Source: Minisyncoccota bacterium (GTDB lineage Bacteria > Patescibacteriota > Minisyncoccia > Phycocordibacterales > UBA1006). Taken from it: a stretch of 42,021 nt of DNA. The stretch covers positions 1 to 42,021 of the forward strand of contig JAJOIF010000003.1 in NCBI GenBank assembly GCA_021209525.1, given 5' to 3'. The notes under the pieces are model-generated. The model worked only from the letters and a program-made list of their open reading frames with translations. It did no database searches and had not been told where the DNA came from. Shown in pieces: positions 1-42,021 of the stretch. How positions within the stretch are numbered: the stretch's first letter is position 1; each line of letters begins with the position of its first letter. The position numbers were made by a program, and so were the translations under genes.

Positions 1-121
1 CTCGTTTCGCGCTAGCGCACTCACTACGAGCGCATTCGCTCGGCCCCGCCGTTCGCGCCGTACTCGCTTTGCTCCGTGCGGCATTGCTCACTTTTTTCGA
101 CCCCTGCTTCGGGATACAATC
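1..121 (-). repeat. tRNA-tail-derived repeat element behind tRNA-Lys (truncated by window edge)
   Basis: Read on the minus strand, after the tRNA-Lys terminator comes GATTGTATCCCGAAGCAGGG and then GTCGAA. This is a reverse-complement copy of the tRNA-Lys T-loop, T-stem, acceptor 3' strand and TACAATC flank, with GAA where the T-stem/acceptor junction should be. It runs into a body (GTGAGCAATGCCGCACGGAG...) that also starts the element behind tRNA-Arg at 23107. A later piece, CGGCGGGGCCGAGCGAA, is shared with the element behind tRNA-His. The far end lies outside the window. Confidence 0.7.
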
Positions 122-147
122 AAAAAACCCAAAGCTCTCGCTTTGAG
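122..147 (-). terminator. tRNA-Lys terminator hairpin
   Basis: On the minus strand CTCAAAGC-gaga-GCTTTGGG is followed by TTTTTT. It sits about 15 bases after the tRNA 3' end and forms the tip of a longer inverted repeat whose arms are the tRNA tail and its reverse-complement copy. Confidence 0.75.
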
Positions 148-162
148 TTTTAAGATTGTATG

Positions 163-235
163 TCCCTCCGGCAGGGATCGAACCTGCGACCATCAGCTTA
201 AAAGGCTGCTGCTCTACCGGCTGAGCTACAGAGGG
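163..235 (-). tRNA. tRNA-Lys (anticodon UUU)
   Basis: Complete cloverleaf on the minus strand. The acceptor stem is CCCTCTG/CGGAGGG, with TA at positions 8-9, a GCTCAG D-arm start, anticodon loop CTTTTAA with TTT as anticodon, and a T-arm with TTCGATC loop. The discriminator base is A. The 3' CCA is not encoded (CAT follows), so a CCA-adding enzyme is needed. Confidence 0.95.
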
Positions 236-274
236 ATGTTGCTCAAAAAAATAAAGCCTAGAGCTTATAAGAAT

Positions 275-303
275 AATATACTGTATTTTGCTATGTAAGT
301 CAA
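275..303 (-). promoter_or_regulatory. tRNA-Lys promoter
   Basis: Minus-strand TTGACT, a 17-base spacer and TATATT lie about 40 bases before the tRNA 5' end. This is a good sigma-70-type promoter at the expected distance. Confidence 0.65.
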
Positions 304-403
304 ACATTTTTGTGTGGAGTGTGTTGTGGTGTGCCCTTGGTGAAAAATAAAAACCTTTATTCACCATCTATGTTATTTGTTGTGATACATAGTGAAATAA
401 AAG

Positions 404-490
404 TCCCGAGCTTTTTCACTCGGGATGTTTTTAACCATAAAGCCCTAATACCAGAAGGGCTTTTAACCTAAAACTCATCTGGTTTGAGTT
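404..490 (-). terminator. Three stacked terminator-like hairpins
   Basis: Reading minus from the stop codon of the 489-1700 gene there are three successive stems: AACTCA/TGAGTT followed by TT (472-490), AAAGCCCT/AGGGCTTT (439-463), and TCCCGAG/CTCGGGA (404-425). The first overlaps the stop codon. Two more inverted repeats, TGGTGAA/TTCACCA and CTATGT/ACATAG, lie just beyond at about 339-392. Several hairpins in a row between two minus-strand genes would insulate tRNA-Lys from upstream transcription. Confidence 0.55.
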
Positions 491-1700
491 ATTTTGATTT
501 TAAACTTTCAAAATTAAAAAAATCACCAAGAGTGTTGGTACTTTTTATTTGAAAGTTATTTTCTCCTTCTCCATATTCACTCCAATATGGATGAAGGGTT
601 TTAATTTCTGACCATTTATCCGAAGATAAATGAAGAATTTCTTCATCAACTAAATTCCAATTTTCTGGTAATTCAGTTGATTTTAATTGAGCAACCATTT
701 TCACTCTGTGGGAATTCCAGAGTGTCCATGTTTGTGCCTCTAATTGAGACACTAAAAGCGCTCCTTCACGATTAAGAGAATAATCTCTTATCGTGAATGG
801 GGTTTTTTTTGCCCACACCTGGCTTGAGTACATCGCCTGGTAGACATAATATATGTCGAACCTGGGATCACTCTGAACAAATTTCAAGCCCTCAGCTGAA
901 ACTATGGTCCAGCAGGTGTGGCTATTATCTCCAATAATGTTCTCGCCAATAGTGGAGATAGTCATCCCCTCAGTTGGCTCAAAACAATCATAGCCAGCTC
1001 TTTCAGCGGCTATTTTTGTTTTTATGACCCTTGGATGCTGTTGGGTCATACCTCCTGAGGAGATACATTCCCCAGCCGGGAGCGCTTTCCGCTCCAAACT
1101 TCCTTTAAACCAAGAGAATTCATATTCTACTATGAATTCTCGGCCAGATTTTTTTTCCCATTCCTTTTTCGTAATGGGAATGAGATCTGTCTCGTAGAGA
1201 CATGGAAAATTTGTTTCGCACCCTCCACAGGTGCCAAAGTTAACCCACGACTCTTTTCGTGGCTCTTTTGGTCGCTCCGGATATGGCCCTTCAAAATTGA
1301 AGAGGCTCCACCCGTTTGATCCTTGGTGAGCCCTACGGTAGGTTTCACCGAAGGCAGAGGATATTAATAATCCTCCGCTTGTTTCAAAAAATTCTGATTC
1401 ACTCAATATGGCGCTAGCGCCTTTTGAGTTTTTTATCGCAATATTTTTAATATTGCGACGGAACGCAGCCGTGCGTTCCAATAAAATTTTTTCCTCTTGT
1501 GAAAGAGGCCGGGGTTCTATTCCCCATGTTTTTTTTGCCCACTCAAACTCACGCTCTCCTGAGCGTAAAGTTTTTAAAATTTTTCCGGGGTTTCCGCCTT
1601 CTTCGGCGTACTCCCACCCTTCACGCTGCGTATAATACACAGCATGTTTATGAGTTTCAGAAAAAATTAAAAAATTGCCATTCTGAGTTTTTAGTCTCAT
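489..1700 (-). CDS. Hypothetical protein, 404 aa, next to the giant RNA
   Basis: I do not recognise this protein. The start is the ATG at 1700 (MRLKTQNGNF), which has one of the few plausible Shine-Dalgarno sequences in the window (AAGGTGAGG) just upstream; a TTG start at 1721 is also open. It has no signal peptide or membrane segment and is rich in Trp, Glu, Lys and Ser. A cysteine patch, FGTCGGCETNFPC, lies near the middle and could bind a metal. It stands alone between stacked terminators and the hairpin-rich region 1740-2890, which starts only 40 bases upstream and is probably transcribed divergently. Its isolation suggests accessory DNA. The open frame is secure; function is unknown. Confidence 0.75.
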   Translation of the reverse strand: MRLKTQNGNFLIFSETHKHAVYYTQREGWEYAEEGGNPGKILKTLRSGEREFEWAKKTWGIEPRPLSQEEKILLERTAAFRRNIKNIAIKNSKGASAILSESEFFETSGGLLISSAFGETYRRAHQGSNGWSLFNFEGPYPERPKEPRKESWVNFGTCGGCETNFPCLYETDLIPITKKEWEKKSGREFIVEYEFSWFKGSLERKALPAGECISSGGMTQQHPRVIKTKIAAERAGYDCFEPTEGMTISTIGENIIGDNSHTCWTIVSAEGLKFVQSDPRFDIYYVYQAMYSSQVWAKKTPFTIRDYSLNREGALLVSQLEAQTWTLWNSHRVKMVAQLKSTELPENWNLVDEEILHLSSDKWSEIKTLHPYWSEYGEGENNFQIKSTNTLGDFFNFESLKSK

Positions 1701-1726
1701 GACCTCACCTTGCCTGCTCAAGGGTT

Positions 1727-1732
1727 TATAAT
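1727..1732 (+). promoter_or_regulatory. Possible -10 box for the structured RNA
   Basis: TATAAT at 1727-1732 would start transcription at about 1739, exactly where the run of hairpins begins. The -35 side is weak (TTGCCT is too close). The AT-rich palindrome TATAATTTTATA could equally serve the minus-strand gene that starts at 1700. Confidence 0.35.
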
Positions 1733-1739
1733 TTTATAC

Positions 1740-2890
1740 AGGATATTCCGAGAACATACTCGGCATCAGCTTCTTACCTATCCGACACCGTACCTGGCAT
1801 GGTACATTTTTTCGGATTAATTTTACTGGTGATACTAGCGCAATGCGCGTTCTTCAGTAAGAGCATTGAAAACACAAAGATTTATGTACTCAATGCTCCT
1901 ACTGAGAAAAGACGAACCCCAATCACTCTCTCACATACATGAGAAAGTGAATAAGAGTGGTATCTCTATCAACAACCCATTGATAAGATACCGAGTATCC
2001 CTCTTCATTTTCTGTCACCACGACAGCTGGCGAAGAGGGAACCAGACCCATTATGTTGTGTGCGTACTATTGTTCGGCACAGAACATCATTTTCCTCCCG
2101 AGGATGCGGGAGACGAACGCTAGCAAGATCTTTGTCTTCTAGCGAAATCCAGCAACGTATTTGTTGCGGGTTTCGCTACAAAACTTCTCTTTCTTTTTTT
2201 GCTTGGGGCAAATTGAGAAAGATCAATCTTACCAACTATAGTCACGCCCGGAAGCGTGATTATTTTTGATATAGTAGGCATAGTATTCATATACTTCATT
2301 ACAAAGAATCTGAACACTATGCCTGCTATATCTGCGATATTACTACCGCATATCTACACCTATCTGATCGAGCAGATAAAATACTTATTACCTATAGTAG
2401 AGAGAGGTTCATTATATGAGCCTCTCACCATCTACATAAAGACAGCATGAGGCTCTTAAAACAAAAAGTAAGAGTATCTCATGTGCGCTATCATAGGCGA
2501 TAGATGTAGATATACGGTGACCATGAACCCCTCTTTTCATGATCATCGCTTTATGCAAACTACCATATATCTCCTAACGTCACTTCCTGACCTCTTCGGA
2601 TATATATATGTCTTGTGTTATGTTGTTGTTAATGTATGTGCATATACGATACGAACCTTTTTATACAATTATATAGGTGTGTCGTATTTTGTTTTCTCTC
2701 TCTTTTTTGTTACAAAGAGATTTCTAGATATCAAGAAGGTTAGCCTTGGTATCCAGCGGATCTCTTTAGAACCGGTTTATTCCTTCGGTCGTCACTCAAG
2801 CGGTCACTTGACCTTCGTGCGATGCTTGTCCTGAGTAGGAACCCCGTTCCAATTGGGTATACTCAGCGCGGGAAATGGAACGTCTATTGA
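1740..2890 (+). ncRNA. Candidate giant hairpin-rich structured RNA (about 1.15 kb)
   Basis: This gene-free stretch folds into about 20 consecutive local stems. Examples: CCGAG/CTCGG (1748-1763); ATCCG..GTACC/GGTAC..CGGAT (1780-1817); TTACTG..GCGC/GCGC..CAGTAA (1823-1860); GAGCATTGA/TCAATGCTC (1861-1898); GGTATC/GATACC (1959-1992); CCCTCTTC..TGTC/GACA..GAAGAGGG (1999-2039); CTCCCG/CGGGAG (2095-2112); a 15-bp stem at 2141-2177; a 17-bp stem 2268-2284/2316-2332; an 11-bp stem with a 3-base loop at 2402-2426; AAAGAGAT/ATCTCTTT (2714-2767). A probable 3' pseudoknot pairs CTGAGTA/TACTCAG and CGTTCC/GGAACG (2831-2882). Imperfect pairs in five stems are G-U on the plus strand and A-C on the minus strand, and one stem goes the other way, so plus is favoured. 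It does not match RNase P, tmRNA or a group II intron domain V that I can recall. It could be an ornate large RNA of the GOLLD/ROOL/OLE type, but I cannot assign a class. Confidence 0.6.
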
Positions 2891-3034
2891 TTGTGTTTGA
2901 AAGAACCTCTCTCTATACATTTCTGTATTTTTGTTCAAGAACATTGTACCATTATAAAACACTTTTGTCAAAGAATAAAAAACAATACATAATTACAAAA
3001 TAACCTTATTTTATAATACTTTTTTAATAAAAAC

Positions 3035-3063
3035 TTGCATTTTGTAACATAATTTGTTACAAT
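3035..3063 (+). promoter_or_regulatory. Promoter with overlapping palindromic operator of the TrmB-like regulator
   Basis: TTGCAT, a 17-base spacer and TACAAT end 6 bases before the ATG at 3070, so the mRNA should be leaderless. A perfect inverted repeat, TTGTAAC-n7-GTTACAA (3042-3062), fills the spacer and -10 box. This is the usual layout of an autorepressor operator. Confidence 0.7.
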
Positions 3064-3069
3064 ATATAC

Positions 3070-3879
3070 ATGCAAAAAAATACACAAACACCTGAAAAGC
3101 AAACATTTACATATTTTGAAACACTTTTTGACTTAGGATTTCACGCAGATGAAGCAAAAATTTATGAATGGTTACTTAAAAATAATCAAGCAAAGGCATC
3201 TGCTATTGCTGTAGGAACGGGTATTTCTCGTGTGCTTACCTATAGAGGTCTTGATAAGCTTGTTGAAAAGGGAATTATTGAAAAAATTGATGAAGATGGA
3301 TCGCCTGCATATTTTGAAGCAAAACACCCGTCGCATCTTTCTTCTGTGTTAGAAAAACAAAAACGTACCCTTGCAAAGGCGGAAATAGAATTGCAACGCG
3401 ATCTGGGAAAAATGGCATCTGATTTCAATCTTGCAACAGGCAAACCAAATGTGCAGTTTTTTGAAGGATTGGAGGGAGTGGAAAAAATGCTCCACGACTC
3501 TCTCACAACAACCCAAGAGATTTATACCTATGCTGATTTTGATGCCGTGCAGCAATATTTTGGAGACCTTAATGCACGCTATGTACACAAAAGACGCCAA
3601 TTACAAATACATAAAAAGGCACTCATTACACACACATCAACATCACAAGAGTACTTCAAGAATTATTTCAAAGATATTACTGATATTCGGTTTATTCCAC
3701 ATAATAAGCAACCATTTGCTGCTGTTGCTGAGATCTATGATAACAAGGTGTCCTACATCACAATCTCAGAAAACGGTTTAATTGGGGTATTGATTGAAGA
3801 TGTTCATATTGCAAATATGCACCGTGTTGTATTTGAAGCATTATGGCATCAATCAGAATCAATTTCAGAAGAGCGATAA
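3070..3879 (+). CDS. TrmB-family transcriptional regulator
   Basis: This 269-aa protein begins with a winged helix-turn-helix of the TrmB type: LFDLGFHADEAKIYEWLL, then ASAIAVGTGISRVLTYRGLDKLVEKGIIEK (about residues 15-75). A charged helix and a C-terminal effector-type region follow (FFEGLEGVEKMLHDSL..., about 120-260). TrmB-like proteins are DNA-binding regulators, originally of sugar uptake genes in archaea, and are frequent in CPR genomes. No transporter gene adjoins it, so the signal is unknown. A perfect palindrome over its own promoter suggests autoregulation. Its last 31 bases overlap, tail to tail, the end of the minus-strand gene 3849-5960. Confidence 0.85.
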   Translation: MQKNTQTPEKQTFTYFETLFDLGFHADEAKIYEWLLKNNQAKASAIAVGTGISRVLTYRGLDKLVEKGIIEKIDEDGSPAYFEAKHPSHLSSVLEKQKRTLAKAEIELQRDLGKMASDFNLATGKPNVQFFEGLEGVEKMLHDSLTTTQEIYTYADFDAVQQYFGDLNARYVHKRRQLQIHKKALITHTSTSQEYFKNYFKDITDIRFIPHNKQPFAAVAEIYDNKVSYITISENGLIGVLIEDVHIANMHRVVFEALWHQSESISEER

Positions 3880-5960
3880 TCATCTATATTGACGGATTCA
3901 TATACACAATACCAACCGTCTTTGTTTTTAAAATAGCGCGACAATACATATCCTTGATCTTTAAGAAAATGAAAATCATGCTGATGGTCTGCTCTATAAA
4001 TACGTAATGTTTCTGGCGTAGGGATGTCGCCGTGCGCCATTTGAGCAATTTCAAGAGGGGAGAGTTTTTTAGATACTAAATCCTCATTTTTATTTTTATT
4101 CCAGCTTATGTGCATAATATCTATACCCTGAAAATTTTCAGACGCATGTCCCACAAAACCCATTTCTATATAGCGAGCACTGTTCATCTCTGTAGGTATG
4201 CATTTTGCGTCAAGAATATGAGACTCAGCTTCTTTGGCAAGTGATTGTGCCATAACTACCTCTCCAAGCGAGAGGCCATGCTTGTGCGGATCAACATTGA
4301 GCGCAGATGCATAAACGGTTCCGTCCTCTTTTTTTTCAAAACGTACAAAAGACTCGATTTGGTCGTCAATAGTAAAGACATAGAAATTATTTTTTTCTTC
4401 TGAATCAGATGATCCGTCAAATGACTTCATAAAAATTGATTCAAGTTCTGCATATATTTTTGGGTCGTATGCATTTTTCCAGTTTCCTTCATATATGGCG
4501 CGCATACGTTTATGATGGCCACGCTGTACGAGTTGTTGCGGGGTGTACACTGACAGATCGGCATTCTGAATATCAGAGAGCTCGTAGGTTGCCCCATATT
4601 TTCGGGCATATTTAAATGCAGAGAGTTTTGCGAAAGTTTCTGCCTGGAGTGTTGCCAAATCAGATTCAAGGTTTTGGTATATTTCATCAAGAAGGGGTGC
4701 GTCTTTTGGTATGCGTTTGTGAAAATTATTTAAAATATCAATACCTTTGTGAAAGAGTTTTGTACGGGTTTCTTCTATAATTTTTGGATTTTCTGAGATT
4801 TCTGTATTATATTGATCTGTAATAAAATCAACAATTTTTTCATTGATACGGACAAGATCAGCGTATTTTTGAAATATTTTTTGCGCTATGTTCTCAGGTA
4901 GTTTTTCGCCGATATCGAGAATCTTGTCTCCCATTTCGGGTCCGCCGTGAGCCAGAGCAAGAAAAGAAGTATAAAAATTTTGTTGATGCACTGCGCCTAT
5001 TTTTTGAGTACGCTCTATAATGGCTTTGTTTGCGTGTTTTATAAATTTAATAAATTGCATCTGGAGATCGAGGGGCATGTCATCGAGCGCAATTGAAAAG
5101 TCATCTTCTATGGATGTTTTTAATGTAGATATTACGATATCCATATAGTCTTTAATGTCAGATTGGTCAATGTCATTACCTACAAGACCGAGACTTTTTT
5201 GATCTATAGGATTACTCATTGCTTTTTGCTTAAGGGTCCAGATTTGTTTTTTAAGACGAGAAATCTCTTTGTCTATTTGTTCATTATAAGGGTCTCGTTC
5301 AAGATATTCCTTGGTTTGCACGGATCCATTTGGTTTTGTGAAGGTCTCAGAGATCCACCTGTCCGGATTTTTTAGATTATCATATATATCTATTTGTTCA
5401 TTGAGTTTTGTGTAATCACTGTAGTCCTGGGCTTCAAGTATTATCGCTTTGTCTTTAGACAGCAAAAGCATACCCCCTGTTGGGAGGAGAATTTCCCGAG
5501 GGTTTATTTTCACAGAATTCTCTTCCTCGAGAAATGATTTGTAATAACGAGCGTAATAATAGGCACCTTTCTCAGTATCTGTTTCTGTAATAAAATTCTT
5601 GAGTATTTTTTTGGCTACTTCGCCCGCCTGATGTGTATCTGCAAAATATCGTGTGGTGTATAATTTCAAAAGATCATGAAAACTCTGCCATTGTTCACGA
5701 GGGTCGACTGAGTAGAGGTGCTCTTTGAGTGGCTCGAGCATTTTTTCTATCTGCTCGTTAAAAATCTTTGATGCTTTTTCTATTGCAATATTTAGCTTTT
5801 TCGTTTCTTGGGAAAGCTCTGGTGATTCCGCATATAATATATTACTAAAGACATCAGATTCACCTTCTGATGTAATAGTTTCATACAAGTCTCTAGAAGC
5901 ATCATCTTGAAAATTATAAGAGAAGGACTTTTCTTTATTGAACCTATGGTCAGATATCAT
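3849..5960 (-). CDS. Large protein with C-terminal GNAT-like domain
   Basis: 703 aa if begun at the ATG at 5960 (MISDHRFNKEK), which lies 6 bases behind a TTGTAT-n17-TATACT promoter. An ATG at 6011 would put the promoter inside the neighbouring gene. The protein is cytosolic, helical and acidic, with coiled-coil stretches (for example KEISRLKKQIWTLKQKAM). About residues 540-645 resemble an N-acetyltransferase (GNAT) fold: a beta strand (IESFVRFEKKEDGTVYASALNVDPHK is its surrounding region), then LGEVVMAQSLAKEA, then the late motif NSARYIEMGFV. The N-terminal 500 residues are unassigned. Large GNAT-tailed proteins of this sort are common in Parcubacteria; the substrate is unknown. It is divergent from the SpoU gene, with 52 bases between the starts. 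Confidence 0.7.
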   Translation of the reverse strand: MISDHRFNKEKSFSYNFQDDASRDLYETITSEGESDVFSNILYAESPELSQETKKLNIAIEKASKIFNEQIEKMLEPLKEHLYSVDPREQWQSFHDLLKLYTTRYFADTHQAGEVAKKILKNFITETDTEKGAYYYARYYKSFLEEENSVKINPREILLPTGGMLLLSKDKAIILEAQDYSDYTKLNEQIDIYDNLKNPDRWISETFTKPNGSVQTKEYLERDPYNEQIDKEISRLKKQIWTLKQKAMSNPIDQKSLGLVGNDIDQSDIKDYMDIVISTLKTSIEDDFSIALDDMPLDLQMQFIKFIKHANKAIIERTQKIGAVHQQNFYTSFLALAHGGPEMGDKILDIGEKLPENIAQKIFQKYADLVRINEKIVDFITDQYNTEISENPKIIEETRTKLFHKGIDILNNFHKRIPKDAPLLDEIYQNLESDLATLQAETFAKLSAFKYARKYGATYELSDIQNADLSVYTPQQLVQRGHHKRMRAIYEGNWKNAYDPKIYAELESIFMKSFDGSSDSEEKNNFYVFTIDDQIESFVRFEKKEDGTVYASALNVDPHKHGLSLGEVVMAQSLAKEAESHILDAKCIPTEMNSARYIEMGFVGHASENFQGIDIMHISWNKNKNEDLVSKKLSPLEIAQMAHGDIPTPETLRIYRADHQHDFHFLKDQGYVLSRYFKNKDGWYCVYESVNIDDYRSSEIDSD

Positions 5961-5966
5961 ATGTTG

Positions 5967-5995
5967 AGTATACTGAATATGTATAAAAAATACAA
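5967..5995 (-). promoter_or_regulatory. Promoter of the GNAT-tailed gene
   Basis: Minus-strand TTGTAT, 17 bases, TATACT, then 6 bases to the ATG at 5960. This decides the start codon and implies a leaderless mRNA. The plus-strand promoter of the SpoU gene lies just to the right. Confidence 0.7.
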
Positions 5996-6000
5996 TATGA

Positions 6001-6006
6001 TATACT
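6001..6006 (+). promoter_or_regulatory. -10 box of the SpoU methyltransferase gene
   Basis: TATACT ends 6 bases before the ATG at 6013. No good -35 is visible. A leaderless transcript is implied. Confidence 0.55.
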
Positions 6007-6012
6007 GTCATT

Positions 6013-6495
6013 ATGACCCATCTCTACCTCCTCTTACCCGACATCCGGAGCGCACACAATGTAGGTTCCATTTTTCGCACTGCCAATGCTGCAGGTGTCA
6101 CCAAAATATTCTTAACAGGAACAACGCCTGCACCTATTGACCGTTTTGGTCGCAAGCGCGCTGATATTGCCAAGGTTGCACTCGGCGCCGAGGATACGGT
6201 GCCGTGGGAATACCATGCATCATATGCAGATGTTTTGACGCTTTGTCGTGACCACGTAGACATAGTAGCTCTTGAGCAAGATCCTCGCTCTATACCGTAC
6301 ACACACTACACACCTCCATCCGCGCGAGACATTCTCTGTGTGGTGGGTAATGAAGTAGATGGTATTTCCAAAGACATACTCGAACACGCACACACTATCG
6401 TAGAAATTCCTATGTATGGCGACAAAGAATCACTTAATGTATCTGTGGCTACAGGAATACTCCTTTTCTTTGTAAGGACCCAACGTGCTGTATAG
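6013..6495 (+). CDS. SpoU-family (TrmH) RNA 2'-O-methyltransferase
   Basis: 160 aa, the usual size of a single-domain SPOUT enzyme. All three family motifs are present: motif 1 (DIRSAHNVGSIFRTANAAG, residues 10-28, with the catalytic Asn and Arg), motif 2 (VVGNEVDGIS) and motif 3 (IPMYGDKESLNVSVATGI), which together form the trefoil-knot SAM site. Such enzymes 2'-O-methylate tRNA or rRNA riboses. The exact target (tRNA wobble base or 23S rRNA) cannot be read from the sequence. The ATG at 6013 follows a -10 box directly. It is transcribed divergently from the GNAT-tailed gene and followed by a small membrane-anchored protein with its own promoter. Confidence 0.92.
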   Translation: MTHLYLLLPDIRSAHNVGSIFRTANAAGVTKIFLTGTTPAPIDRFGRKRADIAKVALGAEDTVPWEYHASYADVLTLCRDHVDIVALEQDPRSIPYTHYTPPSARDILCVVGNEVDGISKDILEHAHTIVEIPMYGDKESLNVSVATGILLFFVRTQRAV

Positions 6496-6527
6496 ATGAA
6501 TAGGTGCGCCTATGCTATACTATTTCT

Positions 6528-6950
6528 ATGAAATCTAGAGAATACATGTCGCCTTGGTTTGTTGTACTCGCTATTGTATTGGCAGTAGCGGCGCTCATAT
6601 TTGGTTTTTCAAGACCAAGATTTAATGAAGCGCGCGACCAAGTAGTAGATGCATGTCCATGGGACACAACGGCAATACAGAGTATTCAAGATGCACCTGC
6701 GCGTCTTCAGTTTATGTTGCGTGAAAGCTCTCGTTATAATGATCGGTTATTTACCGCACCATTTACACCAGAGGGGAGCGAGCTCATTGCCGAGGTGCTT
6801 GATAATGAAGCAGCTCGCGAAGTTTTCTTTGCATGTTTTCAAACACTCTACACAGTATCTGATCGTGATATGGTGCGCGTACGTGCAGATTTTGAAAACC
6901 TTTTCTTTGTAAGTGAATGGCAAGAATACATTACATCACGCGATCTATAA
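6528..6950 (+). CDS. Small membrane-anchored hypothetical protein
   Basis: 140 aa when begun at the ATG at 6528, which lies 6 bases after TATACT (6516-6521). One N-terminal transmembrane helix (PWFVVLAIVLAVAALIFGF, residues 9-27) is followed by a soluble helical domain of about 110 residues with two cysteines, predicted outside the membrane. No family is recognised. A strong bidirectional terminator follows. It has its own promoter and is not in an operon. Confidence 0.7.
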   Translation: MKSREYMSPWFVVLAIVLAVAALIFGFSRPRFNEARDQVVDACPWDTTAIQSIQDAPARLQFMLRESSRYNDRLFTAPFTPEGSELIAEVLDNEAAREVFFACFQTLYTVSDRDMVRVRADFENLFFVSEWQEYITSRDL

Positions 6951-6972
6951 AAAATCATAATGCAAGTATCAA

Positions 6973-6998
6973 AAAAAACACGCACAAGCGTGTTTTTT
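6973..6998. terminator. Bidirectional terminator between convergent genes
   Basis: AAAAAACACGC-acaa-GCGTGTTTTTT gives a GC stem with a T tract on either strand. It separates the plus gene ending at 6950 from the minus gene ending at 7003. Confidence 0.9.
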
Positions 6999-7002
6999 CT
7001 GC

Positions 7003-7476
7003 TTAGAACCCAAGGGTATCGCTGACGCGGTGTGCTAATGGTTCGGTTTTTTCTGATTCTGGGATAAAAGTGAGAAGGAGTTCGCGCATCTCAAGGGGTG
7101 ATACATCCGGAGGAATAGGGAGGGACAAGAGCGGAGACATAATGCGGTGAATATGGATAAGAAGCTTCCATTCATCGTCATCTTCGTGTATCCAAAATGA
7201 ATCAATATCTTTGTAAGCAAAAAATTCTTGATTGCAACTAATACCTTGATCGCTAATCGCTACCACCATCATATGAGGTTTCTTTTGTGCGAAGTAAAAG
7301 AAAAGACCACCGGAGAGCACCACCAATATACCCAAAAGAAAATTCTTGTCTACGAGAGCAATAATAATTCCTGCAAGAATAATGAGTGCAAGTGCCCAAT
7401 ACCAATCAGGTTTTTTAGGGTGATAAACAAACTCGGGAGATTCCCAAGAAATAATTGTAGTCATCTTGTGTACCAT
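7003..7476 (-). CDS. Two-TM membrane protein with PH-like C-terminal region
   Basis: 157 aa. The ATG at 7476 lies 6 bases behind TATACT (7483-7488), favouring MVHKMTTIISWE over the internal Met. A short N-terminal strand precedes two membrane helices (WYWALALIILAGIIIALV and FLLGILVVLSGGLFFYFA, about residues 26-63). A roughly 85-residue cytosolic domain follows (ISDQGISCNQEFFAYKDI, IDSFWIHEDDDEW). Its beta-rich pattern resembles the bacterial PH-like domains found behind paired TM helices in many CPR proteins; that assignment is by pattern only. Function unknown. Confidence 0.7.
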   Translation of the reverse strand: MVHKMTTIISWESPEFVYHPKKPDWYWALALIILAGIIIALVDKNFLLGILVVLSGGLFFYFAQKKPHMMVVAISDQGISCNQEFFAYKDIDSFWIHEDDDEWKLLIHIHRIMSPLLSLPIPPDVSPLEMRELLLTFIPESEKTEPLAHRVSDTLGF

Positions 7477-7557
7477 AAATATAGTATAGCAAAAAAACTA
7501 TGAGAGCGCTCTTTTTATGTGTAGTTATACACAGCGCAAGCTCTGTGTGTGCCTTGC

Positions 7558-7767
7558 TTACTTGCCGTCAACAGGACATGTTGAAATGCCAAAGAATTTG
7601 TAGATGCCACAGAATCCTGTAAAGGTGGTTATGATGAGCATCCCTGCAAGTACGAGTAATGCAATACCAATAGCGCCTTGAATAATTCCTGTAACAAAGA
7701 GAATAATAATGGCGATACCAATAATGATGCGAATAATTTTGTCTGCTTTTCCAATGTTTTGTTTCAT
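7558..7767 (-). CDS. DUF2892-type small inner-membrane protein
   Basis: 69 aa. It has the typical layout of DUF2892 (YgaP C-terminal-like) proteins: MKQNIGKADKIIRIIIG, two membrane helices (residues 10-50), then TGFCGIYKFFGISTCPVD with the conserved Gly-Phe-Cys and terminal Cys. In some bacteria this module is fused to a rhodanese domain; here the rhodanese gene is separate, about 5 kb away. A TATACT lies about 30 bases upstream, so a short leader is possible. The role is unknown; sulfur or redox links are only suggested by the family. Confidence 0.85.
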   Translation of the reverse strand: MKQNIGKADKIIRIIIGIAIIILFVTGIIQGAIGIALLVLAGMLIITTFTGFCGIYKFFGISTCPVDGK

Positions 7768-7805
7768 GATGGATATGTCTTATGAGTAATGTATATAGTA
7801 TATCA

Positions 7806-7834
7806 AAAAACTTGGCAGAGTATACCAAGTTTTT
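7806..7834. terminator. Bidirectional-looking terminator hairpin
   Basis: AAAAACTTGG-cagagtata-CCAAGTTTTT lies between the minus gene ending at 7854 and the start of the minus gene at 7767. It should end transcription of the 7854-8336 gene. Confidence 0.75.
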
Positions 7835-7853
7835 AAAATGCGCAGAGAAAACA

Positions 7854-8336
7854 TTATTTTCCTCTGTAGAGATGAATCGCGACACAGGCAATAATTCCTC
7901 CTACTACAATTCCTTCAATGAGATCGCTCTCAATAAGTGTGTGAAAGGGAAGGGTGATTGCGACACCTGCAATAATACCCACAATCCATAGTGCAAATGA
8001 TTGCAATTTTTTGCCAAGGAGTATCCAGAGCAATCCGAGATCAAATAATCCATGCACCACAGAAGTCCAGAGCGGATGCTCTCCGGGGTGGTGCATATGA
8101 TGCCCAAGTTCAATAATCATGTGAAGCGCCAAAAACAGAGGTGTGAGCCAGCTATAATTACCGAGCTTTTCAATGTGCCCAATAAGTGCAATGAGCATGC
8201 CTCCTGCAAGTCCTATAAAAATCAGCAATGATCCACCAATAATACTGCCGCCAATATGCGGAATCATGACTATCAAGTAGGCGAGCAAAAATATCTGCAG
8301 ACCGTATGTTTTTGTGTAATGGGTAAGTGTATGCAT
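7854..8336 (-). CDS. His-rich multi-pass membrane protein divergent from a Fur regulator
   Basis: 160 aa begun at the ATG at 8336 (MHTLTHYTKTYG). The upstream TTG at 8360 overlaps the -10 box and cannot be used. Five or six membrane helices are visible. A loop between helices carries a His cluster, HMIIELGHHMHHPGEHPLW (about residues 82-100), which looks like a metal-binding site. It shares a divergent promoter and palindrome with the Fur-family gene at 8430, so it is probably a target of that regulator and may move or sense a transition metal. No known transporter family is recognised. Confidence 0.75.
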   Translation of the reverse strand: MHTLTHYTKTYGLQIFLLAYLIVMIPHIGGSIIGGSLLIFIGLAGGMLIALIGHIEKLGNYSWLTPLFLALHMIIELGHHMHHPGEHPLWTSVVHGLFDLGLLWILLGKKLQSFALWIVGIIAGVAITLPFHTLIESDLIEGIVVGGIIACVAIHLYRGK

Positions 8337-8359
8337 AATAATGTTCTTTTGTTTGAGCA

Positions 8360-8422
8360 ACTATACAGGAATCGTACTCATAATGCAAGTGACTTGCAAA
8401 TGTATGTATAATGCGCTATACT
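8360..8422. promoter_or_regulatory. Divergent promoters sharing a Fur-type 7-1-7 operator
   Basis: The perfect palindrome TGCAAGT-G-ACTTGCA (8384-8398) holds the -35 boxes of both promoters. Plus: TTGCAA (8394-8399), 17 bases, TATACT (8417-8422), 7 bases to the ATG at 8430. Minus: TTGCAT (8383-8388), 17 bases, TATAGT (8360-8365), then about 17 bases of leader to the ATG at 8336. The 7-1-7 spacing is the layout known for Fur-family operators, and repressor bound here would block both genes. Confidence 0.8.
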
Positions 8423-8429
8423 TATCCAT

Positions 8430-8771
8430 ATGAAGACATCAAAATATAAACAACATATTCTTGATGTGCTCGGTGAGCACCATCTCCTTAGTATCAAAGA
8501 TATTCATGCATATATGCCTGATGCTGATTTTTCAACTATTTTTCGTAACATTGAACAACTTGCCAAAGAGGGGATAGTAAAAAAGGTTACCGTAAGCAAA
8601 GATCATGTTCTCTATGAATTAGCTCATCATGCACATGATCATTTCGTATGCGATGATTGTGGTGATGTACAAGAAGTCGATGCCCGTCCCTATATTCCTC
8701 TTCCTCAACATATAGGTAGTATTGCTGATGTGGTGATGAGAGGTACGTGCACAGCGTGCAATCACGCATAA
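8430..8771 (+). CDS. Fur-family metal-responsive transcriptional regulator
   Basis: 113 aa, somewhat shorter than typical Fur/Zur. An N-terminal winged helix (ILDVLGEHHLLSIKDIHAYMP, then DFSTIFRNIEQLAKEGIVKKV) is followed by the dimerisation and metal domain with the structural-zinc cysteines C74-x2-C77 (CDDCG) and C107-x2-C110 (CTAC). A His cluster, HHAHDHF (66-72), supplies likely sensory ligands. Whether the metal is Zn, Fe, Ni or Mn cannot be decided. The mRNA should be leaderless. It shares a palindromic operator with the His-rich membrane gene and lies 6 bases upstream of a CooC-like ATPase gene, pointing to a small metal-homeostasis locus. Confidence 0.9.
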   Translation: MKTSKYKQHILDVLGEHHLLSIKDIHAYMPDADFSTIFRNIEQLAKEGIVKKVTVSKDHVLYELAHHAHDHFVCDDCGDVQEVDARPYIPLPQHIGSIADVVMRGTCTACNHA

Positions 8772-8777
8772 ATCAAT

Positions 8778-9623
8778 ATGATTCTTGGTTTTTTAGGAAA
8801 AGGAGGAAGTGGTAAATCAACCACAGCAACACAAATGGCGCTGCATATGCACGCTCGCAATTTTTCTGTGCTCGCTGTTGATGCTGATCATAATATGGAT
8901 TTTGCATACAATATATATCACGGAGATATTCCCTCAGACATGCATTATTTTGGAGGCGCCCTTACCTATGTTTTGGATCATGTAGGCTTGGCCTCTGGCG
9001 AGAAATATGACCGCGCATTTTTAGGTAATACTGACGCGCGATTTCATATATTTCCCCATGATGCATGTACACAGATGCTCGCGCATCCGGTATCAGATCG
9101 CTTTGCATGTATGGCAGCGGGTCCGCAGACTGATATGGTACTCTATGGTCAATCATGTAGCCATATTCTTACCACGCCACTCAAGGTGTTTTTGCCACTC
9201 CTTGAACTCGCAGATAATCAAGTGGTCATTGTTGATGAAAAGGCTGGCGCTGATGGTGTATCTACGGGTATTGTGACGGGTATTGATGTGGGTATTATTG
9301 TCTGCGAGCCAGCATTGCACAGTATCAAAATAGCGCAACAAATTGCAGACCTTATGAAGTTTTATGAAACTCCATATATCTTTGTCGGGAACAAGGTTTC
9401 TTCTGATGAAGATCGTGCATTTTTGCACAAACATTTTGGTGATGATATGGTATATATGATTCCTACAGTCGCCGCTATGAAACAAGACCCTTTTGCATAT
9501 CATAGTGAATTGGCACCTATATATGACGCAATCTATGCGCGTGCGACAGAGCTCAATGAGCAGAATCGTCTCGAACGTACTACAGAGAAATTCATGCGTA
9601 ATCATTCTTTTCAAAATACATAG
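8778..9623 (+). CDS. CooC/MinD-type P-loop ATPase
   Basis: 281 aa. It starts with the deviant Walker A motif GKGGSGKST (residues 7-15, signature Lys8 and Lys13), then VLAVDADHNMDFA, as in CooC and other SIMIBI-class ATPases. Further conserved parts are VIVDEKAGADGVSTG and IIVCEPALHSIKIAQQIADLM, then IFVGNKV (the switch and base-recognition region). CooC proteins drive nickel insertion into CO dehydrogenase; relatives load other metal centres or position cell components. No CODH gene is visible here. It lies 6 bases after the Fur-family gene and is probably co-transcribed, so a metal-related job is a reasonable inference. Confidence 0.85.
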   Translation: MILGFLGKGGSGKSTTATQMALHMHARNFSVLAVDADHNMDFAYNIYHGDIPSDMHYFGGALTYVLDHVGLASGEKYDRAFLGNTDARFHIFPHDACTQMLAHPVSDRFACMAAGPQTDMVLYGQSCSHILTTPLKVFLPLLELADNQVVIVDEKAGADGVSTGIVTGIDVGIIVCEPALHSIKIAQQIADLMKFYETPYIFVGNKVSSDEDRAFLHKHFGDDMVYMIPTVAAMKQDPFAYHSELAPIYDAIYARATELNEQNRLERTTEKFMRNHSFQNT

Positions 9624-9629
9624 AGCGCG

Positions 9630-9662
9630 CACCCTTTTGTGCATCATGTGCATAAAAGGGTG
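9630..9662 (+). other. Intercistronic hairpin
   Basis: CACCCTTTT (9630-9638) pairs with AAAAGGGTG (9654-9662), with an inner TGCA/TGCA. There is no T tract directly after it, so it may be an mRNA-stability or partial-attenuation element between the CooC-like gene and the gene at 9706. Confidence 0.5.
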
Positions 9663-9705
9663 GGCATTCCATCAAGTATTTTTGAACCTTTAAAATTTTA
9701 AAACT

Positions 9706-10449
9706 ATGTGTTACCAAGAAAAAAATCCTCTTATGGTGGGTTTGTCGAGACAGTCTGGACAAGCTCTTGTTTCAATGACCTCTATGGAGCATCCGGCACT
9801 TGCTTTGGATCTTACCGATGCAATGCTCAAAACATTGCATCCTCATAATCCCGTGCTCGCAGCATTTGTTGCTATGATTGAGCAATTAGAAGCAAAAGAT
9901 TTTGGTGTGCTTGCTGCGCACAAATTAGTACGATTGCCGCTCTCTCTTATTGGGGTAGACAAGGTGCGCTATAGAACACCTGTAGTAGAAATGCTGCACG
10001 AGTCAATTCTCTCATTTAATATGAGCGATATCACCAAGCAGGCTATTCAGGCGGTGCTGGGTAAGCATGGTTACTGCATGCTCTTTCTGTGCTCGTGCGG
10101 AGTAGTGATTGGCAAGTGTGCTGATGTAAAAAATTTTTATGGCAGCCGTGATCGTGTTGCTATGGATAGATTGCGATCAGCTATTGACGCTGAAGGTAAT
10201 CCTGTTGTTCGCATTAGAACTCTTGGCGATATTCCTGTTGCAACAATGGATGTGCATACAGACGGTGCTGAGCAAAGACTTTTTAACCGAATTGAGCATA
10301 TGCTTGAAACAATGTCTTTGCTGCAATCTCCGCCTCAGTATCTATGGATCGCAGAGGAATTAAATGCCTTTATTGAACAGGCACAAAAAAGCCATCAAGA
10401 AGATTTCTTTGATTATGCCCCTAAATATGCGACACCTAAAGTCGCTTAA
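9706..10449 (+). CDS. Hypothetical protein, 247 aa
   Basis: I do not recognise a family. It is soluble and mostly helical, with a compact cysteine group CMLFLCSCGVVIGKC (about residues 124-138) that could hold a metal or disulfide. The C-terminal 40 residues are polar. It follows the CooC-like ATPase by 82 bases with only a hairpin between and no clear promoter, so it may belong to the Fur-CooC transcription unit and could be the ATPase's partner or substrate; that is inference from position and cysteines. A strong terminator follows. Confidence 0.7.
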   Translation: MCYQEKNPLMVGLSRQSGQALVSMTSMEHPALALDLTDAMLKTLHPHNPVLAAFVAMIEQLEAKDFGVLAAHKLVRLPLSLIGVDKVRYRTPVVEMLHESILSFNMSDITKQAIQAVLGKHGYCMLFLCSCGVVIGKCADVKNFYGSRDRVAMDRLRSAIDAEGNPVVRIRTLGDIPVATMDVHTDGAEQRLFNRIEHMLETMSLLQSPPQYLWIAEELNAFIEQAQKSHQEDFFDYAPKYATPKVA

Positions 10450-10469
10450 TATCTGGGGTCCCAATACTC

Positions 10470-10497
10470 AAGCTGCTCTATATAGAGCAGCTTTTTT
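10470..10497 (+). terminator. Intrinsic terminator
   Basis: A perfect palindrome at 10470-10493 (AAGCTGCTCTA and its complement) is followed by T6. It closes the Fur-CooC unit and lies just before a new -10 box at 10502. Confidence 0.9.
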
Positions 10498-10516
10498 GTG
10501 GTATACTATACAGTAT

Positions 10517-10690
10517 ATGGATCATGATATACACACCTTGCGCGAAAAGTACGATCGTATATTACTTGAAAATGAAACATTGCGCGAGCTCAATGATGCC
10601 CTCCGTGAATATAATGCTATGCTCAAGGAATTTCATGAAGCCATCATTGTCGAAAAAAAGCGCTACGAAATTATGCACGATGACCACTAA
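10517..10690 (+). CDS. Small coiled-coil protein, 57 aa
   Basis: The start is the ATG at 10517, 9 bases after TATACT (10502-10507). The whole protein is one charged heptad-type helix (LREKYDRILLENETLRELND, then ALREYNAMLKEF), so it is probably a dimeric coiled coil. It lies 3 bases upstream of the next gene, suggesting co-transcription and perhaps a physical partnership with it. No family is recognised. Confidence 0.7.
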   Translation: MDHDIHTLREKYDRILLENETLRELNDALREYNAMLKEFHEAIIVEKKRYEIMHDDH

Positions 10691-10693
10691 TAT

Positions 10694-11776
10694 ATGAAAG
10701 AACATTTTCCTACATCACCCACATCAACAGAAACAAAACAGCAATCAGATGAACAATCAGGGGTTGTGATTGATGATGCACTGAATACGACAACACCTCT
10801 TGAGCGTGAGGCGCCAGAAGCAGTCCTTGCTCGCCTTCAAGAAAAGACGCCAGAAACTCCAGAAACTCTGGCAGAGCGTATTGATAGCATTGAAACAGAT
10901 CACGAGCGTATGCTTGATGATGCAGAAGCCCTCGTGCACGAGCAACAAAAAATTCTAAGTGCCATCATGTCAGATATTGAATCATTATCATCAGACGAGC
11001 AAGAACACATAGAACAAGAGCTCGAGAAAAAAGGCATTATCAAAAAAATGCAAGACCTTGCTGCGCGCGTAGTGCATGCGCATGAGCACGCACATCATGA
11101 ATTGTCGCATACGTACAATGAACGCACGGTGAATGTGGTGAATTTTGTGGGCAAGTGTGTTGGGGGAGTTTCTGGTCTCGGTGTGGGTATGGCTGTCGGA
11201 GGAGGGCTCTTTGGAGGAGCAGTTGCTGCTATTGCAGGCTCCAAGGCGGGCGGATATGGACTCCTCAAGTCATTTGATCGTATGGCCAAAAAACTTCCAG
11301 AAACATGGCAAGAAAAATTACGCAAAAAACCCGCATCTGCAGAAATGCATATGTCGCCTGAACAGTCTCCGGAAATGCTTGCCAGCACTATTGAGCGCAC
11401 TCAGCTTGATATATCAGAAAAAATTGATCGCATCAATCACCTTGACCCCGACAAGAAACAGCGCGTTCTTGAAAAACTTGCCCAAGATCCACGCACCAAA
11501 GATATTGCTGAAAAGCTTATGAAGCCAACCAATAAATATCGCGAATTTTGGCATGGTTTTGAAAAGAAATATCCTACGGCATCGCTCGGGCTTGAATTTG
11601 TGACGCATGTTTCTATTCCCCTCGCTACCAAAGGTATGCTCGATCCTATTGTGGTTGAAAAAATTCTTTTGGGTCTTGAAAGTGTCCTTGCGGGTGGGGC
11701 AAGTGAAAAAATGACTGCCATTGCTGTTGCAGAAGCAAAAGCATTCAAGCAAAAATTACTCGCATTTACATCATAA
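10694..11776 (+). CDS. Hypothetical protein with central Gly-rich hydrophobic hairpin
   Basis: 360 aa, unknown family. The acidic N-terminal third (about 1-150) is helical with coiled-coil character (ALVHEQQKILSAIMSDIESL). About residues 150-200 form a glycine-rich hydrophobic segment (VNFVGKCVGGVSGLGVGMAV, then GGGLFGGAVAAIAGSKAGGY) like a membrane-inserting helical hairpin. The C-terminal part is helical, with a second hydrophobic stretch near 300-350. This layout suggests a membrane-associated structural protein. The gene starts 3 bases after the 57-aa coiled-coil gene. Confidence 0.65.
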   Translation: MKEHFPTSPTSTETKQQSDEQSGVVIDDALNTTTPLEREAPEAVLARLQEKTPETPETLAERIDSIETDHERMLDDAEALVHEQQKILSAIMSDIESLSSDEQEHIEQELEKKGIIKKMQDLAARVVHAHEHAHHELSHTYNERTVNVVNFVGKCVGGVSGLGVGMAVGGGLFGGAVAAIAGSKAGGYGLLKSFDRMAKKLPETWQEKLRKKPASAEMHMSPEQSPEMLASTIERTQLDISEKIDRINHLDPDKKQRVLEKLAQDPRTKDIAEKLMKPTNKYREFWHGFEKKYPTASLGLEFVTHVSIPLATKGMLDPIVVEKILLGLESVLAGGASEKMTAIAVAEAKAFKQKLLAFTS

Positions 11777-11801
11777 TCATTAAGGAGTACACTATACCTA
11801 T

Positions 11802-11963
11802 ATGTTTGAAAAACCATCATTCAACAAAGAAGCAGCCGCAGAAGTAGAGTCAGCAACCAAAGCGTTTTTGCAAGAACAAGCAGATATGCTCCAAGACATT
11901 AACGATGCACTGGACGAAGCGCTTGAAGAAGTATCTGATACAGACACTGAATCTACTCAATAA
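11802..11963 (+). CDS. Small acidic helical protein, 53 aa
   Basis: ATG at 11802 to TAA at 11963. The translation is strongly acidic and helix-forming (MFEKPSFNKEAAAEVESATK at the N terminus, DEALEEVSDTDTESTQ at the C terminus). A -10-like TACACT lies 8 bases upstream, and an intrinsic terminator follows 10 bases after the stop, so it looks like a real short gene. An AAGGAG lies too far upstream (about 16 bases) to be a normal ribosome site. No family is recognised. Confidence 0.6.
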   Translation: MFEKPSFNKEAAAEVESATKAFLQEQADMLQDINDALDEALEEVSDTDTESTQ

Positions 11964-11973
11964 GGATAATCAC

Positions 11974-11999
11974 AACCACGCTGAGCGTGGTTCTTTCTT
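11974..11999 (+). terminator. Intrinsic terminator
   Basis: AACCACGC-tga-GCGTGGTT is followed by a T-rich run (TTCTTTCTT). It closes the 10517-11963 gene group. Confidence 0.8.
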
Positions 12000-12096
12000 G
12001 TCCCATCAAATGTGCCTACAGCGCACAATGCCCGGAATACTCGTAGATCAAGACCCTTCAGACGCAGCACGCCCCTCGAGCCCGCGTATATGCGAT

Positions 12097-12262
12097 ATAA
12101 AAATGAAGTGAGTATCCGTCGTAAGGGCAACTGTCTGAATGTTAGCGAGTTTTTTGCTCTTACAGGATACGAGCAATATTTTTAAGAGCAGAGGAGCCGG
12201 CTCGAGAAGCTTTTGTTTCTTTTTTGCTAAAAAAGAAAGAGTACCTTCTGTGTAGTATGGGG
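12097..12262 (+). repeat. Dispersed repeat, copy A (about 165 bp)
   Basis: Nearly identical, in reverse orientation, to 41858-42021. The first 42 bases match exactly; then comes a variable patch (20 versus about 15 bases), followed by more than 100 bases with about six mismatches. It contains inverted repeats, including TTTCTTTTTT-gct-AAAAAAGAAA and CTCTTA/TAAGAG. Copy B runs off the window, so the true length is unknown. The flanking 12000-12096 and 12263-12334 hold no gene that I can support. Confidence 0.85.
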
Positions 12263-12334
12263 TTGTAGTAAGCATGAATCAATAAAAGATGTACCTGCAG
12301 CAGACGAAGGGGAAGAGTGGTAGGTACCCGCAGC

Positions 12335-12787
12335 CTATTGCAATAAATGACGATTATCAACAATACCTCCTGCTAATTCATACACATGCTGGAAACCCAT
12401 ATCTTGCATGAGCGCCATCACACTTGCCGATCTATTACCAGAATTGCAGTATATAAAATAGGGTTCATGACGATCAAGTTCATGAATGCGGGTAATAAAA
12501 TCACGATCGTACATATTAATGAGACGCGCTTCTGGGATTGCGCCTGCTGCAAATTCTGCGGGAGTGCGAATATCTATAAGGATTCCTTGAGGGTGATTTT
12601 CATATGCACGCATAAAATCATCTCCTTCGAGAAGTTCAAAGATGCGCGTATCTTGCGCCAAGGGATATGAATCAGATTCAGATGCAGATGATGAAAACAT
12701 AAAAAAAGCATAGGTTCCAATGAGGATACCAAAAAATATAGTGGTGAATATCATGAGATGAGGGAATGGTGATGACGTCATATTCAT
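12335..12787 (-). CDS. Membrane-anchored rhodanese-domain protein
   Basis: 150 aa from the ATG at 12787 (MNMTSSPF). A TATACT box at 12792-12797 with GTGACA 17 bases further upstream rules out the longer open frame; the ATG at 12781 is an alternative start. One N-terminal membrane helix (LMIFTTIFFGILIGTYAFFM) leads to a single rhodanese domain: ILIDIRTPAEFAAGAIPEA, then the catalytic loop YCNSGNRSA with the active Cys, then MGFQHVYELAGGI. Such proteins transfer sulfane sulfur. The anchored form should face the outside of the cytoplasmic membrane. It stands alone with its own promoter. Confidence 0.9.
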   Translation of the reverse strand: MNMTSSPFPHLMIFTTIFFGILIGTYAFFMFSSSASESDSYPLAQDTRIFELLEGDDFMRAYENHPQGILIDIRTPAEFAAGAIPEARLINMYDRDFITRIHELDRHEPYFIYCNSGNRSASVMALMQDMGFQHVYELAGGIVDNRHLLQ

Positions 12788-12917
12788 AGACAGTATACTC
12801 GGCAAGATATATTTTGTCACGCAAAAAGGGTGTGCACTATGCGTTCTTGGTGAGTAATAGATGGAGTAATACTCTCTTGCGCTCAAGAATACATAATCAT
12901 TATAGTGGTGCACTTAA

Positions 12918-12947
12918 AAAGCCGGTAGACCTCTGTCTACCGGCTTT
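12918..12947 (-). terminator. Terminator of the 1400-aa secreted protein gene
   Basis: AAAGCCGGTAGAC (12918-12930) pairs with GTCTACCGGCTTT (12935-12947), a perfect 13-bp stem with a 4-base loop. The minus strand continues with TT after the stem. It lies 15 bases after the stop codon. Confidence 0.85.
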
Positions 12948-12962
12948 GTTATACGTGTGTGA

Positions 12963-15900
12963 TTATTGTGCAATTACCAAACGATGTATGGTTGACGTGC
13001 CGTCAGCATACACGAGGCGCACAAAATAAACACCAGAAAATAAATGACGTGTACCAACATAAAATGTGGTGCTTTCATTAATTATTTCTGTACGAGGTAT
13101 TTCCCTTACCACGGCACCGGTTATATCATAGATATAAATAGTAACTTCAGTTTCCTGAGATGTTTTAATATCAATATATAATTTATCCTGAGCCGGATTG
13201 GGTCGTATGCGCGTTGATGTGACTGGAATATCCTGAGTGCGCATCAATCGAGCAGAGGTAATGGGTGAGTATTCAAATGCTCCGTCATAATCTATTTGCT
13301 TGAGTCGGTAATAATATATTCCCGAAGAAACTTCATAGTCGTCATGACGATATGTTTGCATCTGAGTACTGTTTCCAGCACCAGAAAGCCAGCCAATTGT
13401 TTCAAAGGTTGTACCATCAAGACTGCGCTCGATGTTAAAACCCTCATTGTTGATCTCGGTTGCTGTTTTCCAGTCAAGGCGAATGTATGTATTATCAATC
13501 GCTGTTGCTGTAAAAGAGAGCAATGCAACAGGGAGTAATGCGGGACTTCCGTCATTGATGGAAAATCCTGCACCGCCACCAGAGAATGAAGCAATGTTGC
13601 ATACATCATAGTAGGCTACTCCGTTCAAGTATCCGTCTGGTTCATTATTGTTACCAGCATTAATACCTGTTGGGTCAGCATTGCCAATGGTCCGTACAGT
13701 TGATGGGGTAAAGGTAAAATTGCCGTCTACCATCATCGTAGGATCAAAAGCACTTGGCGCCTTGAAGAATGTCAGTGGTGTCATACTGCTCCCTGGCAAG
13801 CCTGTGAAATTTTCTGCTGCGCTGCGCGCTGCTTCTATTTCATTCACGCTTATAAAGAAACGAATACACATGTCATTACTCATCGAGACAATATTAGATG
13901 TTGTTACATTCCAATATCTGCCCATGAGCCATGTCCCGCGTACACCTGAGACAGAGCTTTCATAGAAATTATTATTTGGTTCATCCACGATTTGCACCGA
14001 GGCGTCAAAAATGTTGCCATTTTTGTAAATACCAAATATAAATTCATCTGGCTTTCCTGGTACTGTGTAGTAGGTCCAACCGGACTCCTCGCACTGTTCT
14101 ACCGCTGCTGTTGCTGTGGTATTATCTACGAGGTAGGCATGAGTACTCGATCCTAGTACGGTGAGCGTTCCTGTTGCTTGAACAGAACCACATCCTCCTG
14201 TTAAGGGAATAGAATAATGAAAAGTACCGGCTTGTGTTGGTGTGCCGCTGAGAGTAATGACATCTTGATTCCAAGAAGCAGTTACACCAGACGGCAAGCC
14301 TGTAGCAGATCCAATGCCCGTTGCTCCTGTTGTTGTGTGGGTTACATGAGGTATTGAATTACCTATACATACCATAGGCATACTCGAAGGGCCGCTCACT
14401 GTATTATTGTCGAGCACAAGAATAGGGATATTTACCGTAGAAGCATTATTTGCTTGCCCGGAGCATCCGAATTCAGAATTTCGTGCTACAAACCACTGTC
14501 CAGGAGTATTAATAACTGCACTAGGAAGTGGTGACGATGTATTGCTTGTAGGTCCATCATACATAACCCATCCAATATTGCTCGGTCCTCCTCTATAGTA
14601 AAAATAGTAATTTGGACCAGACGATGCTGGTGTGCCTGTACTTGCTGGGGTCACATTTGAAATATTTGTAGGTGTTCCAACACAGATTGAACTCGGTACT
14701 GAAAGAGCGCCAGGGTTATTTTCTATAGACTGAACAACAAAATCAACAAATGCAAAATTCGGACACATATTATTGGTATTCCAATCATGCCCTGGGATGT
14801 CCCAGCAAAAGCCACAATCTGTTTGCCAGCGTGCATGAATACGATATACACCAGGTGTAGTAGGTGTAAAAGTGTACCCATTACTCGCTGCATTAGATGC
14901 TTGATTTTGTGCAATATTCCATCCTGCACCAATAGGGGACTCTATCCAATATCTTGGATTTCCAACTCCACCGCTAGCAGAAACAGTAATTGCATTGCCT
15001 AAGCAAATAGTGGTTGGTGATACAGGAGAAAGTGAGCCATCAGCAGGGTTTGGTATTAATGTTATTTTAACAAGACCATCGCCACCGCGACCTCCATTTC
15101 TACTACCGCAATCACCACAGTTTTTTGCACCTCCACCACCTCCGCCTGGGGTGAAACCCGCATTGCCATTAGCGTTTGATTCTTGATGAGCTCCACCATT
15201 TCCACCACCAGTATTGCCGCCTAGTCCAGCAGCTGTAGCAGACCCATTACCACCATTGGCAGCATTTCCTGCGCCTCCACCACCTCCACTGCCATGAGAT
15301 TGGTTGTTAGGCCCTCCATTACCGCCATTAAATAATTTATTTACGCCAGTTGTTGCTCCAGTTCCATTTTTAGTGCCATTGTTGTTATTTCCCCTTCTGA
15401 AGCGCCCTCCTTGTCCACCTCCTGCAGATGCTAGCGTTGTGGAGTTTCTAATAACATAAGATTGCGATCCATCAAAACCATCTTGGTCGCTAACACCTCC
15501 GTTACCACCCCCGCCTACTAAGATAATTAGTTCATCATTTTGAGCAACAGAGATAGTGGTTTCGGCATAAGCACCACCACCTCCTCCACCTGCTCGTACA
15601 GATGACCCTAAAAACCCAGAGAAGACTCCACCGCCACCTCCACCAGCACCCCAAACTTCAATTTTAGCTTGGCAGTAGCCGGCAGGGATTCTGTAGGCTT
15701 GTTCAATATTACCAATCCAGTCATAGGTGATTTCATTTCCTGCTTGAACAGCGTAACCAACATAAACAAACCAACTTGAAAGAATTCTTTGGTTGTGCTG
15801 ATTGCAGATGTCAGTTGCTGCTGAGCTGGCCCATGTTCTCCATGGTTGTAAGACTGCTGAAATGTTACCTCCAGCGTGAACAATATAAGGATAACCTAAT

Positions 15901-17165
15901 ATTTGCCACGTACAAGTACCTCCACTATTTACATTACAAAATGGACCTAGGTCTCCGGTGAAAGCCCCATTAAAACCAAAATTGGCGCGCTGTTCAGACG
16001 CCCAGCCGCTATTTTGTGTTTGCATAGGAAAGGTTGTTTCTACTACAGAAATAATTCCTGCGGGCACGTTTATATTCATGCTGTGCTGGCAAGATGAACT
16101 TGAACCAGTTGTGGGTCCAACATTTAAATTACCTGCCACCGAATTAAAAACAACAGGGTCAATTACAATAGGATACACCCTATTATCACTTAACAACCAA
16201 TCAACATCGACCACAACACTTAAAGCAACAATACCATTAAGTATTTGATAGCTATAAGCGCCAGTAATTATACTTTGCTCGGCCCTGTCTTTGTGGTTAT
16301 CGTAATAGACGGGTGTTTCAAAGACTCCTTTTTTGTTACCTTTGTTATCTAAGAGTATCAACTCACCAGACCATCCTAGAGGTGTTTCAATCCCTGTTCC
16401 TGTAACTATTGTCCAACCTTGAGGTAGTACAATGTGTTCTGTAAACAAAATTGATACTGGTTGATTTGAGTCAAAGACAGGCTTTTGTTTGATCACATAG
16501 TCAGTTTCAATGTCATAAATACCAAGCGTTTGTTTTCTGTCTATGGTATTCCATGTATCGCGCCAGATAACATCACGACCTTGATGTTCAATGTTTTGTG
16601 CATTCCCATTCAAAGTGCGTGTAATCATCCGCTGATCGTCTATATAAGACATTGAAAAAATTGGTAAAAAGGTGATGCTTCCACCAGAGTTATCAAAACT
16701 AAAAACACTTTCTGATGTTTGAGTATTTACAAACACCGGCATGTCAGTTTTCTTGATACCAATTTTGTGGTCACCTAAATGAACAACTTTTTCTGAGTAG
16801 GTCACCCAGTCACCAATTTCATTTGTGAAGTGAATTGGTAGATAGCTTTGCACAAGACCATGAGCACCATCGGGATTTATAAAATGCTTGGTATAAGCAT
16901 CTCTTTTTCCTATGATTTCACGGCCACCGTAAGAGGTAGTAAACAAACCTGCTTCGCGGTCGCTTTTTTCAAAACGATCATTTTCAATTAAAATTGATTT
17001 AGTTGAAAATTCCGCAGGAAGTTTTTCTTGTTGCGCAAATACGCTTGAAAGAGTAAAGCCCATCATAATAATCATTATGATGGCTGTAGAAAGGGTGCGG
17101 CCCATAGGGGTCGCATGTCTCGAGTTCTGATTTAACCAACCAGAAAAGGGGTACATGTTTTTCAT
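12963..17165 (-). CDS. Giant secreted surface protein with Gly-rich domain and type IX-like C-terminal sorting domain
   Basis: 1400 aa. The N terminus has a signal peptide (LSTAIIMIIMMGFTLSSVFA, then QQEKL; the Met at residue 21 is an alternative start). Residues to about 500 are beta-rich with no family recognised. About 505-705 is extremely Gly-rich (EVWGAGGGGGG, GGGGNGG, GGGGGAGN). About 710-1120 contains Ig-like segments opening with C-x-G motifs (TTICLGNAITVSASGG, SSICVGTPTNIS, MVCIGNSIP). About 1218-1300 is a fibronectin-like module (LLSFTATAIDN..., EINNEGFNIERSLDGTTFE, YYYRLKQIDYDG). The last 85 residues (RPNPAQDKLYIDI, VTIYIYDITGAVV, GVYFVRLVYADG) look like the Bacteroidetes Por/type IX C-terminal sorting domain. 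That export machinery spans an outer membrane, which CPR cells lack, so horizontal acquisition from Bacteroidetes is likely. Confidence 0.85.
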   Translation of the reverse strand: MKNMYPFSGWLNQNSRHATPMGRTLSTAIIMIIMMGFTLSSVFAQQEKLPAEFSTKSILIENDRFEKSDREAGLFTTSYGGREIIGKRDAYTKHFINPDGAHGLVQSYLPIHFTNEIGDWVTYSEKVVHLGDHKIGIKKTDMPVFVNTQTSESVFSFDNSGGSITFLPIFSMSYIDDQRMITRTLNGNAQNIEHQGRDVIWRDTWNTIDRKQTLGIYDIETDYVIKQKPVFDSNQPVSILFTEHIVLPQGWTIVTGTGIETPLGWSGELILLDNKGNKKGVFETPVYYDNHKDRAEQSIITGAYSYQILNGIVALSVVVDVDWLLSDNRVYPIVIDPVVFNSVAGNLNVGPTTGSSSSCQHSMNINVPAGIISVVETTFPMQTQNSGWASEQRANFGFNGAFTGDLGPFCNVNSGGTCTWQILGYPYIVHAGGNISAVLQPWRTWASSAATDICNQHNQRILSSWFVYVGYAVQAGNEITYDWIGNIEQAYRIPAGYCQAKIEVWGAGGGGGGVFSGFLGSSVRAGGGGGGAYAETTISVAQNDELIILVGGGGNGGVSDQDGFDGSQSYVIRNSTTLASAGGGQGGRFRRGNNNNGTKNGTGATTGVNKLFNGGNGGPNNQSHGSGGGGGAGNAANGGNGSATAAGLGGNTGGGNGGAHQESNANGNAGFTPGGGGGGAKNCGDCGSRNGGRGGDGLVKITLIPNPADGSLSPVSPTTICLGNAITVSASGGVGNPRYWIESPIGAGWNIAQNQASNAASNGYTFTPTTPGVYRIHARWQTDCGFCWDIPGHDWNTNNMCPNFAFVDFVVQSIENNPGALSVPSSICVGTPTNISNVTPASTGTPASSGPNYYFYYRGGPSNIGWVMYDGPTSNTSSPLPSAVINTPGQWFVARNSEFGCSGQANNASTVNIPILVLDNNTVSGPSSMPMVCIGNSIPHVTHTTTGATGIGSATGLPSGVTASWNQDVITLSGTPTQAGTFHYSIPLTGGCGSVQATGTLTVLGSSTHAYLVDNTTATAAVEQCEESGWTYYTVPGKPDEFIFGIYKNGNIFDASVQIVDEPNNNFYESSVSGVRGTWLMGRYWNVTTSNIVSMSNDMCIRFFISVNEIEAARSAAENFTGLPGSSMTPLTFFKAPSAFDPTMMVDGNFTFTPSTVRTIGNADPTGINAGNNNEPDGYLNGVAYYDVCNIASFSGGGAGFSINDGSPALLPVALLSFTATAIDNTYIRLDWKTATEINNEGFNIERSLDGTTFETIGWLSGAGNSTQMQTYRHDDYEVSSGIYYYRLKQIDYDGAFEYSPITSARLMRTQDIPVTSTRIRPNPAQDKLYIDIKTSQETEVTIYIYDITGAVVREIPRTEIINESTTFYVGTRHLFSGVYFVRLVYADGTSTIHRLVIAQ

Positions 17166-17387
17166 TTTCTATGTTTTTTGTTTTGTTAAAGATATATGTC
17201 CACTGTATAATATAACAGAATTACCCAAAGAGTCAATGACTTCTCATGCATACCCACAACAAAAACACTTGTGTCATACAATGAATTACCTCCAGGTAGG
17301 TCATCATCTAACTGACAGAGTGCGTCGGAGTATCAAAAAAAAAATGAAAGAAAAGTCTCGGTAATTCAAAAAAGAGAGAGTGAAGCC

Positions 17388-18059
17388 TTATGTCTTTTCA
17401 AAATAACTCATTGTTTGTTCTTTGAATCCATAGAGCGCAATGAGGAGTCCTGTTATTTCCATGAGCTCTTCTACAGATGATGCAATAATAAATCCTGCAT
17501 GATGAATACCATAGATGTCATAAAAATACGCACCAATCATTTCAACGCCAAGTGCGCCTGTAACAAAAACGAGTGCTCCAGCAAAGAGATATTTGCCATA
17601 TGATAATTTCCACAAAAAGGGAATAAAATAGAGCGACATTGCACCAACAATAATGCCGTAGGGAATAATCCATGCAAATGCCAAGAATCCACCTGTGCCG
17701 AGGAGGTTTTGTGTATGCCAAGTGAGTTGCTCATGTACTTGTCCTAATTCATCAAGTCCCAAAAAGAGGAGAAGTAGTCCCAAAAATACCCATGGCCATG
17801 AGCGCATACCGCGTTCTTGGTGATATCCTGCAATCACAAATGCCGCAATACCCATTAACAAAAATATGAGTACTGAAAAATAGGTAGGCACATTTGCTTC
17901 GCGCCCGACATCAAAGAATTGAAAAATCCAGCGATTTTGAAAAAATGGTGACCGTAATGCAATGAGCTGAAAAATAATATAAATACCTATAATACTAGCA
18001 CCAAAGTATGCAATAGCGCGATATGTTATGTCGATGTATTTTTTCCAAAATGTATTCAT
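17388..18059 (-). CDS. Multi-pass membrane protein, unknown
   Basis: 223 aa begun at the ATG at 18059 (MNTFWKKYIDITYR), 7 bases behind TATAGT (18067-18072); the longer frame would contain its own promoter. Six to seven membrane helices. Conserved-looking polar motifs LGLDELGQVHEQLTWH (about 95-112) and ASSVEELMEITGLL (near 200) put acidic residues and His within helices, as in membrane-bound hydrolases or ion-binding proteins, but I cannot name a family. It lies in a quiet region; 17166-17387 upstream of the giant protein gene holds only a weak 28-codon frame that I do not call. Confidence 0.7.
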   Translation of the reverse strand: MNTFWKKYIDITYRAIAYFGASIIGIYIIFQLIALRSPFFQNRWIFQFFDVGREANVPTYFSVLIFLLMGIAAFVIAGYHQERGMRSWPWVFLGLLLLFLGLDELGQVHEQLTWHTQNLLGTGGFLAFAWIIPYGIIVGAMSLYFIPFLWKLSYGKYLFAGALVFVTGALGVEMIGAYFYDIYGIHHAGFIIASSVEELMEITGLLIALYGFKEQTMSYFEKT

Positions 18060-18116
18060 GCAGGGAACTATAGCATACAATGAGGGAAAATGCATGAGGG
18101 GGTATGATTACCTGCA

Positions 18117-18361
18117 TTAATGTATTTTGAGCATTAAATGTCTTTTTAAAAAAGCTCTACCAGAGCCGGTTTTGAGATATTTTTCTAGGGCGAATCCGGT
18201 ATATTTGCTTTTTGTGGCTATATAAAATTCAAGAGAAATAGGGCGGTGATTCTTTGTGTGAGAAATATGACCTTTCTATGTCGTAGTATTCGTTTATAAA
18301 GATTTTTTGTGCAGCCACTATAAGACATATGTGCGCTTTTTAAATAATATACATAGTACAT
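18117..18361 (-). pseudogene. GIY-YIG endonuclease-like gene broken by a frameshift
   Basis: From the ATG at 18361 the first frame reads MYYVYYLKSAHMSYSGCTKN then LYKRILRHR, the start of a small GIY-YIG domain (UPF0213-like). In another frame the next part continues as GHISHTKNHRPISLEF, then FALEKYLKTGSGRAFLKRHL to a stop at 18117, the usual C-terminal half of the same family. One missing A in the AGAAAG run at about 18267 would join the frames. It is therefore either a real one-base deletion or a sequencing or assembly error. GIY-YIG proteins nick or cut DNA; these small stand-alone ones are of unknown role and are often spread by transfer. Confidence 0.75.
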
Positions 18362-18485
18362 ATATAGAGCATACGTACACTGTTTCAAATATATATAAAA
18401 TCTGCTTCGCATGTGATTATAGTAACTCTATCACTGCTTCTGCGAACCCCTTTTGACGGGGCTACATAACCTCATACAGAAAATT

Positions 18486-18518
18486 AAAAACAAAACTCGC
18501 CCTGTTTGACGGGGCGAG
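18486..18518 (-). terminator. tRNA-Ser terminator
   Basis: Minus-strand CTCGCCC-n9-GGGCGAG followed by TTTTGTTTTT. A second small hairpin (CCCC/GGGG around 18446-18461) lies further downstream. Unlike four other tRNAs here, no copy of the tRNA tail follows. Confidence 0.8.
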
Positions 18519-18524
18519 CGAAGG

Positions 18525-18609
18525 CGGAGGGAGTGGGATTTGAACCCACGGTACGTTGCCGTACTCCGGTTTTCAAGACCGGTGCGATCAACCACTCTGC
18601 CATCCCTCC
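18525..18609 (-). tRNA. tRNA-Ser (anticodon UGA)
   Basis: 85 bases with acceptor stem GGAGGGA/TCCCTCC, anticodon loop CTTGAAA (anticodon TGA), the long variable arm typical of Ser (TACGGCAACGTA), T-loop TTCAAAT and discriminator G. No full CCA is encoded. Confidence 0.95.
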
Positions 18610-18710
18610 ATATCTATGAAATTGTATGATGTACTATATATGATTTTATAAAATTTGCAATATGCAACAATTACTTTACAATTGAGCCATACTTTTGCAA
18701 ATATATCATT

Positions 18711-19493
18711 ATGAATCAATCATCAAAAAAATTTTATGCCCTTATTACTGATTGTGCAGACAGTAATGCACGCGCTCGCCAAGAATTATATACATATGCA
18801 CTTTTTCCAGAAGCCTCTTTAACATTTACCGAAGTCTATACAGTTCCTGCACTTGCCGGAAATATTATTGATCTCATCTCTGTTGCAGAGCATGCGGGAG
18901 CATCAGGATATGTGCTCGGTAATCGTGCGCCACGCGAACATATCCAAAACAAATACCCCAATGGTGCGCCATTTGTATATGCACACTATCGTGACATACT
19001 CTTGGTGGTGACATATTCTGCGCAATTGCACGGCATATTGAAACACTTTTTGAATATTGATGCATGGTATGAACCAACACCAGACATGCTCGCAGATATT
19101 CTCGCCACCTATGCCGTAGATCCTACAACACAATTCCGCAGTCTCTACTATGCGCCATGTGTCATGCACTATGTTGCGACACATGCTCATATAACAGGAA
19201 ATGTTTTTGAGAGTGAAGAACTGGCACCTCATCATCCGTGGCTCGTATGGCACAAAGACAATTTTGGTAATCTCAAAACATTTGCAACGCGCGCTGATTA
19301 TGAAGCCGCGCCGCTCTCTATCAATGGTGCGCGCGTGCCTTTTGTAGAGCGACTCAAGGACGCACCTGATAATCATTTAGTGGTCATCGAAGGAAGTTCT
19401 GGATTTGAGGGCAAGAAATTTCTCGAAGTGGTTGTCCAAGGGGGTAGCGCTGCTACGCGTCTCGGCAAAGACATTGGTGATATATTAGAATAA
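18711..19493 (+). CDS. SAM hydroxide adenosyltransferase (DUF62)-like protein
   Basis: 260 aa. The N-terminal ALITDCADSNARARQELYTY recalls the Asp-containing opening motif (LTDFG.D) of the SAM hydrolase/chlorinase/fluorinase family. The C-terminal region GARVPFVERLKDAP, then VVIEGSSGFEGKKFLEVVVQ and GGSAATRLGKDIGDIL, matches that family's C-terminal barrel pattern. Such enzymes split S-adenosylmethionine with water into adenosine and methionine. The middle is diverged, so the assignment rests on the two ends. It lies alone between tRNA-Ser and the convergent mscL. Confidence 0.7.
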   Translation: MNQSSKKFYALITDCADSNARARQELYTYALFPEASLTFTEVYTVPALAGNIIDLISVAEHAGASGYVLGNRAPREHIQNKYPNGAPFVYAHYRDILLVVTYSAQLHGILKHFLNIDAWYEPTPDMLADILATYAVDPTTQFRSLYYAPCVMHYVATHAHITGNVFESEELAPHHPWLVWHKDNFGNLKTFATRADYEAAPLSINGARVPFVERLKDAPDNHLVVIEGSSGFEGKKFLEVVVQGGSAATRLGKDIGDILE

Positions 19494-19551
19494 GTCAGTG
19501 GCTATATTCTTTTCAATGCCTAACGAAAGGCGTCTGAATATTGCAAGAATT

Positions 19552-19581
19552 AAAAAATCCCCATACGTTATGGGGATTTTT
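19552..19581. terminator. Bidirectional terminator
   Basis: AAAAATCCCCATA-cgt-TATGGGGATTTTT lies between the convergent 18711-19493 gene and mscL. Confidence 0.9.
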
Positions 19582-19590
19582 GAGCGTGTA

Positions 19591-20028
19591 TTATTTTTTG
19601 AGCGCATCACGGATTTCCATGAGCACATCAATTTCAGAAGGACCTTTTGGTTTTTCTTCTTGTTTTGCTTCTTCGGCGCGCTTGAGTGTATTAATACCCT
19701 TGATCACCAAAAAGAGCACCCATGCAACAAGTAAAAAGGCAATCGCCGCATTAATGAATAGTCCATATGCAAAGACGGCTTCTCCTGCAGCCCGCGCCGC
19801 AGCAACGCTTGTGAATACTTCGTCACTCTTTTGCCCAATGACAAAAAAGAGATTACTAAAGTCAGGAATACGAAATACTCCGGAGATAATAGGCATAACA
19901 ATATCGTCCACAATTGACTTGACGAGTGTACCAAAGGCAGCACCAATCATAATACCGACAGCCATATCAACCATATTGCCTTTGACGGCAAAGCTTTTAA
20001 ATTCATCGAGAAGTTTGATTTTTTTCAT
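19591..20028 (-). CDS. mscL: Large-conductance mechanosensitive channel MscL
   Basis: 145 aa, the standard length. It begins LLDEFKSFAVKGNMVDMAVG, then IMIGAAFGTLVKSIVDDIVMP, which is the N-terminal amphipathic helix and the Gly/Ala-packed TM1 pore. A periplasmic loop and TM2 (LFINAAIAFLLVAWVLFLVIK) follow, then a charged C-terminal helical bundle. The homopentamer opens under membrane tension to release solutes during osmotic downshock. A TATAAT lies 11 bases before the ATG. It is monocistronic. Confidence 0.97.
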   Translation of the reverse strand: MKKIKLLDEFKSFAVKGNMVDMAVGIMIGAAFGTLVKSIVDDIVMPIISGVFRIPDFSNLFFVIGQKSDEVFTSVAAARAAGEAVFAYGLFINAAIAFLLVAWVLFLVIKGINTLKRAEEAKQEEKPKGPSEIDVLMEIRDALKK

Positions 20029-20111
20029 ACAAGATAATGATTATATATACACGCTCTCGGTGTATAGGGTAAGTATATCACGACGCGCGCAAAGTATGCT
20101 ATACTTGCCCT

Positions 20112-20546
20112 ATGCCATATCTCGGTATTGATTTTGGGACAAAACGCATTGGTCTTGCTATTGCAGATCGCGCGGTGGGTATTGCTTTTCCACTCACGGT
20201 ACTTGCTATGTCACCATCCCTTATCCAAGAGATACAGGACATCGTCACTGATCGCGCTATTGAAAAAATTATTTTGGGCGATACAAAAAATATGTATGGC
20301 AAAGACAATGCGGTGACGGCAGCGCTCCATACATTCAAAACAAAACTAGAGCAGAGTATTGCCATTCCTGTGATAATGCAAGGTGAGCAACTCACTTCAC
20401 ACGAAGCATCACGTCTCGGAGGATTTGGTGGTTTTGAAAAACGACATCAAGCGAATCAACGAGGACGCGAAAAAAAGACAGGGGATATTGATGCTTCGGC
20501 CGCAGCGCTCATTTTGCAACGATATCTTGACACTCATTATTCGTAA
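20112..20546 (+). CDS. ruvX: Holliday-junction resolvase-like RNase RuvX (YqgF)
   Basis: 144 aa with the RNase H-like opening motif YLGIDFGTKRIGLAIAD (catalytic Asp7), then EKIILGDTKNMYG, then the late motif TGDIDASAAALILQRYLD with a catalytic Asp. The family is involved in pre-16S rRNA 5'-end processing and was proposed as a junction resolvase. The ATG at 20112 is 6 bases after TATACT (20100-20105), so the mRNA is leaderless. It heads a plus-strand group with the tRNA-binding gene at 20564 and the YqaA-like gene at 21035. Confidence 0.95.
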   Translation: MPYLGIDFGTKRIGLAIADRAVGIAFPLTVLAMSPSLIQEIQDIVTDRAIEKIILGDTKNMYGKDNAVTAALHTFKTKLEQSIAIPVIMQGEQLTSHEASRLGGFGGFEKRHQANQRGREKKTGDIDASAAALILQRYLDTHYS

Positions 20547-20563
20547 TCATTATTTTATTTTTT

Positions 20564-21031
20564 ATGAAACCATATATTACATACGATGAATTTAAAAAAT
20601 TAGACATGCGCATTGGGACTATTCGTTTTCTTGAGCCAGTAGAAGGCGCAGACAAGCTCTTGCGTTGTGAAATTGATTTTGGTCCAGTAATAGGTGATTC
20701 AGGAGCAGAACAAATAACCGCAGAAGAAATTGAGTCAGGTGACGAATCAGCAGAGGTGGTACATGAGGTGGTCGCAGATGACAAAGCTCCCTTTGGCAAG
20801 GAAGCATATCGCGGGCGTGATGTGCGTCAAATTGTTTCTGGTATTCGCGAATTTTTTCCAGACTATGAACAACTCATTGGCAAGCAAGTGCTCTATATTG
20901 TAAATCTTGAACCACGTACTATTCGAGGCATTGAAAGTCACGGTATGCTTATGGCTGTAGATGGTATGGACGGCGCTCCGGTCTTTTTGACACCAGAAGT
21001 TCCTGTCGAAGCAGGAAGTAGTGTTCGCTAA
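20564..21031 (+). CDS. tRNA-binding OB-fold protein (CsaA / MetRS C-terminal-like) with acidic insert
   Basis: 155 aa. The OB fold starts FKKLDMRIGTIRFLEPVEGADKLLRCEID, the hallmark of the tRNA-binding domain of MetRS C termini, CsaA and Arc1/Trbp111, and resumes at RQIVSGIREFF, GKQVLYIVNLEPRTIRGIES, HGMLMAV. Between them is an insert of about 35 residues rich in Glu and Asp (about residues 45-85), unusual for this module. As a free protein it probably aids tRNA delivery or acts as a chaperone. It lies 17 bases after ruvX with no Shine-Dalgarno sequence. Confidence 0.88.
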   Translation: MKPYITYDEFKKLDMRIGTIRFLEPVEGADKLLRCEIDFGPVIGDSGAEQITAEEIESGDESAEVVHEVVADDKAPFGKEAYRGRDVRQIVSGIREFFPDYEQLIGKQVLYIVNLEPRTIRGIESHGMLMAVDGMDGAPVFLTPEVPVEAGSSVR

Positions 21032-21034
21032 TAT

Positions 21035-21637
21035 ATGTTTGCACGTATTCATCGCACACGCGAAGTGATTAAAAAATGGGTGGTGAGATTGGCGGATCAT
21101 CGCTATGCAGAATGGTTTTTGGGTATTTTTTCTTTTTTTGAATCGCTCGTATTACCAGTTCCTACAGATGTATTTTTAGCACCTATGATTGTGGTGCGTC
21201 CACGGGCATGGGTGCGCCTCGCACTCATTACCACTATTACTTCTGTGATTGGAGGCCTCGCTGCGTATGGTATTGGATTGTGGTTTTATGAAACCATAGG
21301 CGTCGTGATTATCGGTGAATATGGTATTGAAGAAAATTTTATTACTCTCAAAGCTCTCCTTGATAGAAATTCATTTACTGCAATTATTATTGCCGCGATT
21401 ACCATTATTCCTTACAGTGCAGTCGCGCTCATCGCAGGACTGCTCAGCATGAATGTGTGGGTATTTATTATTGCATCAATTATTGGACGAGGACTTCGGT
21501 ATTTTGTTGAAGGGTATGTTGTCTCTCGCGTGGGTCGTCCAGCGGTGATGCTTATGTATCGTTTTTGGAATTGGTTTGTAGTGGGTGGAGGTATTGTGTT
21601 CGCACTCTTTGTTGCGTATATGTTGTGGCTTGCCTAA
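21035..21637 (+). CDS. YqaA/DedA-family membrane protein
   Basis: 200 aa. The DedA/VTT-like core is visible: FLGIFSFFESLVLPVPTDVFLAPM, then ALITTITSVIGGLAAYGIGLWFYE, then IIAAITIIPYSAVALIAGLLSMNVWVF and GRGLRYFVEGYVVSR, with four to five membrane helices. Relatives are proposed lipid or undecaprenyl-phosphate flippases or scramblases. The YqaA branch is shorter than classical DedA. It starts 3 bases after the stop of the tRNA-binding gene and is translated as part of that operon. Confidence 0.85.
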   Translation: MFARIHRTREVIKKWVVRLADHRYAEWFLGIFSFFESLVLPVPTDVFLAPMIVVRPRAWVRLALITTITSVIGGLAAYGIGLWFYETIGVVIIGEYGIEENFITLKALLDRNSFTAIIIAAITIIPYSAVALIAGLLSMNVWVFIIASIIGRGLRYFVEGYVVSRVGRPAVMLMYRFWNWFVVGGGIVFALFVAYMLWLA

Positions 21638-21674
21638 TATTTCTTTTTCACTATTCTTGGCGTATACTACAGAT

Positions 21675-22775
21675 ATGAAAACTCCGCGCATCATCACCAA
21701 GATTCGTAATTTTTTGTCCGGCACACGCCGTGTCACAGGAATGCATATTACGGATGAAGTTATTCGTTTTGCCTCTTTTGATGTGTCGCGTACGCGTGTC
21801 ACTCTCTATGCATATGGAGAACATTTTTTGTCTGGCGATGTTATTGTGCATGGCAAGATTGTACATCCTGCTCGTCTTATTCATGCATTGCAGACATTGC
21901 GTACTGCATATGATTTTGAAGAAGTACACATTGTCCTTCCCGAAGATCACTCACATATTTTCTACACCACTTTTCCTTACCAAGAAGGAATGGCGACATC
22001 TCTTGAAGTTGCTATCAAAGATCACATTGATGCCTATTTAGAATTTCACGAAAAAGATTTTTCTGGAGATTTTGTGTGTCATGGAGATATTATTGGCATG
22101 CATAATGATACATATGAACTTCAGGTGACGGTAACACCGCGCTCTTTGGTATCAGCATATGAGCATGTATTTTCAAGCGCAGGTTATCAGATTGCTTCTG
22201 CTGAAATTGGTGCGCATATGCTCAGCCGTGCATGTGTTGCAAGTGATGCGGGGGAGAGCTGTGTCTTGGTTGATTTTGGTAAAGAAAAAACACATATTGC
22301 GCTGGTTCATGAGCAGCGTATTTTGGAACACGAATATATTCGTTTGGGCGAAGACGCTATGATCCAAGAGATTACTGATTTCTTGAATACCACCGAGGGC
22401 GAAGCGCGCAAGGTGCATCAGCGCTATGGATTATTGCGTACGCATCGTGAACCAGAATTGCTGGCACGTCTTGCTCAAAAGATTTCACCGCTGCGCACCA
22501 TTATTGATCATATGTATATTAGGTGGCACACACGAGATACCAAAAACAAACGACAACAAGATCCCATTACAAAAATTGTCCTTACCGGAGAAGGCGCTCA
22601 TGTCAAAGGTTTTGCAGACCATCTGGCTGTTGTGTCGCGCATTCCTGTTGAGTACGCAGAGGTGTGGCGACCATTCAAAAAATATGCAGAGTATGTACCC
22701 GAGATTCCATACGAAGAATCTCATCGTTATGCGCATGTCATTGCTGCAATAGGTAAAGATGTAGATACGATATAG
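21675..22775 (+). CDS. pilM: PilM-like actin-fold ATPase of type IV pilus assembly
   Basis: 366 aa from the ATG at 21675, 6 bases after TATACT (21663-21668); the open frame upstream lacks a promoter. The actin-like fold shows in MHITDEVIRFASFDV, the central CVLVDFGKEKTHIALVH (phosphate 1-like loop), LGEDAMIQEITDFL and IVLTGEGAHVKGFADHLA (adenosine-binding Gly motif). PilM sits on the inner membrane and links PilN to the pilus motors. Type IV pili are among the few surface organelles common in CPR. No pilN or pilO adjoins it, so the pilus genes must be elsewhere. Confidence 0.85.
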   Translation: MKTPRIITKIRNFLSGTRRVTGMHITDEVIRFASFDVSRTRVTLYAYGEHFLSGDVIVHGKIVHPARLIHALQTLRTAYDFEEVHIVLPEDHSHIFYTTFPYQEGMATSLEVAIKDHIDAYLEFHEKDFSGDFVCHGDIIGMHNDTYELQVTVTPRSLVSAYEHVFSSAGYQIASAEIGAHMLSRACVASDAGESCVLVDFGKEKTHIALVHEQRILEHEYIRLGEDAMIQEITDFLNTTEGEARKVHQRYGLLRTHREPELLARLAQKISPLRTIIDHMYIRWHTRDTKNKRQQDPITKIVLTGEGAHVKGFADHLAVVSRIPVEYAEVWRPFKKYAEYVPEIPYEESHRYAHVIAAIGKDVDTI

Positions 22776-22776
22776 T

Positions 22777-22803
22777 AAACCCCTGAACAGTGTTCAGGGG
22801 TTT
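22777..22803. terminator. Shared terminator of pilM and tRNA-Val
   Basis: AAACCCCTGAAC-agt-GTTCAGGGGTTT lies one base after the pilM stop on the plus strand and 5 bases after the tRNA-Val 3' end on the minus strand. One hairpin therefore serves both convergent genes. Confidence 0.9.
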
Positions 22804-22807
22804 TATG

Positions 22808-22880
22808 TGCGCGATGAGAGACTTGAACTCCCGACCTTCTCGGTGTAAACGAGCTGCTCTACCAACTGAGCTAATCGCGC
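22808..22880 (-). tRNA. tRNA-Val (anticodon UAC)
   Basis: Acceptor GCGCGAT/ATCGCGC, D-arm GCTCAGTTGGTAGAGC, anticodon loop TTTACAC (TAC), T-loop TTCAAGT, discriminator A, no encoded CCA. No tail copy follows; its terminator is shared with pilM. Confidence 0.96.
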
Positions 22881-22987
22881 AAGTGATATATACTGTATAC
22901 AAAATGAAGAAAAAAATCAAGGGGGGGGATACATAAAAACTTTTTAGGTTGAATAATAAGCTGGAGTATACTATTCTATATTCACAA

Positions 22988-23059
22988 CCTTCCGTAGTTC
23001 AATGGATAGAACAGGGGTCTTCTAAGCCCTTAATGTAGGTTCGATTCCTACCGGAAGGA
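22988..23059 (+). tRNA. tRNA-Arg (anticodon UCU)
   Basis: Acceptor CCTTCCG/CGGAAGG, anticodon loop CTTCTAA (TCT), T-loop TTCGATT, discriminator A followed by CT, so CCA is not encoded. A TATACT box lies about 12-18 bases upstream. Confidence 0.96.
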
Positions 23060-23071
23060 CTGATAATCTTA

Positions 23072-23100
23072 AAAACCAAAGTGTCTAACTTTGGTTTTTT
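23072..23100 (+). terminator. tRNA-Arg terminator
   Basis: AAAACCAAAG-n7-CTTTGGTTTT plus extra T. It forms the tip of a longer inverted repeat: ATAATC (23063-23068) and the tRNA tail before it are mirrored by GATTAT and the tail copy after it. Confidence 0.85.
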
Positions 23101-23106
23101 TGATTA

Positions 23107-23160
23107 TGTCCTGAAGTAGGAATCGAAGAAAGTGAGCAATGCCGCACGGAGCAGAGCACT
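23107..23160 (+). repeat. tRNA-tail-derived repeat element behind tRNA-Arg (short)
   Basis: TGTCCTGAAGTAGGAATCGAA (23107-23127, one base short of exact) is the reverse complement of the tRNA-Arg T-loop, T-stem and acceptor end, with GAA replacing the junction. The body GTGAGCAATGCCGCACGGAGC then matches the element behind tRNA-Lys (positions 1-121, opposite strand). It stops at the end of the minus-strand gene at 23169 and lacks the distal half and the closing direct tail copy. Confidence 0.75.
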
Positions 23161-23168
23161 TATCCATT

Positions 23169-23741
23169 TTAATTCAACTGATCAGAAGTATCAGTTAATG
23201 CTCGCTCTGGCTCTTCGGTGGTTTCAAAACTTTTGAGTATTTCTTGAGCAGCATTAAACTCTTTCACATATGCATCAGCTAATAATTGAGCAATCTGTTC
23301 TTGACTGGCAATTTCAGCGAGCTCGTACTTCTTTGAGGCGATCATGCTCTCAATATCAAGAGCTGGCTGTTTTTCTTGTGGTGAGGCAGGGTCTTCTTTT
23401 GGAGAAACTATATTTTTTAGTTTTTCAAAAAATGAAGGAGAGAGGCCGCTCGCTGCTTCAAATTCGTCATGGTCTATAGATGGCCGAGAAGATACATCTC
23501 GTTGTTTTTCAAGATGAGCTATTTCTTGCATGATTTGTATTTTTGCTTTGTTGAGCGCATAAGCGCGATCATAAGCTTCTTTGAATTCGGAGTGCGCAGA
23601 TTGTGCTCGTGTATAGTACTCTTGGCGCAAGGATTCGGCTTCTTCGCGTGCGTCGCGCTCTTCTTCGGCATAATAACTTTCTTTGTAAAAAGATTCCTTG
23701 ATTTCTGGTGAGTCAAAACCAGGAGACATGCTTTCTTTCAT
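23169..23741 (-). CDS. Coiled-coil hypothetical protein
   Basis: 190 aa from the ATG at 23741 (MKESMSPGFDSPEIK), 9 bases behind TATAAT. It is almost entirely charged helix: two long coiled-coil blocks (about 20-85 and 130-180) around a Pro/Ser-rich linker (DVSSRPSIDHDEFEAASGLS, then VSPKEDPASPQEKQ). No membrane segment. No family is recognised; it may be a scaffold or spacer protein. It is divergent from the kinase gene at 23812. Confidence 0.7.
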   Translation of the reverse strand: MKESMSPGFDSPEIKESFYKESYYAEEERDAREEAESLRQEYYTRAQSAHSEFKEAYDRAYALNKAKIQIMQEIAHLEKQRDVSSRPSIDHDEFEAASGLSPSFFEKLKNIVSPKEDPASPQEKQPALDIESMIASKKYELAEIASQEQIAQLLADAYVKEFNAAQEILKSFETTEEPERALTDTSDQLN

Positions 23742-23811
23742 ATATATGTAATTATACATGGAAAAGTTTTTCTGTACATATATTTAATAAATAGTATATA
23801 ATCAGGTGCAT

Positions 23812-24570
23812 ATGGAACACATACCCCAAAAACCACAAAAGACAGAACAGTCCACAACACAAGAATCTCATATCGGTATTAATCTTGAAATTACCAAGCG
23901 TTTTCTTGATATTGATAATGAGCAAGACCTCATTGATCGCGTAGAAGCATCAATTGAAGCATTCAAGAACGGTTCTCAAGATGTAAAATTGGGAAGTGGT
24001 TATAATGCAGAAGTTTTTTCTATTCAATCAGAAGACGGAAAATTCTCTGAATTATGTGTAAAGAAAATCAAAAAGAATCCAGAAGTTATTATTAATGATA
24101 TTGAAGAAGAGGCTGAATTTCAATCCAAGGTTGCTGCAGCAGGAGTGCGGACTCCTTTGTATGTTATGGCGGTGCGCGACAAACAGACACTTCAGCGATA
24201 CATTATCATGGAACACATCAAGGGGGTTTCTCTTGCAAAGGGAAATATACTCCCTGATACATTTGAGCACAAGAAATTCTTTACTGAATTACGAGGTATG
24301 GTAAAGCGTATGCATGAAGCAAAAATTCACCACCGGGATCTTCATGAGGGCAATATCATGGTTACTGAACAGGGCGACCCTGTCATTATTGATTTCGGCG
24401 CTGCAACATATGATTATGGTTTTGGTGGAGATGAAGACCTTATCTATAGAGCAGACGGGCGACGATTTAATCATGCAACAGGAATGTACATTTCTTTTTA
24501 TCAAGAAAAATTACCTCGCGATATGGGTAAGCTTGATTTTCTTGAAAAAGAAATGCGCCCAGAAATGTAA
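23812..24570 (+). CDS. Protein-kinase-fold enzyme (Bud32/RIO-like)
   Basis: 252 aa from the ATG at 23812; a GTG at 23806 is possible. Kinase features appear in order: Gly-rich loop LGSGYNAEVFSI (about 62-73), a VKK lysine, an acidic alpha-C region, hinge IIMEHIKGV, catalytic loop HHRDLHEGNIMV (about 173-184) and metal-binding DFG (IIDFGAA, about 193-199). The short C lobe without a normal activation segment resembles Bud32/RIO or lipopolysaccharide kinases. Substrate unknown. It precedes the pseudouridine synthase by 14 bases, so the two may share a transcript. Confidence 0.85.
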   Translation: MEHIPQKPQKTEQSTTQESHIGINLEITKRFLDIDNEQDLIDRVEASIEAFKNGSQDVKLGSGYNAEVFSIQSEDGKFSELCVKKIKKNPEVIINDIEEEAEFQSKVAAAGVRTPLYVMAVRDKQTLQRYIIMEHIKGVSLAKGNILPDTFEHKKFFTELRGMVKRMHEAKIHHRDLHEGNIMVTEQGDPVIIDFGAATYDYGFGGDEDLIYRADGRRFNHATGMYISFYQEKLPRDMGKLDFLEKEMRPEM

Positions 24571-24584
24571 TACTGCGAAAGCAT

Positions 24585-25340
24585 ATGGATATACACATTA
24601 TTTATCAAGATGCTGACATACTCTGCATCAACAAGCCCGCTGGTTTAGTGATGCATAGCGATGGCAAGACCGAAGAATACTCTGTTGCTGATTGGGTGAT
24701 GGAACACTTTCCAGAAATGCAGCATGTAGGCGAGCCGTGGGTGTCAGAACATCAAGGACAAGAACGCGTCATCTATCGTCCAGGGATTGTGCATCGCCTC
24801 GATCGAGAAACATCGGGAATTGTCATTCTCGCGAAACACCAAGACGCATTTATCTATCTCAAGGATCAATTTCAAAATCGCACACTTCAAAAAATCTATC
24901 ACAGTTGTGTGTATGGTATACCTACAGCGCGCGAAGGACTCATTAATGAACCGATAGGGAGGAGCGGCAAGGATTTTCGTATGTGGCAAGCGGGCAGAGG
25001 TGCGCGCGGGTCTCTTCGTTCAGCGGAGACAGAATATCGAGTTTTGGCAACATATCGTCTGAGTCCAGAGGCTGCGTATGCATATATAGAATGGCGTCCT
25101 CATACAGGGCGTACGCATCAAATCCGTGTCCACGCAAAATACATACATCATCCGCTGGTGGGGGATACGCTCTATGGGGGCAAGCGCACAACACAGCAAC
25201 CTTCTCTGGGATTTGAGAGACATGCGCTTCATGCGTATATGATACGTTTTATGACTCCTTCGGGGCAAGACATGACACTAAGCGCTCCTTTTCCAGAGGA
25301 TTTTCAAAGAGTTCGAGAAAAATTCTTGCTAAATAGTTAA
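24585..25340 (+). CDS. RluA-family 23S rRNA/tRNA pseudouridine synthase
   Basis: 251 aa. It opens IIYQDADILCINKPAGLVMH and has the catalytic motif GIVHRLDRETSGIVILAK with the nucleophilic Asp73, then RTLQKIYHSCVYG, then GRTHQIRVHAKYIHHPLVGD and LYGG. These are the RluA/RluD motifs. It lacks the N-terminal S4 domain, as do many RluA-type enzymes. It isomerises specific uridines in rRNA or tRNA. It lies directly behind the kinase gene and upstream of rplS. Confidence 0.94.
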   Translation: MDIHIIYQDADILCINKPAGLVMHSDGKTEEYSVADWVMEHFPEMQHVGEPWVSEHQGQERVIYRPGIVHRLDRETSGIVILAKHQDAFIYLKDQFQNRTLQKIYHSCVYGIPTAREGLINEPIGRSGKDFRMWQAGRGARGSLRSAETEYRVLATYRLSPEAAYAYIEWRPHTGRTHQIRVHAKYIHHPLVGDTLYGGKRTTQQPSLGFERHALHAYMIRFMTPSGQDMTLSAPFPEDFQRVREKFLLNS

Positions 25341-25414
25341 TATTGTGATACAGTACCGGTCGTTATACCTTATTTGATAAAAGGGTCACAAGCATTTATT
25401 TAATTATCATTATT

Positions 25415-25912
25415 ATGAATACAACATTACCATTTGCACCAAAACAAGTACTCAATCGCAAAGACCTCGATCTTCGTGCTGGGGACACTGTCAAGGTGTA
25501 CACAAAAATTGAAGAAAAAGGAAAAACACGCCTTCAAATGTTTCAAGGGCTCGTTCTTGCAGTAAAACACGGACATGAGCCAGGCGCCACATTCACTGTA
25601 CGCAAAATTTCAAATGGCGTAGGTGTTGAACGTATTTTCCCATTGTACTCACCAAATATCGACAAGATTGAAATCGTTCGCCGATCAAAAGTTCGCCGAT
25701 CAAAACTTTACTTCTTGCGTGACAAAGTTGCTCGCGAAATTCGCCGCAAAATGCGTAACTTCATTGACTTTGCAATGTCTACCAATGAACTTGCTCAAGA
25801 ACAAGACGAAGTGCTTGCAGAAATGCCTGACATTATCGAAGAAGCAACTCCTGAAACAACAGCTCCAGAAGCAGAAACTGCAGCAGCAGAATCTACTCCA
25901 GAACAAGCATAA
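25415..25912 (+). CDS. rplS: 50S ribosomal protein L19 with acidic C-terminal tail
   Basis: 165 aa. The L19 core covers about residues 15-115: [73 protein letters not shown] and [10 protein letters not shown] tail of about 45 residues, rich in Glu, Ala, Thr and Pro, follows. Typical bacterial L19 is about 115 aa, so the tail is extra. L19 sits at the 30S-50S interface. The gene has an A/T-rich 74-base upstream gap without a Shine-Dalgarno sequence and ends at a strong terminator. Confidence 0.96.
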
Positions 25913-25917
25913 TATAC

Positions 25918-25942
25918 AAAACGCCCCATCTTGGGCGTTTTT
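25918..25942 (+). terminator. rplS terminator
   Basis: AAAACGCCC-n6-GGGCGTTTTT follows the stop by 5 bases. Confidence 0.9.
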
Positions 25943-25992
25943 GTGTTGCTAAAATATAAAAAATCCTTATACTAATACACACAGTTACATTT

Positions 25993-26076
25993 GCGCGAGT
26001 GCTGGAACTGGTAGACAGGCATGGTTGAGGGCCATGTGGGAGTTATCCCGTGGAGGTTCAAGTCCTCTCTCGCGCA
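25993..26076 (+). tRNA. tRNA-Leu (anticodon GAG)
   Basis: 84 bases. Acceptor GCGCGAG/CTCGCGC, anticodon loop TTGAGGG (GAG), long variable arm as expected for Leu, T-arm GGAGG-TTCAAGT-CCTCT, discriminator A. CA but no full CCA follows. The last bases are duplicated at 26273-26299. Confidence 0.95.
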
Positions 26077-26089
26077 CATAAAACATTAT

Positions 26090-26123
26090 CTCTCAAAGCG
26101 GATGCTTTGAGAGGTTTTGTTTT
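26090..26123 (+). terminator. tRNA-Leu terminator
   Basis: CTCTCAAAGC-ggat-GCTTTGAGAG followed by GTTTTGTTTT. Confidence 0.9.
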
Positions 26124-26124
26124 A

Positions 26125-26299
26125 GTGCGAGGGGAGTGACTTGAACCAAGGACCCGCGAAGCCCGCAGACTCTGAAGCGTATGCGCAAGAGTCGAGGAAG
26201 GGTCCGTGTGGAGGTCAAGGGAGTGAGATTATTTTGAGATCGATGAGCGAAAAAATAATCCACGAGAGTGACCAAGTCCTCTCTCGCGCACATAAAACA
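26125..26299 (+). repeat. tRNA-tail-bounded repeat element behind tRNA-Leu
   Basis: The left end, GTGCGAGGGGAGTGACTTGA then ACC (26125-26147), is an imperfect reverse complement of the tRNA-Leu tail. The right end at 26273-26299 is an exact 27-base direct copy of the tail plus its downstream ACATAAAACA (26059-26085). The body carries a GACTCT/AGAGTC hairpin and a 34-base module GATTATTTT..AAAAAATAATC (26227-26260) that recurs in the tRNA-His element. No open frame in it is convincing. Confidence 0.8.
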
Positions 26300-26321
26300 C
26301 AAGTCTCGCTCAGCGAGATGT

Positions 26322-26353
26322 ATCCTTAAAGCGACTAGCTTTAAGGATTTTTG
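26322..26353 (+). terminator. Second terminator behind the Leu element
   Basis: ATCCTTAAAGC-gacta-GCTTTAAGGAT followed by TTTT. It stands after the duplicated tRNA tail just as the first one stands after the tRNA itself. Confidence 0.8.
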
Positions 26354-26406
26354 TTGCCCAGTCTTTTCATTCCCCTTCCTTAATTTTTATGCTATACTAT
26401 ATCCAT

Positions 26407-26991
26407 ATGATAGACTTTCTTATTCAATCAAAAGCAGTCATTATTATTTTACACGCTCTCGCTGCAGGTATTGCTATTGGTGCAACAGTTGCAACCGACA
26501 CATTATTCTTTTCATTTCTCAAGGATTTTCATATTAGCAAAAAAGAACGCCAAGTTTTTGAAACACTTTCAAAAATTCTATGGTGGTCTCTCTTTGCGCT
26601 CATTGTGACAGGGGTACTCATTTTCTTTACTGACACAGCGCGTTATATGGCGAGTACTAAATTTCTTACTAAAATGATTTTGGTGGGTATTGTGACGCTT
26701 AATGGTCTCTTGCTCAACTGGTTCATTACGCCGCATATGAATGATCTCACTTTTGATACAGAGCGTGACAAAGAAAAAAACCTCACCTTTGTGCGCCGTA
26801 TTTCATTTGCATCGGGAGGCCTCTCTATTACTACATGGCTTGTGATTTTTATTCTCGGATCAGTGCCGCGTATTCCTCTTTCTGTAGGGCAGGCGATGCT
26901 TGCATATTTTGGCATTATTTTAATGGTTATTGCAGGTACGCAATTCTTTGATTATCGTGTACGCAAGGCACATCAAGAGATTGCTGAGTAG
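26407..26991 (+). CDS. Multi-pass membrane protein, unknown
   Basis: 194 aa from the ATG at 26407 (MIDFLIQSKAVIIILHALAA), 8 bases after TATACT (26393-26398). Five membrane helices are separated by short loops; a charged loop (FDTERDKEKNLTFVRR) lies after helix 3. A His near the end of helix 1 (ILHALAAG) and the general layout recall CopD/DUF2269-like heme or copper membrane proteins, but the match is weak. Monocistronic; the next gene is tRNA-His. Confidence 0.7.
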   Translation: MIDFLIQSKAVIIILHALAAGIAIGATVATDTLFFSFLKDFHISKKERQVFETLSKILWWSLFALIVTGVLIFFTDTARYMASTKFLTKMILVGIVTLNGLLLNWFITPHMNDLTFDTERDKEKNLTFVRRISFASGGLSITTWLVIFILGSVPRIPLSVGQAMLAYFGIILMVIAGTQFFDYRVRKAHQEIAE

Positions 26992-27052
26992 TAGACTTTT
27001 TATAAAAGATAAGGTAATCTATATGAACTCTTGTCTGCGAGGGCAAGATTAT

Positions 27053-27125
27053 GGTGGCTATCGTATAACGGTTATTACTCCGGTTTGTGGTACCGGTTAT
27101 CTGGGTTCGATTCCCAGTAGTCACC
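27053..27125 (+). tRNA. tRNA-His (anticodon GUG)
   Basis: It starts with the extra G(-1), then GTGGCTA pairing with TAGTCAC (one G-T pair). Position 73 is C, as required for HisRS recognition. Anticodon loop TTGTGGT (GTG), T-arm CTGGG-TTCGATT-CCCAG. CCA is not fully encoded. Confidence 0.95.
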
Positions 27126-27135
27126 CAAAAACATT

Positions 27136-27170
27136 AATCCTCAAAGCAGCGCTTTGAGGATTTTTGTTTT
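27136..27170 (+). terminator. tRNA-His terminator
   Basis: AATCCTCAAAGC-agc-GCTTTGAGGATT followed by TTTGTTTTT. Confidence 0.9.
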
Positions 27171-27171
27171 T

Positions 27172-27325
27172 GAGGTGACGAAGGAATCGAAAAAAGGGAG
27201 GCGCGAAGCCTTTTTATTCGCATCTGCGAATAAAAAGAGCCGACCGGCGGGGCCGAGCGAATGAGATTATTTTGAGCTCATTGAGCGAAAAAATAATCCA
27301 TGAGGGCGGCCGATTCCCATTGCTA
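27172..27325 (+). repeat. tRNA-tail-bounded repeat element behind tRNA-His
   Basis: The left end, GAGGTGACGAAGGAATCGAA (27172-27191), is the reverse complement of the tRNA-His tail with GAA replacing the T-stem/acceptor junction, as in the Lys and Arg elements. The body has a perfect 12-bp hairpin (CTTTTTATTCGC/GCGAATAAAAAG, 27210-27237), CGGCGGGGCCGAGCGAA shared with the Lys element, and the GATTATTTT..AAAAAATAATC module (27265-27298) shared with the Leu element. The right end CGATTCCCA (27311-27319) is a short direct copy of the tail. 27326-27461 holds no gene. Confidence 0.75.
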
Positions 27326-27461
27326 ATTATTTTAGGGTGAGTGTTGTAAAGGTATTAAAACATTACGAACGATTGTAAGAATACACATGCCATGCTCGTC
27401 AGGTAATCTTTTTTGTCACGTCTTGGTACTCACCTCATTCATTTTCCTGTACAATACATAC

Positions 27462-27782
27462 ATGCTTGATTTCCCAACCATCCTCCATTACACGATGCAC
27501 TTTATTGCACCAGCAGGACTCGCGCTCCTCTTCTTTGGGTCTCGCTGGAAAGCAGCATATGGTGTTATGCTTGCAACCATGTTCGTTGATCTTGATCATT
27601 TTTTAGCGACGCCTATTTTTGACCCTGTGCGATGCAGTATTGGATTTCATCCGCTTCATACACAAGGTGTTATTGCGCTCTATGTACTCATGATGTTTTC
27701 TCCTAATTTTTATATACGCGCCGCAGGTTTTGGTTTGGTCTTTCATATGATTACAGATTATGTGAATTGCTTGTTAGTGTAG
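27462..27782 (+). CDS. DUF6122-like small membrane protein
   Basis: 106 aa from the ATG at 27462 (MLDFPTILHYTMHFIAPAGL), 6 bases after TACAAT (27450-27455). Three membrane helices with the conserved polar motifs FVDLDHFLATPIFDPVRCSI, GFHPLHT and FHMITDYVNC. His and Asp in these places resemble the YdjM-type membrane metal-dependent hydrolases. The family is of unknown function. Monocistronic. Confidence 0.8.
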   Translation: MLDFPTILHYTMHFIAPAGLALLFFGSRWKAAYGVMLATMFVDLDHFLATPIFDPVRCSIGFHPLHTQGVIALYVLMMFSPNFYIRAAGFGLVFHMITDYVNCLLV

Positions 27783-27824
27783 TAAAAAATATGATACACT
27801 ACACACAATAAAAACTTTAAAAAC

Positions 27825-28421
27825 ATGAATACACAATCCAAGAATCAACAAAGGAGAGTATTTCTTGACCCTCCTTATGTGCCGCAGCGTCATTTGCAAA
27901 ATGTTTGCGGACATAATATCCTCAGAAAACCCATCAAGATTATCATCCCTTTTGATTACCATCATGCGACATACCTCGAAAATTTTTTAGAGAGCATGGA
28001 TCATTGTGATGACATAGCTCACTGCAGTGATTTATTTGCCCGCAAAAAAATGAGTCATTTTAATAATACTCATCAAATATCTCCTGGTCAGGCGTATGCT
28101 CTGGAACTCATTCCCGTATTAAAGACCGTATACATTAAAGATATTATGCGCATGTTCGCACGAAAGCGCGACATATTTCTAGCGGGGTACCATGCATTAG
28201 TGCTTGCATATCAGCTCGCACCAGAAGTCTTCATGGCGGGCAAGAACATACACACTATAAGCCTTGCTACATGTATACCTTGTGATAGTTTTGGAAATAG
28301 GAGATCCGCATATGTAATCAAAGATCCTGTAGAGAAAACCTTTAATTTCAAGACGATTCCTATCAAAAAATCAATGTATAAAGGAGAATATATCTTGATG
28401 TTTCGTTTGATTGCTGAGTAA
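27825..28421 (+). CDS. Hypothetical protein, 198 aa
   Basis: No family is recognised. It is soluble and basic, with several His and Cys (NVCGHNIL, HCDDIAHCSDLF, LATCIPCDSFG) that could bind metal but are not in a classic spacing. The pattern of IIIPFDYHHATYLENF and KTFNFKTIPIKKSMYKGEYIL suggests an alpha/beta fold. The ATG at 27825 follows an A-rich stretch without a Shine-Dalgarno sequence. It lies just upstream of a very small basic protein gene. Confidence 0.6.
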   Translation: MNTQSKNQQRRVFLDPPYVPQRHLQNVCGHNILRKPIKIIIPFDYHHATYLENFLESMDHCDDIAHCSDLFARKKMSHFNNTHQISPGQAYALELIPVLKTVYIKDIMRMFARKRDIFLAGYHALVLAYQLAPEVFMAGKNIHTISLATCIPCDSFGNRRSAYVIKDPVEKTFNFKTIPIKKSMYKGEYILMFRLIAE

Positions 28422-28478
28422 GTAAGACTTCTCCTTAGATATTGCCTTTTTATAAAAAATATGTACACTAGAGGTCAT

Positions 28479-28592
28479 ATGGCAAAACGAATCACAGGAG
28501 TAGGCAAGAATAAAAAATCTCGCTCACAAAAAACAACAAAACGCCTTGCTGCAAAATACGAAATGCTTGCAAGTCGCTCATCAAAGAAGTAA
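28479..28592 (+). CDS. Very small basic protein, 37 aa
   Basis: ATG at 28479 to TAA at 28592. It reads MAKRITGVGKNKKSRSQKTT, then KRLAAKYEMLASRSSKK, with about a third of the residues Lys or Arg. A TACACT box ends 9 bases upstream, GAGG lies 4 bases before the ATG, and a strong terminator begins at the stop, so it looks like a real monocistronic gene. Its size and charge recall short ribosome-associated proteins or a nucleic-acid-binding peptide; I do not recognise it. Confidence 0.6.
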   Translation: MAKRITGVGKNKKSRSQKTTKRLAAKYEMLASRSSKK

Positions 28593-28593
28593 A

Positions 28594-28621
28594 AAAATCC
28601 CCGTTCATTCGGGGATTTTTT
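28594..28621. terminator. Terminator
   Basis: AAAATCCCC-n8-GGGGATTTT with T6 on the plus strand and A-rich on the other side. It serves the 37-aa gene and probably the convergent gene ending at 28655. Confidence 0.9.
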
Positions 28622-28654
28622 ATAAAGAGCATCTCCTTCTTTGATTGTGTGTAA

Positions 28655-29107
28655 TTACTCAAAAGACCGCACATCTGCAATGCATTGCGCGATGCTTCCT
28701 TCGGGTATCCAGCCACATACTCCTTGCGCATTAATACCGCAAGTGACACCATCTTGTTTATAGCAGGCATATTCCTCGCGCCATTCACAAGTAGTTGCAT
28801 AACTTGGTTCGTCCACAGACTCGCATATGTGACCACTGCATCCGCTGATTCTGCATTGAGGATTAGCGATTCTTTCTGATAGGTTGCGCGGAGGATTGTC
28901 GTTGCGCGGCGTGGGATTTGGAGTGGTGCGTGTTGGCGGTGTGCCTTGTACTGATTCATCAGCGATTTCTTTTGTGACATCCTCGGTGGTGTCTTGTAGA
29001 GAATCTTGTATGGTGCGATTTTTTGATTCAAAAACTTCCGCAATAATAAATGCTCCAGCAAGGAGAATAACGATTGCAAATAAAATAATATCAATATGTT
29101 TTTTCAT
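28655..29107 (-). CDS. Membrane-anchored eight-cysteine-cluster protein
   Basis: 150 aa from the ATG at 29107 (MKKHIDIILFAIV), 8 bases behind TATACT; the longer frame would span its promoter. One N-terminal membrane helix (HIDIILFAIVILLAGAFIIA) and a Pro/Thr/Asn-rich linker (about 45-85) lead to a compact C-terminal domain of about 60 residues with eight Cys: CRISGC, HIC, TCEWREEYAC, VTCG, VCGW, QCI. The spacing fits the eight-cysteine-cluster extracellular domain seen in myxobacteria and others, probably disulfide-bonded outside the cell. Role unknown. Confidence 0.8.
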   Translation of the reverse strand: MKKHIDIILFAIVILLAGAFIIAEVFESKNRTIQDSLQDTTEDVTKEIADESVQGTPPTRTTPNPTPRNDNPPRNLSERIANPQCRISGCSGHICESVDEPSYATTCEWREEYACYKQDGVTCGINAQGVCGWIPEGSIAQCIADVRSFE

Positions 29108-29197
29108 ATAGTATGAGTATATAATAAAGCGCACTCTACGCAAGGCGTAACAGAAAGAGTATACTTACCCTTATTCATAATAATACATATATGTCAC

Positions 29198-29647
29198 TTG
29201 CAACACTTGCAACATTTGATACACAGAGTATTCGTTTTTTTTAAAAAGATTTCAGAACCTACAATGAGAATATCTCTCTTTGTCGTATTCTTTTGGTTCG
29301 GTATATTAAAAGTTATCGGGGTAAGTCCTGCGAACACGCTTGTAGAGAAACTTTTTGAGCAAACCATTCCTTTTATCTCATTTGGAACATTCTTTATAAT
29401 GTTTGGTATTTTTGAATGTGTGATTGGAATACTTTTTCTCGTGCGGGGTCTTGAGCGCGTGGTGATACCGCTCTTGTTGGTGCATATGGTTACTACCTTT
29501 GGTCCATTGGTGTGGCTTCCTACAGAATCATGGCAAGGATTTCTCGTACCAACTCTTGCTGGGCAGTATATTATCAAAAACCTCGTTATTATCGCTGTGG
29601 CATTTGGTATTGCGGCGCACCTACATCCACTCCGCAATAATTCATAA
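29198..29647 (+). CDS. DoxX/YkgB-like membrane protein; start region disturbed by a T8 tract
   Basis: Four membrane helices: ISLFVVFFWFGILKVIGVSP, FISFGTFFIMFGIFECVIGILF, VVIPLLLVHMVTTFGPLVWLP and IIKNLVIIAVAFGIAAHLHP. The arrangement is like DoxX or DUF417 (YkgB) proteins. The open frame begins only with TTG at 29198 or ATG at 29264. An ATG at 29190 in another frame (MSLATLATFDTQSIRFF) runs into TAA at a TTTTTTTT tract. Losing one T would fuse it in frame with KKISEPTMRISLF and give a natural start, so the tract is either a sequencing slip or an on/off switch. Confidence 0.65.
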   Translation: MQHLQHLIHRVFVFFKKISEPTMRISLFVVFFWFGILKVIGVSPANTLVEKLFEQTIPFISFGTFFIMFGIFECVIGILFLVRGLERVVIPLLLVHMVTTFGPLVWLPTESWQGFLVPTLAGQYIIKNLVIIAVAFGIAAHLHPLRNNS

Positions 29648-29685
29648 TACTTGCCACTTAGAAAAAATAGGCATACACTATATCT

Positions 29686-30363
29686 ATGCATATCGACAAA
29701 AAAGTTATCCTTGGATCTTCATTAATCATTTCAGCACTCATTATTGGTATTATTTTCCTCGCATCTGCTCGTGGTTTTTCAGGGCAGGGTAAGTATGTTG
29801 AGGTGAAAGGTCTCTCTGAGCGTATTGTCAAAGCAGATCGCGCCCTCTGGTATATTTCATTTGAAGCAAAATCAAATGACAGCACTGATCTCTATCGTCA
29901 GATTGAATCAGGTATTAACACCATTACACAATTTATGAATAATGCCGGTTTTGTTGGTTCTGAAATCAGCGTGGCGCCCATTCAAACATACCAAGACTCA
30001 TATCAAGGATCACTGTATCGCTACAATGCACGTGTTGCTTTGACTGTGTATACTGAAAAAGTAGATGAAGTGCGCGTCGTGTCGCAAAACACACTCGAAC
30101 TCCTTGAAAAGGGAATTATTATTGGTGACAGTTATGTGAATTTTGAATTTTCTGACTTAAACAGTATTAAACCAGAAATGCTTGCTGAAGCAATTGCTCA
30201 AGCACGCCTCGCCGCCGAAGAATTTGCAAAAGATTCTGATGCGCGCATTGGAGCGCTCGCTCGCGCACAACAAGGTGTCTTTGATATTTCTGACAAAGAC
30301 CCAGGATCTCCCGAATACAAAAAAGTGCGCGTTGTTTCAACGCTCCGCTATTTAATAGACTAA
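29686..30363 (+). CDS. SIMPL (DUF541) domain protein
   Basis: 225 aa. An N-terminal membrane helix (LGSSLIISALIIGIIFLASA) is followed by a SIMPL domain: YVEVKGLSERIVKADRALWY, a central part (YRQIESGINTITQFMNNAGF, ISVAPIQTYQDS, YNARVALTVYTEKVDEVR), then AEAIAQARLAAEEFAKDSDA and KVRVVSTLRYLI. SIMPL proteins form oligomeric rings and occur in periplasmic or surface settings; the anchored form should face outside. A TACACT box ends 6 bases before the ATG. The gene for a small acidic anchored protein follows 16 bases later. Confidence 0.88.
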   Translation: MHIDKKVILGSSLIISALIIGIIFLASARGFSGQGKYVEVKGLSERIVKADRALWYISFEAKSNDSTDLYRQIESGINTITQFMNNAGFVGSEISVAPIQTYQDSYQGSLYRYNARVALTVYTEKVDEVRVVSQNTLELLEKGIIIGDSYVNFEFSDLNSIKPEMLAEAIAQARLAAEEFAKDSDARIGALARAQQGVFDISDKDPGSPEYKKVRVVSTLRYLID

Positions 30364-30379
30364 GCTCGTTCTCGTATAT

Positions 30380-30658
30380 ATGAAAAAGACTTTTGTTGGA
30401 CTTTGTATATTCATTATTTTTTTGATAGCCGTGCTCGTGATATCTCGCCCGCGTCCTTATAATGAGACTCCTTCACACACTATTCCCGAACAGGGGACTG
30501 ATGCTCCGTATACTCTGGCACCAGGCACAGAGGGTGCAGATGAGGCGTCTTCGTCAGATGAATCTGTTATTGAATCATCAGACCTGAGTGAAGAGGGCGG
30601 TGGTCAGGATGGCGAAACTTCTCCTTCTTCAGATATTGAAATGCCGACAGACGCTTAA
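30380..30658 (+). CDS. Membrane-anchored acidic low-complexity protein
   Basis: 92 aa. An N-terminal helix (FVGLCIFIIFLIAVLVIS) is followed by about 65 residues rich in Glu, Asp, Ser, Pro and Gly with no predicted fold, probably a disordered surface segment. No Cys in that tail. It follows the SIMPL gene by 16 bases and ends at a strong terminator, so the two probably form an operon. No family. Confidence 0.65.
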   Translation: MKKTFVGLCIFIIFLIAVLVISRPRPYNETPSHTIPEQGTDAPYTLAPGTEGADEASSSDESVIESSDLSEEGGGQDGETSPSSDIEMPTDA

Positions 30659-30660
30659 CA

Positions 30661-30693
30661 AAAAACCTCTTGGAATCATCCAAGAGGTTTTTT
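30661..30693 (+). terminator. Terminator of the SIMPL operon
   Basis: AAAAACCTCTTGG-aatcat-CCAAGAGGTTTTT with more T following. Confidence 0.92.
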
Positions 30694-30702
30694 TATGCTC
30701 AA

Positions 30703-30957
30703 TACTCCGACGCTTTGTGTCAGTCAAAGTAATAATGATCTGTTCGGTAGTATGAATACATGCTTCATCACATGAGAACTTTGCGTTGAGTAAGGGTGGC
30801 ACCCCGGGTTCTGCCCGGGGTAATGCATATATTCTCCGACACTCTGTGTCGTTAAAATAATAATAACTTGTTTGCCAGTATGAACACATGCTTAACCATA
30901 TGAGAACTTTGCGTTGAGTAAGGGTGGCACCCCGGGCTCTGCCCGGGGTAATGCATT
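30703..30957 (+). repeat. Tandem pair of structured 128-bp repeats with a T-box-like motif
   Basis: Two copies (30703-30828 and 30831-30956), period 128. The 5' half is diverged; the 3' half is nearly identical (GAGAACTTTGCGTTGAGTAA, then GGGTGGCACC). Each begins with a small hairpin, GACGC-ttt-GTGTC in copy 1 and GACAC-tct-GTGTC in copy 2, a pairing-preserving change. Each ends with ACCCCGGG/CCCGGGGT. AGGGTGGCACCCCG fits the T-box antiterminator consensus AGGGUGGNACCNCG. They lie between two convergent genes, with no gene downstream on the plus strand for them to control, so a classical riboswitch role is doubtful. Confidence 0.7.
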
Positions 30958-30977
30958 TTGCTGATGCAATTGGCCTA

Positions 30978-31370
30978 TTAGAATAGCGCGATAATTTTTG
31001 GTACAAAGATCAGTGCACCAATAATACTTGCCATGATAGTGGTAATGAGCACTGCTCCTGCGGCAACATCTTTGGTGTCGCGTGCATAGGGGTGATACTC
31101 AGGACTCGTCAAATCAATATCTATTTCAAATGCAGTATTCATGGCTTCTGTGGCGAGTACGGTGCCAATAGCGAATATGAGTGCAATCCATTCATAGTGA
31201 CTAATAGCAAAGAATATCCCTGCGCCTATCATGAGCGCCCCAATACATACTTGAATCCATGCATTGTGTGTACTCATAAAAAAGAGACGAATACCGCGCC
31301 ATGCATGATTAAAGCTTTTTGCTCGAGCGACAATAGAGAAGCGAGATTCTTTTTTAGGTATATGAGACAT
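30978..31370 (-). CDS. dgkA: Diacylglycerol kinase (DgkA-type)
   Basis: 130 aa from the ATG at 31370 (MSHIPKKESRFSIVARAKSF), 7 bases behind TATACT (31378-31383); the long upstream frame is not used. Family features are FNHAWRGIRLFF, then helices with TEAMNTAFEIDIDL (the catalytic and metal-binding Glu motif) and ARDTKDVAAGAVLI. This small trimeric membrane kinase phosphorylates diacylglycerol, or undecaprenol in Gram-positive-type cells, feeding lipid or cell-wall carrier recycling, which fits the wall genes elsewhere in the window. Confidence 0.93.
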   Translation of the reverse strand: MSHIPKKESRFSIVARAKSFNHAWRGIRLFFMSTHNAWIQVCIGALMIGAGIFFAISHYEWIALIFAIGTVLATEAMNTAFEIDIDLTSPEYHPYARDTKDVAAGAVLITTIMASIIGALIFVPKIIALF

Positions 31371-31455
31371 ATGGTGTAGTATAGCATGTAATGCGCACAG
31401 GGAATACATACTTTTATTTTGCATTTTTCTGTAAAAAAAATATACTAAGGCACCT

Positions 31456-32055
31456 ATGCATAATAATAAAAACATCACAGAATATACTGTACACCCATTA
31501 TTCGCCAAACGATGGAGTCCACGCGCATTTGACGCTCGTCCTATCGACCGAGAAATTATTATGAGTATTTTTGAAGCGGGGCGCTGGGCAGCATCTGCGT
31601 ACAATGAACAACCATGGCGTTTCATTGTAGGGTACAATCAAGACACTACCCACGCAAAAATTGTTGATGTCCTCGATGATTTTAATACATTATGGGCGCC
31701 GACCGCTCCTTTACTTGTGCTTACCCTTATCAAAAAAGATTTCACTAACCCGGAATATGGGTCAAACTATCATGCATTACATGATCTGGGTATGGCGACA
31801 GCGCATATGACATTACAAGCGCTTGAACATGAAGTATATGCGCACCATATGGCAGGTTTTGATCGAGAAAAAGCACACACGCTCTTTACTATACCCGAAG
31901 GATATGAACCAGCAACCATTATTGCATTTGGATATGCGGGCGACGCTGCAACCTTACCCGAAGGCTTGCAGCAAGCAGAGCAAGCACCTCGCACTCGCAA
32001 AGATTTTTCTGAATTCATATTTCAAGAAACATTTGGTCAGTCTGCGTCATTATAA
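31456..32055 (+). CDS. Nitroreductase-family FMN oxidoreductase
   Basis: 199 aa, the usual length. It begins HPLFAKRWSPRAFDARPIDR, then IFEAGRWAASAYNEQPWRFIV, the FMN-binding Ser/Arg motif with the NEQPW signature. LHDLGMATAHMTLQALEHEV follows and the late IPEGYEPATIIAFGYAG contacts the flavin. The family reduces nitro compounds, quinones or enones with NAD(P)H. A TATACT lies 9 bases before the ATG. Monocistronic and ended by a terminator shared with the convergent gene at 32068. Confidence 0.9.
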   Translation: MHNNKNITEYTVHPLFAKRWSPRAFDARPIDREIIMSIFEAGRWAASAYNEQPWRFIVGYNQDTTHAKIVDVLDDFNTLWAPTAPLLVLTLIKKDFTNPEYGSNYHALHDLGMATAHMTLQALEHEVYAHHMAGFDREKAHTLFTIPEGYEPATIIAFGYAGDAATLPEGLQQAEQAPRTRKDFSEFIFQETFGQSASL

Positions 32056-32084
32056 AAAAGCCCGCACTTAGATGCGGGTTTTTT
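32054..32084. terminator. Terminator between convergent genes
   Basis: CCCGC-n8-GCGGG flanked by A5G and T6. It overlaps the end of the minus gene at 32068, so it may lie within that coding end on the minus strand. Confidence 0.8.
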
Positions 32085-32538
32085 GATATATTGATCGCGT
32101 AATAACATATGGAGGATACCAGAGGCATCCAAGAGTGAGTGCATGCATACCAAAAAGGAGTAATGCATAAGGTGTGGGACTCTGAAATGGTGTCAGCGTA
32201 TGCGCATAATAGAAAGGCGCTATATATAGAAATAGGCTCGTATAGATGAGCCCAAAAGGAAGAACAACTAAAACGAATTCTCGTGCTACAGGGCGCCAAA
32301 AGGACACATTTTCGCGATATGCCCAATACACAAAAGGGGAGAGTATGCTTACCCAGAGCCCCAAGATGCTCGTGAGATAATAGTATGCGTCCCCAAAATA
32401 GATATACCATATATCATAAGGAGTACGTGCGTACAGGTTCATCATATGTGTGCCGCATGGTGTATGAAAAAATACAACATAGGTAAACATAATACTCATA
32501 CACAAAATATAGAGCAGGGTAGTATGTGGATATTTCAT
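32068..32538 (-). CDS. Four-TM membrane protein, unknown
   Basis: 156 aa, very rich in Tyr, Phe, Leu and Trp. Four membrane helices: LLYILCMSIMFTYVVFF, YLTSILGLWVSILSPFVYW, EFVLVVLPFGLIYTSLFLYI and YALLLFGMHALTLGCLWYPP. A short loop between helices 1 and 2 (TPCGTHMMNLY) and a charged loop after helix 2 (AYRENVSFWRP) are the only polar parts. No family. Its stop falls inside the terminator region of the nitroreductase gene. Confidence 0.65.
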   Translation of the reverse strand: MKYPHTTLLYILCMSIMFTYVVFFHTPCGTHMMNLYARTPYDIWYIYFGDAYYYLTSILGLWVSILSPFVYWAYRENVSFWRPVAREFVLVVLPFGLIYTSLFLYIAPFYYAHTLTPFQSPTPYALLLFGMHALTLGCLWYPPYVITRSIYQKTRI

Positions 32539-32689
32539 AAAAGTACAGGTATGTTTTTATTGATTTAAATATATTTTCTTTTTTAAGTCAAATATCATTT
32601 TTGAAAAGTTTATTTTTTAAGGACGAGAGAAAAACTTTTATGACAATGCGCACATGATGTTGTGCAATGAGAAAAAGTGTATAAAAAAA

Positions 32690-32922
32690 TTTGCATGAGA
32701 GTGAAGTGTGATATAATAAGACGACATGGAGGGGCAAAATAACATTTTGCCCAATTTTTACCCCTCGATGTCGTTCATCTTTCACGGAGAAAGGATGTGT
32801 AGCTTGTCATCCTGAGCACCAAAGCATAGAGAGTCTGTCTTTTCTAGATACGCTCCCTGTTCTTGGTGTTTTTTTTGACCCCGCTACAAGAATTTTATTC
32901 GTTCTGTAATATTTTTTGTACT
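32690..32922 (+). promoter_or_regulatory. Promoter and structured leader with internal terminator upstream of nrdA
   Basis: TTTGCA, 16 bases and TATAAT (32712-32717) predict a start near 32722 and a leader of about 200 bases. The leader opens with a long stem: ACGACAT (32721-32727) pairs with ATGTCGT (32768-32774), enclosing GGGCAAAAT/ATTTTGCCC (32732-32752). Further on CACCAA (32817-32822) and TTGGTG (32863-32868) are followed by T8, a possible terminator 46 bases before the ATG. This is the layout of an attenuator. I found no clear NrdR box pair and no cobalamin riboswitch core. 32539-32689 is A/T-rich and empty. Confidence 0.55.
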
Positions 32923-35430
32923 ATGAATATTAACGTTACTCACCGCAATGGGGAAACAGCCCCATTTGATGCAGACCGCATCAACCGATCTATTGAGCTC
33001 GCATGTCGTGGACTCACTGATCCTATTAGCAAGGTCACTCAAATCGCTACCGAAACACAATTAGCGCTCTATGATGGTGTTACTACCGAGGAACTCGATG
33101 AAGCAACTATCAACTCAGCGCTTCAAAATGTCAAAGACGACCCTGAGTATGAAATCGCGGCAACGCGCCTCTTGCTCAAAACTGTCTACAAGCGTGTGCT
33201 CGGTGACTATGAAACCGAAAATGAAGCAGAATTGACACGTCTTCACAAAGAGCACTTCAAAAAATACGTCGCGCAAAACATTGCCGATGGTCTCTTTGAT
33301 GAACGCATGGCTAATTTTGACCTTGATGCTCTCGCGGATGCTCTCGACCTCTCTCGTGATCATTTGTTCAAGTATTCAGGTATCTCAACACTTTTGAATC
33401 GTTATGCAACCAAAGACACACAGCAGAAACCTGCAGAAACACCTCAGTATTTCTTTATGCGTGTTGCGATGGGGTTGTCTTATAATGAAAAAAATCCTAC
33501 AGAACAAGCAATAAAATTCTACGACAAAATGTCTCGCCTCGAATATATCGCAGGAGGGTCAACAAATATCAGTGCCGGTACAGCGCGCCCAGCACTTTCA
33601 AATTGTTTCTTGCTTGAAATTCATGATGACATTGATCATATTGCGCAATCAATTTCAGATATTATTAAAATTTCAAAATCAACAGGGGGAATTGGGGCAT
33701 CAATTACCAAGTTGCGTGCAAGTGGATCACCGCTCAGCTCAAATAACACCACCTCATCAGGTCCTACACCATTTGCAAAAATTATCGACACCGCAATTCG
33801 TGCTATTCAGCGTGGCGGCAAGAAAAAAGGAGCCCTCTGTTTCTATATGGAAAACTGGCACCTTGATTTTGATGATTATGTTGATTGGCGTCACAATGCG
33901 GGGGACGATTATCTCCGTATGCGTACTGCAAATACCGCAGTATGGATGTCAGATGAATTCATGAATCGTGTACATAATGATCAAGACTGGTACATGTTTG
34001 ACCCCAAAGAAGTTCCTGACCTCAATGAATTGTATGGTCCTGCATTTAGCAAGCGCTATCAAGAATATATTGAACTCGCAGAGTCTGGCAAGATGCGTAC
34101 CTTCAAAAAAGTGCCTGCGCGTGAACAGTATCGCAAGATTCTCGTAGCGCTCCAAACCACATCACACCCATGGCTTACATGGAAAGATACGGTGAATATG
34201 CGCGCATTGAACAATAATACAGGAACCATTCACATGTCTAATCTCTGTACAGAAATTTGCCTCCCTCAAGACAAAGACAATATTGCTGTATGTAACCTCG
34301 CATCAGTAAACTTGACTGCCCACATCAAAGGCAAAGAAGTAGATTGGCAGCGACTCGAAGAAACAGTGCGTACAGGGGTGCGTCACCTTGACAACTTGAT
34401 CGATATTAATGAATTACCTATTCCACAAGCTGCAAAATCAGACCGTGAAAATCGCGCTATTGGACTTGGTATGATGGGATTTGCTGATGTTATTGAAAAA
34501 CTCGGATTCTCATATGACTCTCAAGAAGCCTATGACTTTACCGATCGTATCTTTGAATTCATGAGCTATATGGCTATTGATGAAAGCGCAAACCTTGCCC
34601 AAGAACGAGGAAGCTATGCGCACTTTGAAGGTTCGGCGTGGTCAAAGGGTATGGTGCCTATTGATAGTCTCAAGGTGCTCGTAGAACAACGCGGCGACAC
34701 CATTGATGTTGATCTTGAAAGCAAGCACAAAGGTTTGAATTGGGATATTTTGCGCCGTAAAGTACAACAAGGAATGCGCAATGCAACCTTGATGGCGGTA
34801 GCACCAAATGCAAATATTGGTCTTGTTGCAGGAACTACTCCAGGAATTGACCCACGTTTTGCGCAAGTATTTTCTCGCAATAAAATTTCAGGAAAATATC
34901 TTGATATTAACACCAACTTGGTAGACGACCTCAAAGAGCGCGGACTCTGGGAAAAAGTACGCAATCAAATTATTCAGTTCCAAGGAGACATTGAACCTAT
35001 TGCAGAAATTCCTCAAGATCTCAAAGATGTTTACAAAACATCATTCTCAACATCTCCGTATGCATATATTGAAGTTGCATCTCGTGCACAAAAATGGGTA
35101 GACCAAGCATTGTCACGCAATATGTACCTTGAAACACGCGACATTAATGAGATTATGAACATTTACTCAACAGCATGGAAGAAGGGTGTGAAAACCACAT
35201 ACTATCTCCATATGAAGCCGCGTCACACCGCAGAACAGAGCACCATTAGTGTGAACAAGCGCGCATCGCTCGGTAAGTCAGGTTTTGCAGGACTCCGATC
35301 AGCAGCAGGTGCATCATCGACGCCGAGCGCAACACCTGTCCCATCACCTGTAGGGGAGCAGTCAGCACAAAAAGATTTCGTATGTCCGGTAGACCCTCAG
35401 GAACGATTGCAATGCGATAGTTGTCAATAA
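32923..35430 (+). CDS. nrdA: Ribonucleoside-diphosphate reductase large subunit (class I)
   Basis: 835 aa from the ATG at 32923 (MNINVTHRNGETAPFDADRI). Residues 1-90 form an ATP-cone allosteric domain. The reductase core has the redox-active Cys228 (ALSNCFLLE) paired with Cys457 (IAVCNLASVNL). The active-site triad Asn440/Cys442/Glu444 (SNLCTEI) carries the thiyl radical. The radical-relay tyrosines are Tyr760 and Tyr761 (TTYYLHMKP). A flexible Pro/Ser linker ends in the shuttle cysteines CDSC (831 and 834). It reduces ribonucleotides to deoxyribonucleotides together with NrdB, encoded 75 bases downstream. A structured leader suggests regulation before translation. Confidence 0.96.
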   Translation: MNINVTHRNGETAPFDADRINRSIELACRGLTDPISKVTQIATETQLALYDGVTTEELDEATINSALQNVKDDPEYEIAATRLLLKTVYKRVLGDYETENEAELTRLHKEHFKKYVAQNIADGLFDERMANFDLDALADALDLSRDHLFKYSGISTLLNRYATKDTQQKPAETPQYFFMRVAMGLSYNEKNPTEQAIKFYDKMSRLEYIAGGSTNISAGTARPALSNCFLLEIHDDIDHIAQSISDIIKISKSTGGIGASITKLRASGSPLSSNNTTSSGPTPFAKIIDTAIRAIQRGGKKKGALCFYMENWHLDFDDYVDWRHNAGDDYLRMRTANTAVWMSDEFMNRVHNDQDWYMFDPKEVPDLNELYGPAFSKRYQEYIELAESGKMRTFKKVPAREQYRKILVALQTTSHPWLTWKDTVNMRALNNNTGTIHMSNLCTEICLPQDKDNIAVCNLASVNLTAHIKGKEVDWQRLEETVRTGVRHLDNLIDINELPIPQAAKSDRENRAIGLGMMGFADVIEKLGFSYDSQEAYDFTDRIFEFMSYMAIDESANLAQERGSYAHFEGSAWSKGMVPIDSLKVLVEQRGDTIDVDLESKHKGLNWDILRRKVQQGMRNATLMAVAPNANIGLVAGTTPGIDPRFAQVFSRNKISGKYLDINTNLVDDLKERGLWEKVRNQIIQFQGDIEPIAEIPQDLKDVYKTSFSTSPYAYIEVASRAQKWVDQALSRNMYLETRDINEIMNIYSTAWKKGVKTTYYLHMKPRHTAEQSTISVNKRASLGKSGFAGLRSAAGASSTPSATPVPSPVGEQSAQKDFVCPVDPQERLQCDSCQ

Positions 35431-35505
35431 CCATATCACAGGCCATGCTCTTGTATACACAAGAGACCGAGAAAAATTATTATTCATCTAAGTTATATTC
35501 TATTT

Positions 35506-36489
35506 ATGTTAGTAGGAAAAGCATCACCAGAAGATTACAATTTGCATCCCGCACAATATCCGTGGGCACGAGAATTGTATGATCAAGCAATTGCGAATAC
35601 ATGGTATCCGCACGAGATTCCACTCAAAGAAGACCTCGAAGACTTTGAAAATATGACCGAAGAAGAGCGTCATGCAGTAAAATTTATCATGGCATTCTTT
35701 AATCCAGCAGAGCTTATTGTGAATCGTTCACTTGCACTCGGCGTATATCCATACCTCAAGTCAGCAGAGTGCCACCTCTATTTGGTAAAACAAATGTGGG
35801 AAGAAGCAAATCACTGTGTCGCTTTTGAATATGTGCTCGAAACATTTCCATTTGATCGCGAAACTATTTATAACGTGCACATGGAAACACCGAGCATGAA
35901 AGCCAAAGAAGATTTCATTAACAAGTACATGATTCGTATGACCGAAACAAATCTTGATATTGAAACACCAGAAGGCAAGAAAGATTTCATTCGTAACCTC
36001 GTTGCAACCAATGTGGTTATGGAAGGAGTGTGGTTCTATAGCGGATTTATGGTTATGCTCTCATTCCGTCAACGCAACAAATTGCGCAACTTTGCGTCAA
36101 TGATTAACTGGGTCTTGCGTGATGAGTCATTGCACCTCAAATTTGGTATTAACCTCATTTTGTCAGTGCTCGAAGAAAATCAAGAATTGCTCACCGAAGA
36201 TTTCGCAAAAGAAATTCGTGACATTATCATTGAAGGAGTAGATCGTGAAGTAGCATACAATAAAGACCTCTTTCCAAAAGGAATCTTGGGTCTTAATGCA
36301 GATTATGTGAATCAATATGTACAACATATTGCTGATCGTCGTCTCGAAGAGCTTGGTCTCGAGCCGCACTACAATGTAACGAATCCAGCAAAATGGATGA
36401 GTACAGCGACTGATGTGTATGAATTGGTAAACTTCTTTGAACAACAAAACACCAATTACGAAGTGAATGCAAATGCTTCAGGGGAGTAA
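35506..36489 (+). CDS. nrdB: Ribonucleotide reductase small subunit, class Ic-like (Mn/Fe, no radical Tyr)
   Basis: 327 aa. Metal ligands read as Glu69 (NPAELIVN), Glu100 and His103 (EEANH), Glu173 (VMEGVWF), Glu207 and His210 (RDESLH). The residue four after His103, the radical Tyr in class Ia, is Phe107. Glu instead of Asp as first ligand plus Phe in the Tyr place is the signature of class Ic R2 as in Chlamydia, where a Mn(IV)/Fe(III) centre stores the oxidising equivalent. The spacings 31, 3, 4, 73, 34 and 3 equal those of the Chlamydia ligand set as I recall it (E89, E120, H123, F127, E193, E227, H230). A TATATT box ends 6 bases before the ATG. Confidence 0.93.
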   Translation: MLVGKASPEDYNLHPAQYPWARELYDQAIANTWYPHEIPLKEDLEDFENMTEEERHAVKFIMAFFNPAELIVNRSLALGVYPYLKSAECHLYLVKQMWEEANHCVAFEYVLETFPFDRETIYNVHMETPSMKAKEDFINKYMIRMTETNLDIETPEGKKDFIRNLVATNVVMEGVWFYSGFMVMLSFRQRNKLRNFASMINWVLRDESLHLKFGINLILSVLEENQELLTEDFAKEIRDIIIEGVDREVAYNKDLFPKGILGLNADYVNQYVQHIADRRLEELGLEPHYNVTNPAKWMSTATDVYELVNFFEQQNTNYEVNANASGE

Positions 36490-36512
36490 GGGGATAAGAA
36501 AATTTCAAATTC

Positions 36513-36660
36513 CAAGCACCAAATTCCAAAAACCGGTTCTGCCGGTTTTTGTGTTTTTGAATTTGGAATTTGCTTGCCCCGTTATACGGGGTTTGTAATT
36601 TGGGATTTGGAATTTACTTTGTACCTTGTTTGTAATTTGTAATTTTGAATTTGGTGCTTG
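36513..36660. repeat. 148-bp element with 14-bp perfect terminal inverted repeats
   Basis: The ends are CAAGCACCAAATTC (36513-36526) and GAATTTGGTGCTTG (36647-36660). The interior is built of AATTTGGAATTT-type words in both orientations and contains a hairpin AAAACCGG-ttct-CCGGTTTT-like stem (36529-36548) with T-rich flank, which may end nrdB transcription. No open frame. It has the form of a MITE or REP-like non-autonomous repeat. Confidence 0.7.
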
Positions 36661-36685
36661 CCCCTCTTATGCTATACTTACCTAT

Positions 36686-36886
36686 ATGTTATATGAACAC
36701 TTGCCACGCATTATTGAAATAATAGGCTCATTATTACTTGCTTTTATGGTGCTCCGTGTACATCATCGTATTCTTCATGAGCATAAAATTGATCGCGCTG
36801 TATTCAAAGTAATGAAACTTGAACAGAAAATGGGTATTCTTGGTTTCATATTAGTTATTACTGGTTTTTTACTGAGCTTAATATAA
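36686..36886 (+). CDS. Small two-TM membrane protein, 66 aa
   Basis: ATG at 36686, 7 bases after TATACT (36673-36678). Helix 1 (IIEIIGSLLLAFMVLRVH) is followed by a His- and charge-rich loop (HHRILHEHKIDRAVFKVMKL) and helix 2 (MGILGFILVITGFLLSLI). No family. It lies 6 bases before the phosphohexomutase gene, but that gene has its own -10-like TATAAT, so the link may be loose. Confidence 0.7.
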   Translation: MLYEHLPRIIEIIGSLLLAFMVLRVHHRILHEHKIDRAVFKVMKLEQKMGILGFILVITGFLLSLI

Positions 36887-36892
36887 TACCCT

Positions 36893-38230
36893 ATGAATAA
36901 ATTTAGCATAAGTGGACTTCGTGGAATTTTTGGTGAATCTTTGACAAGAGAAGTTATTGAACAATATACTCATGCATACATGCATACTGTGAAGCCTACG
37001 CGCATTGTTCTTGGTATGGATACACGTGCACACTGTCCGCAAATCTATACATGGGTGACTGCTGTTCTTGAAAAATATCAATGTGCTATTATTGATATTG
37101 GAGTCATTCCTACACCAACGGCGCAATTTATGACACGCACCCAAGATGTAGATGGTGGTATTATGATTACTGCAAGCCATAATCCTCCAGAATACAATGG
37201 GCTCAAATTTTTTGCTGCTGATGGTCGCTATATTTCCGAAGATATCGTTGCAGCTATGACCCAGTCTCTTGATCAAGTACTCCATCCTTTTTCGGTGAGT
37301 TCTGGCGAGCGGTCAACCATTCCACATGCGTGTGAAATGCATGTGGATCACGTTCTTGAAGCTATTGATGTAGATCTCGTCCGCTCCGCAGGGTTGTCTG
37401 TGGTATGTGACCCTGACGGAGGCACGGGAGCTATGATTAATACACTACTCATGGAAAAGCTCGGTGTACATATGGATGCTATTTACGGCGAGCCGAGCGC
37501 GACCTTCCCTCGCGGCACTGAGCCAACGCCAGAAAATTTAGCAGACCTCGCTCGCGCTGTTGTAGAGCGTGGTGCACATATTGGATTTGCTCAAGATCCT
37601 GATGCTGATCGTCTTGCATTAGTGGATGAAAACGGGCGACCTATTGGCGAAGAATATACACTCGTACTCGTCACTGATTATATCCTCAGTCGTTACAGCG
37701 GCGATACACCGACAGTGGTGACAAATCTCTCAACATCCCGCATGATGGATGATGTGGCAGACAAGCATGGGGCACGACTTGTTCGTACAAAAATTGGCGA
37801 AATGCATGTTGCGCAAGGTATTGCCGATCATGATGCACTCATCGGAGGTGAAGGAAATGGTGGTATTATGTGGCCACGCGTTTCGTGGGGACGTGATTCT
37901 GTTGCCGGTATGGCACTCATGTGCGAATATCTCGCTGCAACAAAGAAAAGCCTAAGCGAGCTCGTCGCTGATCGCCCGTCTTATTATGTGGTCAAAGAAA
38001 AGAGGGAAGTGTCGCATGCTCATGATGTTAAAAAGCTTCTTGATGCTGTGCGTGAAAAATTTAGCACATATACATGCGACGAGACCGATGGTATAAAAAT
38101 TATTTTTGATCAAGGTTGGCTCCATGTACGTGCTTCTAATACGGAACCCATTGTGCGTATTTTTGCAGAAGCACCCACATTAACAATGGCAGAAGGATGG
38201 GTGCGTGAAATATTGAGCTTGGATGTTTAA
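36893..38230 (+). CDS. Phosphohexomutase (phosphoglucosamine/phosphomannomutase family)
   Basis: 445 aa, the usual length. Alpha-D-phosphohexomutase features appear in order: FSISGLRGIFGESLT; catalytic serine loop MITASHNPPEYNGLKFF with phospho-Ser95; metal loop FAQDPDADRLALVDENG; sugar loop IGGEGNGGIMWP; phosphate loop VRASNTEPIVRIFAEA. The neighbours (GlmU-like, Alr, MurB) favour GlmM activity (glucosamine-6-P to glucosamine-1-P), though a mannose or dual role is possible. TATAAT ends 5 bases before the ATG. A terminator follows, and a short minus-strand gene separates it from the other wall genes. Confidence 0.9.
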   Translation: MNKFSISGLRGIFGESLTREVIEQYTHAYMHTVKPTRIVLGMDTRAHCPQIYTWVTAVLEKYQCAIIDIGVIPTPTAQFMTRTQDVDGGIMITASHNPPEYNGLKFFAADGRYISEDIVAAMTQSLDQVLHPFSVSSGERSTIPHACEMHVDHVLEAIDVDLVRSAGLSVVCDPDGGTGAMINTLLMEKLGVHMDAIYGEPSATFPRGTEPTPENLADLARAVVERGAHIGFAQDPDADRLALVDENGRPIGEEYTLVLVTDYILSRYSGDTPTVVTNLSTSRMMDDVADKHGARLVRTKIGEMHVAQGIADHDALIGGEGNGGIMWPRVSWGRDSVAGMALMCEYLAATKKSLSELVADRPSYYVVKEKREVSHAHDVKKLLDAVREKFSTYTCDETDGIKIIFDQGWLHVRASNTEPIVRIFAEAPTLTMAEGWVREILSLDV

Positions 38231-38247
38231 TAATTATATAAACAAAT

Positions 38248-38277
38248 AAAAAGCCACATATTCGTGTGGCTTTTTTT
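38248..38277. terminator. Terminator of the phosphohexomutase gene
   Basis: AAAAAGCCACA-n6-TGTGGCTTTTT with T7. It faces the convergent minus gene ending at 38289 and may serve both. Confidence 0.92.
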
Positions 38278-38288
38278 GAATAGTTATC

Positions 38289-38684
38289 CTACGACAGGAA
38301 AACATTTTTATGGTGAAAGAAAATTTTTCTTACACAATCTTTCTGTGCATATGCAGATGTGCGTATTTTTTGTATACGTGCATATGCTTGATTGCGTAAG
38401 TTTTTTTGTCGCATGTCTTTGTGTGGTAGTAAGTCTGGGTGCGTCAAGATTTCTTCCTCGGGAGAAAATTCCTTAATGATATGTGACATATTACGAACGG
38501 GTAGATTCTCTATCAAAAAAGATTCATTGGTTTTTTGATGAGTCAGATCTTGTCCGACTACAGCAATTACTATAGGATTCAAATTTTTTTGAAGTAAGGT
38601 GGTCAGCGCATTGAAGTGTTCAGCATGAGCAGCAAGCCCAATACCACTTTCAAAAACAAGGACAATGATGTGTTGTGTATGCAT
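38289..38684 (-). CDS. Hypothetical protein, 131 aa
   Basis: No family is recognised. The N terminus (HIIVLVFESGIGLAAHAEHF, ALTTLLQKNLNPIVIAVVGQ) looks like an alpha/beta fold opening, strand-loop-helix then strand. The C-terminal half is strongly basic and His-rich (HPDLLPHKDMRQKNLRNQAY, ARIQKIRTSAYAQKDCVRK). It is antisense to and inserted between the phosphohexomutase and GlmU-like genes. The promoter is unclear. Confidence 0.55.
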   Translation of the reverse strand: MHTQHIIVLVFESGIGLAAHAEHFNALTTLLQKNLNPIVIAVVGQDLTHQKTNESFLIENLPVRNMSHIIKEFSPEEEILTHPDLLPHKDMRQKNLRNQAYARIQKIRTSAYAQKDCVRKIFFHHKNVFLS

Positions 38685-38775
38685 ATGTATAAGGTTTTAG
38701 TTTAAACATATACTACATTACATAAGAAAAAAGTCAATATACCTTTTGCTTTTATTTTTGATAGAGTAGATATAT

Positions 38776-39537
38776 ATGCATAATGTACAGATCATTATTC
38801 TTGCTGCGGGTCATGGTACTCGTATGCAACATGAATTACCAAAACCACTTGTTCCCTTGCTGGGTAAGCCTATGATTCAGTATCTTCTTGATGCTATTGC
38901 TGAGTCAGGGGTATGCGATCGCGTGGGTATTGTGGTCAATCCAAAGAACAAGGAAATTTTTGAAGCGACACTCGGTGGTGCGTATACGTATATTTTACAA
39001 CACGAACAAAAAGGAACAGGACATGCTGTTGCCGTTGCGCGTGACCATATAGGAAATGCCACAGAACCAATACTGGTGCTTTATGGTGATATGCCTTTTG
39101 TGTCGCGCGAAACCATCCAAGCGCTCGCTCAAAAAGCGCATACTTCTGGTGCGGTGATTACTATGGGTACTACTCGAGTGCCTGATTTTAATGAATGGCG
39201 CAGCACCTTTGCTGGATTTAGTCGCGTGCTTCGTAATGATAAAGGAGATGTTATTGCAACCGTTGAGGCAAAAGACGCCACTCCTCAGCAACTTGCCCTG
39301 CATGAAGTGAATCCTGCATATTTATGTTTTCAGTCAGAGTGGCTTTGGAATCATATTGATATGATTACTAATACGAATGCGCAGAGCGAATATTACTTGA
39401 CCGACCTCATTAAAATGGCTGTTGATGAAGGAAATACCTTGGCAACTGTATCGGTTGACCCATATGATGCACTCGGTATTAACACTAAAGAACACCTAGC
39501 TTTGTGTGAAGAAATTATTCAATCACGCATACGTTAA
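38776..39537 (+). CDS. GlmU-like sugar-1-phosphate nucleotidyltransferase
   Basis: 253 aa. It starts IIILAAGHGTRMQHELPKPL, then VPLLGKPMIQYLLDAIAESG, the nucleotidyltransferase signature G-x-G-T-R-M..PK. Then come QHEQKGTGHAVAVARDHI (the GlmU-type uridine contact), LVLYGDMPFVS (metal Asp), VNPAYLCF and SEYYLTDLIKMA. It equals the uridylyltransferase half of GlmU; the left-handed beta-helix acetyltransferase half is absent, so acetylation must be done elsewhere. It probably makes UDP-GlcNAc for MurB's pathway. It heads an operon with alr (5 bases later) and murB. Confidence 0.88.
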   Translation: MHNVQIIILAAGHGTRMQHELPKPLVPLLGKPMIQYLLDAIAESGVCDRVGIVVNPKNKEIFEATLGGAYTYILQHEQKGTGHAVAVARDHIGNATEPILVLYGDMPFVSRETIQALAQKAHTSGAVITMGTTRVPDFNEWRSTFAGFSRVLRNDKGDVIATVEAKDATPQQLALHEVNPAYLCFQSEWLWNHIDMITNTNAQSEYYLTDLIKMAVDEGNTLATVSVDPYDALGINTKEHLALCEEIIQSRIR

Positions 39538-39542
39538 TTATT

Positions 39543-40703
39543 ATGGATAGATTACCTCCACTTTCTTGGGTTGAAATAGATAAACATGCATTGGTGCATA
39601 ATATCAAGGCACTGCGATCTGTTATCGGCCCTCATGTTATTTTGGCTCCATGTGTGAAATCAAATGCATATGGGCACGGGCTCGTGCTCGCAAGTCGTGT
39701 TTTTTTAGAAGCTGGCGCTGATTGGTTGTGCGTCGATTCTGTTCACGAAGCACATCAATTACGATCTGCTGGTATTACGGCACCTATTTACATTATGGGA
39801 TATGTCTCTCTTGAACAAATTCCTTATGTCGTATCCTTGCGATGCAAAATTATGGTAAATAACAAAGAAACCATAGAAGCGCTCGCGCATCATGCGGCTC
39901 ACGATGGGTGCATTATTGATATTCATCTCAAGGTGGAAACAGGGAATAATCGTCAAGGTATTCGTCCCGAGCATATTGTTGATTTTGCGCGCTTTATTCA
40001 AACATTTCCATCGCTCCGTATTGAAGGACTTGCTACACACTTTTCAAATATTGAAGATGTCAAAAGACACGATTTTGCTGAAATTCAGCGCCAGCGTTTT
40101 GATCGTGCATATGAACTCTTGCAAGAAGCAGGCGTGGTCATTCCTATTCGCCACTGTGCAAATGCCGCTGCTACGATGATGTATCCAGAAACACATTATG
40201 ATATGGTGCGCCCTGGTGTTGCGTGTTATGGTATTTGGCCATCGCCACTATTTCGTGAGACATATCTCGAGCGCCACTTCGCGCCAATTACATTAATGCC
40301 AGCTTTTACATGGAAAACAAAACTTGCCCAGATACGTATTGTTCCTCAAGGGGAAACGATTGGATATGGGCGTACCTTTACCACAGCGTCTGATATGCGT
40401 ATTGGTGTTGTGCCTGTAGGTTATTACGATGGATATGATCGCCATCTTTCTAATAAAGGGTATGTGCTCGTTCATGATACGGTGTGCCCTGTGGTGGGTC
40501 GTGTGTCTATGAATATTATTATGATTGACCTGACGGCAGTGCCTCAGGCAGCTCTCGAAGATGAGGTGATTCTCTTGGGTAAGGGCAAGACGCAATCAGT
40601 AGATATTGAAGAAATTGCTCGCTTGCAAGACCGTATTGAATATGAATTACCTACTCGCGTGACCACTAATCCTATAGAAGAAGTGCCGCGTATTTTGGTA
40701 TAA
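39543..40703 (+). CDS. alr: Alanine racemase
   Basis: 386 aa, the usual length. The PLP lysine is Lys39 in APCVKSNAYGHG, and the second catalytic base is Tyr275 in TIGYGRTF. Other conserved parts are LKVETGNNRQGI, GLATHFSN, RPGVACYGI and VVGRVSMNIIMIDLT. It makes D-alanine for peptidoglycan. It lies 5 bases after the GlmU-like gene, and its stop overlaps the murB start as TAATG, so all three are probably cotranscribed and translationally coupled. There is no Shine-Dalgarno sequence. Confidence 0.96.
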   Translation: MDRLPPLSWVEIDKHALVHNIKALRSVIGPHVILAPCVKSNAYGHGLVLASRVFLEAGADWLCVDSVHEAHQLRSAGITAPIYIMGYVSLEQIPYVVSLRCKIMVNNKETIEALAHHAAHDGCIIDIHLKVETGNNRQGIRPEHIVDFARFIQTFPSLRIEGLATHFSNIEDVKRHDFAEIQRQRFDRAYELLQEAGVVIPIRHCANAAATMMYPETHYDMVRPGVACYGIWPSPLFRETYLERHFAPITLMPAFTWKTKLAQIRIVPQGETIGYGRTFTTASDMRIGVVPVGYYDGYDRHLSNKGYVLVHDTVCPVVGRVSMNIIMIDLTAVPQAALEDEVILLGKGKTQSVDIEEIARLQDRIEYELPTRVTTNPIEEVPRILV

Positions 40704-41734
40704 TGACGTATATGAAATCTTTGATTTACGAACATCATCCACTCACAGACATGACGACATTTGGAGTGCCTGCACATGCGCGTTTTTTAGTGGCGCTCAA
40801 ACAGACAGATGACATACCGTATATTCTTGGCGATGTGCGATTTGCTCATATGCCGATAATGATTCTTGGCGGGGGAAGTAATATACTTTTCACCAAGGAT
40901 TTTGAAGGATGTATTATTAAAAATGAAATCTCGTACCTTGATATTCTCTCTGAAACAGACGATCACGTCATCGTCAGTGTTGGCGCTGGATATGATTGGC
41001 ATGATTTTGTGATGTATGCTACAGAGCGCGGATGGGGAGGTGTTGAAAATTTGGCACTGATTCCAGGTACTGTTGGCGCAGCTCCTGTGCAAAATATAGG
41101 TGCATATGGGATTGAGGTTGCAGAAACCATTGTTTCCATTGATGTCTATAATAGAGTAACAGGTAATTACGAAGAACTCCTCGCCTCAGATTGTGCATTT
41201 GGATATCGTACGAGTATTTTCAAAACAACTGCCCGAGATACATATATTATTACAGGGGTTGTATTTCGTCTTTCAAAAAATGCCCAGCCACGTACTACCT
41301 ATGCCGCATTGGTTCAGTATCTTGATGAACAGAATATCTCTCATCCTTCACTCATAGATATTCGTGATGCGGTTATTGCAATTCGTCGTTCAAAATTACC
41401 GGATCCGCGTGTACTTGGTAATGCGGGAAGTTTTTTCAAGAATCCATATATTACACAAGACGCATATCATGCACTTCTTGCAGTATACCCTGACATGCCT
41501 TCATTTGAAGCAGATGCTGATCATGTAAAAGTACCTGCTGCTTTTCTCATTGATCGCGCAGGGTGGAAGGGGCGCCGCATAGGTGCAGTTGGGGTGCATG
41601 ATAAACAAGCGCTCGTGATTGTGCATTATGGTGGCGGTACGGGCCAAGATATTGTAGATTTGGCACATGCTATACAAGCAGATGTTTTTGAAAAATACGG
41701 TATTCATATTGAACCAGAGGTGAATGTTTGGTGA
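40703..41734 (+). CDS. murB: UDP-N-acetylenolpyruvoylglucosamine reductase MurB
   Basis: 343 aa, type I (E. coli-like length). FAD-domain motifs are LTDMTTFGVPAHARF, MPIMILGGGSNILFTKDFEG, GWGGVENLALIPGTVGAAPV and QNIGAYGIEVAETI. The catalytic set is the Tyr loop FGYRTSIFK, the Ser in GNAGSFFKNP and the final Glu in EPEVNVW. It reduces enolpyruvyl-UDP-GlcNAc to UDP-MurNAc. The start is either the ATG at 40703 overlapping the alr stop (TAATG) or the ATG at 40712, 7 bases after a TATAAT. Last gene of the wall operon. Confidence 0.97.
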   Translation: MTYMKSLIYEHHPLTDMTTFGVPAHARFLVALKQTDDIPYILGDVRFAHMPIMILGGGSNILFTKDFEGCIIKNEISYLDILSETDDHVIVSVGAGYDWHDFVMYATERGWGGVENLALIPGTVGAAPVQNIGAYGIEVAETIVSIDVYNRVTGNYEELLASDCAFGYRTSIFKTTARDTYIITGVVFRLSKNAQPRTTYAALVQYLDEQNISHPSLIDIRDAVIAIRRSKLPDPRVLGNAGSFFKNPYITQDAYHALLAVYPDMPSFEADADHVKVPAAFLIDRAGWKGRRIGAVGVHDKQALVIVHYGGGTGQDIVDLAHAIQADVFEKYGIHIEPEVNVW

Positions 41735-41756
41735 GAAGGCACCAAGCAACTACCAT

Positions 41757-41793
41757 TCCCGGAATTTGTGAGATAACGAACAAATGTCCGGGA
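41757..41793 (+). other. Hairpin after murB
   Basis: TCCCGG..ATTTGT (from 41757) pairs with ACAAAT..TCCGGGA (to 41793). It lacks a T tract, so it is a weak candidate for the operon's 3' end structure. 41794-41857 shows nothing I can support. Confidence 0.4.
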
Positions 41794-41857
41794 TCTCGCG
41801 GCGTCCGCTATAGCTTCAGCGACGGCGGAACGCAGTGGCACTTATGTCGCGCATATT

Positions 41858-42021
41858 CCTCATACCACACAGAAGGTACTCTTTCTTTTTTAGTAAAAAA
41901 GAAACAAAAGCTTCGCGAGCCGGCTTCTCTGCTCTTAAAAATATTGCTCGTATCCTGTAAGAGCAAAACTTAGCTTAGCTCAGACAGTTGCCCTTACGAC
42001 GGATACTCACTTCATTTTTAT
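41858..42021 (-). repeat. Dispersed repeat, copy B (runs off the window)
   Basis: The reverse complement matches 12097-12262 nearly base for base, apart from a variable patch after the first 42 bases. The copies face each other across about 29.6 kb. Both carry the stem TTTCTTTTTT/AAAAAAGAAA and CTCTTA/TAAGAG. The window ends at the first base of the shared block, so the element may continue. Confidence 0.85.

Follow-up and report, generated by a model that had tools for sequence, protein, structure and literature searches.

Integron cassettes form arrays of small units, some without an adjacent integrase (CALINs), in which genes carry at their 3' end a folded imperfect-palindrome site (attC) whose pairing is at the DNA level. 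Integrative elements of the class that targets the T-loop to the 3' end of tRNA genes leave a tail direct repeat starting in the T-loop, restore the tRNA, and occur as empty and filled alleles. Elements of the CTX phage type use XerC/D on hairpin attachment sites, and miniature transposons and REP elements moved by Y1 (HUH) transposases are short, gene-less, hairpin-rich, and multicopy. The Paceibacteria, which belong to the CPR bacteria, have tiny genomes with few recognised mobile elements. The units described here, which follow tRNA genes in a Paceibacteria-type genome and its order, recall each of these systems in some respect and appear to represent a type of mobile gene cassette that has not been recognised before. 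A literature search with incomplete journal coverage returned no description of such units.

The cassettes belong to neither integrons, integrase-bearing tRNA elements, IS110, nor IS200/IS605. They share with integron cassettes the small arrayed format, the absence of an adjacent integrase, the folded site 3' of the genes, and pairing at the DNA level. However, the platform here is a tRNA or tmRNA 3' end, there are many platforms per genome, and most units are gene-less; the arms copy the tail of the host tRNA, whereas integrons use generic R and L boxes. The boundaries, as judged by reading, lie in the tRNA tail copies, which start at T-loop nt 54-61, rather than in an attC R box (GTTRRRY) and attI, and the genome under study (G000) encodes no integron integrase (IntI). 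Relative to tRNA-targeting integrative elements, with which they share the T-loop-start repeat, the restored tRNA, and the empty and filled alleles, the units are small (about 0.15-4.5 kb), have no integrase inside, contain an extra internal inverted tail, and recur, with one body type, as tandem arrays behind many different tRNAs. Like CTX-type elements, the cassettes would rely on a host Xer acting on one folded strand of DNA, but no dif-like sites are involved as far as read and no phage genes were seen. Finally, they resemble miniature transposons and REP elements in their short, gene-less, hairpin-rich, multicopy form but differ in having tail direct repeats and tRNA-specific arms; the Y1 HUH transposase (PF01797) is absent from G000 and from three relatives (G007, G016, and G022).

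The 42,021-nucleotide stretch of DNA that was analysed (the window) holds four of these units. The original prediction described the tail of tRNA-Arg, a terminator hairpin, and a reverse complement of the same tail as one long inverted repeat, and this order was borne out exactly. The tail of tRNA-Arg (22988-23060) occupies 23042-23060 and is followed by ATAATC, the terminator, and GATTAT (23063-23107), then by the inverted copy (23108-23125), which reads GTCCT-GAA-GTAGGAATCG with GAA opposite CGGA. Folded as a single DNA strand, the structure is one hairpin with a stability far above that of shuffled sequences (z -8.6). The same arrangement is found at tRNA-Lys (minus strand, 96-180) and tRNA-His (27108-27191). 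The features of the four units are as follows.

22988-23060, plus strand: tRNA-Arg(tct), host of the Arg unit (ARAGORN, Rfam)
23042-23060, plus strand: Arg tail, from T-loop C56 to the 3' end, the left arm of the inverted repeat
23063-23107, plus strand: ATAATC, terminator hairpin, and GATTAT, the tip of helix P2
23108-23127, plus strand: inverted copy of the Arg tail, with GAA (23113-23115) replacing the junction
23128-23157, plus strand: remnant of the Arg body (GTGAGCAATGCCGCACGGAGCAGAGC), truncated and without a direct tail copy
162-235, minus strand: tRNA-Lys(ttt), with its tail at 162-180
115-160, minus strand: terminator hairpin of the Lys unit
96-114, minus strand: inverted tail of the Lys unit, with GAA
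1-95, minus strand: body of the Lys unit, cut by the contig end
25993-26077, plus strand: tRNA-Leu(gag), with tail plus flank at 26059-26085
26120-26147, plus strand: inverted tail of the Leu(gag) unit
26148-26273, plus strand: body of the Leu(gag) unit, type 2B, ending in GAGAGTGACC
26273-26299, plus strand: direct tail copy of the Leu(gag) unit, 27 bp, identical to 26059-26085
27054-27126, plus strand: tRNA-His(gtg), with its tail at 27108-27125
27174-27191, plus strand: inverted tail of the His unit, with GAA
27192-27310, plus strand: body of the His unit, ending in CCATGAGGGCGGC
27311-27318, plus strand: partial direct tail copy of the His unit, CGATTCCC

The Arg copy is a truncated remnant, its direct copy and the right-hand part of its body being gone. 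The right end of the Lys unit was found at the end of contig C14 (L047) and includes both the direct tail copy and another terminator; the direct repeat there also takes in the terminator and, seen across the contig break, spans about 70 bp. The assembly breaks within this unit (window 1-95), and contigs C1 and C14 may adjoin at it because part of the body is common to both.

A scan of all 29 tRNAs in the genome (680 kb, or 0.68 Mb, in 15 contigs), the check proposed with the original prediction, found inverted copies of the tRNA's own tail at nine: Arg-tct, Lys-ttt, Leu-gag, and His-gtg in the window, and Leu-taa, Tyr-gta, Ser-gga, Gly-tcc, and Gly-gcc. At each of these nine, the tRNA's own inverted copy scored at least as high as nearly every other downstream region, and the scan found no such unit at the remaining 20. 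Replacement of the junction between T-stem and acceptor by GAA, which had been reported as a shared mark, stands for Arg, Lys, and His and fails as a general rule: the Leu-gag, Gly, Tyr, Leu-taa, and Ser junctions differ, and in many relatives a variable small hairpin occupies the position of the GAA. Intact units carry a second, direct tail copy at their far end, which had been missed earlier; the inverted copy is thus an internal part of an element flanked by tail direct repeats. In the intact units of G000 and in many relatives, the direct copies start at T-loop nt 56/57, and at Leu-gag, Leu-taa, Ser-gga, and Gly-tcc the direct copy begins at the same T-loop base and extends at least to the tRNA end.

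With the small hairpin in place of the GAA, as in many relatives, the unit folds into a three-way junction (z -11.4) in which P1 joins the 3' strand of the T-arm to the inverted copy, P2 contains the acceptor strand and flank and is tipped by the terminator, and P3 is the small hairpin. Beyond the junction, bodies are of two types, ending in AAGATTCC or in GTGACC immediately before the tail; both can be mixed in one array (L112, L219), and the units of the window are of the second type. At tRNA-Leu(taa), a further partial copy (CTCGGCACAGAAAATA) lies about 35 bp past the direct tail copy (L003, 1620-1700), as if it were the scar of an older, deleted unit.

The design extends well beyond this genome. 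Family members carry it after tRNA-Ser, -Leu, -Gln, -His, -Asp, and -Met, and Nomura-, Taylor-, Kaiser-, and Campbellbacteria carry it after most tRNA types. Of 397 genomes of the order, 163 matched a covariance model of type 1 at E <= 1e-4, weaker matches being less secure; in a phylum-wide sample searched at a stricter cut-off, one of 380 genomes matched, itself within the same order. The cassette system is order-restricted. Among viral contigs, phages, and plasmids, the searches returned no copy of the body, and the phage matches covered the tRNA part only. One site follows a tmRNA and bears copies of the tmRNA tail; the target is therefore the T-arm/acceptor 3' end.

Both copies track the tRNA they follow. 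A same-strand tRNA lies upstream within 1.3 kb of 75 of the 95 model matches in the sequence pieces analysed (median distance 76 nt), and several of the remaining matches are near contig ends or inside arrays. Across 74 unique sites, the T-stem strand (5 bases) of the site's own tRNA was present in the inverted copy at 46 and in the direct copy at 54, compared with means of 4.5 (maximum 12) and 6.9 (maximum 16), respectively, in 2000 shuffles. This permutation confirms the earlier claim that the inverted copies fit their own tRNA, and the claim holds for the direct copies as well. The tRNA-Met units of G016 and G018 have arms in common and different bodies; together with the near-identical bodies found at different tails, this indicates that arms stay with the locus while bodies move or are exchanged. 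A retained overlap dinucleotide at nt 57-58 was considered and set aside as too weak, since 13 GA-type sites but only one of seven AA-type sites retain it in direct orientation.

Mobility is supported by insertion alleles within one genus. The site at tRNA-Leu(caa) by lysS is filled in G007 and G014 and empty in G011, where a simple terminator follows directly, and in G017, where the flank is plain. At tRNA-Asp, likewise, G016 and G018 carry a unit, and the site is empty in G011, G017, G009, and G015. Because the second tail copy is followed by a terminator in filled sites, the unit went in downstream of the tRNA but ahead of its terminator. Units also stack in tandem arrays in which each cassette ends in a folded site, as in integrons (L115, L039, L112, L219, and L106), and bodies at different tRNAs of one genome can be 94-98% identical while the tails differ. 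Of the meanings originally offered for the inverted tail, a non-autonomous mobile element at tRNA tails is the one supported by these direct repeats, alleles, arrays, and shared bodies. Median body identities are about equal within a genome and between genomes at the same tRNA; the notion that bodies simply follow the genome was rejected on this account, and mobility appears intermittent since bodies are generally not more alike within a genome than across genomes at the same tRNA. No excised circle was seen, and no unit with a foreign tail was caught.

Some units carry genes between the tail and the folded site, with the folded site 3' of the genes; gene cargo is documented at few loci. The array at tRNA-Asn (L115) encodes a methyltransferase of 310 aa and a membrane-type ORF of 199 aa alongside units that lack genes; CCTACCCGGGGAGC marks both the tRNA and the boundaries of the units. 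At a second locus (L106), the repeats that bound two gene-carrying units are identical. At L244, tRNA-Gln is separated by an LMW phosphatase and a 136-aa ORF from a site whose arms match Gln. At L359, five co-directional ORFs follow tRNA-Ser and precede a site whose arms match Ser; the direct tail copy there has decayed. This operon (1067-5349, minus strand) encodes an AbiU2 HEPN protein, an SDH-type protease, a DUF5677 protein, and two proteins without assignment, and it looks like an uncharacterised defence cassette.

No recombinase could be tied to the cassettes, and the units read contain no integrase between the tail copies. G000 has a single Xer-type tyrosine recombinase (244 bits to XerC), which scores 135.8 bits against the integron integrase model TIGR02249, below the cut-off of 265, and one large serine recombinase that is not adjacent to any listed tRNA. 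A DEDD transposase of the bridge-RNA-guided IS110/IS1111 type (PF02371) is absent from 17 of 18 genomes, G000 included, and serine recombinases (PF00239) are absent from the site-rich genomes G022, G033, G035, and G414. Y1 transposase, IS110, serine recombinase, and a dedicated tyrosine integrase were accordingly rejected as mobiliser, none being consistently present. By comparison, PF00589 searches found an Xer-like gene in nearly all tested genomes, mostly one per genome, and Xer acting in trans is the most economical candidate. Serine recombinases do occur beside tRNAs in some relatives. In G007, which carries cassettes as well, a large serine recombinase of 499 aa has C-terminal codons that extend into the tRNA-Asn tail, marking a different, larger tRNA 3'-end element (L368; C4:94628-98089). 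In G099 (C9; L270 and L369), a serine recombinase ORF starts about 100 nt after tRNA-Leu(tag), beside cassette-bearing tRNAs, and the near-tRNA sequence seems to recur inverted at the contig end.

We consider these units probably to be an integron-like, order-restricted cassette system, in which the inverted tail is one arm of an attachment site formed by a folded DNA strand and the 3' ends of tRNAs and tmRNA serve as the platform. A unit runs from the tRNA tail through optional genes, the terminator hairpin of P2, the small hairpin P3 or GAA, the inverted T-arm, and the body hairpins to the direct tail copy; the base of P2 pairs with the 3' strand of the acceptor, the inverted T-arm with the tail (P1), and the body forms P4 and P5 or the type 2 hairpins. 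Sitting between the tRNA and its native terminator, the unit supplies its own terminator and leaves the tRNA intact. The site may be active when one DNA strand folds on itself, with exchange at the T-loop carried out by a recombinase supplied in trans, either Xer or the enzyme of another element. Our best guess is that hairpin-templated copying, during insertion or later, fits the inverted arm to each tRNA, and that the arm afterwards stays in place as bodies are swapped. More tentatively, the units may constitute a new class of mobile cassette with platforms at tRNAs and tmRNA throughout the genome, whose folded single-strand site is re-templated from the target at each insertion, such that one type can colonise any tRNA without damage. 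If true, order-wide cassettes behind tRNA genes would explain how Paceibacteria gain and trade accessory, possibly defence, genes, and they pose the question of how a mobile element rewrites its own attachment arm to fit each new target.

Alternatively, the units could be remnants of conventional integrative elements, with the direct repeats made by a phage or island integrase and the inverted tail a by-product of quasipalindrome (template-switch) correction that lengthened the terminator hairpin into the tRNA. Such elements typically leave direct repeats of the tail, tRNA tails are indeed targets of large serine integrases in these bacteria (tRNA-Asn of G007), the inverted copies at Ser-gga in G000 and at Asp in G018 are nearly spacer-free as correction would give, and the tRNA-Met units of G016 and G018 share arms and not bodies. 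We nonetheless regard this origin as unlikely: the P3 spacer hairpin, the multi-helix body, and the covariation persist order-wide, the units have no integrase, and arrays repeat the whole architecture.

The pairing itself bears on two further readings, both framed around RNA. Among 19 sites, 13 pairs showed double changes (68 in total), and one-sided changes occurred in 2 of 399 cells. Across 72 distinct sites, G.T accounted for 18 of 1413 pairs (1.3%) and A.C for 10, whereas 84 tRNAs of the same loci had 114 G.T among 1874 pairs (6.1%; p 2e-13); the comparison is limited to G.T because ARAGORN cannot show A.C in tRNAs, and the low G.U figure is indicative, the alignment being fitted to the model and its rows related. 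Tail and inverted arm likewise form 320 Watson-Crick pairs, 6 G.T, and 2 A.C. This pattern, of the same indicative weight, is consistent with folded DNA, not RNA, as the substrate of selection or of templated mutation. It disfavors a structured RNA, or a 3'-processing or termination module, acting on the tRNA readthrough transcript, and with it the original suggestion of an RNA that competes with tRNA folding on readthrough. The units do always lie downstream of tRNAs and co-oriented with them, include a terminator hairpin, and are strongly structured, but A.C mismatches are about as rare as G.T, Rfam gives no plausible match outside the tRNA, empty orthologous sites are common, and genes can intervene between tRNA and structure, which together make an RNA module improbable. 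A tRNA-primed retroelement, with the inverted tail as primer-binding site, is the least credible of these accounts. The inverted tail is complementary to the 3' part of the tRNA, as that account and the original primer-binding suggestion assume, yet the pairing is kept at the DNA level and runs several nucleotides beyond the tRNA end into the genomic flank rather than stopping at the complement of CCA, and the TGG that would complement CCA was not seen in the units read.

Finally, the P4 hairpin is capped by a 20-base motif, CACGGAGCRAAGCGAGTACG, that also occurs elsewhere. In Nocardioides and relatives (L058-L176), many gene starts are closely preceded by a hairpin that it caps, and the 3' strand of this hairpin often holds the ATGAG start. 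The motif is present in Clostridia too (L086, L131, and L167); these occurrences are unrelated to tRNAs.

Follow-up and report, generated by a model that had tools for sequence, protein, structure and literature searches.

The closest described systems are the tRNA-linked repeats (TLRs) of E. coli. PMC8144298, which uses this name, counts 22 of them at ten loci in K-12, dates their first description to 1978 and defines them by an 18-19 bp identity with the 3' end of the gene upstream. It also states that the function of TLRs in tRNA operons is not known and that an earlier claim about recovery from starvation has since been retracted. Its own work concerns 5S-linked TLRs, and it proposes that RNase E cuts the repeat. 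In other papers, Actinobacillus RtT members near Asn and Lys tRNAs are visible on Northern blots (PMC4986893), the copy number of the 175-bp rtT differs between Salmonella serovars (PMC2658671), and rtT is reported to resemble some BIME-type elements (PMC2965389). REP/BIME palindromes are likewise short repeated palindromic units. To our knowledge, they do not have tRNA-matched ends. The small RNAs RrA, RrB and RrF are E. coli TLRs behind 5S rRNA, and these bind Hfq and CsrA. Among open-licence papers, a search turned up TLRs only in Enterobacterales and Pasteurellaceae.

At E. coli tyrT/tyrV (Rfam family RtT), the parts are arranged as tRNA tail, about 59 nt (by eye), an inverted T-stem, hairpins and a 19-nt tail copy. 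The same order of parts was seen at E. coli tRNA-Pro (in K-12 and in strain CKJ_1000_3.1) with that tRNA's own tail, and tRNA-Lys has a short form of the RtT layout, again with its own tail. The K-12 proK element (L269, 2449-2582) scores 101 bits with the Rfam RtT model, and the K-12 record carries no annotation for it.

A unit with this layout lies behind a tRNA-Leu(GAG) gene in the window, that is, the whole 42,021-nt stretch of DNA that was analysed. ARAGORN places the host gene at 25993-26077 on the forward strand. The gene ahead of it, which we take to encode a ribosomal protein L19-like product, has its best matches in named genomes among Patescibacteria (Ca. Yonathbacteria and Ca. Kaiserbacteria). 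The earlier note described an exact duplication of the tRNA tail, and 26059-26085 and 26273-26299 are indeed identical over 27 nt (100% identity, 214 nt from start to start). This is the sole direct repeat family in 25700-26700, the 27-nt sequence is present at these two window positions only, and about 3e-11 exact 27-mer pairs per 1 kb are expected by chance (arithmetic). The first copy begins at C56 of the T-loop and consists of the last 19 nt of tRNA-Leu and 8 nt beyond; Rfam places the tRNA end at 26076, which makes the repeat run 9 nt past. The element is thus positioned directly downstream of a tRNA gene and shares 19 nt, plus 8 nt, with the 3' end of that gene.

A terminator-like hairpin (26088-26115) separates tRNA-Leu from the element. 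Behind it, an inverted tail copy at 26120-26147 is 71% complementary to 26055-26082 over 28 nt, and a second terminator-like hairpin follows the outer tail copy at 26322-26348; both the inverted copy and the outer hairpin had been pointed out in the earlier note. The small element that it saw between the direct copies is also present, but its size is 187 nt as measured, not 175 bp. Within this region, 26135-26283 on the tRNA (forward) strand is a structured RNA unit that begins 57 nt 3' of tRNA-Leu. The inner part of the inverted copy provides the 5' strand of its closing helix, P1, and the first 7-8 nt of the second tail copy provide the 3' strand. The unit scores 114.9 bits with R1, a covariance model built from 12 elements, of which it is one.

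Searching the genome that contains the window (679,573 bases in 15 contigs, with the window on contig C1) with this element returned more copies. Most are behind other tRNAs (Tyr, Gly-TCC, His and, as a partial copy, Gly-GCC), and one fragment has no tRNA. Complete copies follow 6 of the 29 tRNAs listed by Rfam's model (Gly-TCC, Leu-TAA, Ser-GGA, Tyr, His and Leu-GAG). In these six, the inverted arm starts at +55 to +60, and the tail is directly repeated at +174 to +195, over 9-19 nt from C56 onward. The inverted arm stands alone behind Arg-TCT and Gly-GCC, the Lys-TTT copy is cut off at a contig end, and 20 of the 29 tRNAs have neither arm nor tail copy; a 10-nt match behind Cys at +373 was left out of this count, being the tail of the neighbouring tRNA-Leu. 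Three further loci of this set are in the window. Behind tRNA-His(GTG) (27054-27126, forward), a second family element at 27181-27321 on the same strand scores 77.4 bits with R1 and has a 9-nt tail copy at +184. Behind tRNA-Arg(TCT) (22988-23060, forward, ARAGORN), a partial element is limited to a 12-nt inverted match at +55 (about 23116-23127), with no direct copy. Behind tRNA-Lys(TTT) (162-235, reverse strand), only the first part of an element is present before the contig ends (1-161), and R1 gives 10.3 bits (E 0.75) on 1-62. The repeats probably break assemblies, as window 1-161 and several elements of other genomes are at contig ends.

The unit is a conserved folded RNA with strong covariation. 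Compared with shuffled sequence, the fold of 26120-26300 has a z of -4.88 on the tRNA strand and -4.04 on the opposite one. In the consensus, a three-way junction is formed by P1 (tail and inverted tail), P2/P3, which includes a conserved GCGAAGCC stretch, and P4/P5, which has a GA-rich internal loop. A tandem GA motif is also ascribed to RtT RNA in PMC7657543. In the unfitted alignment, 90.0% of cells are paired, two-sided changes are seen in 26 of the 36 pairs, and covariation scores 0.488, compared to 0.221 when shuffled and at most 0.127 when slid. For 80 elements fitted to the model (A4), the score is 0.573 versus 0.191 shuffled. G-T mispairs at paired positions outnumber A-C mispairs (30:12 and 194:52), which indicates that the RNA is the tRNA strand, with much of this signal coming from two conserved G-U pairs (in alignment A3 the ratio is 16:12 when these two are left out).

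To compare elements with their hosts, we examined 76 of them, comprising the 63 strongest further R1 matches and 13 others. A tRNA lies directly upstream on the same strand in 61, and in 51 of these the gap from tRNA to model start is 52-59 nt. The 61 hosts represent 16 amino-acid classes; Thr is additional and comes from outside the 61. ARAGORN called no tRNA for the remaining 15, eight of which were scanned with Rfam. That scan placed two behind a tRNA in tandem arrays, where L103 and L106 are second units, and one behind a tmRNA, where L107 is the second unit and the tmRNA's own tail is copied. At this last locus (G366:C3, 1-740), two elements stand in tandem behind the tmRNA gene, and the first element's tail copy matches the tmRNA 3' end. 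A matching tail is present at the contig start for L077, L084 and L086, L087, L097, L117 and L133 are at contig ends, and L104, L109 and L122 have an upstream unit or tail with the host gene outside the view. Upstream of L022, no recognisable tRNA was found, and L122 and L130 are ambiguous cases.

Both strands of the closing helix P1 are copies of the host tRNA's tail, one inverted and one direct. In 45 of the 61 elements, the direct copy begins within 1 nt of C56, 19 nt before the tRNA end. In 18 of the 61 its end coincides with that of the tRNA or lies 1 nt beyond, and in the others it is shorter or runs through the terminator. The mean score of the direct copy is 14.7 against its own tail and 6.3 against the tails of other isoacceptors. 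The host's own tail fits better than every other-isoacceptor tail in 40 of the 61 for the direct copy and in only 26 for the inverted arm; since the T-loop is near-universal, such single comparisons are weak and the argument lies in the means. The P1 3' strand matches its own tRNA at 7 of 7 positions in 47 of the 61 (mean 6.61, versus 4.83 for other isoacceptors). The P1 5' strand is exactly complementary to its own tRNA in 33 (mean 6.38, versus 4.85).

The distribution of the family is wide and patchy. With blastn, 30 of 148 relatives had any match, and many of these matches were the tRNA tail alone. Within the order, R1 matched 74 of 397 genomes at E<=0.001, where matches near the threshold may include chance or distant types, and 35 of these genomes at E<=1e-9. 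Among 379 genomes drawn from the phylum, there were three matches at E<=1e-6, and one of the three, outside the order, follows tRNA-Thr and has both an inverted arm and a tail copy. Different tRNAs are occupied within one genus.

Cores are often most alike within one genome, behind different tRNAs. For 30 of 53 elements, the nearest core is that of another element in their own genome, compared to a permuted mean of 1.9 and a maximum of 9, in a permutation that ignores relatedness among genomes. The near-identical pairs L085/L087 and L086/L097 are located at contig ends, and each pair may represent a single copy; leaving these four elements out gives 26 of 49 by subtraction, with the permutation figures still those of the full 53. 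In one genome, the Gln and Gly elements have cores 92% alike and both P1 strands changed. Same-genome pairs behind different tRNAs reach a core identity of 0.72 or more in 21 cases; among these, both P1 strands differed in 18, two pairs had a gap on one strand only, and P1 was identical in one (Leu/Trp). This likeness within genomes could be concerted evolution instead of spread.

Relatives include alleles without the insert, for which the earlier note had suggested looking. It had also considered the opposite outcome, with all relatives occupied and no empty site; instead, occupied and empty tRNA-Phe loci occur within a single genus. Of 19 tRNA-Phe loci compared in this genus, nine have an exact 9-nt tail copy, one has a degenerate copy (L152, by eye) and seven have none; the other two, at a contig end or with N, are outside the tally. 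L147, which has the copy, and L148, which does not, are followed by the same gene, whose products are 91% identical over 102 aa. By eye, L148 and L150 have an inverted acceptor copy behind the terminator without core or tail copy, so the palindrome can exist alone, before or after the core.

We read the unit, with a probability of roughly 0.8, as a TLR, in which the 3' trailer of a tRNA gene contains a small structured RNA. TLRs as a kind are already known; the place, the core, the range and the evidence are new. Like the E. coli TLRs (including rtT/RttR; RF00391), the unit has tailored ends, being directly behind a tRNA (in E. coli also a 5S) gene whose 18-19-nt tail is repeated 3', with an inverted tail stretch in the closing helix and ordered hairpins inside the fold. 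Tandem copies, copy-number variation and a terminator or ~59-nt spacer between gene and repeat are also common to both. Unlike E. coli TLRs, the Patescibacteria core has another fold and sequence, belongs to another phylum, and occurs behind a wider range of tRNAs and a tmRNA. Rfam RF00391 has no match in the window at gathering score, whereas the E. coli controls match. The Rfam RtT model also has no match to L014, L019, L020 and L021 at E<=1, and R1 has none at E. coli tyrT (best 5.6 bits). Since the two models do not cross-match, the likeness to E. coli TLRs is one of layout, not of established descent.

We infer the function of the element from the E. coli TLRs. Read-through of the tRNA terminator would make the precursor of a small RNA whose fold would be closed by P1. 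As has been proposed for the E. coli TLRs, the second tail would serve as a 3' processing site resembling that of a tRNA, and tRNA-type processing there would release a small RNA of about 170 nt. By this analogy, the odds of the processing step are about even; many tail copies are shorter than 18 nt, down to 6-10 nt, so the full 19-nt processing signal is absent from many elements.

For the changed ends, we tentatively propose a copying step. The near-universal T-loop sequence may be where recombination or template switching carries a copy of the core from one tRNA locus to another. The inverted arm may be made anew by fold-back copying at the terminator palindrome, so that both ends would become those of the new host tRNA. 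On an equally speculative note, TLRs may be a broad class of self-tailoring selfish RNA/DNA elements, whose core moves between tRNA genes and rebuilds both closing-helix strands from the new host's tail by T-loop-started fold-back and template-switch copying, without a dedicated enzyme. If so, the E. coli repeats known since 1978 would form a single branch of this class. TLRs have been unexplained in E. coli for decades. The existence of a second family in the tiny genomes of Patescibacteria, in which the layout recurs around a core too different to be recognised, suggests that the arrangement as such is important. TLR origin and function become testable with comparative data of this kind, namely covariation, host-switched ends, and sites that are occupied in some relatives and empty in others.

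Another explanation is that an enzyme with a specificity for tRNA tails moves a non-autonomous element in trans, with the fold of the element serving as its recognition form only. The spread of the core across tRNA loci inside genomes fits this idea, as do its patchy presence and the use of different tRNAs within a genus. We consider it unlikely, since P1 needs both strands rebuilt at every new site and no enzyme follows the element. We know of no transposase that rebuilds both P1 strands at each site. Y1 transposase matches occur in 18 of 28 carrier versus 12 of 28 non-carrier genomes and reverse transcriptase matches in 10 versus 16, a non-carrier being a genome with no R1 match at E<=0.001 (order) or E<=1e-6 (phylum), in which divergent copies could hide. 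The own genome, searched for reverse transcriptase and Y1 transposase, gave 0 and 0 matches. Its one tyrosine recombinase match (PF00589) is on another contig, C14. Among the 28 carriers, 25 have one tyrosine recombinase, two have two and one has none, and most carriers and non-carriers alike have one. An integrase, reverse transcriptase or Y1 transposase as driver was thus rejected, as none showed an association in this comparison.

Functionless, neutral tandem duplication of tail and terminator would explain other features. In all three E. coli strains chosen for lower proK coverage, a truncated unit is left in place of the complete one, as would result if direct repeats had recombined, and proK alleles with and without the complete unit fit this account. 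In the Patescibacteria family, the longest direct repeat is 64 nt, the copies at L015, L131, L120 and L134 (52, 61, 64 and 64 nt) extend through the terminator, and many tails are truncated. The earlier note had offered segmental duplication of tail plus terminator, which holds at some loci (Gly-TCC, 52 nt) but is not a general account of the unit. It leaves unexplained the core common to different tRNAs, the fixed gap and the covariation, and P1 persists in elements that have lost the remainder of the tail copy. We regard neutral duplication as improbable.

It is very unlikely that the inverted arm is a cis switch that controls tRNA maturation by pairing with the tRNA's tail or the second copy. 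Both tail copies are complementary to the arm, as such a switch would need, but the arm is behind the first terminator and would be absent from most transcripts, and it fits the tRNA worse than the direct copy does (exact in 33 versus 47 of 61).

The slimmest chance is left to the proposal of the earlier note, a remnant or non-autonomous integrative element with the tail repeats as attL/attR. tRNA-integrating elements have direct repeats from the T-loop to the tRNA end. Our locus resembles tRNA-integrating genomic islands in its direct repeat of the tRNA 3' end, which starts sharply at the T-loop and in the family often reaches the tRNA end, and occupied and empty alleles exist, but it differs in having no integrase in the 187 nt inside, a conserved fold with covariation, and an inverted tail copy at a fixed distance. 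The 16 tRNA classes with matched ends would require as many att specificities, the own genome and 25 of the 28 carriers have only a single tyrosine recombinase match, and none of the loci examined has the full-length version with an integrase between the repeats that had been envisaged.

Other identities were also considered for the element. No Rfam family matches it at gathering score, so a riboswitch, ribozyme or other known RNA was rejected. A phage origin was rejected after blastn against 50,697 phage records gave no match, and an exact 25-nt core pattern had no match in the collection of genome contigs searched. The inverted strand is not a degenerate tRNA, as its T-arm is unpaired on inspection and ARAGORN calls no tRNA there.

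Some loci differ from the TLR layout described above or add to it. Several of the tRNA-Phe loci of one genus (L138-L156) have other core types, in which ACTTAG/TTAGTAAC internal loops replace the GA-rich loop. Hairpins are inserted in the inverted acceptor arm at several of these loci, and R1 detects only some of them. At L016 (G000:C7, about 64501-64590), a core fragment is beside a stretch that resembles a decayed tRNA tail, where ARAGORN calls no tRNA. On the E. coli plasmid pE100181_149 (L273), a lys/val tRNA cluster carries a short RtT element between two tRNA-Lys genes.
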